From contig JACQTO010000220.1 in assembly GCA_016210745.1 (NCBI GenBank), positions 42,582 to 106,581 on the forward strand: a stretch of DNA of 64,000 bases, read 5' to 3'. Under the pieces are notes generated by a model. The model was not told the DNA's origin. It worked only from the letters and a program-made list of their open reading frames with translations, and made no database searches. The position numbers were made by a program, and so were the translations under genes. Of this stretch, positions 1-64,000 are shown piece after piece (the first letter of the stretch is position 1; the number at the start of each line of letters is the position of its first letter). The DNA is from Betaproteobacteria bacterium (GTDB taxonomy: Bacteria; Pseudomonadota; Gammaproteobacteria; Burkholderiales; SG8-39).

Positions 1-20
1 CCATCCGCGCGGATCGCGTG

Positions 21-106
21 AAAATGGGGTCAGAGTAACATTTCCAAAACGCATTGAACCAGCGCGGTATCGCTTTGACGAAATGTTACTCTGACCCCAT
101 TTTCAC
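21..106. repeat. Palindromic element, TCAGAG family copy i (aaaatggggtcagagtaacattt...aaatgttactctgacccc atttt)
   Basis: Inverted repeat read directly; near-identical to 56309-56391 and related to 47115-47201. Confidence 0.9.
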
Positions 107-146
107 GATCTCGTATAAGAGCCTAAGCCGTCCTGGTTTTAACCAT

Positions 147-194
147 AACCGTGCTTTCTGTACGGATTTTCTTATCCGTACAGAAAGCACGGTT
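147..194. repeat. 21-bp perfect hairpin, family-2 copy (aaccgtgctttctgtacggat-tttctt-atccgtacagaaagcacggtt)
   Basis: Perfect inverted repeat; homologous, with flank, to the reverse complement of 63934-63982. Confidence 0.85.
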
Positions 195-307
195 GGCGCG
201 CGCCGCGCGCAACTCAGTCGGTGCCATGAAACAGGGACGCCGTATACGGGTCGCCGGCGGTCCTCGCTCTTTGAGATTTGCAGCGGATTCGCGCATCATC
301 TCGTTGC

Positions 308-676
308 ATGGAACCCGCCGACAGCATCCGCCGCCTAGGCTTCGCTCGCTGGTACGAGCGCCGTCTGATCGAGGCGCACGCCTGGTTGATCACCGGGTTC
401 CTCTGCATGATCGCGATCGCGGCCTGCATGGAGGAGCTGAGTTTCCGCGGCTCGATCGCGCGGCTGCTCGTCTACGTCGGCGCGGTCCTTGCCGCGGCAG
501 CGATCGGAATCCACGGCCTGGTGCGATACCAGAAGATCCTGGCCGAGGCCGAGCGGCTCGGGGAGCACGCCACCTGCGGCGGCTGCGGCGCCTACGCCCG
601 CTTCGGGTTGATCTCGCCCTCGCACGTTCGCTGCCGCAAGTGCGGGAACGAATGGCGCCTCATCGATAGCACCTGA
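308..676 (+). CDS. Small membrane protein with C-terminal zinc-ribbon-like CxxC...CxxC
   Basis: ORF from ATG 308; hydrophobic segments, then TCGGCGAY...VRCRKCGNEW. Confidence 0.6.
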   Translation: MEPADSIRRLGFARWYERRLIEAHAWLITGFLCMIAIAACMEELSFRGSIARLLVYVGAVLAAAAIGIHGLVRYQKILAEAERLGEHATCGGCGAYARFGLISPSHVRCRKCGNEWRLIDST

Positions 677-821
677 ACCGGACGAGCCGAAACCAAGGAA
701 GCTGGTCTTGCCGTTCATCAATCTCCGCTTTCGTGCGGTTGCACGCAACCGCACGAAAGCGGGAGACGAATTTAGAAGCCAAATCTTCGCCAAATTTGTC
801 AACAGCCAACTTGCAAGCGCC
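675..821 (+). repeat. Covarying-hairpin element (CHE) copy 1; hairpin 723-765
   Basis: Arm A (ccggacgagccgaaaccaaggaagctggtcttgccgttcatcaa), hairpin, arm B (cgaatttagaagccaaatcttcgccaaatttgtcaacag). Confidence 0.9.
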
Positions 822-840
822 TAAGCGGAAAAAACGCCAG

Positions 841-1134
841 TCAGAACGCGGGCGGCGCATTCTCGAGGAAGATCATGATTTTCATGACCGTGAGTCCGAC
901 CCAGAGTACGATCAGCAAGAAAAACGCGACCAGGCCGAGATGCCGATCGAGAACGATGCGTGGCGTGATCCAGCGCGTCACCTTCATTACGGGCGAGGTA
1001 ATCGTCTTGAAGATGCCGTAGACCGGATTCTGGTCGCGTTTGGCGCCTGCCAGCACATAGAGCACGCCCTGGCCGATCATGGCCACGCCCGCCACCTCGG
1101 TCAATGCCTTTAGAATCACTACGATTTCGTACAT
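841..1134 (-). CDS. Small conserved membrane protein (two hydrophobic segments)
   Basis: 97-aa ORF MYEIVVILKALTEVAGVAMIGQGVLYVLAG... Confidence 0.6.
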   Translation of the reverse strand: MYEIVVILKALTEVAGVAMIGQGVLYVLAGAKRDQNPVYGIFKTITSPVMKVTRWITPRIVLDRHLGLVAFFLLIVLWVGLTVMKIMIFLENAPPAF

Positions 1135-1274
1135 TTATCCAATCTCGTGTAAATGGGTGGCAGCCCATTCACGCCTCGAACCTTCCTTCTCCCTCAGGGA
1201 GAAGGAGCAGAGGATGAGGGCATGGGCGTCAGGCATAGATACGAAGATCATTAGATCAACTCGAAATTGAACCA

Positions 1275-1859
1275 ATGGAACACTGGCGTTTCTACATCCT
1301 CGGCCGCCTGCTTGAAGCATTGGGACGCGCGCAGGAATCGATCAGCGCCTACCAGGCAGCGCTGCGGGTAAAACCCGATTTCCACCGGTGCTCGAACCGG
1401 ATCGCGTACATCCTGGCAGGGCTCGAACGCTATGCAGAGGCCGAGCCTTACTTTCATGCGGTGCTGGGTGCCGATCCCGGCAACGCCTCGGCGCATTTCA
1501 ATCTGGGCTATACGTATGATAAGCGCGGCAGGTTCGAGAACGCGATCGAATCGTTCCGCGAGGCGACACGCCTGAATCCTAAGTTCGACCGCGCATGGTA
1601 CGGCCTGGGGCTCGCTCATGCGGCCCTGGGCAGGCATGAGGAGGCGGCAAGAGCGCTCCACGAGGCCGCCACGCTGCAGCCCATGAATCCCCACGCATGG
1701 TACCAGCTCGGCATGGCCTATCACACGCTGAACAACCCGGAAAAGGTGAAGGAAGTCGTCATGCACCTCCTTCGCTTCGACCCGAAAATGACGCGCAGAT
1801 TGATACTCGATGCGAAGCGCAGCGATCTCGCGCATTTGGTGAAGGACCTGGTGGTCTGA
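1275..1859 (+). CDS. TPR-repeat protein
   Basis: TPR-like repeats (AHFNLGYTYDKRGRFENAIESFREATRLNPKF). Confidence 0.8.
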   Translation: MEHWRFYILGRLLEALGRAQESISAYQAALRVKPDFHRCSNRIAYILAGLERYAEAEPYFHAVLGADPGNASAHFNLGYTYDKRGRFENAIESFREATRLNPKFDRAWYGLGLAHAALGRHEEAARALHEAATLQPMNPHAWYQLGMAYHTLNNPEKVKEVVMHLLRFDPKMTRRLILDAKRSDLAHLVKDLVV

Positions 1860-1874
1860 AACCACGGGCGCAGT

Positions 1875-1970
1875 CATTCCCGCGTGGTAAGCATGCCCCC
1901 GCGCAGGCGGAGGCGGGAATCCAGAGTGGTCCGGCGATAACCGCTGGATCCCCGCTTCCGCGGGATGACA
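1875..1970. repeat. dRS3-like double-hairpin repeat (cattcccgcg...cgggaatcc...ggatccccgcttccgcgggatgac)
   Basis: Two consecutive short hairpins, homologous to 7718-7812, 21429-21498, 59889-59961. Confidence 0.8.
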
Positions 1971-2010
1971 GGAACATGTCATGCAGATGGGCAATCCTCC
2001 ACAGCAAAGA

Positions 2011-2034
2011 CAAAGCCCGCCGAAGCGGGCCTTG
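2011..2034 (-). terminator. Hairpin terminator downstream of the symporter gene
   Basis: caaagcccgc-cgaa-gcgggccttg followed on the minus strand by tttgtctttgc; 20 nt past the stop. Confidence 0.6.
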
Positions 2035-2053
2035 TCCTCATCTGCGGCCGAGG

Positions 2054-4117
2054 CTATCTCGATTGGCTGCCCGCGGTATCGGTCAACAGGTTCGGGTAGC
2101 GCACGTGCTCGACCAGTTCCTGTACCTTCCTGGAGGGCGGCGCAGTCAGCATACTGACGACGAAAATGGTGACAATCCCCACCGGCAGGCCGAACATACC
2201 CGCTGACACCGGGCTAAGCCCGAACCACAGCGGCATATTGATGCCGAAGAACGGATAGCGGGTGACCATGTAGTAGACGCAAATCGCAAGGCCTGCCGCC
2301 ATGCCGATGATCGCACCCCACTTGTTAGCGCGCTTCCAGAACACGCCCATCACCAGCGGCGGGAAGAACGCCGAAGCCGCCAGCGAGAACGCCGCGCCGA
2401 CCAGGAACAGGATGTCTCCCGGTTTGAGCGAGGTCACATAGGCCGCTACGATCGCCACCACCACCAGCAGGGCTTTGGAGATCGTCACGCGCTTCGTCGT
2501 GGAAGCATTCGGGTCGATCATCTTGTAGTACAGGTCGTGCGACAAGGCGTTGGCGATCGTCAGCAGCAGTCCGTCCGCAGTCGAGAGTGCCGCTGCCAGG
2601 CCGCCCGCCGCAACCAGCCCGGACACTACGTACGGCAGGCCCGCGATCTCCGGTGTCGCCAGCACAATCAGGTCGCCGCCGATCACCACTTCGGCCCACT
2701 GCACGATCCCGTCGTGGTTGACGTCGGTGATGTTCAACAATCCCGGATCCACTTTCGCCCACGCCGCGGCCCACGCCGGCAGCGAGGCGAACGAACTGCC
2801 CACGAGGTTCGAGTACATGTCGTATTTCGCCAGCACCGCAAGGCATGGTGCCGTGAAATAAAGCAGGAAGATGAAAAACAGCGACCAGAACACCGACACG
2901 CGCGCCTGCTGCACGCTCGGCGTGGTGTAGTAGCGCATCAGGATGTGCGGCAGCGCCGCGGTGCCGAACATCATGCAGAACACGATGCCGATGAAGTTGA
3001 GCCGCGCCGTATTCCGCGCCGCTTCGTCCTTGCCGACGAACGCCTCCGCGTGCGGCCGAGGCCCCCCCGTGCGCGCGGCAAGGCCGGCCTCGCGGCTCCA
3101 TACGGACCTCGCCATGACCTCATCCTTGGGGTACGCCGCAACCGCCTTTTCCGCCTCCGCAATCTTATCCGCGGGCGCATTCGCTGCCTTCAGATCGGCA
3201 AGATTCTTCTCGACCCTGGCCTTGCCTTCGGCATAAGCCTTTTCCGGATCGGCAAGCGCGGCTCTGCCGGCCGCCGCCCGATCGGCAAACGTCTTGCGGA
3301 CTTCCTGCTCCTTCGGGTCCGCCGTGATCTTCTTTTCCAGCTCGGTGACTTTCTGCAGCGTGTAGCCGTAGGCGAGCTGCGGGACCGGTATGCCGGTGTG
3401 CTTGATTCCCAGCCAGACAACGGGAGTCATGTAGGCAATGATCAGAATGATGTACTGCGCCACTTGCGTCCAGGTCACTGCCTTCATGCCACCCAGCATC
3501 GAACACACCAGAATGCCCGATAGGCCCACGAACACGCCGATACCGAACTCCAGACCGGTGAACCGGCTGGTGATCAGGCCGACGCCGTAGATCTGCGCCA
3601 CGACGTAGACGAACGAACAGGTGATCGCCGAAACGATGCCGATGGTGCGCACCACGTTGCCCCCGTAGCGCTCGGCGAGGAAGTCGGGGATTGTGAATTG
3701 GCCGAACTTGCGCAGATAGGGCGCAAGGAACAACGCCACCAGGCAATAGCCTCCGGTCCAGCCCATCACCCAGGCGAGCCCGTCGAATCCGCCCAGGAAC
3801 AGCGTGCCGGCCATGCCGATGAAGGAGGCCGCGCTCATCCAGTCGGCGCCTGTCGCCATGCCATTGAAAAACGCCGGCACGCGGCGTCCCGCAACGTAGT
3901 ATTCGGCAACCTCTGCGGTTCGGCTCATGATGCCGATGCCGGCATACAGACCGATGGTCGCAAACAGGAACCAGTAGCCGATCCAGGCACGCGACATGCC
4001 TACTTGCTCCGCAATCGCGAGCGCGATTACGAACCCGATGAAGCCGCCGGTATAGAAGGTGTAATACTTCTTCAGCGACTGATTGAACGTCTTTTGTGAA
4101 AAGACCTGGGAGCTCAT
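2054..4117 (-). CDS. Sodium:solute symporter (SSS family, VC_2705-like/ActP-like) with a charged helical insertion and an EF-hand-like loop
   Basis: Multi-TM SSS protein; paired with a DUF4212-like small subunit. Confidence 0.85.
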   Translation of the reverse strand: MSSQVFSQKTFNQSLKKYYTFYTGGFIGFVIALAIAEQVGMSRAWIGYWFLFATIGLYAGIGIMSRTAEVAEYYVAGRRVPAFFNGMATGADWMSAASFIGMAGTLFLGGFDGLAWVMGWTGGYCLVALFLAPYLRKFGQFTIPDFLAERYGGNVVRTIGIVSAITCSFVYVVAQIYGVGLITSRFTGLEFGIGVFVGLSGILVCSMLGGMKAVTWTQVAQYIILIIAYMTPVVWLGIKHTGIPVPQLAYGYTLQKVTELEKKITADPKEQEVRKTFADRAAAGRAALADPEKAYAEGKARVEKNLADLKAANAPADKIAEAEKAVAAYPKDEVMARSVWSREAGLAARTGGPRPHAEAFVGKDEAARNTARLNFIGIVFCMMFGTAALPHILMRYYTTPSVQQARVSVFWSLFFIFLLYFTAPCLAVLAKYDMYSNLVGSSFASLPAWAAAWAKVDPGLLNITDVNHDGIVQWAEVVIGGDLIVLATPEIAGLPYVVSGLVAAGGLAAALSTADGLLLTIANALSHDLYYKMIDPNASTTKRVTISKALLVVVAIVAAYVTSLKPGDILFLVGAAFSLAASAFFPPLVMGVFWKRANKWGAIIGMAAGLAICVYYMVTRYPFFGINMPLWFGLSPVSAGMFGLPVGIVTIFVVSMLTAPPSRKVQELVEHVRYPNLLTDTAGSQSR

Positions 4118-4380
4118 TCGTGATCCCCCTCATCCACTTTGTATTCCAGGTCGAGCCTGCGCATCAGCAGTGCGTAAATGCCGATGATCGCCACGTAGAT
4201 CGCGAGCGACCCCTGCGCAGACATGTAGAACCCGAGCGGAAATCCGAAGAATGTGATCGCGTTCAGTTCTCGCGCGAACCAAGCTTCCACAAACGTGACG
4301 ACAAACCAAACGAAGAGCAGTATCCCCGTGATGACGAGGTTCCTGCGCCAGTACTCGTTATGCTTCTCGGTGAGCTGCAT
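4114..4380 (-). CDS. DUF4212-like small symporter subunit
   Basis: 88 aa, HNEYWRRNLVITGILLFVWFVVTF; overlaps the symporter start. Confidence 0.85.
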   Translation of the reverse strand: MQLTEKHNEYWRRNLVITGILLFVWFVVTFVEAWFARELNAITFFGFPLGFYMSAQGSLAIYVAIIGIYALLMRRLDLEYKVDEGDHE

Positions 4381-4783
4381 TGCACTTCCCTCCTTCGGAC
4401 GAACGATCCACGGCGACTGTGCGTCAAACCTTACAGGTCAGTTGGAGCAGTTGCAGGAAGTTGCGCATCCATCAATGGCCCGCGGCTGTGCGGGAACCTG
4501 CGGCAGCGTTGATGCCGACCATGGCCGCCGGTAGATCCGACACCGACGCGACACCTACCAGCCGGAAGACCTCGCGCAATGCCCGACTTTCTGGTGCACA
4601 GCCCAATCTTAGGCGAAGCGATAGGAAATTCAATCCCCCGGTGCCATCGTATTCGGGCGCACCGGCGACCTGGTGGGACGGAGATGCCCCGTCCTGGTCA
4701 CACGGTCCTATTCCATCGGAGAGGCTGCTTTCGGGGTCGGCCCGCAGCCGCTCAAGACCATGGGTTGAGTAAGGGGAAAGGGC

Positions 4784-5374
4784 TCAGGTAGCGGCCGTTG
4801 CGGCCGGGGCAGCGAGGGGGCTCGTCTGCTCGCCGAGCCGGAATCCTGCAGCCAACGCGTCGAGGTTGAGTTCGAGGAAGCTCTTGGGTGTTTCCGCGCG
4901 CACGGCTTGCTCCAGCACCTTGCGTTCGCACAGATTGGCGATCGCGGCCAGCGCGCCCAGGGCGACCATGTTCGCCACACGCTCGCTGCCCAGTTCGATC
5001 GCGGTGCGCGAAAGCGGCAGGTGCAGGCCGCGGTAGTCGCCGCCGTTGACTCCCTTGGGAAGCTCCGGGCAAAGGCGCGTATCGGCGATGACCAGCGCCC
5101 CTGCTTTCACCAGGGGCCAGGAAGGTTTTACCGCCATGCGATCAAGGAGCACCATGCAGTCGAGCGCGGTAGCGAGCGGGTAATCCACTTCGCTCGCCGA
5201 GATCACGAGGTCCGAATTGCAGAATCCGCCGCGCGAGGTCGGCTCGTAGGTCTGCGACTGCGCCACGTGCCAGCCGCTGGCCGCCAGTGCGTCGGCAAGC
5301 ATCTTGGCCGACAGGATCAAACCCTGGCCGCCGGTGCCGCCGATGCGGATTTCCATGCGCGCGCCGGGTTTCAT
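4784..5374 (-). CDS. korC: 2-oxoacid:acceptor oxidoreductase gamma subunit
   Basis: IRIGGTGGQGLILSAKMLADAL motif; ATGA overlap with the upstream gene. Confidence 0.8.
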   Translation of the reverse strand: MKPGARMEIRIGGTGGQGLILSAKMLADALAASGWHVAQSQTYEPTSRGGFCNSDLVISASEVDYPLATALDCMVLLDRMAVKPSWPLVKAGALVIADTRLCPELPKGVNGGDYRGLHLPLSRTAIELGSERVANMVALGALAAIANLCERKVLEQAVRAETPKSFLELNLDALAAGFRLGEQTSPLAAPAATAAT

Positions 5375-6225
5375 TTCTTGCCTTTCTTGCCGGCGGCAGC
5401 CTTGATCGCCGCGGCCGCGCGGCGATACGCCGTTCCGTATTCGGGGCGTTCATTCTTGGCGAGCACGCCGGTCTGCATGTCATTGGGGCGAAACGGGGTA
5501 TCGACCGTGTCGCGATAGGCGCTGGGCCGCAGTTCGCTCTTTTGGCGCATGATCATCTCCGGCGAGGAGCCAAGCTCGTTCTTGCGTCCGAAGATTTCGG
5601 TGCAGTCCGACAGCACCTCAATGAACGCGAAGCCCGGATGCTCCAGGCCCGCTTTGATGAGTTCCTTCAACTTGGGCACATGGTGCGTCACGTCGCGGCC
5701 GACGAAACCTGCTCCGGCGGCGGTGGCAAGGGCGCAGGCGTCGAACGCCGGCTCCGAGTTGCCCAGCGGCGTGGTGCTGGTAAGCATGGTCGCTGAAGTC
5801 GTGGGCGAAACCTGGCCGCCCGTCATGCCGTAGACCTCGTTGTTGAGCATGAGGCAAGTGAGCTTGAGGTTCCTGCGGCAGGCGTGGATGAGATGGTTGC
5901 CGCCGATCGCCAGACAATCGCCGTCACCGCTGATTACCACCACCCGCAGGTCCGGGCGCGCAAGCGCGAGGCCGGTCGCATAAGCGAGCGCGCGGCCGTG
6001 GGTGACGTGGAAGGTGTTGGCATCGATATAGGCCGAGAGCCGGCCGGCGCAGCCGATGCCCGAGACGACCGCGAGCTTGTCCTTGTCCACCTGCAATTCA
6101 TCCAGCGCCCACAAGAGGGCACGCAACGCGATGCCGTGGCCGCAGCCCGGGCACAGGAAATGCGGCATCATTTCCATGCGCAAATACTTGCGCACGTCGA
6201 ATTCGGCTGCGGTGTCGATGATCAT
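5371..6225 (-). CDS. korB: 2-oxoacid:ferredoxin oxidoreductase beta subunit (TPP-binding)
   Basis: FLCPGCGHGIALRALLWALDEL... and VVISGDGDCLAIGGNHLIHACRRN. Confidence 0.88.
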   Translation of the reverse strand: MIIDTAAEFDVRKYLRMEMMPHFLCPGCGHGIALRALLWALDELQVDKDKLAVVSGIGCAGRLSAYIDANTFHVTHGRALAYATGLALARPDLRVVVISGDGDCLAIGGNHLIHACRRNLKLTCLMLNNEVYGMTGGQVSPTTSATMLTSTTPLGNSEPAFDACALATAAGAGFVGRDVTHHVPKLKELIKAGLEHPGFAFIEVLSDCTEIFGRKNELGSSPEMIMRQKSELRPSAYRDTVDTPFRPNDMQTGVLAKNERPEYGTAYRRAAAAIKAAAGKKGKK

Positions 6226-6249
6226 GAGTCGGTTATCTCTGGCGTATTG

Positions 6250-6375
6250 ACGCAGTGGGCGAGAATTTGCTTTTCAATAGGTCTCCCGTTTTCGTTCAGT
6301 TGCGTGCAACTGAACGAAAACGGGAGATCGAATAACGGCAAAAACAGCATCTATGGTTCCGGCTCGTTTGGGTTA
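6250..6375 (-). repeat. CHE copy 2 (reverse); hairpin 6282-6327
   Basis: tctcccgttttcgttcagttgc-gt-gcaactgaacgaaaacgggaga, perfect 22-bp stem. Confidence 0.9.
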
Positions 6376-6390
6376 GTCAGCAGACATCAG

Positions 6391-6530
6391 GCTAGTACTT
6401 ACGACATTGGCGAAAATTGGCTTTTCAAATACGTCTCCACATTTTGTGCGGTTGCATGCAACCGCACAAAATGTGGAGATCGAATAACGGCAAAAGCAGC
6501 ATCGACGATTCCAATTCATCGGGCTTGGGT
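6391..6530 (-). repeat. CHE copy 3 (reverse); hairpin 6434-6479; arm A overlaps the korA 3' end
   Basis: tctccacattttgtgcggttgc-at-gcaaccgcacaaaatgtggaga, perfect 22-bp stem. Confidence 0.9.
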
Positions 6531-7691
6531 TTCTCTTGCCAGCTCTTCGAGCCTCGCGCCAATCTCCGACGGCGAAATCGGCTCGCCGTTGTATCGGTCG
6601 ATGCCCTCCACGCGCGTGCCGCGCAGGATGCGCTCGACTTCCAGGCGCAACTGTCCGGCATTCATCTCCGGCACCAGCACGGCGCGGGCGCGCGAGGCCG
6701 CCTCGCGAAGCTGCTTTTCCGGGAAAGGCCAAAGCGTAATCGGTCGGAACAAGCCCGCCTTCACGCCCTTGGCGCGCGCAAGCTCGACCGCCCGCGTGGC
6801 CGAACGGGCGCTGATGCCGATGGCCACGATCAGCACCTCGGCATCCTTGCACTCGAGCGCCTGCCAGGCGTCTATTTGCGCGCGATGCCGGTCGAACTTG
6901 GTGAGCATGCGCGTCAAGTTGCGATTCACGATCTCCGGGTCTTGGGTCGGAAAACCGTTCTCGGCGTGGTTGAGGCCCGTGGTATGCACGCGGTAGCCGT
7001 CGCCCGGGCGCGACATCGCCGGGATGCCGCTCGCATCCGAGTCATAGGGCCGGTATTTTTCGCGCGGGCCGCTCGCCCATTTGCGCTGGACGCCTGGAGA
7101 ATCTGGCCCCTGGCCGAGTTCCACCGTTTCCGTGAGCTGGGCGACGGTTTGATCGTAGAGCACGACGACCGGCGTGCGATAGGTTTCGGCCAGTTCGAAG
7201 GCGCGCAGGGTCTGTTCAAAGACCTCGCCCACCGAGGCGGGCGCGAGCGCGATCATCGGATAATCCCCGTGGCTTCCCCAGCGCGCCTGCATCAGATCGC
7301 CTTGCGCGGGGCGCGTAGGCATGCCGGTGGAGGGTCCGCCGCGCATGACGTTGATGATGACGCAAGGAATCTCGGCGCCGGCTGCGTAGCCGAGGTTTTC
7401 CTGCTTGAGCGAGAAGCCCGGACCGCTGGTCGCGGTCATCGCCTTCAGGCCGCCCATCGAGGCGCCGATCACCGCCGCCATCGAGGCGATTTCATCCTCC
7501 ATCTGCACGAACACGCCGTCCACCTCCGGCAGCGCGCGCGACAGTCGCTCGGCGATTTCAGAAGACGGCGTGATCGGGTAGCCGGCGAAGAAGCGGCATC
7601 CGGCCGCGATCGCTCCCAGCGCGCAGGCGTGATTCCCCGATATCAGGCGCATCGCGCCTTTCGTTTCAAGTGCACGATCAACGGCGTTCAC
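6516..7691 (-). CDS. korA: 2-oxoacid:ferredoxin oxidoreductase alpha subunit
   Basis: GNHACALGAIAAGCRFFAGYPITPSSEIAERL; proposed GTG start at 7691, excluding an upstream repeat-derived extension. Confidence 0.85.
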   Translation of the reverse strand: MNAVDRALETKGAMRLISGNHACALGAIAAGCRFFAGYPITPSSEIAERLSRALPEVDGVFVQMEDEIASMAAVIGASMGGLKAMTATSGPGFSLKQENLGYAAGAEIPCVIINVMRGGPSTGMPTRPAQGDLMQARWGSHGDYPMIALAPASVGEVFEQTLRAFELAETYRTPVVVLYDQTVAQLTETVELGQGPDSPGVQRKWASGPREKYRPYDSDASGIPAMSRPGDGYRVHTTGLNHAENGFPTQDPEIVNRNLTRMLTKFDRHRAQIDAWQALECKDAEVLIVAIGISARSATRAVELARAKGVKAGLFRPITLWPFPEKQLREAASRARAVLVPEMNAGQLRLEVERILRGTRVEGIDRYNGEPISPSEIGARLEELARETQAR

Positions 7692-7717
7692 TTCCACCTC
7701 CAACCAGCAAAACACCG

Positions 7718-7812
7718 TCATTCCCGCGCAAGCGGGAATCCAGGAATGCCTCAAAGCACTGGATCCCCGCCCCCCGATTAAAGCGTTCGGGGGCAGGCTT
7801 CGCGGGGATGAC
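7718..7812. repeat. dRS3-like double-hairpin repeat with expanded second hairpin
   Basis: gtcattcccgcgcaagcgggaatccagg...ggatccccgc[...]cgcggggatgac. Confidence 0.8.
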
Positions 7813-7829
7813 GACTTCTTGAGGTGCCC

Positions 7830-8789
7830 TCATGCTTTTGCGCCCTCCTGATCGATAGCGGCGTCAAGATGCACGCGAATGGCAAAGTCCGGGCATAGGA
7901 ATTCGCACAGCCGGCAGCCGGTGCACTTGGCGGGCTCGGCGAGTTCGGCGATGCGCTCGCTGTTCAGCCTCAAGCAGCGCTCGGGGCAAATCTTCACGCA
8001 GATGTCGCAGCTCTTGCACCACTCGGGTGTAATTTCCACGCGCACGCTGTAGGGCGCATCGGCAGGCGTGCGAATTCGTTCTACCGGCGCTTCGGCCTCC
8101 GGGGTCGCCTTTCGCGCCGTGTCGATCCATTCGCGCCCGAGACGAAACGCCTCGAGGTTGGCCGCAACGGTTTTCTTCGGCACGAATTGAGTGAGCGCGT
8201 TCTCCCATTCGGCCACGGAGAAATCGAGCGCGGTCGAAAGGGCCCCGATCAGGACCACGTTGGCGACACGCTCGTTGCCCAGTTCCTCGGCCATGCGGGT
8301 GGCGTCGATGGCATAGCCTTCGCCGACATGCGTTCTGACTTCGCTGGGGGTTTCGCGCGAGTAGCGCAGCGGGGCGCCCGGCCGCCGGTTCAGGCAGGAA
8401 AACGGGGGCACGATGCGTTTGGTGTCGCAGATGAAGATACCCGAGCCCGCCTTCAGGTATGGGAGCCAGCGCAGGCCCTCGGCCCATTCGAGCGCGACCA
8501 GAATGTCGGCCTCGCCTTTCGGGATGGTCGGGGACCAGACCTGCGGGCCGAAGCGCACGTGGCTGAACACGGTGCCGCCGCGCTTGGCCATTCCATGCAC
8601 TTCGCTTTGCTTGACCTCGAAGCCTTTGGATTGCGCCAGCCAGGCAAGCGCCTTGGAAACCATGATGACGCCCTGCCCGCCCACGCCCACGATGAGTACG
8701 TTCATCGGTTCGCGCGCATTGGCCGCGGCCGCTACGGGCCGCTTGGGTTCGTTTTCCAGACTGCTCCTCGAGGTCGTGGGGCCGCTCAT
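7830..8789 (-). CDS. iorB: Indolepyruvate:ferredoxin oxidoreductase beta subunit with C-terminal 2x[4Fe-4S] ferredoxin domain
   Basis: MNVLIVGVGGQGVIMVSKALAWLA; CKSCDICVKICP...CTGCRLCEFLCP. Confidence 0.85.
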   Translation of the reverse strand: MSGPTTSRSSLENEPKRPVAAAANAREPMNVLIVGVGGQGVIMVSKALAWLAQSKGFEVKQSEVHGMAKRGGTVFSHVRFGPQVWSPTIPKGEADILVALEWAEGLRWLPYLKAGSGIFICDTKRIVPPFSCLNRRPGAPLRYSRETPSEVRTHVGEGYAIDATRMAEELGNERVANVVLIGALSTALDFSVAEWENALTQFVPKKTVAANLEAFRLGREWIDTARKATPEAEAPVERIRTPADAPYSVRVEITPEWCKSCDICVKICPERCLRLNSERIAELAEPAKCTGCRLCEFLCPDFAIRVHLDAAIDQEGAKA

Positions 8790-10606
8790 TGCGTCACCTG
8801 CGCAACGGGGTGGATGCAATCCACCGTGCACACTTGTGCGCACAGCGTGCAGCCTATGCAAAGAGAGGCGTCGATCTTGACTTTGTGCCGGCCCTCGAAC
8901 GTCTCCTCGCCCCAGGTGAGCGCGGGGCAGCCCAGGTTCATGCACGCCTGGCAGGCGTTGCATTGCTCGGTTGCAATCGAGAGCGCGGGGCCCTTGATCT
9001 TGACCGGGTCGAGCACGCACGGGCGGTTGGAAATGAGCACCGACACGCCGCGGTAGGCGATCGCCTCGCGCAGGTTCTGGTACACCGCCGCCAGATCGTA
9101 GGAGTCCACCGTGCGCACCCATTTCACGCCGATGGCACGCACCAGCGCCTCGTAGTCCACGCGCGGCGCCTCTTCGCCCCGCAGCGTCTTGCCGGTGCCC
9201 GGATGGTCCTGGCCGCCGGTCATCGCCGTAATGTGGTTATCCAGCAGCATCACCGTGATGTTCGCCTGGTTGTAGACGGCATCGATCAGCCCGGGGATAC
9301 CCGCGTGCAGGAAGGTCGAATCGCCGATGGTGGCCATCACCGGTTTGGTCTCGCCGCCGCGCCAAATGCCGATGGCGTTGCCGATCGAGGAACCCATCGA
9401 CACCGTGGTATCGAGGCCTCGAAGGGGATCGAGACAGGCGAGCGTGTAGCAGCCGATGTCGCCTGCGACTCGCGCATTCGCGGCCCTCACCGCCATGTAG
9501 CTCGAGGTGTGCGGGCAGCCTGCGCAGAGCACCGGCGGCCGCGCGAGCGGCTCCGGTGTCCAGCCGATCTTCTGCGCGCGCGGCGAGAGAACCCCCGCTT
9601 TTTCGAACCCGGCACGCACGATCTCGGGCGAGAATTCGCCGACGCGCGGGAAATACTCCTTGCCGGAGACCTTGAAGCCCAGGGCGCGCACTTCTTTTTC
9701 GATGACCGGTTCGAGCTCCTCGACGACGAACACCCGTTCGACCGACTCGCAATAGCGCCGCAGCAGCCCCTCGGGCAGCGGCCAGGAGGCGCCGAGCTTC
9801 AGAACGCTCGCGCTGGGCAGCACTTCGCGCACGTAGGGATAGCAGGTCCCGGCGGTGATGACGCCGAAGCTCGAATCGCCTGTTTCCCAGCGATTGATCG
9901 GCGAGGTTTCCAGGTATTTCGCGAGCTTCGCCTCGCGCTCGATCACGACCACGTGACGGTTTCTGGCATGAGCGGGAATCATCACGTTCTTGGCCGGGCT
10001 CTCCAGGAATCCGCGCGCGGGCGCCTCCTTGCGCGTCCCAACCACGACCGGACTGCGCGTGTGCGAGAGGCGCGTGGTGCCGCGCACGATCACCATGGTG
10101 TCGAAAGCCTCGGAAATCTCGAACGCGAGCCGCGTCAGATCGAGCGCTTCCTGCGCATCGCTCGGCTCCAACACCGGCACGGTGGCGAGCTGACCGTAGA
10201 TGCGGGTGTCCTGCTCGTTTTGCGAGCTGTGGATGCCCGGATCGTCGCACACTGCAAGCACGAGTCCGCCGTTGACGCCGATGTATGCCTGCGACATGAA
10301 TGCGTCGGCAGCGACGTTCAGCCCGACATGCTTCATGGATGCGAGGGCGCGGCTGCCGGCAAAGGAGGCGCCGATGGCGACGTCGAGCGCGACCTTTTCG
10401 TTGGTCGACCACTGCGCGTGCACGTCTTCGACCGGATAGGTGGCGAGCGACTCGAGGATTTCCGTGCTCGGCGTCCCGGGATAGGCGGCGGCAACCCGCA
10501 TGCCGGCTTCCCACGCGCCGCGCGCGATCGCTTCGTTTCCGGTCAATGGCCGGACGTCTTTTGCCTGGTCCTGCGACGACTCAGACGCCTGTGGTACCGC
10601 GCGCAT
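8786..10606 (-). CDS. iorA: Indolepyruvate:ferredoxin oxidoreductase alpha subunit
   Basis: LTGNEAIARGAWEAGMRVAAAYPGTPSTEI; C-terminal ferredoxin-type cysteine motifs. Confidence 0.9.
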   Translation of the reverse strand: MRAVPQASESSQDQAKDVRPLTGNEAIARGAWEAGMRVAAAYPGTPSTEILESLATYPVEDVHAQWSTNEKVALDVAIGASFAGSRALASMKHVGLNVAADAFMSQAYIGVNGGLVLAVCDDPGIHSSQNEQDTRIYGQLATVPVLEPSDAQEALDLTRLAFEISEAFDTMVIVRGTTRLSHTRSPVVVGTRKEAPARGFLESPAKNVMIPAHARNRHVVVIEREAKLAKYLETSPINRWETGDSSFGVITAGTCYPYVREVLPSASVLKLGASWPLPEGLLRRYCESVERVFVVEELEPVIEKEVRALGFKVSGKEYFPRVGEFSPEIVRAGFEKAGVLSPRAQKIGWTPEPLARPPVLCAGCPHTSSYMAVRAANARVAGDIGCYTLACLDPLRGLDTTVSMGSSIGNAIGIWRGGETKPVMATIGDSTFLHAGIPGLIDAVYNQANITVMLLDNHITAMTGGQDHPGTGKTLRGEEAPRVDYEALVRAIGVKWVRTVDSYDLAAVYQNLREAIAYRGVSVLISNRPCVLDPVKIKGPALSIATEQCNACQACMNLGCPALTWGEETFEGRHKVKIDASLCIGCTLCAQVCTVDCIHPVAQVTQ

Positions 10607-10761
10607 GCCATACCCCTTGCCGACGAGAAAGTTGCGTATATTACTTGCGTCCGGCGATCTTCTTCGAAGATAGCGGGATGGATTTGATCTAGATTAAACA
10701 ATCCGGGAGCGCGGGAGTCGATTCGCCTCGATTCCCAGGCGTCGCCAAGGGGCAATATGGG

Positions 10762-11400
10762 TCAGGTCGCGTCGGGCTGCCTCGAGGGCTGGGCGGCGTC
10801 GAAAGCCTCCAGCTTCATGCACTCCTGGAATATGCGCATGACGCTCGGGTAAGGCGCCAGGTCGCAGTCGTAGCGCTGGGCGTTGAATACTTGCGGCACC
10901 AGGCAGCAGTCGGCCATGCTCACCTGGTCGCGCAGCACGTAGCGGCCGCACCTGGCGTTGGCGGCGAGAAACGACTCCATCATCGCAAAGCCCTCGGCGA
11001 TCCAGTGCCGGTACCAGCTATTGACCCCCGCTTCATCGAGCTTGTAGGTCCTGCGTACGTATTTGAGCGTGCGCAGGTTGTTGAGCGGATGGATTTCGCA
11101 GGCGACGATCTGCGAAAAGGCGCGCACATAGGCGCGATCCAGGGGATCCGCCGGCAGGAGCTTCGGCCCGGGATGCGCCTCGTCCAGATATTCCATGATC
11201 GCAAGCGACTGCGACAACACCTGTCCGCCATCCTCCAGCGCCGGCACCAGCCCCAGGGGGTTGATGCCGCGGAATTCGGGCGCCGCATGCTCGGCCTTTG
11301 CCAAGCTGACCGCGACCGGCTCCCAGGCAAGCCCCTTGTAGTTGAGCGCAATGCGCACGCGGAATGCCGCCGAAGAGCGGAAAAATGTGTAGAGCTTCAT
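10762..11400 (-). CDS. maiA: Maleylacetoacetate isomerase / zeta-class GST
   Basis: MKLYTFFRSSAAFRVRIALNYKGLAWE. Confidence 0.85.
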   Translation of the reverse strand: MKLYTFFRSSAAFRVRIALNYKGLAWEPVAVSLAKAEHAAPEFRGINPLGLVPALEDGGQVLSQSLAIMEYLDEAHPGPKLLPADPLDRAYVRAFSQIVACEIHPLNNLRTLKYVRRTYKLDEAGVNSWYRHWIAEGFAMMESFLAANARCGRYVLRDQVSMADCCLVPQVFNAQRYDCDLAPYPSVMRIFQECMKLEAFDAAQPSRQPDAT

Positions 11401-11424
11401 GGGTTCAGTCGGCAGTCACTTACA

Positions 11425-11572
11425 AGTTTATCGTTGACAAATTTGGCCAAGATTTGGTTTCTAAATTCGTCTCCCCTTTTCGGGCAATTGCAAGCAATTG
11501 CCCGAAAAGGGGAGATTGATAAACTGCAATTTCAGCTCCTTTGGTTCCGGCTCCTCCGGCTCAGGGTTTGAC
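11425..11572 (-). repeat. CHE copy 4 (reverse); hairpin 11470-11515
   Basis: tctccccttttcgggcaattgc-aa-gcaattgcccgaaaaggggaga, perfect 22-bp stem. Confidence 0.9.
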
Positions 11573-11646
11573 GGTTCCAGAGGGCCCGCTTGTCGGGCCG
11601 CGATCGGTTTGCAACAATGGGTCAACCAGGCGCGCGGAGAGAACCA

Positions 11647-12111
11647 ATGTTTCCAGGCAAAGGATATAACGAAACCGCCGTCGGCGACAGTTTCACCACG
11701 TCGATGACAGTGACCGAGACCCATCTGGTGCTCGCCGCCGGAATGTTCGGCGATTTCAACCCGCTTCACGTCGACCAAGCGCACGCGGCAAAGTCGCGCC
11801 TGGGCGGGCGGGTGCTTCACGGCGGGTTCACCAGCGCGCTGATGGCGGCAGTGCCGGGAATGTATTTCCACACGACTGCGATTGCGTATTTGGAACACGC
11901 TTGCCGATTCAAGGCGCCGGTGCGCCCAGGCGATACGCTGACCACCACCTGGACCATCACCGGCAGGGTCGACAAGCCCGATCATGACGGCGGTATCGTG
12001 GTGATGACCGCGCAGTGCCGGAACCAGGACGGCACCCTCGTCGCCGATGCCGACGGCAAGATGCTGGCGATGAATAAGCGCGGCGGGGGAGGTCGTGCAG
12101 ATCGACCCTAA
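11647..12111 (+). CDS. MaoC-like hydratase/dehydratase
   Basis: FGDFNPLHVDQAHAAKSRLGGRVLHGGFTSAL. Confidence 0.85.
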   Translation: MFPGKGYNETAVGDSFTTSMTVTETHLVLAAGMFGDFNPLHVDQAHAAKSRLGGRVLHGGFTSALMAAVPGMYFHTTAIAYLEHACRFKAPVRPGDTLTTTWTITGRVDKPDHDGGIVVMTAQCRNQDGTLVADADGKMLAMNKRGGGGRADRP

Positions 12112-12131
12112 CCCGAACAAGAGGGAGCCAT

Positions 12132-12255
12132 CGGGGCCGGATTTTGCCCTTATCAATCTCGTGTTTTCGTGCAGTTGCGAGCAACTGCACGAAAACACGA
12201 GACCACTGGAAAGCCAAAATCTTCTCCGAAATTATCGCCAGCGATGAACTTACGA
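12132..12255 (+). repeat. CHE copy 5; hairpin 12157-12202
   Basis: tctcgtgttttcgtgcagttgc-ga-gcaactgcacgaaaacacgaga, perfect stem. Confidence 0.88.
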
Positions 12256-12261
12256 GTCCCT

Positions 12262-12402
12262 GAGCTGGACGAGCCGGAACCAGTGAAGCTGGCTTCGCCG
12301 TTTTTCAATCTCCCCTTTTCATGCAGTTGCACGCAACTGCATGAAAAGGGGAGACGAATTTGGAAACCAAATCCTCGCCAAATCTGTCGACAGTACTCTT
12401 GT
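12262..12402 (+). repeat. CHE copy 6; hairpin 12309-12354
   Basis: tctccccttttcatgcagttgc-ac-gcaactgcatgaaaaggggaga, perfect stem; tandem with copy 5. Confidence 0.9.
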
Positions 12403-12408
12403 AAGAAA

Positions 12409-12663
12409 CTACCGAAATCGCAGCTTCAGCACCAGCACGGTCGCCGAGAGAACCAGCGTAATGCCGTTGGTCACGATCACCGGCAGCGCATCGAGCATGA
12501 ACCCGTAGATCACCCACAGCGCGACACCGGCGGTGAAGACCCAGTACATGCCGAGCGAGATATCGCGCGCCGAGCGCGTGCGCCATATCCGGATCACCTG
12601 CGGTATGAACGCGATCGTCGTCAGCGTGCCGGCGACGAATCCGACCCAATCGGTGCCGCTCAC
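12409..12663 (-). CDS. SemiSWEET/PQ-loop-type small sugar transporter
   Basis: DWVGFVAGTLTTIAFIPQVIRIWRTRSARDISLGMYWVFTAGVALWVIYG; GTG start overlaps the upstream stop. Confidence 0.8.
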   Translation of the reverse strand: MSGTDWVGFVAGTLTTIAFIPQVIRIWRTRSARDISLGMYWVFTAGVALWVIYGFMLDALPVIVTNGITLVLSATVLVLKLRFR

Positions 12664-14303
12664 TTCTTTGCCGCGAGCGATTTCTTTCGCTCTTCCTCGC
12701 GCAGCCTCAGGACGCGCCGTTGCACCTTGCCGGTCGTCGTCATCGGCAGCGCGTCGATGAATTCGATCTCCTTCGGGTACTCGTAAGGGGCTAAGCGCCC
12801 GCGAACGTGCAGCCGAATGTCGTCCTCCAGTTGCGCCGAAGCTTGCACGCCGGAGGTGAGCACGATATACGCCTTGACCACATTGCCGCGCTCTTCGTCG
12901 GGACTCGGCACGACGGCCGCATTGGCCACGGCTGGGTGCTTCACCAGGCAGTTTTCGATCTCCGAGGGCCCGATCCGGTAGCCCGCGGCCTTGAACATAT
13001 CGTCGGCGCGGCCCTGATACCAGAAGTAGCCCTCGGCATCCTGCTTGGCGAGATCCCCGGTGCGGCACCATTTGCCCGTGTATTTGTTCCTCTTCCCCTC
13101 GGGATTCTTCCAGTACTCGAGGAAGATCACCGGATCGCCTTCGTCCCAGGCGGCGATCTCCCCGATTTCGCCGTTCGGCACTGGGTTGCCGTCCTCATCG
13201 ATCAATGCCACCCTGTGCCCCGGATACGGCCGCCCGATCGACCCGGGTTTGGCCGGCCACAGCGTATGCGAGTTGCCCACGATGTAGTTGACCTCCGTCT
13301 GCCCGAACATCTCGTTCACGCCGACCCCGAGCGCGTCCGTGCTCCACGCGCACACGGCGTCGCCCACCGCCTCGCCCGCGCTCATGATCGAGCGCAGCGC
13401 GAGCTCGAACCGGCGCCTTGGCTCCGGCACCGCCTTCATCATCATTTTCAGCGCGGTGGGAAAAATAAACGCGTTGCGTACCGCGTATTTTTCCATGAGG
13501 TAGAGCGCCTTCTCCGGATCGAATCGTCCGCGGTAGCCGAGGATCGGATAGCCGTAGTAGAGCGTGGGCAGCAGCGCATCCATCAACCCTCCGGTCCAAG
13601 CCCAGTCGGCCGGCGACCAGAAAAGGTCGCCGCTTTGCGGGAACACGTCGTGCGAATAGCAAAAGCCGGGCAGATTGCCGATCAGCGCGCATTGCGGCAT
13701 CAGCGCACCCTTGGGCGGGCCGGTAGTGCCGCTGGTGTAGATGAGCAACGCCGGGTCGGTGGCAAGCGTCGCCGCCGGGGCATAGTGGCGCGAGGCCTTC
13801 GCGAGCAGAGCCTCCCAGGGATGCACCCACGACTCGCGTGCCCCGGCAACGCCGATCACATGTTCGAGAAGCGGCAGCCGCCCGCGCACCTGCGCCAGAT
13901 TGGGCAGCGAAGCGGAATCGACCAGCGCCGCGGTCGTTTCACTGTTTGCAAGCCGGTATTCCAGCGCCTCGGCTCCGAACAGAATCGAAAGCGGCATCGC
14001 GACTGCGCCCATCTGGTAGATCGCGATGTGCGCGACCACCGTTTCCGGCCGCTGCGGCAGGATGATCGCGACCCGATCGCCGCGTTTGATCCCCAGGGCG
14101 CTGAGCGCGTTCGAGAGCCGATTGGCCTGCTGCTGAATGTCCCAGAACGTCCACGCGGAGGTCGCGCCCCCCTCGTCTTCCCAGTACAGCGCGAAGCGAT
14201 GGCGCTCGTGCGCCCACTGGCCGCAGCAGGCGAGGCCGATGTTGAAATCGGCAGGAACTTCCCAGCGAAAGCCCTCGTAGATCTCGCGGTAGCGGTCCAG
14301 CAT
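12660..14303 (-). CDS. Acyl-CoA synthetase (AMP-forming)
   Basis: LLIYTSGTTGPPKGALMP; C-terminal PKEIEFIDALPMTTTGKVQRRVLR. Confidence 0.9.
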   Translation of the reverse strand: MLDRYREIYEGFRWEVPADFNIGLACCGQWAHERHRFALYWEDEGGATSAWTFWDIQQQANRLSNALSALGIKRGDRVAIILPQRPETVVAHIAIYQMGAVAMPLSILFGAEALEYRLANSETTAALVDSASLPNLAQVRGRLPLLEHVIGVAGARESWVHPWEALLAKASRHYAPAATLATDPALLIYTSGTTGPPKGALMPQCALIGNLPGFCYSHDVFPQSGDLFWSPADWAWTGGLMDALLPTLYYGYPILGYRGRFDPEKALYLMEKYAVRNAFIFPTALKMMMKAVPEPRRRFELALRSIMSAGEAVGDAVCAWSTDALGVGVNEMFGQTEVNYIVGNSHTLWPAKPGSIGRPYPGHRVALIDEDGNPVPNGEIGEIAAWDEGDPVIFLEYWKNPEGKRNKYTGKWCRTGDLAKQDAEGYFWYQGRADDMFKAAGYRIGPSEIENCLVKHPAVANAAVVPSPDEERGNVVKAYIVLTSGVQASAQLEDDIRLHVRGRLAPYEYPKEIEFIDALPMTTTGKVQRRVLRLREEERKKSLAAKK

Positions 14304-14609
14304 GGGTTTGCTCCTCCTCACCCGGAAAACTAGCACGAATCGGCACAGGAAATCGACCAGCCTGCCCTATGCTTCGCTACGGGCACCTCTCATCGAGACC
14401 ACCCCGACACCAGTGTGGCAAAATGCCTTTATAACAACCCCAGGGTTTGAGACTTTGGGGAATCAATGAGAATTACGTAACCGGATGACACATTATTGTC
14501 GTCCCCGCCGAAGCGGGGACCCAGTGACTTTCGCCGCAGTTCCTCACGTCACCGGCCTGCAGGAACGCCCCGCGTCGCGCCAGAGATTTTTGCGGAAAGA
14601 AGGGCCAGC

Positions 14610-15095
14610 GTGATCACCGATCGGGGATTTACCCTGGCCGAGCTGGTGATGGTACTGGTCCTCATCGGCATTCTTGCGTTCTTCGCCCTTCCCCGCCTGG
14701 ACTTCCAGAGCGCCTTCAGCGAGCGCGGCTTTCACGACAAGCTGAAGGCAGGGCTGCAATTTGCGCGCAAGACGGCGGTGGCGCAACGGCGTTATGTCTG
14801 CGTCGGCGTGGCCGCCAACGAGGTCACGTTCACAGTAGACGCCAACGTGCCCGAGAGCACGGCTGCGCCTTTCGGCGGCACTTGCCCGTTTGCAGGTCCG
14901 TTGGCCTTGCCCTCGCCCGACAGCGGCTGCGGCGGTGCGGGAAACAAGATCTGCGCGCCGGCCGGCTTGACACTTACCGCGACAGCCGCGTCCTTCCAGT
15001 TCGATGCCCGCGGCGCCTCGTCGTCTGCGGTCACGTTCTCGTCCACCGGACAGCCTGACGTCAAGGTGGAAAGTGAAACCGGCTATGTCCACTAG
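14610..15095 (+). CDS. GspH/MshC-like minor pseudopilin
   Basis: N-terminal prepilin motif DRGFTLAELVMVLVLIGILAFFALPRL; GTG start. Confidence 0.75.
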   Translation: MITDRGFTLAELVMVLVLIGILAFFALPRLDFQSAFSERGFHDKLKAGLQFARKTAVAQRRYVCVGVAANEVTFTVDANVPESTAAPFGGTCPFAGPLALPSPDSGCGGAGNKICAPAGLTLTATAASFQFDARGASSSAVTFSSTGQPDVKVESETGYVH

Positions 15096-15672
15096 GCGGA
15101 GCAAGGGTTCGGCGCAAACCGGCCTGACGTTCGTCGAGCTGATCATGTTCATCGTGATCGTCGGCGTGGGCCTCGCGGGCATCCTCGCGGTGCTGAACGT
15201 CACCGTGAAAAGCAGCGCGGACCCGTTGATCAACAAGCAGATGCTGGCGATTGCCGAGGCGCTGATGGAAGAAGTGGCGATGATGCCCTTCACCTATTGC
15301 GACCCCACCGACGCCGATGCCGCGTCCGCGACCTCCGCAACGGTTGGGCCCGGCGGTTGCGCGGCAACGGTGGAGAACTTGGGTCCCGACGTCGGTGAAG
15401 CCCGCACCAATGCCGCAAATCCGTTCAACAATGTGAACGACTATGCCGGTCTCGCGCTGGCAAGCCCCATCGGAGACATCAGCGGTACCGCCGCCGCGCC
15501 GGCAGGCTACAGCGCCGCCATCGCCATTGCCAATGACGGCAATCTCGGGGTAGTCGGCGCGGAACTGCCCAGTTCCGAGGTATTGCGCATTACCGTCACG
15601 GTCACTCACGGCAGCGACAGCATTGCGCTCGAAGGCTATCGCACCCGCTACGCGCCCAACAACCTGCCATGA
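15085..15672 (+). CDS. mshD: MshD-like minor pseudopilin
   Basis: QTGLTFVELIMFIVIVGVGLAGILAVLN; order within the msh block. Confidence 0.75.
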   Translation: MSTRRSKGSAQTGLTFVELIMFIVIVGVGLAGILAVLNVTVKSSADPLINKQMLAIAEALMEEVAMMPFTYCDPTDADAASATSATVGPGGCAATVENLGPDVGEARTNAANPFNNVNDYAGLALASPIGDISGTAAAPAGYSAAIAIANDGNLGVVGAELPSSEVLRITVTVTHGSDSIALEGYRTRYAPNNLP

Positions 15673-16589
15673 AGAAGCCCCTCGACAACCGTTCGTTGCG
15701 CGACGCCTCCGGCTTCACCCTGGTCGAAGCGGTCATGGTCATCGTCATCACCGGCATCCTTGCCGCGATGGTCGCGGTGTTCATCACATCGCCGGTGCAG
15801 GGATATCTGGACTCGGTGCGGCGGGCCGAACTCACCGATACGGCCGACGGCGCGCTGCGCCGCCTCGTTCGCGACGTGCGGCTCGCTTTGCCAAACAGCC
15901 TGCGGACGGCAAGCAGCGGCGGCGTCAATTACATCGAGTTCATCATGACCAGCACCGGCGGCCGCTATCGGGATGCGACTGACGGTTCGAAGAGCGGCAA
16001 CTTCCTCTATGCATCCGGCAGCGCCACTTTCGATGCCTTGGGAATGCCGACTAACACGACGCCCGCTATCAGTCCGGGAGAAATTATCAATCCGGGGGAC
16101 TACGTGGTCGTGTACAACCTCGGCGAAAATTATGATCCCGGCAATGCCTACACCGGTGGAAACCGCGCCCAGGTTGCCGCAGGCCCGCCCGTATGTCCCG
16201 GCGCCCCCCAGCCCTGTACCTTCACCCTTACCGGCAACCCCTTTCCAGGGCAAACACCGCCTCTGCCCTCGCCCGGGAGCCGTTTTCAGGTGGTGCCCGG
16301 CGGGGTCAAGGCGGTGATGTTTGCCTGCCCCTCGGCCTCGCCCGGTCCCTTCTATCGCTATTCGAACTATGGAAGCGGCTTTCATTCCACCATCAACGAC
16401 TCCATCGCGGCGCTTTCCGGCACGCCCCCGCTGATGGCGACAAACTCGACCTGCACGGTGTCGTATTCGCCAAGCACAGCGCTGGGGCGGAACGGCCTGC
16501 TCTCGATCACCCTCAAGCTTTACGATCCACAGGGCAGCGGCGAATCCGTTGAACTGTTCCGCCAGATTCACGTGGACAATTCGCCATGA
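15669..16589 (+). CDS. mshO: MshO-like minor pseudopilin
   Basis: SGFTLVEAVMVIVITGILAAMVAVFITSPVQGYLDSVRRAELTDTADGALRRLVRDVR. Confidence 0.78.
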   Translation: MKKPLDNRSLRDASGFTLVEAVMVIVITGILAAMVAVFITSPVQGYLDSVRRAELTDTADGALRRLVRDVRLALPNSLRTASSGGVNYIEFIMTSTGGRYRDATDGSKSGNFLYASGSATFDALGMPTNTTPAISPGEIINPGDYVVVYNLGENYDPGNAYTGGNRAQVAAGPPVCPGAPQPCTFTLTGNPFPGQTPPLPSPGSRFQVVPGGVKAVMFACPSASPGPFYRYSNYGSGFHSTINDSIAALSGTPPLMATNSTCTVSYSPSTALGRNGLLSITLKLYDPQGSGESVELFRQIHVDNSP

Positions 16590-17035
16590 CCGGGTATCCG
16601 CCCGCTGCGCCCGGCGCGAAATCGCGCGGCTTCACGCTGGTCTCGGCCATTTTCATTCTGGTGGTGCTCGCGGGGCTGGGGGCTGCCATTCTCGTCATAT
16701 CGACCGCACAGCAGGTCGGCTCGGCGCTCGACATACAGGGTTCGCGCGTCTATGAGGCAGCGCGTGCCGGCATCCAGTGGGGCGCATACAAGCAGTTGCG
16801 GCCGCCAAGCTCCTGCGCCGCTTCCACCTCATTCGCGTTTCCGACCGCGCCGACGCTGGCGGGAATCACGGTGACGGTCACCTGCACGACCCACGCAGAC
16901 GGCAGCGGCGGCCCGCCCGTGCATGTGATTCAGTCTACCGCCTGCAATCAGCCCGCCGGTGCGGCGCCGGGCAGTTGCCCGAATCCAGCACCCGGCGCCA
17001 ACTACATTGAGCGCCGCCTGAAGGTTACGCTTTGA
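16586..17035 (+). CDS. mshP: MshP-like protein
   Basis: SRGFTLVSAIFILVVLAGLGAAILVISTAQQVGSALDIQGSRVYEAARAGIQWGAY. Confidence 0.75.
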   Translation: MTGYPPAAPGAKSRGFTLVSAIFILVVLAGLGAAILVISTAQQVGSALDIQGSRVYEAARAGIQWGAYKQLRPPSSCAASTSFAFPTAPTLAGITVTVTCTTHADGSGGPPVHVIQSTACNQPAGAAPGSCPNPAPGANYIERRLKVTL

Positions 17036-20000
17036 CCGCCCTTGGACACAGCATAAATGGCAGTGAGCTCGTGAGGAACACCTGTGCTTTCTTCGGGATT
17101 GTGGCGCGGGCAGCGCTCGCCGCAGCGGTCTTCGTCAGCCTCTTGCTGCTCCCGGCCGAGGCTCACGCCGCCCGGATCATAAACTCCGTGACACTCAATG
17201 GCGCACCCAGCGTCACTGTATCTCCCGGCGCGGCGATTACCGCGGTTGTGAATGTAAGCACCACGGGGGCCGGTACTGCCCAACGATGGCGATCTACCGG
17301 CTGGCTCATCGCTACCGCTCCGCCGGGTTCGGTCACCTGCGTCGATCATCCGAACCACGACGCCGTCGGAACCTACAGCGAAACATTCAGCATCACGGCC
17401 CCGGCCACGCCCGGCACTTATAACGCGTACTTCATCGCCTACAACAACGACACCTGCTCTTCGGGCGCCAGCGCGACCTACACCCTGACGAACGGCGTCA
17501 TCGTCGTGACCAATCCCGTCCCCACCACCACCAGCATTTCCCCGGCGAGCAAGAATGTGGGTGATGCGACTTTCACCCTGACGGTAAACGGCACCAATTT
17601 AGTGGCAGGCTCGGTGGTGAATTTTGCCGGATCGCCGCGGACGACCAGCTATGTCAGTGCGACGCAATTGACGGCGACGATCCCCGCTTCCGACTTGACC
17701 ATCGTGGGCACATACAACATCACCGTCTTCAACCCGACCCCTGGGGGCGGCACCTCCAATGTGCAGACCTTCACGGTGAACCCGGGAATGCCGATGGCCA
17801 CCACCAACACCGCAAGCGGCGTGACCGTTTCGGACGCGACCTTGAACGGTACCGTCAACACCCGAGGCGCGAATACCACCGTGACCTTCCAGTACGGGCT
17901 GACCACCGCCTACGGCAACTCGATCACCGCGACGCCAAGCCCGGTAGCTCCCGGCAGCGGGCCCTACCCCAACGTCGCGGTCTCCGCCAGCCTGAACGAC
18001 CTGAACTGCAATACGCTGTTTCATTACCGGGTCGTGGCCACGAACTCCGCCGGAACCACCAACGGTCTCGACGGCACGTTCACCACCGGCGCCTGCCTTG
18101 CGCCCTTTCCACCGACCGCATGCGCTGCAACGCGCTACGGCTCCGACTTGAGCTGCGCCGCCAACGACGTGAGCGTTACCAACATTGCACTCGCTCCAGG
18201 CAGTTTCCCCTCCTGCGTCAGCGGCACTCCGGTAACACTGGACCTCGATCTCATCGTCAATTTCGCCTCGCCTGACCGCTATGACGTCGGCATCTTCATC
18301 GCCAACGACGGCAAATTGCCGACCGTGCTCCCGGCCAATGGCGGGGCCGGCAGTTGTTCTGTGGGGGTACTGCCGATCACTCCACCGTTCCTAGACCTGG
18401 ACGGGGTCCCGCAGGGAACGGCCGATACCTGCGGCGACGGCAACTCGTCCATCGACGACAGCGCCCTCCCGGGCGGCACCGTCCCATTGGGCGATGGCGT
18501 CAGGCGCATGACCGGCGTCACCCTGCCTTGCTATGCGAGCGCCGCAAGCGGCGGAAAATTGTTCGTTCCCTACACCATAACGTGGAGCGGCCAACGAAGC
18601 CCCATCGGCAGCGTGTGCACATCCAATCAATGGCCGGTGCCCGGCACATCGGCAAAATGCAGCGCCCCGGCGAGCACCGTGTCCGTCGATATCGTCGTCA
18701 AACCCGTGATCACCAAGACCAACGGCGGCACCACCATCAACCCAGGTGCCAACACCACTTACACCGTTGTCATCACCAATAACTCGGGCGGAACGTTGTT
18801 GGACTCGGTTTTCAAAGACCCCGCCGTAACCGACCTCACAGTCAACAACGTAAGCTGCGCCGCCACCGGAGGGGCAAGCTGCCCGGCCGCCACGGTGGCC
18901 GCCATGCAGGGCGCGGGTATCGCCATTCCCTCCGCGAGCCTGCCCGACAACAGCAGCCTCACATTCACCATCAATGCCACCGTGTCGGCCACTGCCACGG
19001 TAGGCAGCCATCTGATCAACACCGCGACGGTCACGGTCGGAGGCCATACCAACTCGGCGGCGGACGATGATCTCGTCGTAATAGCAGCCTCGGCGGCGAC
19101 CTCCTTCTCCCCAGGCACGATTACGGAGGGCGGCTCCTCGGTGCTGACCGTGACGCTGACCAATCCCACCGGGTCCGCGGTCACCAGCGTGGCGTTCACG
19201 GACACCTATCCGTCCGGATTGGTCAACACCGCGAGCGCGGGCGGCGCCACCACGTGCGGCGGCACGGTAACGGCGGCCAACGGCGGCAATTCGCTCGCGT
19301 TGAGCGGCGGCACGATTCCCGCGTCGGGCAGTTGCACCGTGACGGTAAATGTCACCAGTGCAACGGCAGGCAGCTACGCCAACAGCACCGGGACCGTGAC
19401 ACACAGTCTCGGCTCCATCTCGGCGGCATCGGCGACGCTGACGGTCAACGTCCCGGTATTCGGCGGTTTCAATGCCTGCAACGTCGCTGCCGCACCCAAC
19501 GCCTCCTGCACCAGCACCACGACGGTCACCAACAGCCGCATCACGAGCAGGATCGCGGGCAGTGCGTTCAGCCTCGATCTGGTCGCGCTGAATACCAACG
19601 GCACCCGAAACACGAGTTATAACAGCACGGTCCAAGTCCAGTTGCTCGATGCCAGCAACAACGGCGGGGCCCTCGATAGCTACAACTGCCGCAGCACCTG
19701 GACGGTCATCACGACACTGAGTCCTAATCCTGCCTTTGATCCCAAGTTGAACGGGCTGCTCACCGTCGGACCCTTCACCGTGCCCGAGGCTTACCGCGAC
19801 GTGCGGGTGCGTGTCAGCAATGTCGGTGGGAGCACCAGAATCGGCTGTTCGACCGACAATTTTGCCATTCGACCGAATGGCTTCACGGTGAGCGCAACAG
19901 ACAGCAACTGGACAACGGCGGGAACGACCCGAGCGATCAACAATACCGATGCGACCAGTCCCGGCAGTTCGACGACTACCCCCTATCCCATCCACAAGGC

Positions 20001-21408
20001 GGGGCAAGCATTCACGGTCACCGCGACGGCCAAGAATGCATCGAACGTCACCACGGCCAACTACAACGTCACCGTTGCCCCGGCCGCGGCGCTGAGCGTT
20101 TGCACCCCCGGAACGGCCTGTACAGCAAGTCTGGGCACCCTTACCCTTGGCACTCCCATTTTCACACCGGGTGTGGTCACATGGAACTCGGCGACCTATA
20201 GCGAGGTGGGGGCGTTCGATCTGGCGTTGCAGGATACCGACTTCGCCTCGGTCGATGCCGCCGATACCGAGGCAAGCTGTGCAGGGCGTTATGTGTGCGG
20301 AAACACATCAGTGGGACGCTTCGTTCCGGATCACTTCGATCTGTCGGGAGCGACCATCGTCAATCGCAGCGACGTCAACGCGGGTTCTGGGTGCTCGCCG
20401 GCCTCGGCGTTTACCTATATGGGCGAGCCGATGAAAGCGAGCTTCACGCTGGCGGCGAAGAACGCCGGTGGAAACACGACCCAGAACTACGTAGGAGGGC
20501 TGGCCAAGTTCACAGGCAATTGGACCACGGACACCGGCAGCGACAGGGTCGGACTGTGGATGATGGGGCAGAACTACGCGGTCAGCCCCGGAACCTGCAA
20601 GGTGCTGTTCTCCAACGCGACCCCTTCGGTGACATCCTATGCCTGCACGGGAGTGGGCAACCCCGCCTCGATCAACCGCTCGGCGGGCCCGCGCGTGACC
20701 GTAGCAGCCTCTCCGCCCGCGGACATTTCGTGGGCAAGCGGAATCGGCACGTTCAGCGCCCACGCCACCCTGGAACGCGCGGACAGCCCCGATGGCTCGT
20801 ACGATACGATCCATATCGGCGTGGCGCCGGTGGATGCCGACGGTGTGACAGTGCAGTCCTCCGCGCTCAACCTGGATGCGGACAACGATGCCGCCAACGA
20901 GCGCGTCTCGCTCGGCACGACCGGATCGCGCTTCGGCATCCTCAAACTCGACAGCGCATATGGCTCGGAACTGCTTGCCATCCGCGTTCCGCTAAGCGCG
21001 ATGTACTGGAACGCTTCGGCGTTCATCGCCAACGCCGATGATTCCTGCACGCAGATTGCACCGGCGAATCTCGCCATCGGCAATTACAAGGGGAGTTTGA
21101 ACGGAACGAACATGGGCTCGAGCCATCTGCCGGGATCGCCGATTACCTTGAGCGGCGGAAACGCGACGATCACCGCAACCAAGCCCTCGCCTGCGGCGGT
21201 CGGCAGCGTCGATTTAGCGATCAACCTGGGAGCGACGAGCGGGGACGCCAATTGCATCGGCGGCGGATTCCCGGCAGCCGCCTCGGGCACCGACTTCGCC
21301 TGGCTGCGCGGCAGCTGGTGCGGCACTGCATTCGTCAGGGATCCCAACGCGCGGATTACCTTTGGCTCCTCGCGGAGGCCGTTCATCTTTCTTCGGGAGA
21401 TGTACTAG
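17032..21408 (+). CDS. mshQ: MshQ-like large surface protein with Ig-like modules and C-terminal DUF6701-like region
   Basis: 1458 aa; TIG-like, FN3-like and DUF11-like segments; CAGRYVCGNTSVGRFVPDHFDLS. Confidence 0.78.
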   Translation: MTALGHSINGSELVRNTCAFFGIVARAALAAAVFVSLLLLPAEAHAARIINSVTLNGAPSVTVSPGAAITAVVNVSTTGAGTAQRWRSTGWLIATAPPGSVTCVDHPNHDAVGTYSETFSITAPATPGTYNAYFIAYNNDTCSSGASATYTLTNGVIVVTNPVPTTTSISPASKNVGDATFTLTVNGTNLVAGSVVNFAGSPRTTSYVSATQLTATIPASDLTIVGTYNITVFNPTPGGGTSNVQTFTVNPGMPMATTNTASGVTVSDATLNGTVNTRGANTTVTFQYGLTTAYGNSITATPSPVAPGSGPYPNVAVSASLNDLNCNTLFHYRVVATNSAGTTNGLDGTFTTGACLAPFPPTACAATRYGSDLSCAANDVSVTNIALAPGSFPSCVSGTPVTLDLDLIVNFASPDRYDVGIFIANDGKLPTVLPANGGAGSCSVGVLPITPPFLDLDGVPQGTADTCGDGNSSIDDSALPGGTVPLGDGVRRMTGVTLPCYASAASGGKLFVPYTITWSGQRSPIGSVCTSNQWPVPGTSAKCSAPASTVSVDIVVKPVITKTNGGTTINPGANTTYTVVITNNSGGTLLDSVFKDPAVTDLTVNNVSCAATGGASCPAATVAAMQGAGIAIPSASLPDNSSLTFTINATVSATATVGSHLINTATVTVGGHTNSAADDDLVVIAASAATSFSPGTITEGGSSVLTVTLTNPTGSAVTSVAFTDTYPSGLVNTASAGGATTCGGTVTAANGGNSLALSGGTIPASGSCTVTVNVTSATAGSYANSTGTVTHSLGSISAASATLTVNVPVFGGFNACNVAAAPNASCTSTTTVTNSRITSRIAGSAFSLDLVALNTNGTRNTSYNSTVQVQLLDASNNGGALDSYNCRSTWTVITTLSPNPAFDPKLNGLLTVGPFTVPEAYRDVRVRVSNVGGSTRIGCSTDNFAIRPNGFTVSATDSNWTTAGTTRAINNTDATSPGSSTTTPYPIHKAGQAFTVTATAKNASNVTTANYNVTVAPAAALSVCTPGTACTASLGTLTLGTPIFTPGVVTWNSATYSEVGAFDLALQDTDFASVDAADTEASCAGRYVCGNTSVGRFVPDHFDLSGATIVNRSDVNAGSGCSPASAFTYMGEPMKASFTLAAKNAGGNTTQNYVGGLAKFTGNWTTDTGSDRVGLWMMGQNYAVSPGTCKVLFSNATPSVTSYACTGVGNPASINRSAGPRVTVAASPPADISWASGIGTFSAHATLERADSPDGSYDTIHIGVAPVDADGVTVQSSALNLDADNDAANERVSLGTTGSRFGILKLDSAYGSELLAIRVPLSAMYWNASAFIANADDSCTQIAPANLAIGNYKGSLNGTNMGSSHLPGSPITLSGGNATITATKPSPAAVGSVDLAINLGATSGDANCIGGGFPAAASGTDFAWLRGSWCGTAFVRDPNARITFGSSRRPFIFLREMY

Positions 21409-21410
21409 CG

Positions 21411-21516
21411 GTGATTAAGTGGGGTCTCGTCATTCCCGCGCAAGCGGGAATCCAGGGAGTTCAATTAATTGCTGGATCCCCGCCTTCGCGGGGATGACTT
21501 AATCGGTGTTTCCCTA
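21411..21516. repeat. dRS3-like repeat with extended arms (gattaagt...acttaatc)
   Basis: gtgattaagtggggtctcgtcattcccgcgcaagcgggaatcc...ggatccccgccttcgcggggatgacttaatcggtgtttcccta. Confidence 0.85.
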
Positions 21517-21546
21517 GAACCTGTCGCGGTCGGAGACGCCTGCTCG

Positions 21547-21762
21547 CTACCTTGGCGCCGGTTTCTCCGGCTGCCCCCGCTGCGACGACTGGAGGGCTTG
21601 GTCGGTCACGATGGAGCGGGGGGTGATCTGCCACATCACCCAGATCACCCAGGCGACAAACAAGACTATGAGCACGGCAACGACGCGCCAGAACCAGTCC
21701 GACAGGCCCGACGAAGATTGGTCCGGTTGCGAGGCTGCAACGCCCTTGTCGACTGGCGTCAT
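21547..21762 (-). CDS. 71-aa single-TM protein similar to the MshN N-terminal membrane segment
   Basis: FWRVVAVLIVLFVAWVIWVMWQI versus MshN FWRVVAGLLAVIVGWVFWVMYQI; AGGAG upstream of ATG. Confidence 0.65.
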   Translation of the reverse strand: MTPVDKGVAASQPDQSSSGLSDWFWRVVAVLIVLFVAWVIWVMWQITPRSIVTDQALQSSQRGQPEKPAPR

Positions 21763-21811
21763 ATCAAAACTCCTGCTTTGGTGAATTGTTTGGAAATCGT
21801 TGAGATAGGTT

Positions 21812-23050
21812 CTACGGCAGTTGCTTCAACCTTTGATCAACGTAGGCTACGAGATCGGCGCTAAGAACGCCCGAGGCCTTAGCCCGGCGAAACGATTCGG
21901 CTGCTTCCTTTCTCTGCCCGGAAGCCTCCTGCGATATGCCCAACCCGACCCACCATGCTCCCCTGCCCGAAGCGATGCGCAGCGCGACCTGATACTGGTC
22001 GATCGCTTCAGGATGTCGTCCCAGACGCTGATAAAGCGCGGCGACAAATGCATGATGCTCGGCGTTGTTGCGCCCTGCGGCTTCGTACTTCTGCAATAAC
22101 GCAAGCCCGCCGTTCAGATCGCCGCGCTCGACCCTGATGCGCGCAAGCAGCATGGCAAATCCGACATTGCCGGGGTTGATCGCAAGCGCTTCCTGCAAAG
22201 CGCTGGCCGCCTCATCGGTGCGCTTTGTCTCCAGCAACAATGAGATCAGCGTCTGGCGAGCGACTTCGTAGCTGGGGTCGGTCGCGATCGCCGCTCTCAG
22301 CCCGTCCATGCCCTCGGCCATCCGTCCCTGATTCACCTGGGCCATGGCGCGCTGAAACTCGGTTTCGGCGCGCTCGCGCGGAGCAGCACCTACTCGCTTG
22401 TCGATGCGTCCGGAATCGGGCGCGACGCCGGCGCGCAACTGCGGTTGCGGGGCCGGCTTGGGCGTCGGGACCGCCGGCGCCTTTGCCGCTTTGGCCTCGG
22501 GCTTAGGCGCGGCCTTCTTGTCGGAAGCCTTGGCGGCGGGGGCGGGCTTTGCAGGGCCGGTGATCGGTGCTGCGATATCGGTAGCCAGCCGCAGCATGTC
22601 GACCCTCGGCACTTCTTCGGCCGCAGGCGGTTTTGCCGCGGCCGGCTGGGCCGCAGCAGATTGAGCCGGCTGTGCCGGGGAGGGCTGGGCGGGGACCTGC
22701 ACCGGCGGCGCTTGGGCAATCTGCGCGGCGCTTCCGGCCGCCGGTGCCGGGATGGCCGGTGCAGGTGCGCCTTGGACCGGTCGCGGCCGGTTCGCCGCTT
22801 GCATCGCGAGCTCTGTCACAAGGGGCCGCGGCGTGTAGATCTGGTACATCACCCAGAAGACCCATCCGACGATCACTGCCAGGAGTCCTGCGACGACGCG
22901 CCAGAACGCCTCGGACCCCACTTGTCGCGCCGCAGCGATGGGCCGAAGCTGCTGCGTCAGCTTGGCCGGATTGGGCGTATGAAAAGCATTCGGGCCCTGC
23001 GCGGCGCGGCGATTGTCCAACTCCTGGAGCATCTTGTTGATCAGGCTCAT
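21812..23050 (-). CDS. mshN: MshN-like TPR protein
   Basis: MSLINKMLQELDNRRAAQG start, TM segment, C-terminal TPRs. Confidence 0.8.
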   Translation of the reverse strand: MSLINKMLQELDNRRAAQGPNAFHTPNPAKLTQQLRPIAAARQVGSEAFWRVVAGLLAVIVGWVFWVMYQIYTPRPLVTELAMQAANRPRPVQGAPAPAIPAPAAGSAAQIAQAPPVQVPAQPSPAQPAQSAAAQPAAAKPPAAEEVPRVDMLRLATDIAAPITGPAKPAPAAKASDKKAAPKPEAKAAKAPAVPTPKPAPQPQLRAGVAPDSGRIDKRVGAAPRERAETEFQRAMAQVNQGRMAEGMDGLRAAIATDPSYEVARQTLISLLLETKRTDEAASALQEALAINPGNVGFAMLLARIRVERGDLNGGLALLQKYEAAGRNNAEHHAFVAALYQRLGRHPEAIDQYQVALRIASGRGAWWVGLGISQEASGQRKEAAESFRRAKASGVLSADLVAYVDQRLKQLP

Positions 23051-23937
23051 CGCAGCAACATCCAGCCAATCCCGAATCCGGCGAGGCCCGCAAGCGGCAA
23101 CCATAGCCATGCACGTGTGAACGCGGACGCCGCAGGCGTATCCCGCACTGCGGCGTAGGCGTGGCGCCACTTGACCATGCGGCCGCCTTCGCCATACGCG
23201 AGCATCATCGCCTTGTTGGCGAGGATATTGATGAGCCGCGGTACGCCCCGGCTCGCCGAGTAAATCCTGCGCACTGCCGGTCCGGTGAAAATCCTGTCGC
23301 CGGAATAGCCGGCGACACGCAGTCGATGTTCCAGATAATGTCCGGTCTCGTTCGAGGTGAGCGATCCCATCTTGTGCTGGAATGTAATGCGCTGGCGCAG
23401 CTGCCGTACGGACTCGCGCGCGAGCTTTACGTCGAGTTCAGGCTGCCCGAAAAGGATCACCTGCAAGAGCTTGCGCTTTTCCGTTTCGAGATTGGTGAGC
23501 AGGCGCAGCGTTTCAAGCGTCTCGATCGGCATCGCCTGCGTTTCGTCGAGGCACAGCACCACCCGTTTGTGCTCGCGCGCGAATCCGAGCAGCGCGGAAT
23601 TGAGCGCCTTCATCAGCCGGTGCGGATCGAGCCCCTCCTCCAGCGGTACGCCGAGTTCCTCGGCAAGGGCAATCAGCAGCGACCTCGAATCCAGGTTCGG
23701 GTTCGGAACGTAGGCCGATACCCAGCCGTCATCCAGGGTCGCGAGAAGCTTCCGGCACAGCAGCGTCTTGCCGGTCCCCACCTCGCCGGTGATCTTGATA
23801 AAGCCCTCACCGTTGGCGACCGCGACAATCAGGGTATTGAGCGCCTGCTGGATACTGGAACATGCGAAATAGAAACTTGTGTCCGGGGTGATGCCAAACG
23901 GGGGCTCGCGCAGACCGAAGTGCTGCAGATAGATCAT
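23047..23937 (-). CDS. mshM: MshM-like AAA ATPase (ExeA family)
   Basis: MIYLQHFGLREPPFGITPDTSFYF; Walker A GEVGTGKT. Confidence 0.88.
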   Translation of the reverse strand: MIYLQHFGLREPPFGITPDTSFYFACSSIQQALNTLIVAVANGEGFIKITGEVGTGKTLLCRKLLATLDDGWVSAYVPNPNLDSRSLLIALAEELGVPLEEGLDPHRLMKALNSALLGFAREHKRVVLCLDETQAMPIETLETLRLLTNLETEKRKLLQVILFGQPELDVKLARESVRQLRQRITFQHKMGSLTSNETGHYLEHRLRVAGYSGDRIFTGPAVRRIYSASRGVPRLINILANKAMMLAYGEGGRMVKWRHAYAAVRDTPAASAFTRAWLWLPLAGLAGFGIGWMLLR

Positions 23938-23942
23938 TTCGT

Positions 23943-25697
23943 CTATCGGCCGGGGGCCGCCGCGTTCGGCGCCCCCCCGGTCCCCAACAAGCGTTCGCGG
24001 GTCTCGCGCAGGTCCCCGTTCCAGTCCCGATCGCTGTTGATGACGGTAGGTTTGATGAGTATCACCAATTCCTTCTTCACGGCCGTGCGACGGCCGCTTC
24101 CGAACAAAGATCCGAATGTCGGGTCGTCCTTGGCCCCCGGCAACCCATAGCGGCTATCGTCGGTATCGAGCTTCATCAGGCCGCCGACAGCGACCACGTT
24201 ACCGTCCTGAACGCGGACCACGCTGTCGGTTTCGCTGACGGTGCTCCTGGCAAGCGGCAAGGTAACTTGCCCGCCGAACACGGCGCCGAGATTGACGCTC
24301 CTGTCGTCCTGCTGCACCCTGCTGACCGACGGATGCATGTGCAATATGATGCTCCCGTCCTCGTCGATTTGCGGGGTGATGTCGAGTGCGACGCCGGAAA
24401 AGAACGGCCGCATCGTCAGGGTCGGAAACGAGGTCGTGCCGCCTGTGGTGGTGCCTACGGTGGCCGAACCGCCGGCGATGTTGGTGATAAAGAACTCGTC
24501 GGTCCCGACCTTCAATACCGCCTTTTGATTATTCAGCGTCGCCATGCGCGGACTCGACAGAACCTGCACCGAGCCCTGCGTTTCGAGAAACGACACCACC
24601 GCGGCGAGATTCTGGGTCTGGAACGCGAGCCCGAGCAGCGCGCCGCCGGGAACCCCCGCGATCAGCGACCCGACGCTGCCGGCGACCATGGTGCCCGCCT
24701 GAGGCGTCACCGACAACCCGCCCGAACTGAGCGTTCCGGTCCTGCCCAGCGTGGTATTCGGATTGATCACCCCGCCTGCGGCCCTGCCGGAACCGAACAA
24801 TGCCCAATTGATCCCCGCCTCGCTCTGCTGCGAAAGCGTCACCTCGACTATTTTCGCCTCCAACATGACTTGGCGTTCCACGGAAAGCCGGATGGCACGC
24901 AGATAGTTCTCCACTTCACGCAGTTCCGAGGGCAGCGCCCGCACCACTACCAGCCCCGCTTGAGGATTGACGACGACGCTGCGACCGCTCTGACTGCCGA
25001 TGATCTGCGTCAGGGTCTGACGCAGATCCTCCCAGAAATCGGTGCGCACCGTGGTCTGAATCCTGCTGCTGTCGCCGCTGGCACTTGATGCCGCTCCGGA
25101 AGCCGGAGTCGCGCCGGTTGCGCCTGCGGCGCCCGTTACACCGGTTGTGCCGCTCGTAGGCGGGGCGTCGGAAACCGATCCGGAAGTCACCCGCATGTCG
25201 CTTCGCCCTGCCCGCTGCGCAAAAAGGTAGTTCACCTGGAACACCCGGGTTCGCACCGTCAGAGGCTGAATGAAAATCCGCGTGCCATCCAGCTTGTACT
25301 CGTATCCATAGAGTTCGCGAAGCGCATTGAGCGCCTCCAGAACCGTCACGTCCTTCAGATTGACAGTGATGTTCCCGGTAACCTCCGGGGGCAGGAGCAT
25401 GCTGTAGCGGGTCCCGGAAACGATGGACATGAACACCTGGGCCGCCGGGGCGTTGTTCACTGCCAGATCGAACTTTGGATCGAGGGGCACACTCGGAACC
25501 CGTGGGAGTTCCATGCGCAACGGCGGTAACAAGGCCTCCTGGACACGGCCCGGGCTTGGAGGTGCTCTGCGCGGCTCTTCCTCCGTGCGCTTGAGTTCCG
25601 CGGCGATGCGCTCATCGACCTGCATGGGCTGCCTGTACGCCTGACCGGCACAACCAGCGAAGATGATCACACACAGGGCATAGGCGATCTTCTTCAT
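23943..25697 (-). CDS. mshL: MshL-like secretin
   Basis: Lipoprotein-type signal, STN-like domain, secretin C-terminal region (VQVLSSPRMATLNNQKAVLKVG). Confidence 0.88.
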   Translation of the reverse strand: MKKIAYALCVIIFAGCAGQAYRQPMQVDERIAAELKRTEEEPRRAPPSPGRVQEALLPPLRMELPRVPSVPLDPKFDLAVNNAPAAQVFMSIVSGTRYSMLLPPEVTGNITVNLKDVTVLEALNALRELYGYEYKLDGTRIFIQPLTVRTRVFQVNYLFAQRAGRSDMRVTSGSVSDAPPTSGTTGVTGAAGATGATPASGAASSASGDSSRIQTTVRTDFWEDLRQTLTQIIGSQSGRSVVVNPQAGLVVVRALPSELREVENYLRAIRLSVERQVMLEAKIVEVTLSQQSEAGINWALFGSGRAAGGVINPNTTLGRTGTLSSGGLSVTPQAGTMVAGSVGSLIAGVPGGALLGLAFQTQNLAAVVSFLETQGSVQVLSSPRMATLNNQKAVLKVGTDEFFITNIAGGSATVGTTTGGTTSFPTLTMRPFFSGVALDITPQIDEDGSIILHMHPSVSRVQQDDRSVNLGAVFGGQVTLPLARSTVSETDSVVRVQDGNVVAVGGLMKLDTDDSRYGLPGAKDDPTFGSLFGSGRRTAVKKELVILIKPTVINSDRDWNGDLRETRERLLGTGGAPNAAAPGR

Positions 25698-26086
25698 CGC
25701 CTTGCTTCCGGCATTTTTTTGCGCGACGCCGGTGCCTCCGCTGTCCCGGACTTGGCAATCTCGACATCTTGATAGAGCTTCAGCACACGGATCGTTTCCG
25801 AGTCGCGCAGCGTAACCGATGTCGCATCGATCGCGACGATCTTCGCCGTCCCGATTTTATCGCCGACTTTCATGGGCTTGCCATCGATCATTGCGATGCG
25901 CCGGCCCTTGGACAACAAGGTCGATTGAAGCACCAGCGCCGCAGGTGCGGGGGCGGACTCCCCGCCCGGGGCCACGGCGAATGCGGGCGGCTGCATCGGA
26001 TCGGACAATGCCTGGGCAAGGCATTCCCCCGTTCCGGACACCAGTGCAAGAACACATGGCCATGCTGCATTCACACCGTAAGCCAA
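25694..26086 (-). CDS. mshK: MshK-like protein
   Basis: DPMQPP motif, KGRRIAMIDGKPMKVGDKIGTAKIVAI; position. Confidence 0.75.
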   Translation of the reverse strand: MAYGVNAAWPCVLALVSGTGECLAQALSDPMQPPAFAVAPGGESAPAPAALVLQSTLLSKGRRIAMIDGKPMKVGDKIGTAKIVAIDATSVTLRDSETIRVLKLYQDVEIAKSGTAEAPASRKKMPEARR

Positions 26087-26775
26087 ACCTTCTCCAGGCT
26101 GATCGTATAAACGGTAAACCGCATTGTAACGTTCGGATAGTCCTTAGCCGACAGACTAAGCTTGTCCCAGAACATCCGCACCGGCAATGACTCGATTTCC
26201 TTCAAATAGGCAAGAAAATCGAGGTAACTTCCGCGCATCGTGACTTCCATGCCGTACCGGTAGATCACGGCCGGCTTTTTCTCGTCCGCGGCTTCCCGCC
26301 TGGCGTCGCCCGCCTTTGCGGCCTCCTGCCTAGCCGGCCCTTGATCGAGACTGATGGACGACCGCGGCAATGTCTTGATCTCGACTAGTCGCAGGCGAGG
26401 GGTATTGGCGAGGAGCTTTTCGAGCACGGCGGACATCTTTTCCGGCGGGACCAGGTCGGCCGACTGCGCATCGATCTGGCGCTGCAGTTGCGCCTGCCGG
26501 GCCTCGAGGTCGGAAAGCCTCGTCCTCAAATGCACATCCGGGTCCACCGCCTGGTTGCGCGCGAGGCTCTGAAGCTGCGCGGTCATTTTGACGATCTCCG
26601 CGCGATCGTTCTGAGCTTCCAGGACAAGGCGCTTGCGCTGCGCAAGAACGGACTCGAGAAGCAAGGAGTGCAGCAACGTCGCGACCACGGCGCAGGCGAT
26701 CAGCAGTATCAACACTCGCTCGCGAATGGGCCGCTCGTCAATCGCCTTGGCGAATTTCGTCCAGTACTCCTTCAT
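26071..26775 (-). CDS. mshJ: MshJ-like (PilO-like) protein
   Basis: N-terminal TM, coiled region, position in operon. Confidence 0.75.
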   Translation of the reverse strand: MKEYWTKFAKAIDERPIRERVLILLIACAVVATLLHSLLLESVLAQRKRLVLEAQNDRAEIVKMTAQLQSLARNQAVDPDVHLRTRLSDLEARQAQLQRQIDAQSADLVPPEKMSAVLEKLLANTPRLRLVEIKTLPRSSISLDQGPARQEAAKAGDARREAADEKKPAVIYRYGMEVTMRGSYLDFLAYLKEIESLPVRMFWDKLSLSAKDYPNVTMRFTVYTISLEKVWLTV

Positions 26776-27509
26776 CGCGCCGTACCCCCTGTACCAGCGT
26801 CGACGACCGGTCCTGTTCCCGTTCCTTTCCCGGCTTCCGTTCCGATGGTGAACTCGACCACCCGCACGCCGGGGCGGGGCGCGGCCGGTTCGGCTTGCGC
26901 ACCCTTGGCGGGCGCTGCACCCGCGGACCCCGCCGGAGGTTTCTGTTCGGCCTTGGATTCGATCTCGCGCTCATGCAGCGAGAGCGTGCCGATGGACTTT
27001 CCCCTGAGGGCATCTTCGTTGCGAAGCATCTTGATGAAACCTGGAACCAGATCCGCGCGAATCGTCCTGCCTTCCAGAACGAAATCGCCCCCCGGTCCGG
27101 AAATATCGATGCCGGTGAGCCAAACCCCGTCCATGTGCTGGCGCGCCAGCGCAGTCAGGAACTTTGCATAACCTTCGCGATTTCCGATCTCGCCGCCTTG
27201 CAGGCGCACGAACAACTCCTGCCTGCTCTTCAACAGGCTTTCCGCACGCGCCACTTGGTCCTCGAGCGCCTTGTTCTTGGGCCTTTGCGTTGTCTTGCCA
27301 AGCGCGACGAACTGTTCCCGCAGTTGTTTCAGTTGCGCCCCGGCCTCGGTTCTGCGCACGCGCAGATCCCGCAGCTGATAGGTCTCCCACGAATAATAGG
27401 CGAACAGGGAAGCAGCGATTGCGACCACGGCCGAGATCGTCCAGACGGCGGAAAATTTCTTGGCCTGGCGCCGAAAAGCCGGCGAATAAAGGTTGATCTG
27501 CCGGCTCAT
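26772..27509 (-). CDS. PilN-like MSHA biogenesis protein
   Basis: MSRQINLYSPAFRRQAKKFSAVW. Confidence 0.75.
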   Translation of the reverse strand: MSRQINLYSPAFRRQAKKFSAVWTISAVVAIAASLFAYYSWETYQLRDLRVRRTEAGAQLKQLREQFVALGKTTQRPKNKALEDQVARAESLLKSRQELFVRLQGGEIGNREGYAKFLTALARQHMDGVWLTGIDISGPGGDFVLEGRTIRADLVPGFIKMLRNEDALRGKSIGTLSLHEREIESKAEQKPPAGSAGAAPAKGAQAEPAAPRPGVRVVEFTIGTEAGKGTGTGPVVDAGTGGTAR

Positions 27510-28462
27510 GGCGATGGGCCCTCGGAGCGAATCGCGCATCCGATCAGGTGAAAGTATTCCCACTGCGTCTTCGCGTCGGGTGCCCCGCCGCGGAATTGCA
27601 TCACCTCCTCGAGCGCCACCTCCGCCACCTCCACGCCAAGGTTGCTCTGAAGGTAGGCGGCAAGCGGTGCAGGCTCGGGCTCGGGTCCGAGCATGATTCG
27701 CGCCAATACAATGTGGCCGTGCTGGCGCTCGAAATTGTCGAGCGTGCGCTGCAACTCGACCAGAATGCGGCTGTACAGATCGTCCCGATAGGCCTCGTTG
27801 TCCTGCCGGATCTGGCTCTCGGTGAAATCGAACCGGCGCGCGAGATAGAGTTCGCCCCCCGAGGTCACCGTCAGCAGGCCACCGGCGGCGTCAAAATAAA
27901 GCAATCCCACGCCCTTGCTTTCACGCTCGTACAGTGCCGCTATGTTGCGCTGCGCCGTCTCGGGGATGTCGATCACGGCAAGCGGCACCTTGGCCTCATC
28001 GAAACGATCGACGTAAGTCTTGACCCGCTCGGAGCGTGCCGCAATGACATAGATCCAACGTGAACGGCCTGCAGCCCCCTCGACCGCCGGAATCTCCAGC
28101 AGGTCGTAGGTGGCCTGCTCGACCGGATAGTCGATCACCTCCTTCATGCGCCAGCGCATCGCCGTGCTCAACTCGGCTTCGGGAACGTTGGGCGCCTCGA
28201 CTGCGGAGATCTGATAGTCCCCCGCCGCCAGAAGCGTCGCGCATCGGGCGTTCTTGCCTAATCCGAACTCCTTGTAGGCGCGCGCGAGCGAGCCGGCATC
28301 GCCGCGCCAAGTCGCCAGTCCAAAGGAAAGCACAACGGGTTTGCCGGGGTCTGTCGCATCGGCGTGCACATAGCGCACCTTGTCCGCCTCGGCGCGCAAG
28401 GCGACCAATCCAGCCTTCGTCTGCCGCGCAAACCCTGGAAAGAAACCCAAAATGCTCCCCAC
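27506..28462 (-). CDS. mshI: MshI-like (PilM-like) protein
   Basis: MGSILGFFPGFARQTKAGLVALRAEADKVRYVHA; position. Confidence 0.78.
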   Translation of the reverse strand: MGSILGFFPGFARQTKAGLVALRAEADKVRYVHADATDPGKPVVLSFGLATWRGDAGSLARAYKEFGLGKNARCATLLAAGDYQISAVEAPNVPEAELSTAMRWRMKEVIDYPVEQATYDLLEIPAVEGAAGRSRWIYVIAARSERVKTYVDRFDEAKVPLAVIDIPETAQRNIAALYERESKGVGLLYFDAAGGLLTVTSGGELYLARRFDFTESQIRQDNEAYRDDLYSRILVELQRTLDNFERQHGHIVLARIMLGPEPEPAPLAAYLQSNLGVEVAEVALEEVMQFRGGAPDAKTQWEYFHLIGCAIRSEGPSP

Positions 28463-28942
28463 ACCTATTATAAAACCTTAAAATAGATTAATAACTTATT
28501 GTTGTCAATGGATTATTTATATTTTATAGACTCCTTATACAGGGTGCCGGCAGCCCAGCGCATGCATCGGCAATCGGGACAAGGATCGACCTGAATCCGG
28601 TAGGAATCGGTAAGCCGCAAGGTTATCCGATTTAGCGATGACGCATTGCGAATTATCGAGCCGCAACAGCGCCGTCAGCATGCACTGCACAATTGCTTTT
28701 TTGCGCGCACGTGGACGCAGCTGGCCGTGTTGATCAAGGCGTCCGACGATTAAAGGGGAAGTCGCGTGGCAATAAGCCGGCTGTGAACACTGACGAAGGT
28801 AATTGCGGGACAAAGCTAAATCGAAATTCGGCAGCGTGAGTCGGTCCACGGACGGTCATGCTATGCTTTGAGTGTAATCACTGAGATCCGGGAAAGCCCT
28901 CTTCTAATACCAACGGATTCTGCAGCTCGGGGAGATTCGAAA

Positions 28943-29554
28943 ATGCAAGCCGTATATGAAATCCTGTTGCGATTTCTCATGGTCATTCTATGGGGAGGCA
29001 GCATCGTCGGCGTCCTCCTTGGGGTTGCGTTGCTGCTCAAACCCGAGCACATCGCAACATTGAATCAAAGTTTTTCGCGTTGGGTCAGCTCCGACAAAGT
29101 CGCAGATCAGCTCGATCGTCCACGCTGGACTGAACGCTTTGTCTACCGGCATCACCGGCTGGTCGGGGCATTTTTCCTTATCGGGGCTCTTTGTATTCTT
29201 TACGTCTTCTTATTCGGCTACAACGCGCGGAGAATTTCGAGCATTTTCGCAGTCGGCTACTGGGGTGTGGTGGACGTATTGGTTGGAGTAATGCTTATCA
29301 GCAGCGCACTGGCAGCCCTGGTCGGACTCATCGTGCTGACAAGGCCCAGCCTGCTGCGTGAAATCGAGAAATCGTCCAACCGGTGGATTAGCACCGAAGG
29401 TGCGTCCAAGGCGCTTAACGCCACGTATTACAACTCGGACGGCTACATCCTCCGGCGCAAGAAGATAGCGGGCGTATGTATGATTATCGGGAGCCTTTAC
29501 GTATTGATCGTCCTGAGTCCTCTTTTGTGGCGCAACAAATGGATGATCTTCTAA
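28943..29554 (+). CDS. Uncharacterised multi-TM protein with an internal duplication
   Basis: ATG 28943; two repeated blocks of TM + SxRWxS + basic segment + TM. Confidence 0.7.
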   Translation: MQAVYEILLRFLMVILWGGSIVGVLLGVALLLKPEHIATLNQSFSRWVSSDKVADQLDRPRWTERFVYRHHRLVGAFFLIGALCILYVFLFGYNARRISSIFAVGYWGVVDVLVGVMLISSALAALVGLIVLTRPSLLREIEKSSNRWISTEGASKALNATYYNSDGYILRRKKIAGVCMIIGSLYVLIVLSPLLWRNKWMIF

Positions 29555-29688
29555 TTGCCGCTTGCAGAGCACAATTCCCGACAAACTCAGTCGGAAACAT
29601 TATGTTCTGAGTCGGCATGTTGCCAGGGATTGCCTTGCAATTATCCGCCATTTCGTTATAGTCATTCGTGCTTCAAGTCTCATCGAGC

Positions 29689-29725
29689 GGGGGCTGCGGC
29701 CCCCAAATTTCGAGGCTGCGGCCTC
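29689..29725 (+). promoter_or_regulatory. Twin 5'UTR hairpins, both with C(UGCG)G loops, upstream of the pilin gene
   Basis: GGGGG-CTGCGG-CCCCC (29689-29704) and GAGG-CTGCGG-CCTC (29712-29725). Confidence 0.55.
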
Positions 29726-29741
29726 TTTCGACAAGGGAACG

Positions 29742-30152
29742 ATGATGGACAGAATGAATAAGAAACAGGCTGGCTTCACTTTGATTGAATTGGTGATGGT
29801 AATTGTGATTCTCGGCATTCTGGCTGCAGTGGCCGTGCCGAAGTTTGTTGATCTTTCATCTGAAGCAAAGATCGCAGCCGTCAAAGGTATGGCTGGTGGG
29901 GTTTCGTCAGCTTTTGCGACGAACTATGCCGCCAAGGCCGTCAACAACACCAACGCTGTTGCGATAAACGGCACTGTAACCGTCCACGCCGCAGCAGCCA
30001 GCATCCTTGTGGGAGGTACAGGGGCACTAACGGGGTTCACAGTAACTGCCGCCGCGGCGACGGTTGACTGCACGGCTGGCGGCCAGGCGTTTGCCCTTAC
30101 GGTTACTGACGGCGCCAATACTGCACCGGCCACGCTGATCTGTACCGGCTGA
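29742..30152 (+). CDS. mshA: MshA-like major type IV pilin
   Basis: [36 protein letters not shown]; monocistronic with terminator. Confidence 0.85.
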   Translation: MMDRMNKKQAGFTLIELVMVIVILGILAAVAVPKFVDLSSEAKIAAVKGMAGGVSSAFATNYAAKAVNNTNAVAINGTVTVHAAAASILVGGTGALTGFTVTAAAATVDCTAGGQAFALTVTDGANTAPATLICTG

Positions 30153-30174
30153 CTAGACTGGTTCCACGGCATCA

Positions 30175-30206
30175 ATGCCGGGTGGACTCCCACCCGGCAT
30201 TTTTTT
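30175..30206 (+). terminator. Rho-independent terminator of the pilin gene
   Basis: atgccgggtgg-actc-ccacccggcat followed by tttttt. Confidence 0.9.
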
Positions 30207-30563
30207 GTGCGACTCCATTGTGCCGGCCTAAACGATATTCGGCGTATGATGCCAATATGCATTCAGCTTCAAGTGCATAATGCAACTCTGAGAATTATCC
30301 GATCCAGTCGGTCCACGCGCCAGCCTGAGACCGACGCGACTTCGCACATCGTCGCGTCGGAAAACGACGACAGATTGCGCACACTGCGAGATTCAGAGCC
30401 TGATTGTCGAGCCAAGCAAGAGCAAGGAAACGTCGCACCATCGCGCCCCACGGCATCACCAAGCCAGTTTCATGGCCTCGCCTAGGCGACTACGTTTCAC
30501 TCATCAGACGCGCTACGGGACGTGACATATCCTTGTTCTTCGCAATGTGCTCGGAAGATATAT

Positions 30564-30893
30564 ATGGGTGAAAAGCGGGGACGAGTTGCTGATATTTGCG
30601 GTCGGCTGTTCGACGTATTTGTCAACGCAGTGCCGCGGCATCCGGAGGGCGGCAAGGGGCGAAGTCGACCTTCGGAAAAAGAGATCGCGCTGGCCACCGA
30701 GTCGGGCCTAACGAAATTCTACGAGGCTGCGCGCCAGGAACGCGAGCAGCATCGGCTCGGTATAATCGGCCGGGCGCGGGTCGCCTTTGCACTGCAACAG
30801 CGACTGCTGGCGGCGGGGTATCCCTCAGCGATAGTCAAGCAAGTCCTTTTCGCCATGCTAGTCTCGGCCTTCGTGGGGAACAAGCAAGATTGA
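30564..30893 (+). CDS. Conserved hypothetical protein
   Basis: MGEKRGRVADICGRLFDVFVNAVP...; start codon uncertain. Confidence 0.45.
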   Translation: MGEKRGRVADICGRLFDVFVNAVPRHPEGGKGRSRPSEKEIALATESGLTKFYEAARQEREQHRLGIIGRARVAFALQQRLLAAGYPSAIVKQVLFAMLVSAFVGNKQD

Positions 30894-30909
30894 CGAGGAT
30901 TGCCGGCCG

Positions 30910-31641
30910 ATGCGGCGTCTGACGGACCTCTTAATGCAACGGCTGCGCTCGTGGATGGCAGCCCGGGAACTGCTTCCAGCACCTGCGGTAACTCTTCATC
31001 GGAACGCGGAAGAACCTTCCGAGAGCCTCTTCCGGCAACCGGGCCGGAAATTGCTCCATGTCGGCTGCGGGCCGTACCGCAAAGCCGATGTCCAGTCGGG
31101 TTTGTGGGGAAACGGCTGGCGCGAGGTTCGGCTTGACATCGATCCAGCCGTGCAGCCGGACATAGCGGCAAGCATGCTCGATATGTCGACCGTCCCCGAC
31201 GCATCCGTCGACGTGGTCTATTCCTCGCATAACGTGGAGCACCTATACCCACACGAAGTGCCGACAGCGTTGGCCGAGTTCCTCCGCGTGTTGAAGCCAG
31301 CCGGCTTTCTGCTGCTCACTTGTCCGGACCTGCAATCGATATGCCGTTTGATTGCCGAGGATAACTTGGATCAACCGGCGTACATGTCCCCTGCTGGAGC
31401 CATAACGCCGCATGACGTCCTCTATGGGTACCAACCGCAGTTGGCCGCAGGCAACCTCTTCATGGCGCACCATACGGGTTTTACGTTGAAGACCCTGATG
31501 CAAATCATCCGCACTGCCGGTTTCCGGTCCGTGGCCGGACAACGACGCGAAGCCGCTTTCGCCTTGTGGGTGTTGGCAACCAAATCGCCAATTCCGGACG
31601 AGGAACTCCAGCATCTGGCAAAGGAACATTTCCCACCATGA
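30910..31641 (+). CDS. Class I SAM-dependent methyltransferase
   Basis: LLHVGCGPYRK...VDVVYSSHNVEHLYPHEVPTALAEFLRVLKPAGFLLLTCPDL. Confidence 0.8.
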   Translation: MRRLTDLLMQRLRSWMAARELLPAPAVTLHRNAEEPSESLFRQPGRKLLHVGCGPYRKADVQSGLWGNGWREVRLDIDPAVQPDIAASMLDMSTVPDASVDVVYSSHNVEHLYPHEVPTALAEFLRVLKPAGFLLLTCPDLQSICRLIAEDNLDQPAYMSPAGAITPHDVLYGYQPQLAAGNLFMAHHTGFTLKTLMQIIRTAGFRSVAGQRREAAFALWVLATKSPIPDEELQHLAKEHFPP

Positions 31642-33860
31642 TCAGCGCCGCGCGTACTCTCGGCAGTCTCAGTGCGCCGTTGTGGCTGGGCATAGGCAGC
31701 TGGCTCGAATCTAGGGACATGGCTGGCTTAGCAGCAAGCTGCTACCGCAATGCAGCCACCGCCGGCGGACGAATGGGTGCTGAAGCAGCGTTCCGACTTG
31801 GTAAGCGCCTTCTCGCTGAAGACAAGAATCGGGAGGCCGCATCGGCCTACGATAAGGCTGTTCGAAACAATCCAGCACATGCTCGGGCTTGGTGTGGTCT
31901 CGGCGCGGCGCGGCGCCGGCTAACAGATATGGATGCTGCGCGAGATGCGTACGAGGCGGCACTGCGGCTAGACCCCGACTACGCCGAAGCCTGGTCCAAC
32001 CTTGGCGAATGGCGTTTCGTCAAGGGCGATGCCGCAGGTGCCCTCGATTGTTTCGAATGCGCGCTCCGCCTGGAGCCGGATTTGCTCGAAGCCCTGAACA
32101 ACAGGGTTGCGGCGCTCTACGAGCTGCGTCGTTACGACGACGCGGAGACGCAGGCCCGGGATGCCATCGTTCGCCATACGCGCGAGGCTTCCCTACACGT
32201 GAACCTAGGCAACGTGCTCCTGCACACGGGAAGGCCTCACCTGGCTGCAAAAGCGTTTCGCGAGGCACTGGATTGCGATCCAGCCTGTCCCGAGGCGCAT
32301 GTCAATCTCGCGGCGCTCTGGGGCGAAACTCACCGCCTTGCGAATGCCATTTCGTACATCGAGCACGCGATCGCAATTAAGGGGGAAAGCGCCCAGCGGC
32401 TCGCCTCGCTTGCTCTGGCACAACAATCTGCCGGCCTCCACGCGGCGGCTGAACTGACCTGCCGTAAGGTACTCGATCTTCAACCAGGCAACGTCTCCGC
32501 GCTGATTACGCTCGCCAGCTGCCGGAGTACCCGCGCCGATCATCGCGGCGCGATCGGGCTGTACGAGCAGGCGCTCAAGACCAACCCGTACATGCCCGCG
32601 ATCTATTCCAACATCGCCTTCGACGCAACCTATCTGCCGGAACTGAGCGCGGAAGAAGTTTTCGCCTACCATCGGGAATGGGCGCATCGTTTCGAGGCAA
32701 CTGCGGCTTCGCGTCGATTCGTTCATGCTCCGGGCGGCGACCCCGATCGGCCCCTCCGAATCGGTTACGTATCCGGAGATTTCAGTACCCATCCGGTAGG
32801 ATTCCTGCTGCGTGACGTGGCGCGCCATCACGACCGAACGCGATTTCACATCCACGGCTATTCGATGGAGCGCAATAGCGACGACGTTAACAACGCCATC
32901 CGCGGAGGCGCCGAAGCGTGGACCGAGGCTTTGATGATGAGTGACGAAGAACTCGCAGCGCAAATCCATCGCGACCGGATCGATATACTGGTGGACCTGT
33001 CCGGTCATACGGCTTACAACCGGCTGCCGGTATTCGCCCTTAGGCCCGCGCCTGTGCAGGCGACGTGGATCGGCTACTTCCACTCGACCGGACTGGAAAG
33101 TATCGACTACTTCCTCACCGATCCCTACACGTCGCCCCGCGATTGCGGACAGCTATTTTCCGAGACACCGGTGCATCTACCGCACACACGGTTCTGCTAT
33201 TCGCCACCCGACTATGCGCCGGAAGTCGCACCGTTACCAGCGATCGAGCGGGGCAGCATAACTTTCGGCTCATTCAACCGCATCGAAAAGCTGGTGGACC
33301 CGGTTATCGACGCCTGGGTAAGAATCGTCGAAAGTACGCAGGGGAGCCGGTTACTCATAAAGGCGGGCAACCTGGACAAAGAAGGGATTCGCGATCGCCT
33401 GCACGAACGGTTTGCCGCGCACGGACTCCCCGCCGATCGCCTGGAACTGCGTGGCGCGTCCGCCCACCCTGAAATGCTTGCCGAATACGGCGAGGTCGAC
33501 ATCGCCCTGGACCCCTTCCCTTTCAACGGCGGCATGACCACGCTGGAAGCCCTGTGGATGGGCGTCCCCGTACTGACGTTAGGAGAAGGCCATGGGGTCG
33601 TCGCGCGGCAGACGATCTCCGCGCTTTCAAACCTGAGCCTTACGGAACTCGCGTTTTCTGACGTTGATGCCTATATCCGCGGTGCAATAGCGCTGGCAAC
33701 CGACCGTGATCGTCTGGCGGAATTGCGGCGGAATCTTAGGCCGAGAATGGCGGCAAGCCCGTTACGTCAGCCGGAACAGTTTGTCCGCGATCTTGAAGCG
33801 CTTTATCGCCGTATGTGGCAGGCATGGTGCCGAGGAGAGAAATTACCCAGTGACATCTAG
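31638..33860 (+). CDS. TPR + SPINDLY/OGT-type (GT41) glycosyltransferase
   Basis: N-terminal TPRs; LRIGYVSGDFSTHPVGFLLRDV...DILVDLSGHTAYNRLPVFALRPAPVQATWIGYFHSTGLESIDYFLTD...DPFPFNGGMTTLEALWMGVPVLTL. Confidence 0.9.
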   Translation: MISAARTLGSLSAPLWLGIGSWLESRDMAGLAASCYRNAATAGGRMGAEAAFRLGKRLLAEDKNREAASAYDKAVRNNPAHARAWCGLGAARRRLTDMDAARDAYEAALRLDPDYAEAWSNLGEWRFVKGDAAGALDCFECALRLEPDLLEALNNRVAALYELRRYDDAETQARDAIVRHTREASLHVNLGNVLLHTGRPHLAAKAFREALDCDPACPEAHVNLAALWGETHRLANAISYIEHAIAIKGESAQRLASLALAQQSAGLHAAAELTCRKVLDLQPGNVSALITLASCRSTRADHRGAIGLYEQALKTNPYMPAIYSNIAFDATYLPELSAEEVFAYHREWAHRFEATAASRRFVHAPGGDPDRPLRIGYVSGDFSTHPVGFLLRDVARHHDRTRFHIHGYSMERNSDDVNNAIRGGAEAWTEALMMSDEELAAQIHRDRIDILVDLSGHTAYNRLPVFALRPAPVQATWIGYFHSTGLESIDYFLTDPYTSPRDCGQLFSETPVHLPHTRFCYSPPDYAPEVAPLPAIERGSITFGSFNRIEKLVDPVIDAWVRIVESTQGSRLLIKAGNLDKEGIRDRLHERFAAHGLPADRLELRGASAHPEMLAEYGEVDIALDPFPFNGGMTTLEALWMGVPVLTLGEGHGVVARQTISALSNLSLTELAFSDVDAYIRGAIALATDRDRLAELRRNLRPRMAASPLRQPEQFVRDLEALYRRMWQAWCRGEKLPSDI

Positions 33861-33963
33861 GGACGGAACCCTTCTCCAGAACCTCCTGCGCGCTCAACAA
33901 TCGGCGCGGTATCACCAATAATTGGTCCGACTCACACGATCTAAGCCGCGAGTTACCGGCGCA

Positions 33964-34476
33964 CTAGCAACCGGCTGTATCCAGCGTAATCAACGGCGCC
34001 TGATTCACCGCAGCAGCCGTATAGGTAATCCTGCACAGCGACGGGTCAGACGCCCCGATCATGTCGTAGGTTCTCGACCCGGTGCCTTGAGTGATCGTAA
34101 CGCTCTCCGCGGCGCTGATCTGAGACGCGACGTCGATTCCGGTCAGTGAAGCATCGGGGTAGCGATTGACCATGGTCACTAGAGCGCCGTCCATGTTCAC
34201 TTGGCCGTTTGTCGGCGTGCAAACGCCCGCCAACCCCTGCGCCAGGTCGACTTCGCAGCGCGCTTTGGCGAGATAGGCGGCCGCTTTGATGGTCCCGAAA
34301 AGCGCCTGCGCCTTGGAAATGCGCGCATCGCGCTGCAGATTCACGAAGCGGGGCAAGGCGACGGCGGCAAGGATGCCCACGATCGTGATGACGATCACCA
34401 ACTCGATCAGCGTAAAGCCGGCGGACGAACCGCCTGCCCGGAGTCCCCGAGGCGCAGATGAGGTACTTGGCTTCAT
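33964..34476 (-). CDS. MshA/MshB-like type IV pilin
   Basis: [34 protein letters not shown]. Confidence 0.82.
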
Positions 34477-34503
34477 TGCGTGATCTCCCGCACAGTTCCT
34501 ATG

Positions 34504-35031
34504 CTACTGCGAAAACCATCGATACGGGCTCACGGTCACCAGCATCAGTCCTTCGACTTCCCAGGGCGGCGACAAACGGAGCGCCTGCATTCGCCAACGC
34601 AGAATCTTGTCGCTCTCCGGCGGCTCCATCGCGAGATAAAACGAGAGCTTCGGCACGTAGCCGATCTCCCCTCTATCGACGTCATAGAACCAACTGCCCG
34701 CCGGCAGCGACGGGACCGCGTCCGATCGCACCGACCCCACGTAGCCCTCGGGCAACGAATCGAGCCACGACACGGGATTGTCCCGAAGCAATTGGCCCAT
34801 TTCCCGCGTCCGGCCAGCCACCAGCCGGTCTGCGATCTGGTAGCGCAATCCGGAGCGGATGTTCTGGACGGTCATCTTCACCACCATCGCTTCGGCCAAT
34901 TCTTCGTAGTAAAGCAGCGCCGTAAGCAACGAGCCGGCAATCGTCACCAGTACCGCGGCCACGACAGAAAACTCCAGCAGCGTGATCCCGGCCTGCCGGA
35001 GCGGCCTCACGCGACGCGCATTCGCATTCAT
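34504..35031 (-). CDS. MshF-like protein
   Basis: N-terminal TM ITLLEFSVVAAVLVTIAGSLLTALLYYEELAE; position between mshG-like and pilin. Confidence 0.6.
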   Translation of the reverse strand: MNANARRVRPLRQAGITLLEFSVVAAVLVTIAGSLLTALLYYEELAEAMVVKMTVQNIRSGLRYQIADRLVAGRTREMGQLLRDNPVSWLDSLPEGYVGSVRSDAVPSLPAGSWFYDVDRGEIGYVPKLSFYLAMEPPESDKILRWRMQALRLSPPWEVEGLMLVTVSPYRWFSQ

Positions 35032-35049
35032 CGAGTGTCGACGATACGC

Positions 35050-36279
35050 TCACCGCTTGATCGCCGCCCTTCCGAGATCCCATATCGGCAGGAAGATACC
35101 GAGTGCCAGAATCAGAACCAGTATGCCGAGGAACACGATCAGGATCGGCTCGATCTGCTGGCCGAGGGTCTTCAACTCGTATTCGACCTCGTTCTGGTAC
35201 ATTTCCGCGATCTCCTGCATCATGTCCTCGAGCGACCCGGACTCCTCGCCCACGGCGATCATTTGAATGACGACCGGCGTGAACACCCCCGTGGCGATCG
35301 CTGTGCGCAATATGCTGTCGCCACGCTCCACGCCGTCGCGCATCTTGTCCACCTTGTCGGCGATGTACGCGTTGTCGACCGTCTGAGATACGACCGCCAT
35401 CGCCTGCACGATCGGCACCCCGCTCCTAATCGCCAGCGCGAAGCTTCTGGAAAACCGCGCCAGGGTTGCTTTTTGCACGATCTTTCCCGCGACGGGGATC
35501 TTCAACTTGATCCGGTCCCATTGATAGCGCCCGGATTCCGTGCCCACCCAGGACCGAAATGCCACGAAGGCCAGCACGAGGGCAAGGGCCATCAAATACC
35601 AATACGAAACCATGAAATTCGAGAACCCGATGAGAATCCTCGTCATCAATGGCAACTGGGTTCCGAAGCCCGCGAATACCTTGGCGAAGGCGGGAATCAC
35701 GAAAATGTTCACGATCACGATGGCAATGGCCATGGCCGCGACGACGAACGACGGATAACGCAGCGCCGACTTGACCTGGTCGCGCATGAATCGCTCGAAC
35801 TCGAGGTGGTGGAACAGACTCAGGAAGACGTCTTCTAGACGGCCGGTGAACTCGCCCACCCGCACCATCGCCAGGTAGAACGCCGAGAACACCCTCGGTT
35901 GGCGCGCAAGGGATACCGACAGTTCGCGGCCCGATTCGAGGCTCGCACGAATCTCCTGCAGGACAGTCTTCATGGCCTTGCTGGTACTGGATTCCTGAAG
36001 CCCCGATAGCGCTCGCAGGATCGGAACGCCCGCCTTCAACAGCGTATAGAGCTGGCGGCTGAAAAGCAGGAGATCGACCTGCGTGACCTTTTCCTTGAAC
36101 AGACCGCCCAGCGTTAGGGAACCAACGCCCCCCGAGGCTTCCTTGGCAGGCGTGATGTCCAGCGGGGTAATGCCCTGCCCGAACAAAAGCTCGGCCGCTG
36201 CCGCGGCCGTGGCGCCTTCGATGACGCCCTTTACCAGTTCACCGGAAGCCGATCGCCCCTTGTAGGAAAAACTCGGCAT
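35050..36279 (-). CDS. mshG: MshG-like inner membrane platform (GspF/PilC family)
   Basis: MPSFSYKGRSASGELVKGVIEGATAAAAAELL; GspF-like repeats. Confidence 0.87.
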   Translation of the reverse strand: MPSFSYKGRSASGELVKGVIEGATAAAAAELLFGQGITPLDITPAKEASGGVGSLTLGGLFKEKVTQVDLLLFSRQLYTLLKAGVPILRALSGLQESSTSKAMKTVLQEIRASLESGRELSVSLARQPRVFSAFYLAMVRVGEFTGRLEDVFLSLFHHLEFERFMRDQVKSALRYPSFVVAAMAIAIVIVNIFVIPAFAKVFAGFGTQLPLMTRILIGFSNFMVSYWYLMALALVLAFVAFRSWVGTESGRYQWDRIKLKIPVAGKIVQKATLARFSRSFALAIRSGVPIVQAMAVVSQTVDNAYIADKVDKMRDGVERGDSILRTAIATGVFTPVVIQMIAVGEESGSLEDMMQEIAEMYQNEVEYELKTLGQQIEPILIVFLGILVLILALGIFLPIWDLGRAAIKR

Positions 36280-36293
36280 GGCTATGTGCGTGC

Positions 36294-38000
36294 CTAGTCC
36301 TCGAACTCGTTGCTGATGCGCATGGCCTCTTCGACGGTCGTGCGTCCTTCCCCAACCAGCCTCATGGCGTCGCTCCTCAGGGAATTCGCCCCCATTTGCC
36401 GCCGCGCCTCGCGCATGAAGATATTGACGTCGGGCTGGTTGGCTGCCTCGACCACGGCGTTTGTCATCTCCAGCATCTCGTATACGCCGGTGCGGCCCTG
36501 GTAGCCGGTGCCATTGCAGTGGGTGCAGCCGGCCCCGCTGAAGACTTTCAACGCGCTCTTTTCGCCACCTGTCTCGACGTGCAGCCATTCGAGCTCATGC
36601 GGGGAAGGCTGATGCGGCCGCGTGCAGCTCTCGCAGATGACGCGCACGAGCCGCTGCGCCAAAACCAGTTGCAATGACATCGCCACCATGTAGCGCGGCA
36701 CCCCCATGTCGAGCAGCCGAATCGGCGTCGCCACGGCATCGTTGGTGTGCAGGGTCGACAGAACCAGGTGGCCCGTTATGGCCGCCCGCATGCCGATCTC
36801 CGCAGTCAGCTGGTCGCGCATCTCGCCCACCAGTATCACGTCCGGATCCTGGCGCAGTGCACTGCGCAATACCCGATCGAATCCCAAGTCGATCTTTTCG
36901 TGTACCTGGACCTGGTTGATGTTGGGCAGCCGGTATTCCACCGGATCCTCTACCGTAATGACCTTGCGCTCCGGCGTATTGAGTTCCGAAAGCGCCGCAT
37001 ACAGCGTCGTCGTCTTGCCGCTTCCGGTCGGGCCGGTGACCAGCACCATGCCGCTGGGCCGCCGGATCACTTGGCGCATGCGCTCGAGGATCCTCGGCGG
37101 CATGCCGAGTTTATCCATCCCCATCAATCCGGTTGCTTGACTAAGCAGGCGCATGACCGCCGATTCGCCATGCTGCGTGGGCATCGTCGACATACGAACG
37201 TCGACCTGGGCATTGCGAACCTTTATGTTGAACCGCCCGTCCTGGGGCAGCCTTTTCTCGGAGATATCCAGCCCGGCCATGAGCTTGAGGCGCAGCACCA
37301 CGGCATTGGCAACCTTGATGTCGGCATCGGTCTGGACGTGCAATACCCCGTCGATGCGAAAGCGTATCCGGAGATACTTTTCCTGCGGCTCGATATGTAT
37401 GTCCGAGGCGCGCATCTTGATCGCTTCCTCGAACACCATCTGCAGGAGTTTGACGACAGGGGCATCTTCCTGGCCAAGGGTCAATCCAAGCAATTCGCCG
37501 AATTCGACCGGCACATCCCCGAGTTCTGCAGTCAACTCCTTGGCGAGGCCGGTGATCTCGCCGGTCCTGCGATAAATTCGGTCAAAGGTCGCAAGCAGCT
37601 CGCCTTCGGTAACCACGGCCAGCTCGATGTCGCGCTTCAGGATCCGTGCCAACTCGTCATAGGCGAACAGATCGGTCGGATCGGCCATCCCCACGCGAAT
37701 CTTTTCACCTGCGGCATCGAGCACCAGCGCGCGGAATCGCCGCGCCTGGGCTTCAGGCAAGAGCCGCACGACCTCAGGCTTGAGGTCGTAAAACTTGAGC
37801 TGAATGTAGGGAATGTTGAGCTGCTTCGCCAAGACCTGCGACAGCCCCTCCTCGGTTACGTAGCCGCTCTCTACCAGCACGCGACCTAACTTGCGCCCCG
37901 ATTTCTTCTGCTGCTGCAACGCCAGGGTCAACTGGTCGGCGGTAATGACGTCCCCTTGCACCAGCAAATCGCCCAGACGCAGTTTTTCAGGCCTTGCCAC
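36294..38000 (-). CDS. mshE: MshE-like extension ATPase with N-terminal MshEN-type motifs
   Basis: RLGDLLVQGDVITADQLTLALQQQ and KLGRVLVESGYVTEEGLSQVLAKQ; Walker A GPTGSGKTTTLYAAL. Confidence 0.9.
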   Translation of the reverse strand: MARPEKLRLGDLLVQGDVITADQLTLALQQQKKSGRKLGRVLVESGYVTEEGLSQVLAKQLNIPYIQLKFYDLKPEVVRLLPEAQARRFRALVLDAAGEKIRVGMADPTDLFAYDELARILKRDIELAVVTEGELLATFDRIYRRTGEITGLAKELTAELGDVPVEFGELLGLTLGQEDAPVVKLLQMVFEEAIKMRASDIHIEPQEKYLRIRFRIDGVLHVQTDADIKVANAVVLRLKLMAGLDISEKRLPQDGRFNIKVRNAQVDVRMSTMPTQHGESAVMRLLSQATGLMGMDKLGMPPRILERMRQVIRRPSGMVLVTGPTGSGKTTTLYAALSELNTPERKVITVEDPVEYRLPNINQVQVHEKIDLGFDRVLRSALRQDPDVILVGEMRDQLTAEIGMRAAITGHLVLSTLHTNDAVATPIRLLDMGVPRYMVAMSLQLVLAQRLVRVICESCTRPHQPSPHELEWLHVETGGEKSALKVFSGAGCTHCNGTGYQGRTGVYEMLEMTNAVVEAANQPDVNIFMREARRQMGANSLRSDAMRLVGEGRTTVEEAMRISNEFED

Positions 38001-38421
38001 TTGGGCCCCGTCCCCTTTTACAGAATAACTTCACAAATTATGTACATCTAATTGATAATTCGAGATTATCTATAAATTTCGCGGATGGCAAGGTGTTTCT
38101 ACGGCCAGCCAATGGTCCGACACCATGAAGAGGCCCGAAGACCAAGTGTGGCGTAAGTTCAGCCGGACGAATTTTGTCATGGCGAATCAATGAAGCCGCG
38201 TACACGCCCAAAGTCGGCACGCGCTCGGCTCAACCAGAAACGCATGGAGGACGGCACACGGATACTCCCCTTAACGTGCGATGCGCCGCGATAGTACCTA
38301 ATTTCCATTTCCGTCGCCCCTGGGCCGATTATGACGTTCGAATCGATGCTTGTCGCGGGTCAGGAATGAGGCGTTACATGAGTTCGGTTATCATAGAAAT
38401 CGATCCTTCGCGCCACTTATC

Positions 38422-38958
38422 ATGAACTTCTGTCCTCAGTGCGGCGGCAAGCTCGCCCTCCGCGTGCCCCCCGGCGACACGCTGCCTAGGCACGTGTGCG
38501 ATTCGTGCGGCGTGGTCCACTACAAGAACCCGCTCATGGTGATCGGGGCGATCCCCGAGTGGGAAGACCGGATACTCCTGTGCAAGCGGGCAATCGAGCC
38601 GCGCCTGGGCAAGTGGACCCTGCCCGCAGGTTTTATGGAGCTGGGCGAGACGACGGCGCAGGCGGCGATTCGCGAAACGCTCGAGGAAGCATGTGCGCGC
38701 ATCGAAATCAGCGACGCCTTCACCATGCTGTCGGTGCCGCATGTCAATCAGGTGCACATCTTTTACCGCGCCAAATTGCTCGACCTCGAATTCGGGCCCG
38801 GCGAGGAGAGTCTGGAAGTGGCGCTGTTTCGCGAGAACGAAATTCCGTGGCAGGAAATCGCGTTTCGAACCATCGCTGCGACGCTCAGGCATTACTACAG
38901 CGACCGCAGCCAAGGCACCTACCGGTTTCACGCCGGCGAGGTCGCCGCGCCGAAGTAG
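38422..38958 (+). CDS. NUDIX hydrolase with N-terminal zinc ribbon
   Basis: FCPQCGGKL; GFMELGETTAQAAIRETLEEAC Nudix box. Confidence 0.88.
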   Translation: MNFCPQCGGKLALRVPPGDTLPRHVCDSCGVVHYKNPLMVIGAIPEWEDRILLCKRAIEPRLGKWTLPAGFMELGETTAQAAIRETLEEACARIEISDAFTMLSVPHVNQVHIFYRAKLLDLEFGPGEESLEVALFRENEIPWQEIAFRTIAATLRHYYSDRSQGTYRFHAGEVAAPK

Positions 38959-38981
38959 ATGCGAGCAACACATCCGGACGC

Positions 38982-40187
38982 TTACAGCACCGGCTGCTTT
39001 TCCGGAGTCGATGAGATGTTGTGAATCGACAGGTCGGCGCCGTTGAACTCTTCCTCCTGATCGAGCCTCAGACCGATGGTCGCCTTGATGCCGCCGTAGA
39101 CCAGCGCTCCGCCTGCCAGCGCCACGCCGATTCCGAGCAGTGTCCCGGCGACTTGGGATCCGATAGCCACACCGCCCATGCCCCCCAATGCCTTGCTGCC
39201 GAAAATTCCCGCTGCGATCCCGCCCCAAGCGCCACACAGGCCGTGCAGCGGCCACACGCCAAGCACGTCGTCGATCTTCCAGCGGTTTTGCGTCAGCGTG
39301 AAGAGGAAAACGAATATCCCGCCGGCGACGCCGCCGACGACGAGCGAGCCCACCGGGTGCATGACGTCCGAGCCTGCGCATACTGCCACCAGGCCCGCGA
39401 GCGGCCCGTTGTGAACGAAGCCCGGGTCGTTTCTTCCGGCGATGAGCGCAGAGAGCGTCCCCCCGGCCATGGCCATGAGCGAGTTAAGCGCCACCAGGCC
39501 GCTTACCTTGTCGAGAGTCTGCGCGGACATTACGTTAAACCCGAACCAACCCACCGAGAGAATCCACGCGCCGAGCGCCAGGAAAGGAATCGACGACGGT
39601 GGATGCGCACTCATCACCCTGCCGTCTTTGCTATAGCGGCCGCTACGGGCGCCCAACATCAAGACGGCAACCAGGCCGATCCAACCGCCGACCGCGTGTA
39701 CCACCACCGAGCCGGCGAAGTCGTGGAATTCCTCGCCGAAGCTCGCTTTGAGCCAGGCCTGGATGCCGTAGTGCTGGTTCCAGGCGATGCCCTCGAAAAA
39801 CGGGTAGACGAATGCGACGATGAGAAACGAAGCGAAGAACTGGGGATAGAACTTGGCGCGCTCCGCGATGCCGCCGGAGACGATGGCAGGAACCGCTGCA
39901 GCGAAAGTGAGCAGGAAAAAAAACCGCACCATTTCGTAGCCGTTCTTTTGCACCAGTTGCTCAGTCCCGGTGAGAAAGCCCGCTCCGTAGGCGATGCCAT
40001 AACCGATGAAAAAATACGCGATGGTGCAAAACGCGAAATCGCTCAGGATTTTGACCAGCGCATTGACCTGGTTTTTCGAGCGAACCGTACCCAGTTCGAG
40101 AAATGCGAATCCGGAGTGCATCGCCAGCACCATAATGGCGCCAAGCAGAATGAAAAGAACATCGGCCCCATGCTTCATCGTTTCCAT
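38982..40187 (-). CDS. amtB: Ammonium transporter
   Basis: Amt fold; GGIAERAKFYPQFFASFL; SVGWFGFNVMSAQTLDK. Confidence 0.9.
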   Translation of the reverse strand: METMKHGADVLFILLGAIMVLAMHSGFAFLELGTVRSKNQVNALVKILSDFAFCTIAYFFIGYGIAYGAGFLTGTEQLVQKNGYEMVRFFFLLTFAAAVPAIVSGGIAERAKFYPQFFASFLIVAFVYPFFEGIAWNQHYGIQAWLKASFGEEFHDFAGSVVVHAVGGWIGLVAVLMLGARSGRYSKDGRVMSAHPPSSIPFLALGAWILSVGWFGFNVMSAQTLDKVSGLVALNSLMAMAGGTLSALIAGRNDPGFVHNGPLAGLVAVCAGSDVMHPVGSLVVGGVAGGIFVFLFTLTQNRWKIDDVLGVWPLHGLCGAWGGIAAGIFGSKALGGMGGVAIGSQVAGTLLGIGVALAGGALVYGGIKATIGLRLDQEEEFNGADLSIHNISSTPEKQPVL

Positions 40188-40386
40188 TGCCCCTCCCGAG
40201 GGAAAACTGTATGTACGCAAGCAATCCCCATTCCTGGTTACCAAGTTGTTGTTTTGGTGATAACTTGAGTTTTCCGCGTGGAAATTCCAGCGGCAAAGTG
40301 CTTAATGATGGTGCGTAATCGGTTCGTGTCGCCCTTTTTTGGGGCGCAGGATGCAATCACATCGGCGCGCGGCTAGTCTTCGGATC

Positions 40387-41097
40387 ATGATTCCCTGGCT
40401 CGACGGCGAGACACCATTTCCACCGCTGCATAAGGCCTTGCGCCATCCCAACGGCCTGCTCGCTGCCGGCGGCGACCTGTCTCCAGCACGGCTGATTGCC
40501 GCCTACAGCCAGGGCATTTTCCCGTGGTATTCGGAGGGAGACCCGATTCTGTGGTGGAGCCCGGACCCGCGCACTGTCCTATTCCCTGAAGAGATCAAGG
40601 TCTCTCGCTCGCTGGCGAAAGTCCTGCGCAACAGGGATTACGAAATCCGCTTCGATACCGCCTTCGACGACGTCATCGCCGGTTGCGCGGCCCCGCGCGC
40701 GGATCAGCCGGGCACTTGGATCACCTCGGAGATGCACGAGGCGTACCTCCACATGCACCGGCTCGGTCACGCGCATTCCGCCGAGACCTGGATCGAAGGA
40801 AAACTCGCCGGCGGGCTCTACGGAATGGCGCTCGGGGCCGTATTCTTCGGCGAATCGATGTTCTCTCGAGAGCGCGATGCCTCGAAAATCGCCCTGGTGG
40901 CGCTGGTCCGGCATCTGCTCGCGAGCGGATTCCGCCTGATCGACTGCCAGATGCACACCGAGCACCTTGCCTCGCTGGGGGCCCGCGCCATCGCACGCCG
41001 GCGGTTCTCACAGTTGCTCTCCGAATTGATAAACTATCCAAATCCTCCGGGACCATGGACCCAAGCCGGCCACATCAACAAGCCATGTCGCAGCTAA
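40387..41097 (+). CDS. aat: Leucyl/phenylalanyl-tRNA--protein transferase
   Basis: [28 protein letters not shown]. Confidence 0.92.
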
Positions 41098-41828
41098 ACG
41101 ACCTGCCGCACGCAGTACTGCAGTTCTACGTAACTGCGCCGTATCAGTGCAGCTACCTGCCCGATCGGATGGCGCGCTCGCAGGTGGCAACGCCGAGCCA
41201 TCTCATCGGCAGTGAGCTGTACAGCGATCTGGTGCGCCAAGGTTTCAGGCGTAGCGGCATTTTCACCTATCGTCCTTACTGCGATAGCTGCCGCGCCTGC
41301 GTCCCGGTGCGCGTGTTGGTCGACGAGTTCCGCACGTCCCGCACCCAGCGGCGCGCCGGCGTGCGCCACGCCGGACTCGAGGCGCAGGTGACGCCATTGC
41401 GTTTTCGTGTCGAGCATTACTCGCTGTACCTGCGCTATCAGGCCACGCGCCATGCCGGCGGCGGAATGGACCAGGACAGCCGCGACCAGTATTCGCATTT
41501 TCTTCTGCAAAGCCGGGTCAACACGCGGCTGGTGGAGTTCCGCGACGGCGGCAAGCTGCGCATGGTTTCCATCATCGACCATCTGAGCGACGGAATCTCG
41601 TCCGTGTATACGTTTTACGACCCTGCTGTCCCCCGCTCGAGTTTCGGGACCTACAATATCCTCTGGCAACTCGAACAGTGCCGCTCCCTCGGTCTGCCCT
41701 ACCTTTATCTCGGCTACTGGATCAAGGACAGCCGCAAGATGGCCTACAAGTCGCAGTTCAAGCCCATGCAGGGATTCATCGAGGGCAGATGGCAGGCCCT
41801 GGATGCGATCGTCACGGAACACTGCTGA
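41085..41828 (+). CDS. bpt: Arginyltransferase-family protein (aspartate/glutamate leucyltransferase)
   Basis: [17 protein letters not shown]...[16 protein letters not shown]. Confidence 0.9.
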
Positions 41829-41859
41829 TACCGCGCCAGAGTTGGGCGCTGATCAGCAG

Positions 41860-41990
41860 GCCAATTTTCACGAAGTTGGCAAGAATCGGCGTTTTTTGGG
41901 TCTCCTCATTTTGTTCAGTTGCAACTTCGCAACTGAACAAAAGGAGGAGATTGATATAACAGCAAAAGCATCATCGCTGCTTCGGGCGCG
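41860..41990 (-). repeat. CHE copy 7 (reverse); hairpin 41901-41950
   Basis: tctcctcattttgttcagttgc-aacttc-gcaactgaacaaaaggaggaga; one mismatch. Confidence 0.88.
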
Positions 41991-42009
41991 CTCGGTTTAA
42001 AATGCCACG

Positions 42010-43041
42010 ATGCTCTATCGTGCGCTACGCCCGTTCCTATTTTCCCTCGATCCCGAGCAGGCACATTGGCTCAGCCTCGCGTCGCTCGACAGGCTGTACC
42101 AGCTCGGGCTGTCTTGCGCGGTCACCTCGCGCATGCCTTCTGTCCCAGTGCGCGCCATGGGACTGGAGTTTCCCAACCCGGTCGGGCTCGCCGCCGGCCT
42201 GGACAAGAACGGCGAGCACATCGCGTCGCTCGGCTCGCTCGGATTCGGGTTTGTCGAGGTGGGCACCATCACACCGAGACCGCAGCCGGGAAATCCGAAA
42301 CCACGGCTTTTTCGGCTGCCGCAGGCCGAGGCCATCATCAACCGCATGGGCTTCAACAATGTAGGCCTGGACCGCGCGGTTCGGAACATCCGCAACGCCG
42401 GATTCCGGGGCGTGCTCGGGGTCAACATCGGCAAGAACTTCGACACACCGATGGAGCGCGCGGTGGACGATTACATCGTCTGTCTGCAGAAGGCGTATCC
42501 GGTCGCGAGCTTTGTCACCGCCAACATTTCCTCACCCAATACCCGCGATCTTCGAACGCTCCAACAGGCCGGGGAGTTGGAGGTGCTGCTCGGCACACTG
42601 ATGCACGAGCGCGACGCGCTGGCCGGCGTGCATGGCCGCGTGGTGCCGCTGGTGGTCAAGATCGCGCCCGATCTCGACGATGCGGCGATCGAGGTCATCG
42701 CCGACAGGGTCAAGGCATACCGGGTCGATGCGGTGATCGCCACCAACACCACCTCTTCGCGCGAAGGCGTGGCGCATCTTGCCCACGGCAGCGAGGCGGG
42801 AGGGCTCTCGGGCGTCCCGCTGCGCGCCAAAGCGACGGCGGTGATAACCCGGTTGCGGCGCGCCCTGGGCGAATCGGTGTGCATCATCGGCGTGGGCGGA
42901 ATCTTCACCGCCGCCGACGCGCAGGAAAAGCTCGACGCCGGCGCCAATCTGGTGCAGATCTACACCGCGCTGCTCTACCGTGGCCCGCAGGTCGTCGGCG
43001 AAATCGTGCGCGGGTTGACCAGGGCCCGAAGAACAAGATGA
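42010..43041 (+). CDS. pyrD: Dihydroorotate dehydrogenase (quinone)
   Basis: [36 protein letters not shown]. Confidence 0.93.
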
Positions 43042-43394
43042 GCGCGAATGCACGTTCAGGACCTGCGAGGCCGGTGGCGCGAATCGACGAAGCGCAATGC
43101 GTCGGCTGCACCTTGTGCATCCAGGCATGTCCGTTCGACGCCATCGTCGGCGCGCATCACCTGATGCACACGGTCGTCGCGTCGCTGTGCACCGGCTGCA
43201 AACTTTGCATTCCGCCCTGCCCGGTGGACTGCATAGCGCTCGTGCCGACCAGCGGCGAGGATGCGCACTGGGATCGAACGCGCGCCGTCGCCGCGCGCAA
43301 GCGCCGCAAAGCGCGCAGCGCCCGACTGGAGCGCGATCAGGCCGAGCGCGCCGCACGGCTCGCCCGGCGTTCACTCGCGGTCAGCCGCTCGTGA
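43038..43394 (+). CDS. RnfB-like [4Fe-4S] ferredoxin protein
   Basis: [18 protein letters not shown]...[16 protein letters not shown]. Confidence 0.82.
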
Positions 43395-44023
43395 ATGCGC
43401 AAAAAAGGACCGAGATCTTCCAGCGGCTGCGCGCTGCCAACCCCGCGCCCGCATCCGAACTCGTTTACCGCTCAGCGTTCGAGTTGCTGGTGGCGGTGAT
43501 ACTGTCCGCGCAGGCGACCGACCGCAGCGTCAATGCTGCGACCCCCAGCCTTTTCGCCGCTGCCGATACCCCGTCAAGAATGCTGCAGCTGGGCGAGGAA
43601 CGGCTCACCGCGCACATCAAGTCGATCGGCCTGTATCGATCCAAGGCGAAGCACATCATTGCCGCCTGTCGGCAGCTGGTCGAGCGGCATGCGGGCCAGG
43701 TGCCGCAGTCACGCGAGGCGCTCGAATCGCTCCCCGGCGTGGGCCGCAAGACCGCCAACGTGATCATGAACGTCGCCTTCGGCCAGCCCACCATTGCCGT
43801 CGATACGCACATATTTCGCCTGGCAAACCGCACCGGCATTGCCCCTGGCAAAGACGTGCGCGAGGTCGAGGATCGCCTCGTGCGGCTGGTGCCCGAGGAA
43901 TTCCGCCAGCACGCACATCACTGGCTCATCCTGCACGGACGTTACGTGTGCAAGGCGAGGAAGCCGGACTGTCCGAGGTGCATCATTCGCGACTTATGCG
44001 AATGGAAGTCCAAGGTGGAATGA
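43391..44023 (+). CDS. nth: Endonuclease III
   Basis: Hh[20 protein letters not shown]-terminal CxxxxxxCxxCxxxxxC cluster; GTG start. Confidence 0.93.
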
Positions 44024-44075
44024 GAATTCAGGCTTCAGCGCGGCGACACCGCGGTCTTCCTTCGGTCTTGAATCC

Positions 44076-44214
44076 TAAGCCGGACGAGCCGGAACCAAGG
44101 AAGCTGGTTTTGCCGTTTATCAATCTCCCCCTTTTGCGCGGTTGCGCGCAACCGCGCAAAAGGGGGAGACGAATTTCGAAACCAAATCTTCGCCGAATTT
44201 GTCAACCGTAAAAG
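44076..44214 (+). repeat. CHE copy 8; hairpin 44124-44169
   Basis: tctcccccttttgcgcggttgc-gc-gcaaccgcgcaaaagggggaga, perfect stem. Confidence 0.92.
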
Positions 44215-44219
44215 TGACG

Positions 44220-44645
44220 ATGTTCAATCCAACCCGCGATCAAGTCAGGCAGTTCTTTTTCGGCACCTGGGCCAAGTACAGGTCGGGCCAGGCGCTTGCG
44301 GGCATGGAGCCGATGGCGCTGGGCGTGATCCTGCTGCACCCGGAGTACCACGCGGTACTCGAGGCGGCCGAGCGCGCCGCCGATCGGGATTATTCGCCGG
44401 AGTCGGGCGAGACGAACCCATTTCTGCATATGAGCCTGCATTTGGCAATCGAGGAGCAGTTATCCATCGATCAACCGCCCGGTATTCGCGCCGCCTTCGA
44501 CGAATTGCTGAGCAGGAAGACCGAACGCCACGCAGCGCTGCATGCGGCGCTCGAATGCCTCGGGGAGGCGCTCTGGCGCGCGCAGCACGACGGCACGCCG
44601 CTCGATGCGCAGGCGTATATCGAGTGCATGCAGAGAGCGAAATAG
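44220..44645 (+). CDS. DUF1841-like protein
   Basis: MFNPTRDQVRQFFFGTWAKYRSGQ. Confidence 0.8.
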   Translation: MFNPTRDQVRQFFFGTWAKYRSGQALAGMEPMALGVILLHPEYHAVLEAAERAADRDYSPESGETNPFLHMSLHLAIEEQLSIDQPPGIRAAFDELLSRKTERHAALHAALECLGEALWRAQHDGTPLDAQAYIECMQRAK

Positions 44646-44829
44646 CGCTGGCCGACATCGACGGCGATCGTCGCCGCGGCGGTCGGGCGAGCAGCGACAC
44701 GCGCGTCACCGCGAATGGAACCTGAAAGCGCGTTCGCCACAGCGGTATTGCGGGTAAGTGCTCTGTCGCAGGCAAGTTCGCGCACAGCCAACGTATAATT
44801 GCGGCTCAAATTCAGGAAAGGCGCAAACA

Positions 44830-45672
44830 ATGCGTTTCAACGGATCCGATACCTACGTCGCCACCGACGATCTCAAGCTTGCCGTCAACGCGGCAATCAC
44901 GCTTGAGCGGCCACTGCTGATAAAAGGTGAGCCGGGCACAGGCAAGACCAAGCTAGCCGAAGAGGTTGCGACCGCGCTCGGGCTGCCGCTGCTTGAGTGG
45001 CACATCAAGTCGACCACCAAGGCGCAGCAGGGGTTGTACGAGTACGACGCGGTCAGCCGCCTGCGCGACTCGCAGCTCGGGGACCCTCGCGTGCAGGATA
45101 TCGCCAATTACATCGTGCGCGGCATGCTGTGGCAGGCCTTGACCGCCGACAAGCCGGTAGTGCTTCTCATCGACGAGGTCGACAAGGCCGACATCGAGTT
45201 CCCCAACGACCTGTTGCGGGAATTGGACCGCATGGAATTCTACGTCTATGAAACGCGCGAACTCATACGCGCCAAGCACCGGCCGATCGTTTTCATCACC
45301 TCGAACAACGAAAAAGAGCTGCCCGACGCTTTCCTGCGCCGCTGTTTCTTCCACTATATCCGCTTTCCCGACAAGGACACGATGGAGCGCATCGTCGCGG
45401 TGCACTATCCCGGCATCAAGAAGACGCTGCTGCGCGAGGCAATGGAGGTCTTCTTCGAGCTGCGCGAAGTTCCTGGACTGAAGAAGAAGCCTTCCACCTC
45501 GGAGTTGCTCGATTGGCTGAAGCTCTTGCTCGCCGAGGATATCCCTCCGGAAGCGCTGAGGAGCAAGGAGCGCAAGACCATCATCCCGCCGCTGCACGGC
45601 GCGCTGCTCAAAAACGAACAGGACGTGCATCTGTTCGAGCGGCTGGTGTTCATGTCGAGGCACAATCGTTAA
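44830..45672 (+). CDS. MoxR-family AAA ATPase
   Basis: GEPGTGKTKLAEEVA; LLIDEVDKADIEFPNDLLRELDRMEFYV. Confidence 0.9.
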   Translation: MRFNGSDTYVATDDLKLAVNAAITLERPLLIKGEPGTGKTKLAEEVATALGLPLLEWHIKSTTKAQQGLYEYDAVSRLRDSQLGDPRVQDIANYIVRGMLWQALTADKPVVLLIDEVDKADIEFPNDLLRELDRMEFYVYETRELIRAKHRPIVFITSNNEKELPDAFLRRCFFHYIRFPDKDTMERIVAVHYPGIKKTLLREAMEVFFELREVPGLKKKPSTSELLDWLKLLLAEDIPPEALRSKERKTIIPPLHGALLKNEQDVHLFERLVFMSRHNR

Positions 45673-45717
45673 GGATCAAGGGTGAACGAGTCGGAATCGG
45701 CGATGCATAAAACGCCT

Positions 45718-45868
45718 ACGCCGGAAGAGCCGGAACCGAGCGAGCTGGTTTTGCCGTTTATCAATCTCCCCTTTTTGTGCGGTTGCGTGCAACCGCACAA
45801 AAGGGGGAGACCAATTTAGAATCCAAATCTTCGCCACATTTGTCAACAGTAAGCTTGTAGCGCCTAAA
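45718..45868 (+). repeat. CHE copy 9; hairpin 45764-45810
   Basis: tctcccctttttgtgcggttgc-gt-gcaaccgcacaaaagggggaga; one G-T type mismatch. Confidence 0.9.
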
Positions 45869-45885
45869 TCCTCCATCCTCACCTA

Positions 45886-47070
45886 ATGCTCGCCGGTTTC
45901 TTCCTCAGGCTCAAAGATGCCAAGCTCCCAGTCTCGATCAAGGAATACTTGACGCTGATCGAAGGCATGCACAAGCATGTGATCTCGCCCTCGATCGACG
46001 AGTTCTACTACTTGGCGCGCATGACGCTCGTGAAGGACGAGGCGAACTTCGATAAATTCGACCGCGCCTTTGGCGAGTATTTCAACGGCATCGAGTCTCT
46101 GACCGGCGCCGAACTCGACATACCGCTCGAATGGCTGCTCAAGCAGGCCGAATTGAAGCTGACCGACGAGGAAAAGGCGAAAATCGAGGCGCTCGGCGGT
46201 TGGGAAAAGCTGATGGAGACGCTGAAAAAACGCCTCGAGGAGCAAAAGGAGCGCCATCAGGGCGGCAGCAAATGGATCGGCACGGCCGGAACCTCGCCCT
46301 TTGGCGCCTATGGCTACAACCCCGAAGGCATACGCATCGGCCAGCAAGGCTCGCGCAACCGCAGCGCGGTCAAGGTCTGGGACAAGCGCGAGTACCAAAA
46401 TCTGGATGACTCGGTCGAATTGGGCACGCGCAACATCAAGGTTGCGCTGCGGCGCCTGCGCAAGTTCGCGCGCGACGGCGCCCCCGAGGAACTGGATCTC
46501 GATACCACCATCGACAAGACCGCGCGCAACGCCGGCTGGCTCGACTTGCATATGCGGCCGGAGCGCCACAACACGGTCAAGGTGCTGCTATTCCTCGATA
46601 TCGGCGGCTCGATGGACGATCACATCAAGCTGTGCCAGGAAATGTTCTCGGCGGCCAAGACCGAGTTCAAGCACATGGAGTACTTCTACTTCCACAACTG
46701 CCTGTACGATTTCGTCTGGAAGGACAACCGCCGGCGCCACGCCGAGCGAACGCGCACCTGGGATGTGATGCACAAGTATGGGCACGACTACAAGCTGATT
46801 TTCATCGGCGACGCAACCATGAGCCCCTACGAAATCCTGCAGCCGGGCGGCTCGATCGAATACAGCAACGAGGAGGCCGGGGCGGTCTGGATCAAGCGCA
46901 TGCTCGAGATCTATCACAAGGCCGTGTGGCTCAACCCGGAGCCCGAAGAGATGTGGTCCTACCGCCAGTCGATCGGAATCATGCGCGAACTGATGGGCGG
47001 GCGCATGTTCCCCACCACGATCGAGGGCCTTGAGCGCGCCATGCGCTATCTGTCGCAGGGAAATAAGTAG
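45886..47070 (+). CDS. VWA-domain (CoxE-like) protein
   Basis: FLDIGGSMDDHIKLCQEMFSAAK; adjacent to MoxR. Confidence 0.85.
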   Translation: MLAGFFLRLKDAKLPVSIKEYLTLIEGMHKHVISPSIDEFYYLARMTLVKDEANFDKFDRAFGEYFNGIESLTGAELDIPLEWLLKQAELKLTDEEKAKIEALGGWEKLMETLKKRLEEQKERHQGGSKWIGTAGTSPFGAYGYNPEGIRIGQQGSRNRSAVKVWDKREYQNLDDSVELGTRNIKVALRRLRKFARDGAPEELDLDTTIDKTARNAGWLDLHMRPERHNTVKVLLFLDIGGSMDDHIKLCQEMFSAAKTEFKHMEYFYFHNCLYDFVWKDNRRRHAERTRTWDVMHKYGHDYKLIFIGDATMSPYEILQPGGSIEYSNEEAGAVWIKRMLEIYHKAVWLNPEPEEMWSYRQSIGIMRELMGGRMFPTTIEGLERAMRYLSQGNK

Positions 47071-47071
47071 C

Positions 47072-47114
47072 GACGAGGTTGGGTTTGCCGTTTATCGATC
47101 TCCCCTTTTAATGG
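47072..47114 (+). repeat. CHE copy 10, truncated (arm A and start of left stem only)
   Basis: gaggttgggtttgccgtttatcgatctcccctttta, then the TCAGAG element; no arm B. Confidence 0.8.
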
Positions 47115-47201
47115 TTAATTGGGGTCAGAGTAACTTTTTCACCCTGCGCATCACAGATCGACACGCGGTAACTCAGAAAAAGTTACTCTGACCCCAATTA
47201 A
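47115..47201. repeat. TCAGAG palindromic element copy ii
   Basis: ttaattggggtcagagtaactttttc...gaaaaagttactctgaccccaattaa. Confidence 0.9.
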
Positions 47202-49012
47202 TTCCGACTCGGCGGCGGCGCGACCTTCAACACTTCGTCAAAGGTAGTCATGCCTTGCGCCACCTTCATGGCGCCGCTGATCCGCAGCGGCTTCATGCCC
47301 TCCTTGTACGCCTGCTCGCGGATTTTCGCGACATCGGCCGCGGCGGTGATGAGCCGCTTCATCTCGGGCGACATCAGCAGGATCTCATAGAGCCCTACCC
47401 GGCCGTGGTATCCGGTATTGCGGCACTCCAGGCATCCCGCCGCCCGATAGATGTACTCGGGACGCTTCGCCTTCCAGGGCGCGACGAACTCGCCCCAGTT
47501 CACATCCTCGGCCCGAAGCGAATCGAAAGGCATCTTCTCCTTGCAATGTCTGCACAGCGTCTTGACCAGCCGCTGCGCCATGACGCCGAGGATCGTTGAA
47601 GTCAGCAGGTAGGGCGGCACACCCAAGTCGAGCAGCCGCGTGATCGCCGAAGCCGCATCGTTGGTGTGCAGCGTCGAGAGCACCAGGTGCCCGGTGAGCG
47701 CCGCCTGGATTGCCATCTCCGCGGTCTCGAGGTCGCGCACCTCGCCGACCATGATGATGTCGGGGTCCTGGCGCATCAACGCGCGCACGCCATCGGCGAA
47801 ACCGAGATCGATGCTGGGCGTGACCTGCATCTGATTGAACGCGGGCTCGATCATTTCAATCGGGTCCTCGATGGTGCAGACGTTCACCTCGGGGGTCGCC
47901 AGCGTCTTGAGCGTCGAATAGAGCGTCGTGGTCTTGCCCGACCCGGTCGGCCCGGTCACCAGGATGATGCCATTGGGCTGCGCGATCATTTCACTCCAGC
48001 GCGCCTTGTCGTCTTCGGAGAAGCCGAGCTCGACAAAGTCCTTGACCACCACCTCGGGGTCGAAAATGCGCATGACCAGCTTTTCCCCGAAGGCCGTGGG
48101 CAGCGTGGATAGGCGCAGTTCCACTTCCTGCCCGTCGGCGGTGCGCGTCTTGATGCGCCCGTCCTGCGGGCGGCGCTTCTCGACGACGTCCATTCGGCCC
48201 AGAATCTTGATCCGGCTGGTCATGGCCGCCATGACCGGCATCGGGATCTGGTACACCTGGTGCAGCACGCCGTCGATGCGGAAACGCACGATGCCGGCGT
48301 CGCGCCGCGGTTCCAGGTGAATATCGCTCGCGCGCTGGTCGAACGCGTATTGCCACAGCCAGTCGACCACGTGGACGACGTGCTGGTCGTTGGCGTCCAG
48401 CTGCGCCTTGGTGCGGCCCATCTCGACCAGTTGCTCGAAGTTGCCGAGTCCGGAGCGCTGATCGCCCTTCTTCTCGGCGCCCTTGATGGAGCGCGCCAGA
48501 TTGTAGAACTCGACTTGGTAGCGGCTGATGTCGAGCGGATTGGCGATGACGCGGCGGATATCCAGGCGCAGGATGGGCTTGAGCTCCTTTTCCCACTCCG
48601 TGACATAGGGCTCGCAGGTGGCGATCACCACCTCGCGCGTACTTACCTCGACCGGCAGAATCTTGAATCGCGTGGCGTAAGCATTCGACATCACCTCGGT
48701 GACCGCGGCGAAGTTGATCTTGAGCGGATCGATGTGGAAGTATTCCATGCCGACTTTCCCCGCCAGCCATTCGGCAAGCCACTCCAGGTGCATGACCTTG
48801 TTGGGGGGAAGCAGCGATTTCCATTTCTGGTCCGCAATCAGAACCAGGGGGTGGTGTTCGCCGTGACGCAGTCGCCGGTCGGCGATCAACTGCTCGGCGT
48901 CGGCACGACGAACGTGGCCATCGGCCACCAGCGCATCGAGCGCCTCGGAAAGCGTAAGGCGATGCTCGGTGACCGGCGCTGTGACCGGCAGCAGGGTCGA
49001 TGCCTGGGCCAT
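47198..49012 (-). CDS. Orphan GspE/PulE-family secretion ATPase
   Basis: GPTGSGKTTTLYSTLKTL; ASDIHLEPRRD; no secretin next to it. Confidence 0.88.
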   Translation of the reverse strand: MAQASTLLPVTAPVTEHRLTLSEALDALVADGHVRRADAEQLIADRRLRHGEHHPLVLIADQKWKSLLPPNKVMHLEWLAEWLAGKVGMEYFHIDPLKINFAAVTEVMSNAYATRFKILPVEVSTREVVIATCEPYVTEWEKELKPILRLDIRRVIANPLDISRYQVEFYNLARSIKGAEKKGDQRSGLGNFEQLVEMGRTKAQLDANDQHVVHVVDWLWQYAFDQRASDIHLEPRRDAGIVRFRIDGVLHQVYQIPMPVMAAMTSRIKILGRMDVVEKRRPQDGRIKTRTADGQEVELRLSTLPTAFGEKLVMRIFDPEVVVKDFVELGFSEDDKARWSEMIAQPNGIILVTGPTGSGKTTTLYSTLKTLATPEVNVCTIEDPIEMIEPAFNQMQVTPSIDLGFADGVRALMRQDPDIIMVGEVRDLETAEMAIQAALTGHLVLSTLHTNDAASAITRLLDLGVPPYLLTSTILGVMAQRLVKTLCRHCKEKMPFDSLRAEDVNWGEFVAPWKAKRPEYIYRAAGCLECRNTGYHGRVGLYEILLMSPEMKRLITAAADVAKIREQAYKEGMKPLRISGAMKVAQGMTTFDEVLKVAPPPSRN

Positions 49013-49142
49013 TTGACTGGAACCTATCTCAGTAGTATGCCGCGCGTGCGACAGCGGCGATTGGGTTCTCGCACTATAGCCACCCCTCCCCGACACGGCA
49101 AGCGCGCTTTGACAAGGGCGCCAATCTGCTGCAATCTGTTAG

Positions 49143-49256
49143 TGTCCTGTCCCGCAAATTCCGACGACGAGCGAGCGTGCGTATCTGACTGCCGGACAAC
49201 GCGACATGACGGCCGAATACGCCGCGAACCATCGAGCGAATTTGCGGGACAGGACA
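49143..49256. repeat. 114-nt element with 19-bp perfect terminal inverted repeats
   Basis: tgtcctgtcccgcaaattc ... gaatttgcgggacaggaca. Confidence 0.85.
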
Positions 49257-49288
49257 TCAATCCGCGCAACCACAACCAGGAGAATCAA

Positions 49289-49795
49289 ATGACCATAAAA
49301 ATCGGCGACCGATTACCCGAAGGCAAACTCAAGGAATCCACTGAATTCGACTCCGCTGCGGGCTGCCCCATGCCCCCGAAGGAAGTCAACGTGACCGAAG
49401 CTGCGAAGGGCAAGAAGATCGTGATCTTCGCCATCCCCGGTGCTTTCACCCCGACCTGCACCGCCAAGCACGTCCCGGGCTACGTGGCGAACTTCGACAA
49501 GCTAAAGGCGAAAGGCGTGGACGAGATCTGGTGCGTCGCTGCCAACGACGCGTTCGTGATGGCCGCCTGGGGACGCAGCCTCAATACTGGCGCCAAGGTG
49601 CGCATGCTCGGCGACGGCAGTTGCGCCTACACCAAGGCTCTTGGACTGGAAGTCGACCTCACCGCTGCCGGCATGGGCATGCGCTCGCAGCGCTATTCGA
49701 TGCTGGTCGAGGACGGTGTGGTAAAAGGCCTTAACGTCGAAGCACCCGGAAAATTCGAGGTCTCCAGCGCCGAGGTTATGCTGGGCAGGCTGTAA
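49289..49795 (+). CDS. Peroxiredoxin (Prx5-like)
   Basis: IPGAFTPTCTAKHVPGYV. Confidence 0.92.
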   Translation: MTIKIGDRLPEGKLKESTEFDSAAGCPMPPKEVNVTEAAKGKKIVIFAIPGAFTPTCTAKHVPGYVANFDKLKAKGVDEIWCVAANDAFVMAAWGRSLNTGAKVRMLGDGSCAYTKALGLEVDLTAAGMGMRSQRYSMLVEDGVVKGLNVEAPGKFEVSSAEVMLGRL

Positions 49796-49815
49796 TCCGC
49801 ATCGCAGAGTATTGA

Positions 49816-49857
49816 AAAAGGGGCCAGGCTCAGATTCTTAGTCGAGCCTCGCCCCTT
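49816..49857. terminator. Bidirectional hairpin terminator between the peroxiredoxin gene and htpG
   Basis: aaaggggccaggctc...gagcctcgcccctttct. Confidence 0.7.
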
Positions 49858-49890
49858 TCTTCGGGGTTTTCCGCACCCGGAAAGCCCGGC

Positions 49891-51843
49891 CTAGGCTCCC
49901 GGGGTCCAGATTTTCGAGCCGCCGCCGGCGAGTTCGAGGATTAGCTCGTTAGTTCGCCGCACGAAACCGGCGGGATCTTCGAGCTGCCCCCCCTCGGCAA
50001 GCAGCGCTTGCTCGAATAGCAGGTGCGACCAGTCTTCAAAGCGCGAATCGAGCCGTGTCTCTCCGCTCTTCAGCCGCTGCACCATGGGGTGAGTCGGGTT
50101 GATCTCCAGAATCGGCTTGGACTGCGGCACCTTCTGTCCGGCCGCCTTGAGAATCCGGGCAAGATTTCCGCCCATGTCGGACTCGTCGGCCACCAGACAC
50201 GAGGGCGAGTTGGTCAGCCGCGAGGTGACTCGTACGTCTTTTACCTTGTCCGCGAGCGTCTTCTTGAGTTTTTCGACCAGATCGCGGAATTCGCCTTCCT
50301 GTTTTTCCTGCTCTTTCTTGTCATCCTCGGTCTGGAGCTTGCCCAGGTCGAGCGAACCCTTGGCGACCGACGCAAGGTGTTTGCCTTCGAATTCGGGAAG
50401 GTTTGCGACCAGCCACTCATCCACCCGATCATGCAGCAGCAGGACCTCGACACCGCGCTTCCTGAAAGCCTCGAGATGCGGGCTATTCTTGGCCGCGAGG
50501 AAGGTCTCGGCGGTAACGAAGTAGATGTTCTCCTGGCCCTCTTTCATGCGCGAAACATAATCGGCGAGCGACACGGTCTGCTCTTCGCTGTCGTTGTGCG
50601 TCGATGAAAAACGCAGCAGCTTGGCGATGCGCTCGCGGTTGGCAAAATCCTCACCGACACCCTCCTTCACCACGCGGCCGAATTCGCGCCAGAAAGTCGC
50701 GTACTTGTCCTTCTGATTCTCCGCCAGATCCTCCATCAGCGACAGCACGCGCTTAGTGCACCCGGATCGGATGGCGTCGATGTCCTTGCTCTGTTGCAGG
50801 ATCTCGCGCGAAACGTTGAGCGGCAGATCGTTCGAGTCCACGACCCCGCGCACGAAGCGCAGATACGCCGGCATGAGCTGCTCGGCGTCGTCCATGATGA
50901 ACACCCGGCGCACGTATAGCCTGATCCCGTGCCGGTGCTGCCTGTCCCACAGATCGAACGGGGCGTGCGAAGGAATGTAGAGCAACTGCGTGTATTCCTG
51001 GCGCCCCTCGACCTTGTTGTGCGTGAAGGCAAGCGGCGGCTCGAAGTCGTGCGCTACGTGCTTGTAGAACTCGTGATACTGCTCCTCGGTGATATCGGTT
51101 TTAGGCCGCGCCCAGATGGCGTTCGCCTGGTTGACGGTTTCATCCTCGCCGGTCTCGCGGTAGTCGCTCTTGTCCGGATCTTTTTCGTCGACCTTCCACT
51201 CGAGCTTCTTCATGGCAATGGGAATGGCGATGTGGTCGGAGTACTTGCGGATAATCGCCTTCAAGCGGTGATCCGAAAGCAGCTCGTCCTCGCCTTCGCG
51301 CAGGTGCACGATTACGTCCGTCCCGCGCGATTGCTTGTCCACGCTCTCGATGGTGAACTCGCCGCCGCCATCGGACTCCCAGCGCACCCCGCTCGAGCTG
51401 CCGGCGCGCCGGGTGACCAAGGTGACGCGATCGGCGACGATGAAAGCCGAGTAGAAGCCGACGCCGAATTGGCCGATCAGGTGGGCATCTTTCGCCTGGT
51501 CGCCGGTCAAGGCCTGGAAGAACTCCCGGGTTCCCGATTTGGCGATGGTGCCGATATGCTCGATGACCTCGTCGCGCGACATGCCGATGCCGTTATCCGA
51601 AACCGTGATCGTGCGCGCGTTCTTGTCGAAGCTGACGCGGATCCTGAGATCCGGGTCCGATCCATACAGACTGTTGTCCGAGAGCGCCTCGAAGCGCAGT
51701 CTGTCCGCGGCATCGGACGCGTTGGAAATCAATTCGCGCAGGAAGATCTCCTTGTTGCTGTACAGGGAGTGGACCATGAGGTGCAGAATCTGCTTCACTT
51801 CTGCTTGGAACCCCAGGGTCTCCTTGGTTGCGGCTTCGGTCAT
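49891..51843 (-). CDS. htpG: Hsp90-family chaperone HtpG
   Basis: [32 protein letters not shown]. Confidence 0.96.
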
Positions 51844-52097
51844 TGCATTTCTCCTCGTTCTGGCGCCCGACAGCGCGCCCGGCCGGGCTGCCTGTGGCCA
51901 GCCCGGTACGGCGCGCTCGGGGTAGCAACAAGCTTGGGTCGGTTGCGTGGTTTTTCAACTGGGATGCCCCAATTGCGGGGGCAATTGGTAGCGTTTTCTA
52001 CCGTAAACTCCCGGGCTTCGCTGTTATTCTTGACCAGTTGCTAGAATTGAATGAACTTTCGCTTTTCTTCGGGGTCTTCAAGCGGGATCGAATAACC

Positions 52098-54848
52098 ATG
52101 AAAACCATAGTTTCCGCCCTGCTTGCACTCCTGGTCGCCTTTGCGCCGCCCGCGCAGGCTGCGCCCGCACAAAAGGCGGTCGCGAAGCCCGCAAAAGTCG
52201 CCGCAGTCGAAGGCGTTGTCGAGTACCGGCTCGGAAACGGCTTGAAGGTTCTGCTGGTGCCCGACCCCTCGATAGACACCATCACCGTCAATATGGTGTA
52301 CCTCGTCGGCTCGCGCAATGAGGGTTACGGCGAGAGCGGCATGGCGCACCTGCTCGAGCACCTGCTGTTCCGAGGCACCCGGCGCATCCCCAACATCAAA
52401 CTCGAACTGACCCGGCGCGGTGCGCAATATAACGGCACGACCTCGCTCGACCGCACCACGTATTACGAGACCTTCCCGGCCAGCCCCGCCAACCTCGACT
52501 GGGCCCTCGGGTTGGAGGCCGACCGCATGGTCAATGCCAACGTCTCGCGCAAGGACCTCGATGCCGAGATGACCGTGGTGCGGAACGAATTCGAGTCGGG
52601 CGAGAACAGCGCGTTCGGCGTGCTGCGCGAGCGCGTTACCGCCACGGCCTATCTGTGGCATAACTACGGAAGCGCGATCATCGGCGCGCGCTCAGACATC
52701 GAGAACGCGCCCATCAGCCGGGTGCAGGCTTTCTACCGCAAGCACTATCGGCCGGACAACGCGGTGCTGGTGATATCCGGGCGTTTCGACGAAGCTACCG
52801 CCCTACGGCTCGCTGCCAAGCACTTCGCCCGGATTCCGAAACCCAGAGGCGAGCTCGTTCCGACCTATACCGCCGAACCGACTCAGGATGGTGAACGCAC
52901 CGTCACGCTCAGGCGCGCCGGCGACGTGCAAATGGTCTCGGCCTTCTACCACATGCCCCCGGGCGTACATGCGGACTATGCTGCAGTCGACGTTCTGGTC
53001 GCGCTGTTGTCCCAGGTCCCGGGCGGCCGGCTGCACAAGGCGCTGGTGGAGAAAGGCGTGGCCAGCTTCGTCTTTGGCACCAACAATCAACAGCGCGAGG
53101 CGGGTTCGGCGTACTTCGGCGCCAGCGTGCGCCAGGATCTGCCGCTGGAGGCCGCGCGGGATGCGCTGCTCGCCACGCTCGAGGGCTTTGCGCGCAATCC
53201 GGTCACGGAAGAAGAGGTCGAACGCGCGCGGGTGCGTCTCGTCAACGACATCGAGATGACTATCGCCGACTCGCGTTCGCTCGCGCTCACGCTGTCCGAT
53301 TCGATCGCCATGGGCGACTGGCGCACGCTGTTTCTGCACCGCGACCGGCTGAAGGCAGTGACCGTGGCCGACGTGCAGCGCGTGGCGACCGCCTACCTCA
53401 AGACCTCCAACCGCACGCTGGGGCTTTTCCTGCCGACCCGCGAGCCCGATCGGGCCGAGATCCCGCCGGTGCCGGACGTAGCGGCAATGGTGAAGGACTA
53501 CCGCGGCACCGGTCCGATCGCCGCGGGAGAAGCCTTCGATCCCACGCCAGCCAACATCGAAGCCCGCGTGATCCGCAGGACCCTGCCCGGAGGGATGAAA
53601 CTAGCCCTGCTGCCCAAGAAGACTCGTGGCGGCACCGTGGTCGCGCAGTTGTCCCTGCGCTGGGGCAACGAAGAGGCGAAGGCGGGCCGAAGCACTGCCT
53701 GCGGCATCGCCAGCGCCATGCTGTTGCGCGGCAGCCGCGACAGGACCCGCGAGCAGATCGCCAACGAATTTGCGCGCATAAAAGCGCATGTCGGCGTCGG
53801 CGGCGAAGGCGGCTCGATCGAAACCCTGCGCGAAAACCTTCCTGCGGCCCTCAAACTGGTAGCCGAAGTACTGCGGCACCCGGCCTTCCCGGAAAGCGAG
53901 TTCGAACAGTTGCGCCGCTCCGCGCTCACCAGCATCGATATCGAAGGCGGCAAGCCGAGCGCTCTGGCCAGCCTCGAGTTGTCGCGCCACCTCAATCCCT
54001 ATCCCAAGGAACACTGGTTCTACCGAGCGGGCCTGCAGGAACGCGCCGAGCGACTCAAGGCGCTTACGCTGGAAGATGTGAAACGCTGCTACGCCGACTT
54101 CTACGGTGCGAGCAACAGCGAGCTCGCAGTCGTCGGGGACTTCGATCCCGAAGAAATCACACGCGTCGCGATCGAATTGTTCGGCGCCTGGAGTAGCCCG
54201 AAACCGTACCAGCGCATTCAGTCCCCCTATTACGAGGCGCCGCCCCTCAAGCGGGTCATCGAGACGCCGGACAAGGCAAACGCGAGCTACCGCGCCGCGA
54301 TGAATCTCAGGCTGCGCGACGACAGCCCCGACTATGTAGCTCTCGCTCTGGGCAACCGCCTGCTTGGCGAAGGATCGGCTTCGCGACTGGTGCGACGCAT
54401 CCGCGAGCGCGAGGGGATTTCCTATAGCGTGGGTTCCTACCTGAGCGCGAGCAGCTTCGACGAGCGGGGAGTCTTCGGCATCTACGCCATCTGCGCACCG
54501 CAGAACAGCGGCCGGCTCGAGTCGCTGGTGCGCGAGGAACTGCGGAAAGCCCTGGATGAGGGCTTCAGCGCCGAGGAAGTGGAAGCGGCGAAAAAGAGCA
54601 TATTGCAGGCACGGCAAGTCGCGCGCAATCAGGACAGCTCGATCGCCGAAAAGCTGGTTCATTATCTCGAGCTTGGGCGTACGTTCGCGTGGGACGCCGA
54701 GCAGGAAAAGCGCATCGCCGCGCTTACGCCGGAGGAAATCGTCGCGGCGCTGCGCCGCTACATCGATCCTTCGCGCCTTTCGATCGTTGAAGCCGGGGAT
54801 TTTGCCAACAACGTAGCGAGCAACGCCAAGCGCGCGGCGTCGAAGTGA
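52098..54848 (+). CDS. M16-family zinc metallopeptidase, two-domain, secreted
   Basis: Signal peptide; GMAHLLEHLLFRGT (HxxEH). Confidence 0.9.
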   Translation: MKTIVSALLALLVAFAPPAQAAPAQKAVAKPAKVAAVEGVVEYRLGNGLKVLLVPDPSIDTITVNMVYLVGSRNEGYGESGMAHLLEHLLFRGTRRIPNIKLELTRRGAQYNGTTSLDRTTYYETFPASPANLDWALGLEADRMVNANVSRKDLDAEMTVVRNEFESGENSAFGVLRERVTATAYLWHNYGSAIIGARSDIENAPISRVQAFYRKHYRPDNAVLVISGRFDEATALRLAAKHFARIPKPRGELVPTYTAEPTQDGERTVTLRRAGDVQMVSAFYHMPPGVHADYAAVDVLVALLSQVPGGRLHKALVEKGVASFVFGTNNQQREAGSAYFGASVRQDLPLEAARDALLATLEGFARNPVTEEEVERARVRLVNDIEMTIADSRSLALTLSDSIAMGDWRTLFLHRDRLKAVTVADVQRVATAYLKTSNRTLGLFLPTREPDRAEIPPVPDVAAMVKDYRGTGPIAAGEAFDPTPANIEARVIRRTLPGGMKLALLPKKTRGGTVVAQLSLRWGNEEAKAGRSTACGIASAMLLRGSRDRTREQIANEFARIKAHVGVGGEGGSIETLRENLPAALKLVAEVLRHPAFPESEFEQLRRSALTSIDIEGGKPSALASLELSRHLNPYPKEHWFYRAGLQERAERLKALTLEDVKRCYADFYGASNSELAVVGDFDPEEITRVAIELFGAWSSPKPYQRIQSPYYEAPPLKRVIETPDKANASYRAAMNLRLRDDSPDYVALALGNRLLGEGSASRLVRRIREREGISYSVGSYLSASSFDERGVFGIYAICAPQNSGRLESLVREELRKALDEGFSAEEVEAAKKSILQARQVARNQDSSIAEKLVHYLELGRTFAWDAEQEKRIAALTPEEIVAALRRYIDPSRLSIVEAGDFANNVASNAKRAASK

Positions 54849-54875
54849 TATCGCGAGACCGCTGGGGCAGGTTAT

Positions 54876-55427
54876 TTACAGCAGGGGATCGTAGCGGATC
54901 TCGATCACCTCGAGCTCCTGGATTCCCGCCGGGGTGCGGAGAGTCACGGTCTCGCCCTCGCGCGAGCGCAGCAGCGCTTTGGCGACCGGCGATACCCAGG
55001 ACACGCGTCCGCGCGCCGGATCCACTTCATCGGTGCCAACAATGCTGATAGTGTGTCGGGCGCCGGCCTGATCGCAGTAGGTCACCGTGGCACCGAAAAA
55101 GACCTGGCCGGGTTCCTGGCCCAGGGGGTCGACCACTTCGGCCACCTCCAGGCGCTTCATCAGGTAGCGTATGCGGCGGTCGATCTCGCGCAAGCGACGC
55201 TTGCCGTAGATGTAATCGCCGTTTTCCGAACGATCCCCGTTGGCGGCGGCCCACGAAACCGTCCGTACTACCTCGGGCCGCTCGACTTCGACGAGGTCTT
55301 TCAGCTCCCTCCTGAGCCGAGCATATCCGGCCGGCGTGAGATAGTTCTTGCCTAGCGGCGTCGCGGGCTCGCTGGCGGGAAGCTCTTCGCCGTCTTCGTC
55401 AGATTCGCGGGTAAATGCCTTGCTCAT
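54876..55427 (-). CDS. greB: Transcription elongation factor GreB
   Basis: NYLTPAGYARLRRELKDL...ENGDYIYGKRRLREIDRRIRYLMKRLE. Confidence 0.9.
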   Translation of the reverse strand: MSKAFTRESDEDGEELPASEPATPLGKNYLTPAGYARLRRELKDLVEVERPEVVRTVSWAAANGDRSENGDYIYGKRRLREIDRRIRYLMKRLEVAEVVDPLGQEPGQVFFGATVTYCDQAGARHTISIVGTDEVDPARGRVSWVSPVAKALLRSREGETVTLRTPAGIQELEVIEIRYDPLL

Positions 55428-55517
55428 GCGCCATGGACTTGAATGGACAGCCGACAAGTGCAATTATAGCGGGCACAAACACCGGGCCGAAGGCCCAAGC
55501 CATCAGGGAGAGAGCCG

Positions 55518-56213
55518 ATGGAAGCCAACAACCGAGTCCGCGAAATATTGCTCGTGGGCGTGGTCGGTATCGCTGCGCTGTTTGCAAATCTGCCGGACGA
55601 CATCCTCGCTCAGTACAGCATAGACCGCAACTACCTGCTGGCGATACTCGCGCTCACGGTGTTCATTTCGCTGTTCCTGTACCTCAAGTTCCAGTTCTTC
55701 TTCCTCGTGGTGCTGCTCGCGATCGGCGCCAACATGCCCTCGTCCATCGCCGATTCACTGGGCCTCTCGCGCACGCCCCTGATCATCGCCATGGCGGCCA
55801 TGGTCGGGATGTCGCTTATCAATTATGTTGTGGCGCTGCTTCCGACCGGGCTGGAACCCCAGGCCAAGGAGAAAAGTCCCGAGGGCATAAAGGCACTGTT
55901 TTACGCGATTGAAAAAGGCAATCTGGTTTACGCCCAAAAGGTGCTGGCGATGAATTTCGATCCCAATCTGGTGGCCGACAACGGCTACACTCCGCTCATG
56001 TATGCTGCCGCACGCGGGGACACCAAGATGGTCGAGTTGCTGCTTCGAAACGGCGCCAGCCTCAATACGGTGAGCAAAGACGGCGACACGGCGCTGGAAC
56101 TCGCTTTGCGCGTCGGGTCGTCCGAGGTGGCCGACGCCCTCAGGAAGGCGCGGCAGGAGCAATTGGCGCGCGAGGAAGCGGAGCGCGCCAAGCAACAAGC
56201 CGAGCGAAAATAG
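55518..56213 (+). CDS. Membrane protein with C-terminal ankyrin repeats
   Basis: ADNGYTPLMYAAARGDTKMVELLLRNGASLNTVSKDGDTALELAL. Confidence 0.8.
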   Translation: MEANNRVREILLVGVVGIAALFANLPDDILAQYSIDRNYLLAILALTVFISLFLYLKFQFFFLVVLLAIGANMPSSIADSLGLSRTPLIIAMAAMVGMSLINYVVALLPTGLEPQAKEKSPEGIKALFYAIEKGNLVYAQKVLAMNFDPNLVADNGYTPLMYAAARGDTKMVELLLRNGASLNTVSKDGDTALELALRVGSSEVADALRKARQEQLAREEAERAKQQAERK

Positions 56214-56245
56214 CCATCGGCGCAGCGGAGTCCATTCCGCCTTCG

Positions 56246-56447
56246 CGGACGAGCCGGAACCAGGGAAGCTGGTTTTGCCGTTTATCAACCGCCCCCTTTT
56301 CGTGCAGCAAAATGGGGTCAGAGTAACATTTCCCAAACGCATCAAGCCAACTCGGTATCGCTTTGATGAAATGTTACTCTGACCCCATTTTGGGGCGACG
56401 AATTTCGAAACCAAATCGCCATATCTGTCAACAGTAAACACTTGTCA
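56246..56447 (+). repeat. CHE copy 11, interrupted by a TCAGAG element
   Basis: Arm A and left stem up to 56308; arm B resumes at 56392 (ggggcgacgaatttcgaaaccaaat). Confidence 0.85.
56309..56391. repeat. TCAGAG palindromic element copy iii, nested in CHE copy 11
   Basis: aaaatggggtcagagtaacattt...aaatgttactctgaccccatttt. Confidence 0.92.
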
Positions 56448-56448
56448 A

Positions 56449-56596
56449 GCCTAAGCCGGCATAGCCGCAACCGAAGAAGGTGGTTTTGCCATTTATCAAT
56501 CTCCTCCTTTTGTGCAGTTGCTCGCAACTGCGCAAAAAGGAGGAGACGAATTAGAAGCCAATTCTTCGCCAAATTTGCCAACAGTTACCTCTTAAG
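56449..56596 (+). repeat. CHE copy 12; hairpin 56500-56545
   Basis: tctcctccttttgtgcagttgc-tc-gcaactgcgcaaaaaggaggaga. Confidence 0.9.
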
Positions 56597-56607
56597 TGAC
56601 TAACGCC

Positions 56608-57525
56608 ATGCAACAACTGCTGCAGTACCTGGAGATTTTCAATCTTGCCAATTGGAGTTCGGCGGGCGTAACGTCGCTGCGCGTGGTGGTGATCGCGGTG
56701 GCGGCGTGGATTCTTGTCCGGGTCGTGCAGCGATTGATACGGCTGTTCCGCGAGCACATCACCCGCGGCATCGACGACCCGGAGGTGTTTAAACGGGCAC
56801 AAACGCTCGGCCGGGTTTTCCGCTATGTCGCGGCCGTGGTCATCCTGGTGATCGCGGCGACGCTCATCCTGGGCGAGCTCGGCGTCGCGGTAGCGCCGAT
56901 TCTCGGTGCTGCGGGAGTGGTCGGCCTGGCCGTGGGCTTTGGCGCCCAGAGCCTGGTCAAGGACTACTTTACCGGATTCTTCATTCTGCTCGAGAACCAG
57001 ATGCGACAGGGCGACGTTGTCGAAATCGCGGGCAAGTCCGGCCTGGTCGAAGAGATCACCCTGCGCTACGTGCGTCTGCGCGACTACGACGGCAACGTGC
57101 ACTACGTTTCAAACAGCCTGATCACCACGGTCACCAACATGAGTCGCGGGTTCGCACACTCGGTGGTCGACGTCAGCGTCGCTTACCGCGAGGACTTGGA
57201 CGAGGTAATCGAGGTGATGCGCGAAGTCGGAGCGAAACTGCGCGCCGATGCGAGCTTCGGACCCAGGATTCTCGACGACCTCGAGGTTGCGGGCGTGGAA
57301 CGCTGGGCCGACTCGGCCGTGATACTGCGGTGCCGCTTCAGGGTGGTTCCGCTCGAACAGTGGAATGTGCGGCGCGAATACCTGGGTCGCCTCAAGAAGG
57401 CCTTCGATGCGCATGGCATCGAAATCCCGTTCCCGCACCTCACGCTCTATGCCGGCGCGGGCAAGGACGCATCCGCTCCTGCCTTCCGGGTGGTCAACAC
57501 CACCACCGTCAAGAGCGCGGAGTAA
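56608..57525 (+). CDS. MscS-family mechanosensitive channel
   Basis: GAAGVVGLAVGFGAQSLVKDYFTGFFILLENQ. Confidence 0.9.
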   Translation: MQQLLQYLEIFNLANWSSAGVTSLRVVVIAVAAWILVRVVQRLIRLFREHITRGIDDPEVFKRAQTLGRVFRYVAAVVILVIAATLILGELGVAVAPILGAAGVVGLAVGFGAQSLVKDYFTGFFILLENQMRQGDVVEIAGKSGLVEEITLRYVRLRDYDGNVHYVSNSLITTVTNMSRGFAHSVVDVSVAYREDLDEVIEVMREVGAKLRADASFGPRILDDLEVAGVERWADSAVILRCRFRVVPLEQWNVRREYLGRLKKAFDAHGIEIPFPHLTLYAGAGKDASAPAFRVVNTTTVKSAE

Positions 57526-57568
57526 ACGAAGCTACGGCTCCCCTCTGGACGGCTCCGATCGAGCGCCG

Positions 57569-58159
57569 CTACCTCCCTTTGCGACAGCCGATGGTGCTGC
57601 CCTTCGCGTAATAGGCGAGCCCTGCGCCACAATCGATCTTGGTCGCCGGAGCTTTCGGACCGCACGCAAATTCCCCGGTCTTCTTGTTGACCGAGCTGGC
57701 GACTAATTGCCAACCATCAGGGCAAGTGGGTGCCGCCACTGGCTTTGGCGCGGCCGCCGATTTCTTTACTGCCGCCGCGGGTGCCGTAACGGTCACGAAC
57801 GCCGAAACCTCGCCATTGCAGCCGAACGTTTGCTTTACCCGCTGGCCTCTCGCCTTGACGGAGAATCCGCCCGGTTTCTTGAAGGTGTGCTCGAAGGTGC
57901 GGGGGAACAGTCCCTCGCTCTTGCTTATTACGCGGGTATCCGGGCTGTCGCCATCGCCGTAATCGATCCAAATTCCGCAGCTATCCGTGTCCTCGGCGCT
58001 GCCCGATACGGTGAATTTCACCACCGCTTTTCCGCCTTCGAGGGTCACGCTGGTCGCACTGGGCTCTATTTTGGTGATATCGCCAGCGGCCCATGCCTGA
58101 GCGGCACAACCCATCAAGACCGCCGATAGCGAAATGTATTTCCATTTCCCGTCATTCAT
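57569..58159 (-). CDS. Secreted protein with PKD-like domain
   Basis: Signal peptide; IDYGDGDSPDTRV...FEHTFKKPGGFSVKARG. Confidence 0.65.
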   Translation of the reverse strand: MNDGKWKYISLSAVLMGCAAQAWAAGDITKIEPSATSVTLEGGKAVVKFTVSGSAEDTDSCGIWIDYGDGDSPDTRVISKSEGLFPRTFEHTFKKPGGFSVKARGQRVKQTFGCNGEVSAFVTVTAPAAAVKKSAAAPKPVAAPTCPDGWQLVASSVNKKTGEFACGPKAPATKIDCGAGLAYYAKGSTIGCRKGR

Positions 58160-58304
58160 TGTTTTCTCCCTGTCGTTTCGAACTGTACGTTGCGCTAATC
58201 GCACCATTCAGTATAGACATCCATCGATCGAAGACAATGAACAAAGTCGCACTGTCGGAGGAGCCGCAGGGACCCGGCGAGCTTGCGAACTTTTGACAAT
58301 TCCG

Positions 58305-58432
58305 GCAAAGCATCCGGTGTTATATAGGTCTCGTGTTTTCGCGCAGTTGCGAAGTTGCAACTGCGCGAAAACACGAGATTGCTAAAGGCAATCCCAGCCT
58401 CGCTGGTTCCGGCTATGCCGGTTTAGGACATT
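58305..58432 (-). repeat. CHE copy 13 (reverse); hairpin 58329-58378
   Basis: tctcgtgttttcgcgcagttgc-gaagtt-gcaactgcgcgaaaacacgaga, perfect stem. Confidence 0.9.
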
Positions 58433-58486
58433 TCGCAGCAGCCACAGGAATTCACGACACCTTCGCTTGCCGCTCGAATCTGCCGA

Positions 58487-59743
58487 TCATTGTGGCGTGA
58501 CAGGCCGATCCGATTGCTTTCGCGAAAATATCACCAACGCGAACGAGACCAGCTGCAATCCGAGCATCATTCCGAATGCGGCGCGGTAGCCCGCGAGCGC
58601 GTAGCCGCTTTCGCTCGCCGGCCAAAGGTTGATGACGACGCCGATTCCCCACTGCGCGGCGAAGGCGCCCAGAAACGCCAGCAGGTTGAGTGCGGTATTC
58701 ACTCTGCCGGCGAGTTGCTTCGGGAAATGCTTGGACAGAATTGGATAGATCAGCATGCTGCCGGTGGCGCAGAAGGTGTAGACGACCGGAATCCACACCG
58801 ATTTCACCCCGATCACGATCAAGAAAAACAACACGATCGAAACGCCGACGGTGAGTTTCATTGTGGATTGCGGATCGATGCCGAATCGCGCCAAGCGGTC
58901 GGCGCCGCTGCCCAGCAAGGCGAATCCCAGCGTGGTGGCAATTGCCAGCAACAGCAGCGTCTCGGCGACCTGCGGGCGCGACAAACCGACCACATCACGC
59001 AGCCACGGCGCGAACCACAATCCCTGGATCGACATGAATCCGCCCATCACGAACGTCAGCAGAAGGCCGAGCCGCCAGAAAAACCCGTTCGCGAACACCT
59101 TTCTTATGCCGCTCAGAAGCTCCGCGGCCGATTCCCGGGAATTGGAGTCCTTCTTGTCCGGTACGACGAAAAACACCAGCGCGGCCACCGCCAGCGCAAC
59201 ACCGGCAAGAGCGACGAAAACGCCGCGCCAGTCGGTGAGTTTAAGCGCCGCCTCCACCGGCGCCGTCGCAGTCATGGCGCCCAGCCCGCCCGCCGCGAGC
59301 AGCCAACCGTTGACCGTCGCCAGCCGAGACATGGGAAACCACAGCACGAAGGCCTTGATCGCGGACATCAGGCACGCCGACACGCCGAACCCGATCAAGG
59401 TGCGCGCGATCACGAGCCCCGGCAGATTTTGCGCCGCCGCGAAAAGCCCCGCGCCCGCTGCTGCGCAAAGCAGCAGCGCCGCGTTCACCCGCCGCGGTCC
59501 GAAGCGGTCCAGCAGCACCCCAAGGGGAAGCTGAAACAGTGCAAAGGAAATGAGATAAGCGCTCGTCAGGAGCCCTAGCTCGCTTGGATTGACGCCGAGA
59601 TCCCGCACCAGATCGGGCGAGATCATGGCGTTGATGGTACGGAACAGATACGAAAGGAAATAGCCGCAGGCGAACGGGAACCACACCACTGCGTACAGAT
59701 TGAGCGGGATCCTGTCTTCCGAAAGCGTTTGTGCCTGGTCCAT
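58487..59743 (-). CDS. MFS transporter
   Basis: 12-TM-type protein; LGVLLDRFGPRRVNAALLL motif. Confidence 0.88.
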   Translation of the reverse strand: MDQAQTLSEDRIPLNLYAVVWFPFACGYFLSYLFRTINAMISPDLVRDLGVNPSELGLLTSAYLISFALFQLPLGVLLDRFGPRRVNAALLLCAAAGAGLFAAAQNLPGLVIARTLIGFGVSACLMSAIKAFVLWFPMSRLATVNGWLLAAGGLGAMTATAPVEAALKLTDWRGVFVALAGVALAVAALVFFVVPDKKDSNSRESAAELLSGIRKVFANGFFWRLGLLLTFVMGGFMSIQGLWFAPWLRDVVGLSRPQVAETLLLLAIATTLGFALLGSGADRLARFGIDPQSTMKLTVGVSIVLFFLIVIGVKSVWIPVVYTFCATGSMLIYPILSKHFPKQLAGRVNTALNLLAFLGAFAAQWGIGVVINLWPASESGYALAGYRAAFGMMLGLQLVSFALVIFSRKQSDRPVTPQ

Positions 59744-59871
59744 TCGTACCCGATGTTACCGCGTGCGCGGAATTCGCGCGCGTCGCGGTCGCGGAATTGT
59801 CCGCTGTTATATACGGCGTACCAGAAACACGGTTGTGGACAAAACCAGGACAACTTGGATCTTTGGAGGCG

Positions 59872-59976
59872 CTGATTAAGTGAGATTTTGTCATTCCCGC
59901 GAAAGCGGGAATCTAGGAAGTTCAGCCAGTCGCTGGATCCCCGCTTTCGCGGGGATGACTTGATCAGTGTTTCCCT
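59872..59976. repeat. dRS3-like repeat with extended arms, second copy
   Basis: gctgattaagtgagattttgtcattcccgcgaaagcgggaatc...ggatccccgctttcgcggggatgacttgatcagtgtttccct. Confidence 0.85.
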
Positions 59977-60138
59977 CTATACGAGATCGTCGATTGCGTA
60001 CAGATGGCTTTTCATCCGTGCGCAATCGATGATCCGCGCGGACGGCTTTTCGTCCGCGCAACATCGCCACTTCGAAGCAGCGGGGTGCGCGACTTAGTTC
60101 GCTGCGTATAGAATGTGCGCTTCCCTATGGAGGCAACC

Positions 60139-61434
60139 ATGTCCGGCCCGAAACCACTTGGCCTCGATACGCTCTCACTGCACGCCGGGCAGCAGCCCGA
60201 CCCGCGCACTGGCGCCATAGCCACGCCGATCTACCAGACCACCTCGTTCGTTTTTCGCGACACCGATCACGCAGCCGCATTGTTCAACATGGAGCGCGCC
60301 GGCCATGTCTATTCGCGCATTTCCAACCCAACCAATGCCGTGCTCGAGGAGCGCATCGCCGCCCTCGAAGGCGGCGTAGGCGCGATAGCGGTGGCGAGCG
60401 GCCAGGCGGCGCTGCATCTCGCCGTCGCCACGCTTATGGGCGCAGGCTCGCACATCGTGTCGTCGCGCTCGCTCTACGGCGGCTCGCACAACCTGCTCGA
60501 ATACACTTTGCCGCGCTTTGGCATAGCGACCACTTTTGTCGACCCGCGCAATCTTGAACAATGGCGCGCGGCGATACGCCCCAACACAAAGCTCCTGTTC
60601 GGCGAGACGCTCGGCAACCCCGGTCTGGATGTCCTCAACATTCCGGCGGTGGCCGAGATCGCGCACGCGGCGCGCCTGCCGCTGCTGGTCGATTCCACCT
60701 TCACCACGCCCTGCCTCATGCGTCCGTTCGATCTCGGCGCCGATCTGCTCTACCACTCGGCAACCAAGTTCCTGGGCGGCCACGGCATCGCCATCGCGGG
60801 GCTGCTGGTCGACGGCGGCACGTTCGACTGGGAGGCTTCCGGAAAATTTCCGGAGCTCACGGAACCCTATTCGGGATTCCATGGCATGGATTTCCAGGAA
60901 GAATCCACCGTGGCGGCATTTTTGCTGCGCGCCCGCCGCGAAGGCCTGCGCGACTTCGGCGCCTGCATGGCGCCGATGACCGCATTTCATATTCTCCAAG
61001 GCATTGAGACGCTGCCCCTGCGCATGCGCCGGCACGTCGACAACACGCGGCGCGTGATCGAGTTCCTGAATTTCTCCCCTGCAGTCGAATCGATCTCCTA
61101 TCCCGAGCTGCCCGATCATCCGGATCACGAACTGGCGAAGAAGCTGCTCCCCAGCGGCTGCGGTTCGGTGTTCAGTTTTGCCATCCGCGGCGGCCGCCCG
61201 GCGGGCCGCAAGTTCATCGAAGCGCTGTCGGTATTTTCGCACCTTGCCAATGTGGGTGACGCCAAGTCGCTGGTCATCCATCCGGCCACGACCACGCACT
61301 TCCGCATGGACGACGCGGCGCTGGCGGCCGCGGGCATCGGCCCCGGCACCATCCGTCTCTCGATCGGGCTCGAAGACCCGCAGGATCTGGTCGACGATCT
61401 CGGCCGCGCATTGCGCGCCTCGCAAAAGAGTTAG
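60139..61434 (+). CDS. metY: O-acetylhomoserine sulfhydrylase / aminocarboxypropyltransferase
   Basis: LSLHAGQQPDPRTGAIATPIYQTTSFVFRDTDHAAALF; PLP region YHSATKFLGGHG. Confidence 0.93.
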   Translation: MSGPKPLGLDTLSLHAGQQPDPRTGAIATPIYQTTSFVFRDTDHAAALFNMERAGHVYSRISNPTNAVLEERIAALEGGVGAIAVASGQAALHLAVATLMGAGSHIVSSRSLYGGSHNLLEYTLPRFGIATTFVDPRNLEQWRAAIRPNTKLLFGETLGNPGLDVLNIPAVAEIAHAARLPLLVDSTFTTPCLMRPFDLGADLLYHSATKFLGGHGIAIAGLLVDGGTFDWEASGKFPELTEPYSGFHGMDFQEESTVAAFLLRARREGLRDFGACMAPMTAFHILQGIETLPLRMRRHVDNTRRVIEFLNFSPAVESISYPELPDHPDHELAKKLLPSGCGSVFSFAIRGGRPAGRKFIEALSVFSHLANVGDAKSLVIHPATTTHFRMDDAALAAAGIGPGTIRLSIGLEDPQDLVDDLGRALRASQKS

Positions 61435-61435
61435 A

Positions 61436-61595
61436 ACCTGACGAACCGGAACCAGTGATGCTGCTTTTTGCCGCAGTGATGCTGCTTTTTGCCGTTAACA
61501 GAATCTCCCCATTCTTGTGCAGTTGCTTGCAACTGCACAAGAATGGGGAGACGTATTTGAAAACCCAATTCTCGCTCCGCCCGTCAATACATGTC
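61436..61595 (+). repeat. CHE copy 14; hairpin 61504-61551; arm A with 21-nt tandem duplication
   Basis: tctccccattcttgtgcagttgc-tt-gcaactgcacaagaatggggaga; cagtgatgctgctttttgccg x2 at 61453-61494. Confidence 0.9.
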
Positions 61596-61607
61596 CGATA
61601 GGTAACC

Positions 61608-62423
61608 ATGGAACTCCTCGTCAGAAACCGCAAGAGCTATTTCTACACCGGGGGAAAGGCGTTCGATTCCTCGCTTCCTTCGGTCGTCTTTATCCATGGC
61701 GCAGAGCAGGACCACTGCATCTGGGTGCTGCAAAGCCGCTACCTCGCGCATCACGGCAGCAGCGTGCTCGCAATCGACCTGCCGGGACACGGGCGCTCCG
61801 AGGGCCCGCCGCTGGCGAGCGTGGAAGCAATCGCCGATTGGATCGTCGCCCTGCTCGACGCCGCCGGAGTAAAGCAGGCTGCGCTGGTCGGCCACAGCAT
61901 GGGATCGCTCGCCGCGCTCGACTGCGCCGCGCGCTATCCTGAGCGCGCCAGCCGCGTCGCGCTGCTCGGCAACGCCTACCCGATGAAGGTGTCGCCGGAA
62001 CTGCTTGCGGCGACACGGGACGATGAGCCGCTTGCGCAGAACATGGTCAACCTTTGGTCCCACTCGGCCTACGCGCACTATCCGAGCAATCCGGGGCCGG
62101 GATTCTGGGTGAGGGGCGAGGACCTGCGCCTCATGCAGCGGCAGAAACCCGGCGTCATGCATGTCGATTTCGCCGCCTGTAACGCCTATAGCGCCGGCCT
62201 GGAACGCGCAGCGCAACTCAAGTGCCCTGCCCTGTTCGTGCTGGGCAAGCGCGATGTGATGACCCCGGCGCGCTCGGGCCGCGACTTGGCCAAAGCCGTC
62301 GCCGGTGCGCGCGTCGTCGAGATCGCCGGTGCCGGCCACGCGCTGATGGCCGAGAAACCCGATGAGGTGCTCGACGCGCTCGTTCCTTTCCTCAGAGAAT
62401 CCGGAATCAAGATGCAAGGTTGA
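61608..62423 (+). CDS. Alpha/beta hydrolase
   Basis: VVFIHGAEQDHCIW; VGHSMGSLAAL nucleophile elbow. Confidence 0.88.
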   Translation: MELLVRNRKSYFYTGGKAFDSSLPSVVFIHGAEQDHCIWVLQSRYLAHHGSSVLAIDLPGHGRSEGPPLASVEAIADWIVALLDAAGVKQAALVGHSMGSLAALDCAARYPERASRVALLGNAYPMKVSPELLAATRDDEPLAQNMVNLWSHSAYAHYPSNPGPGFWVRGEDLRLMQRQKPGVMHVDFAACNAYSAGLERAAQLKCPALFVLGKRDVMTPARSGRDLAKAVAGARVVEIAGAGHALMAEKPDEVLDALVPFLRESGIKMQG

Positions 62424-62477
62424 ACCATCGATCCGGAATCCCGGCATTCCTACCACTCACTCAAGGCAAATCGAATT

Positions 62478-63890
62478 ATGGACACTCCGCTCCCGAAGCA
62501 GCTCGACACCAGGTTCCGCTCCGCGCTTAAGCGCCTGCGCTCGGCCGGAAGGCTGAAAGTGGTCGCGCGCAGCGTGACCACGGAGCTCGAAATCGCCGGC
62601 CTGATGAAGATCCACGACGGCGCTCAAGCGCTGCTGTTTACTGCGGTCGACGGACACGAGATCCCGGTGCTCGGCAATTTCCTCTGCTGCCAGGCGAACT
62701 GCGAAGCGGCCTTCGGTATCGGCTACCGCGGCATTCGCGAACTGGTCGGCCGCGCCATAGCCAACCCCCTTGAACCGCGCCTGGTCGGGCGGGCCCCCGT
62801 CTACGAAAGAAGCTGGACCGAGGGATTCGACATCAGCCGAGCGCTTCCGGTGCTGCGCCACGCCGCAAGCGACGGCGGACGCTTCATCACCGCGGGGGTG
62901 GTGATCGTTCGCGACCCGGAGACCGGCGTCTACAACGCCTCCTACCACAGGCTGCAACTCGCAGGGCCGAACCGCACGGCGCTCAAGCTGGACGTCGGCA
63001 GGCATCTGCGTCTTGCCGTCGAACGCGCGGCGAGGCGCGGAACTCCGCTGCCGATTGCGGTGTGCATCGGCACCGATCTCGCACTGCTCTATACCGCCGC
63101 GACCATGGGCTCGCAGATGCCCGAGTCGGCGAACGAGCTTGCAGTCGCGGGCGGACTTTGCGGCCAGCCGATTCCCGTCGTCAAGGCGCTCACCCAGGAT
63201 CTTTTGGTGCCGGCGGAGACCGAGATCGTCCTCGAAGGCGTGGTTCGGCCCGATTTGAGCATGCGCGAGGGGCCTTTCGGGGAATTCGCGGGATTCTCCG
63301 CAGCCGAGGACGACGCGCCGGTGTTCGAGATCACCGCGCTCGCCCATCGCGAGCACCCGGTCTATCACGCGATGAACGGCTACGGCCGCGAAACCGTGAT
63401 GCTGCGCAAATACGTGCTCGAGGCGAGCCTGCTCAAGGTGCTGCAGTCATCGGTTCCGATCGTGACCGACGTCGATATGAGCGCCGGAGGATTACACCGC
63501 TTCCACGCCACGGTCAGCGTGCACAAGAGCACCCCGCAGCAGGAGGGACTCCAGCGCAACGTGATGATGGCGGCGTTCGGTGCGCTCAAGGACCTCGACC
63601 TGGTGATCGTGGTCGATGACGACATCGACATCCGGGATCCGCTCGACGTGGAATATGCGCTCGCCACGCGCATGGAAGCCTCGCGCGATCTGGTGGTCGT
63701 ACCGCGGGCGCGCAGTCACGAGATTGCGCGCGTGACCGACAACGGGATACGTGCCAAGCTGGGCATCGACGCCACCGTGCCGGTGGAGGAACAGGAGCGC
63801 TTCCGCCGCATGAAGTTCGCACCGGTGGCTCCGCTGGCGGACAACGAATTGGGCAACGCGATGCCGGATTCGCTGGCGTGGCTAGGCTGA
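62478..63890 (+). CDS. UbiD-family decarboxylase
   Basis: REGPFGEFAGFSAAEDDAPVFEITALAHREHPVYHA. Confidence 0.9.
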   Translation: MDTPLPKQLDTRFRSALKRLRSAGRLKVVARSVTTELEIAGLMKIHDGAQALLFTAVDGHEIPVLGNFLCCQANCEAAFGIGYRGIRELVGRAIANPLEPRLVGRAPVYERSWTEGFDISRALPVLRHAASDGGRFITAGVVIVRDPETGVYNASYHRLQLAGPNRTALKLDVGRHLRLAVERAARRGTPLPIAVCIGTDLALLYTAATMGSQMPESANELAVAGGLCGQPIPVVKALTQDLLVPAETEIVLEGVVRPDLSMREGPFGEFAGFSAAEDDAPVFEITALAHREHPVYHAMNGYGRETVMLRKYVLEASLLKVLQSSVPIVTDVDMSAGGLHRFHATVSVHKSTPQQEGLQRNVMMAAFGALKDLDLVIVVDDDIDIRDPLDVEYALATRMEASRDLVVVPRARSHEIARVTDNGIRAKLGIDATVPVEEQERFRRMKFAPVAPLADNELGNAMPDSLAWLG

Positions 63891-63933
63891 ATTGGATTCT
63901 CAACCGACTGCGGCCTTGCGCGCTACGCGCGCC

Positions 63934-63982
63934 AACCGAGTTTTCAGTACGGATAGAAAACATCCGTACTGAAAACCCGGTT
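63934..63982. repeat. Family-2 variable hairpin, second copy (inverted relative to 147-194)
   Basis: aaccgagttttcagtacggat-agaaaac-atccgtactgaaaacccggtt; flank gcgcgctacgcgcgcc also shared. Confidence 0.85.
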
Positions 63983-64000
63983 ACGGATAACGGCACGGAC

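Follow-up and report, generated by a model that had tools for sequence, protein, structure and literature searches.

A REPIN-like palindrome recurs inside the hairpin of a second repeat family and was probably moved there by a Y1/HUH transposase

CHE copy 11 is one of 14 copies of a dispersed element in the window (the whole stretch of 64,000 nucleotides that we analysed), and it carries a second palindrome within its own hairpin. This raises the question of how one hairpin-forming repeat came to lie inside another and which of the two was there first. The CHE is ~154 bp long with sharp ends (CCTAAGCCGGACGAGCC ... GTGACTAA), and intact copies in the window share a 22-bp stem (TCTCCCC-TTTT-CGTGCAG-TTGC/GCAA-CTGCACG-AAAA-GGGGAGA), with compensatory changes at 11 of the 22 pairs. 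We found ~18 copies in a 400-kb sample of stretches chosen for neither repeat and at least 150 strong copies genome-wide, and the element is plentiful in all four genus genomes searched. When the whole window was searched against Rfam at gathering scores, no curated RNA family was matched.

In copy 11, left-arm sequence continues up to ~56307 and the right arm (GGGGCGACGAATTTCG) restarts at 56392/56393. Compared to intact copies, its hairpin lacks TTGCnnGCAACTGCACGAAAA, the piece from TTGC to AAAA, and the palindrome stands in place of the apex and the inner right stem (Table 1). The preliminary description had reported a CHE that reads normally into an 83-nt palindrome and then resumes, with the apex and most of the right stem gone, and the sequence, the perfect palindrome arms and the alignment with intact copies bear this out. 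Within the window, GGGGTCAGAGTAA has 6 exact matches, which form three palindromes, and 7 matches at ≤2 mismatches compared to 0.67 expected in shuffles. The 83-mer itself has 100% identical copies on two further contigs.

Table 1. Features of the window locus and of the candidate transposase gene (window positions unless a contig is given)
Feature	Position	Strand	Basis
CHE copy 11, left arm and left half of hairpin stem (CCGCCCCCTTTTCGTGCAG)	56246..56307	+	nhmmer left-arm model match (L031 1438-1499); alignment with intact copies
83-nt TCAGAG palindrome, REPIN-like dimer of GGGGTCAGAGTAAC	56309..56391	.	~75 genomic palindromes examined
Palindrome left inverted arm, 25 nt	56308..56332	+	
Palindrome right inverted arm, 25 nt, 100% complementary to left	56368..56392	-	
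C|T dinucleotide at CHE-palindrome junction (ATTTTGC|TGCACG)	56306..56307	minus strand	
CHE copy 11, right stem stub (GGGCGACG) and right arm	56393..56447	+	right-arm model match L031 1584-1631
CHE copy 12, intact hairpin, immediately 3' of copy 11; paralogous vacant target	56450..56600	+	
CHE left half (to ...TCTCCCCTTTT), then palindrome of another subfamily (47117-47199); without right CHE half	47075..47199	+	
Third window palindrome, outside any CHE	21..103	+	
Y1/HUH transposase gene, intact	C204:27685-28008		Pfam Y1_Tnp 2.2e-13

The same two CHE-palindrome junctions occur at ~8 loci of the genome, 5 of them complete on both sides, which supports the earlier proposal that one palindromic element targets or replaces another. 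The right junction, CCCCATTTTG-GGGG, is exact at C66, C137, C150:6297, C196 (the window locus), C220 and C231:6144 and has 2 mismatches at C268. The left junction (≤3 mismatches) is found at five of these loci and also at C231:20973, where the contig stops. From left arm to right arm, four complete composites have an interval of 79 and the window copy one of 78, and all complete composites have their two CHE halves in matching orientation. The bases left of the palindrome vary among composites (CAG, AGG, AGA, AAG, CGG), and in two of them (C137 and C231:6076) the core of the palindrome lies inverted with respect to the CHE. Other palindromes touch or truncate CHEs at different points (C92, C139:36482, C146, C112, C64, C113 and window 47117). 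Altogether, about 12 of the 75 palindromes lie in CHE hairpins compared to 1 to 2.4 expected for random intergenic insertion, where the expectation assumes 10-15% noncoding DNA and the tally treats composites as independent. A reversed-flank control for CHE contacts gave 0 matches, and a search of plasmids for the composite found no match.

What kind of element is the palindrome? Genome-wide, GGGGTCAGAGTAAC half-sites number 107 forward and 110 reverse, with 0 for the reversed control, and the ~75 palindromes that we examined from these 217 half-sites are inverted pairs of a short repeat that form hairpins, as REPINs do. Judged by its sequence, the palindrome is a REPIN-like dimer. TGGGGTCAGAGTAAC occurs 105+108 times in this genome, 9 times in the same-genus genome G003 and 0 times in G001 and G002, confining the expansion to this genome among the four genus members searched. 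The outermost bases are copy-specific yet symmetric within each copy up to position 7 beyond CCCC (65 of 74 at position 6 vs 24.5+-3.9 by chance; 54 of 74 at position 7 vs 32.2+-3.2) and at chance level further out. Because within-copy symmetry ends after position 7, we place the unit at ~87 nt. In a count of sequences, C|T spans positions 7|8 at 41 of 148 palindrome ends compared to 7.7 expected, and C|T is where the tested TnpA-REP enzymes cleave (PMC8266576). Target duplication did not exceed chance (6 flank pairs vs 5.7+-2.4), as expected for the Y1/HUH enzyme class. A GTAG (GT[AG]G) foot was sought 5' of the hairpin, and GTAG-CAAAAT was present in a minority of copies. GGGGTCAG fits the GGGGWSAS motif. 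Palindromes are also shared as orthologues between two species (G000 C16:2325 (L003) and G003 C104 (L304); C39:15105 and C166; C32 and C152), with near-unchanged arms while loops and coding flanks have diverged by ≥20%.

A transposase gene flanked by the repeat, which the preliminary description had proposed to look for, is present on contig C204. It encodes a protein of 232 aa with an HVH motif and a YIELNPVR tyrosine motif in its translation, and it matches NCBIfam REP_Tyr_transpos at 7.4e-21 and 74.6 bits, slightly below the 80-bit cut-off. The sole solved relative found was TnpA-REP, a weak match. Inverted copies of GGGGTCAGAG lie on both sides of the gene, as flanking repeats do in REPIN systems, and so does GGGGTCAG, with the GGGGWSAS motif of TIR repeats (PMC3733652, PMC6006769). 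At E up to 0.1, Y1_Tnp was the only domain detected; no C-terminal helix-turn-helix (subclass 2.1) was found, and one of remote similarity is possible. Neither CHE nor TCAGAG repeats were found in the neighbourhoods of the other two Y1 genes (C261 and C126). Genes that run into a palindrome (L061 on C204 and L046 on C130), the transposase gene included, end in KMGSE with a stop codon supplied by the palindrome.

To ask which element came first, we compared the composites with each other and with orthologous sites. CHE arms of composites share 81% (left) and 80% (right) identity, while random CHE sets reach 84% and 85%. Mean identity among the palindromes within composites is 98.2%, and three of them do not differ at all. 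Since the CHE arms have diverged by ~20% and the palindromes are 98% identical, the palindrome entered later, into CHEs that had already diverged. On these comparisons, CHEs came first and the palindrome afterwards as a statement about the families. Monophyly of the composite CHEs was considered and ruled out, as their arm identities are not above those of random CHEs. A vacant orthologous site, of the kind that the earlier proposal sought, was found for one composite, C66: on G003 C250, the orthologous CHE contains no palindrome and its hairpin is unbroken, although this CHE belongs to another subfamily. At the window locus and at C137, G003 lacks both elements. The relative age that had been claimed from the window locus therefore holds at family level, and for the window site itself the order is inferred from the family, since G003 lacks both elements there.

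Other orthologous sites gave partial views. The search at C231:6076 returned only partial matches, and that at C130, a palindrome between two genes, one-sided ones. One-sided palindrome-CHE contacts with deletions were seen at C139:36482 compared to G003 C143 and at C112:7611 compared to G003 C217. At G000 C139:76309 and C41:12450, a palindrome occupies the place of a whole CHE in G003, either by full replacement or by independent insertions in the same intergenic gap. No CHE was found in the flanks of palindromes from G003, G004, G019 and G029. Separately, G003 C145 and G000 C183 are 99.7% identical over 2777 bp while other loci are at ~80%, which probably reflects contig cross-binning.

We favor, with a probability of roughly 0.6, a palindrome that is mobilized by a transposase, has a preferred landing site in CHE hairpins and replaces ~22 nt of them. 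The palindrome would be a non-autonomous, REPIN-like mobile unit of two inverted GGGGTCAGAGTAAC with ends at C|T. A Y1/HUH transposase of RAYT/TIRYT type would move it in trans from a gene located elsewhere in the genome, between copies of the same repeat; the C204 enzyme is the likely candidate. One near-uniform subfamily would have recently entered older, dispersed CHE hairpins several separate times at one fixed position beside the apex. The same ~22-nt piece (the loop, AAAA and the inner part of the right stem) would have been lost at each entry, and one of the two junctions would have a defined C|T. CHE hairpins may have been selected because they fold as single strands and contain a suitable C|T, and each composite may represent a separate event. 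Set against this reading, C|T is absent exactly at the boundary in 3 of 6 left junctions, and a loss of ~22 nt is unlike simple IS200/IS605 insertion, which is precise and without target loss.

Since the composites all belong to one near-identical palindrome subfamily, a single origin followed by copying has to be weighed. In this main rival account, one composite CHE with the palindrome and a GGGGG stub in its hairpin would have arisen once. Its central cassette would then have spread to other CHEs, with the arms supplying homology on both sides for gene conversion or recombination. Identical junctions and interval, near-identical composite palindromes and a near-constant right stub that mismatches the recipients' left stems all fit such copying. 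On the other hand, the arms right beside the palindrome differ, and conversion tracts would have to stop at the junction every time. Composite arms do not cluster, the core is inverted in two composites, and the palindrome variant common to C150:6301 and C231:6076 is found at C92:4955 as well, where the junction differs. We consider this copying somewhat unlikely, although independent transposition and gene conversion among CHEs are incompletely separated, and to that extent the earlier word "targeting" is only partly upheld. The stub bears on both. GGGGG is near-constant across composites while left stems vary, and left-stem and right-stub runs agree in no more than 1 of the 5 composites, whereas they do so in 51 of 57 intact hairpins. 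This difference (p about 0.002) suggests that the stub moved together with the palindrome. Given this mismatch, the piece that was exchanged may extend as far as a second C|T within the CHE stem, but the mismatch could equally stem from copying of a composite cassette among CHEs or from decay of left stubs after insertion. A doubtful, more specific possibility is that CHE hairpins serve as surrogate transposase substrates that are cut at two C|T, with the intervening piece swapped for the palindrome in a hairpin-for-hairpin cassette exchange between repeat families. Such an exchange would fit both the constant stub and the composite minus strand, GTC|TCCCCCAAAAT...ATTTTGC|TGCACG.

Both repeats are strong hairpins with AAAA-GGGG / CCCC-TTTT tracts in common, and several one-sided contacts carry deletions (C139:36482 and C112:7611), as might arise if a replisome stalled in the CHE hairpin, copied a palindrome elsewhere and rejoined at GGGG. 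Such transposase-free template switching predicts scattered breakpoints, while the main class has fixed ones, and it leaves unexplained both the C|T at unit ends and the ~75 palindromes dispersed around one transposase gene; we regard it as improbable. Mis-assembly of the draft genome at repeats would fit the several contigs that stop within palindromes (C220, C231, C268/C150). However, the flanking genes are collinear in G003 at the window locus (an ankyrin-repeat gene and an mscS-like gene), C66 and C137, and the orientation of the CHE halves is matched in every complete composite. This explanation, which the preliminary description had named as a possible refutation, is therefore scarcely credible.

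Compared to known systems, the palindrome most resembles REPINs and TIR repeats. In the available part of the report on REPINs and RAYTs (Bertels and Rainey 2011, PMC3116915), these share with our palindrome the inverted short-repeat doublet, a ~87-nt unit, conserved arms around a variable loop, high copy number, intergenic location, a repeat-flanked transposase gene and no visible target duplication. They differ in that the seed here is GGGGTCAGAGTAAC and a GTAG-tagged REP foot is not consistently present. In that part of the report we also found no case of repeated landing in a different repeat family accompanied by removal of a constant segment. TIR repeats of TIRYTs (Di Nocera 2013, PMC3733652; subclass 2.1, Quentin 2018, PMC6006769) likewise have GGGGWSAS, inverted copies flanking a Y1 gene and dispersed dimers. 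Unlike subclass 2.1, no C-terminal helix-turn-helix was detected in the C204 protein, and the published TIR families are moderately abundant while here there are about 75 palindromes. REP-type dimers nested in palindromic targets have been described in A. variabilis (GTAG-15), T. roseum (GTAG-23) and H. neapolitanus (CGTC-1) (PMC3733652). There, unoccupied targets were absent in 2 of 3 cases, whereas here we find dozens of vacant targets and a vacant orthologous site, and the target is a ~154-bp dispersed element whose hairpin is partly replaced. Insertion sequences that target REPs (IS1397, IS621, ISPpu9 and ISRm22; PMC1525189) also favor a fixed point in palindromic repeats, but they are autonomous, while the inserted element here is a small non-autonomous palindrome. 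What is new compared to the precedent of Di Nocera 2013 is that vacant targets are numerous, that the junctions are fixed, that a segment is replaced and that a vacant site is seen between species.

How REP/REPIN-type repeats spread is still called unresolved (PMC3116915, PMC8266576), and few well-defined landing sites are available. The composites offer a rare view of how transposase-dependent repeats may choose where to land. Near-identical palindromes at one position of a populous target family, together with vacant paralogues and a vacant orthologue, provide a defined target sequence for work on the transposase, and the nesting yields a relative age, with the CHE older and the palindrome younger.

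The CHE family itself shows further variation. Some copies lack the hairpin precisely (TTTCTTCACCTATGC... or CTCTTACCTATAG..., at L198 15016 and L113 ~1700), which would fit a hairpin that forms a separable module, and runs of GGATTCAGGATTCAG or ATCCTGAATCCTAA abut the outer ends of many CHEs (contigs C137, C150, L102 and L104). In the window, the copy at 61437-61500 carries a ~21-26 nt tandem duplication in its left arm (GCAGTGATGCTGCTTTTTGCC).
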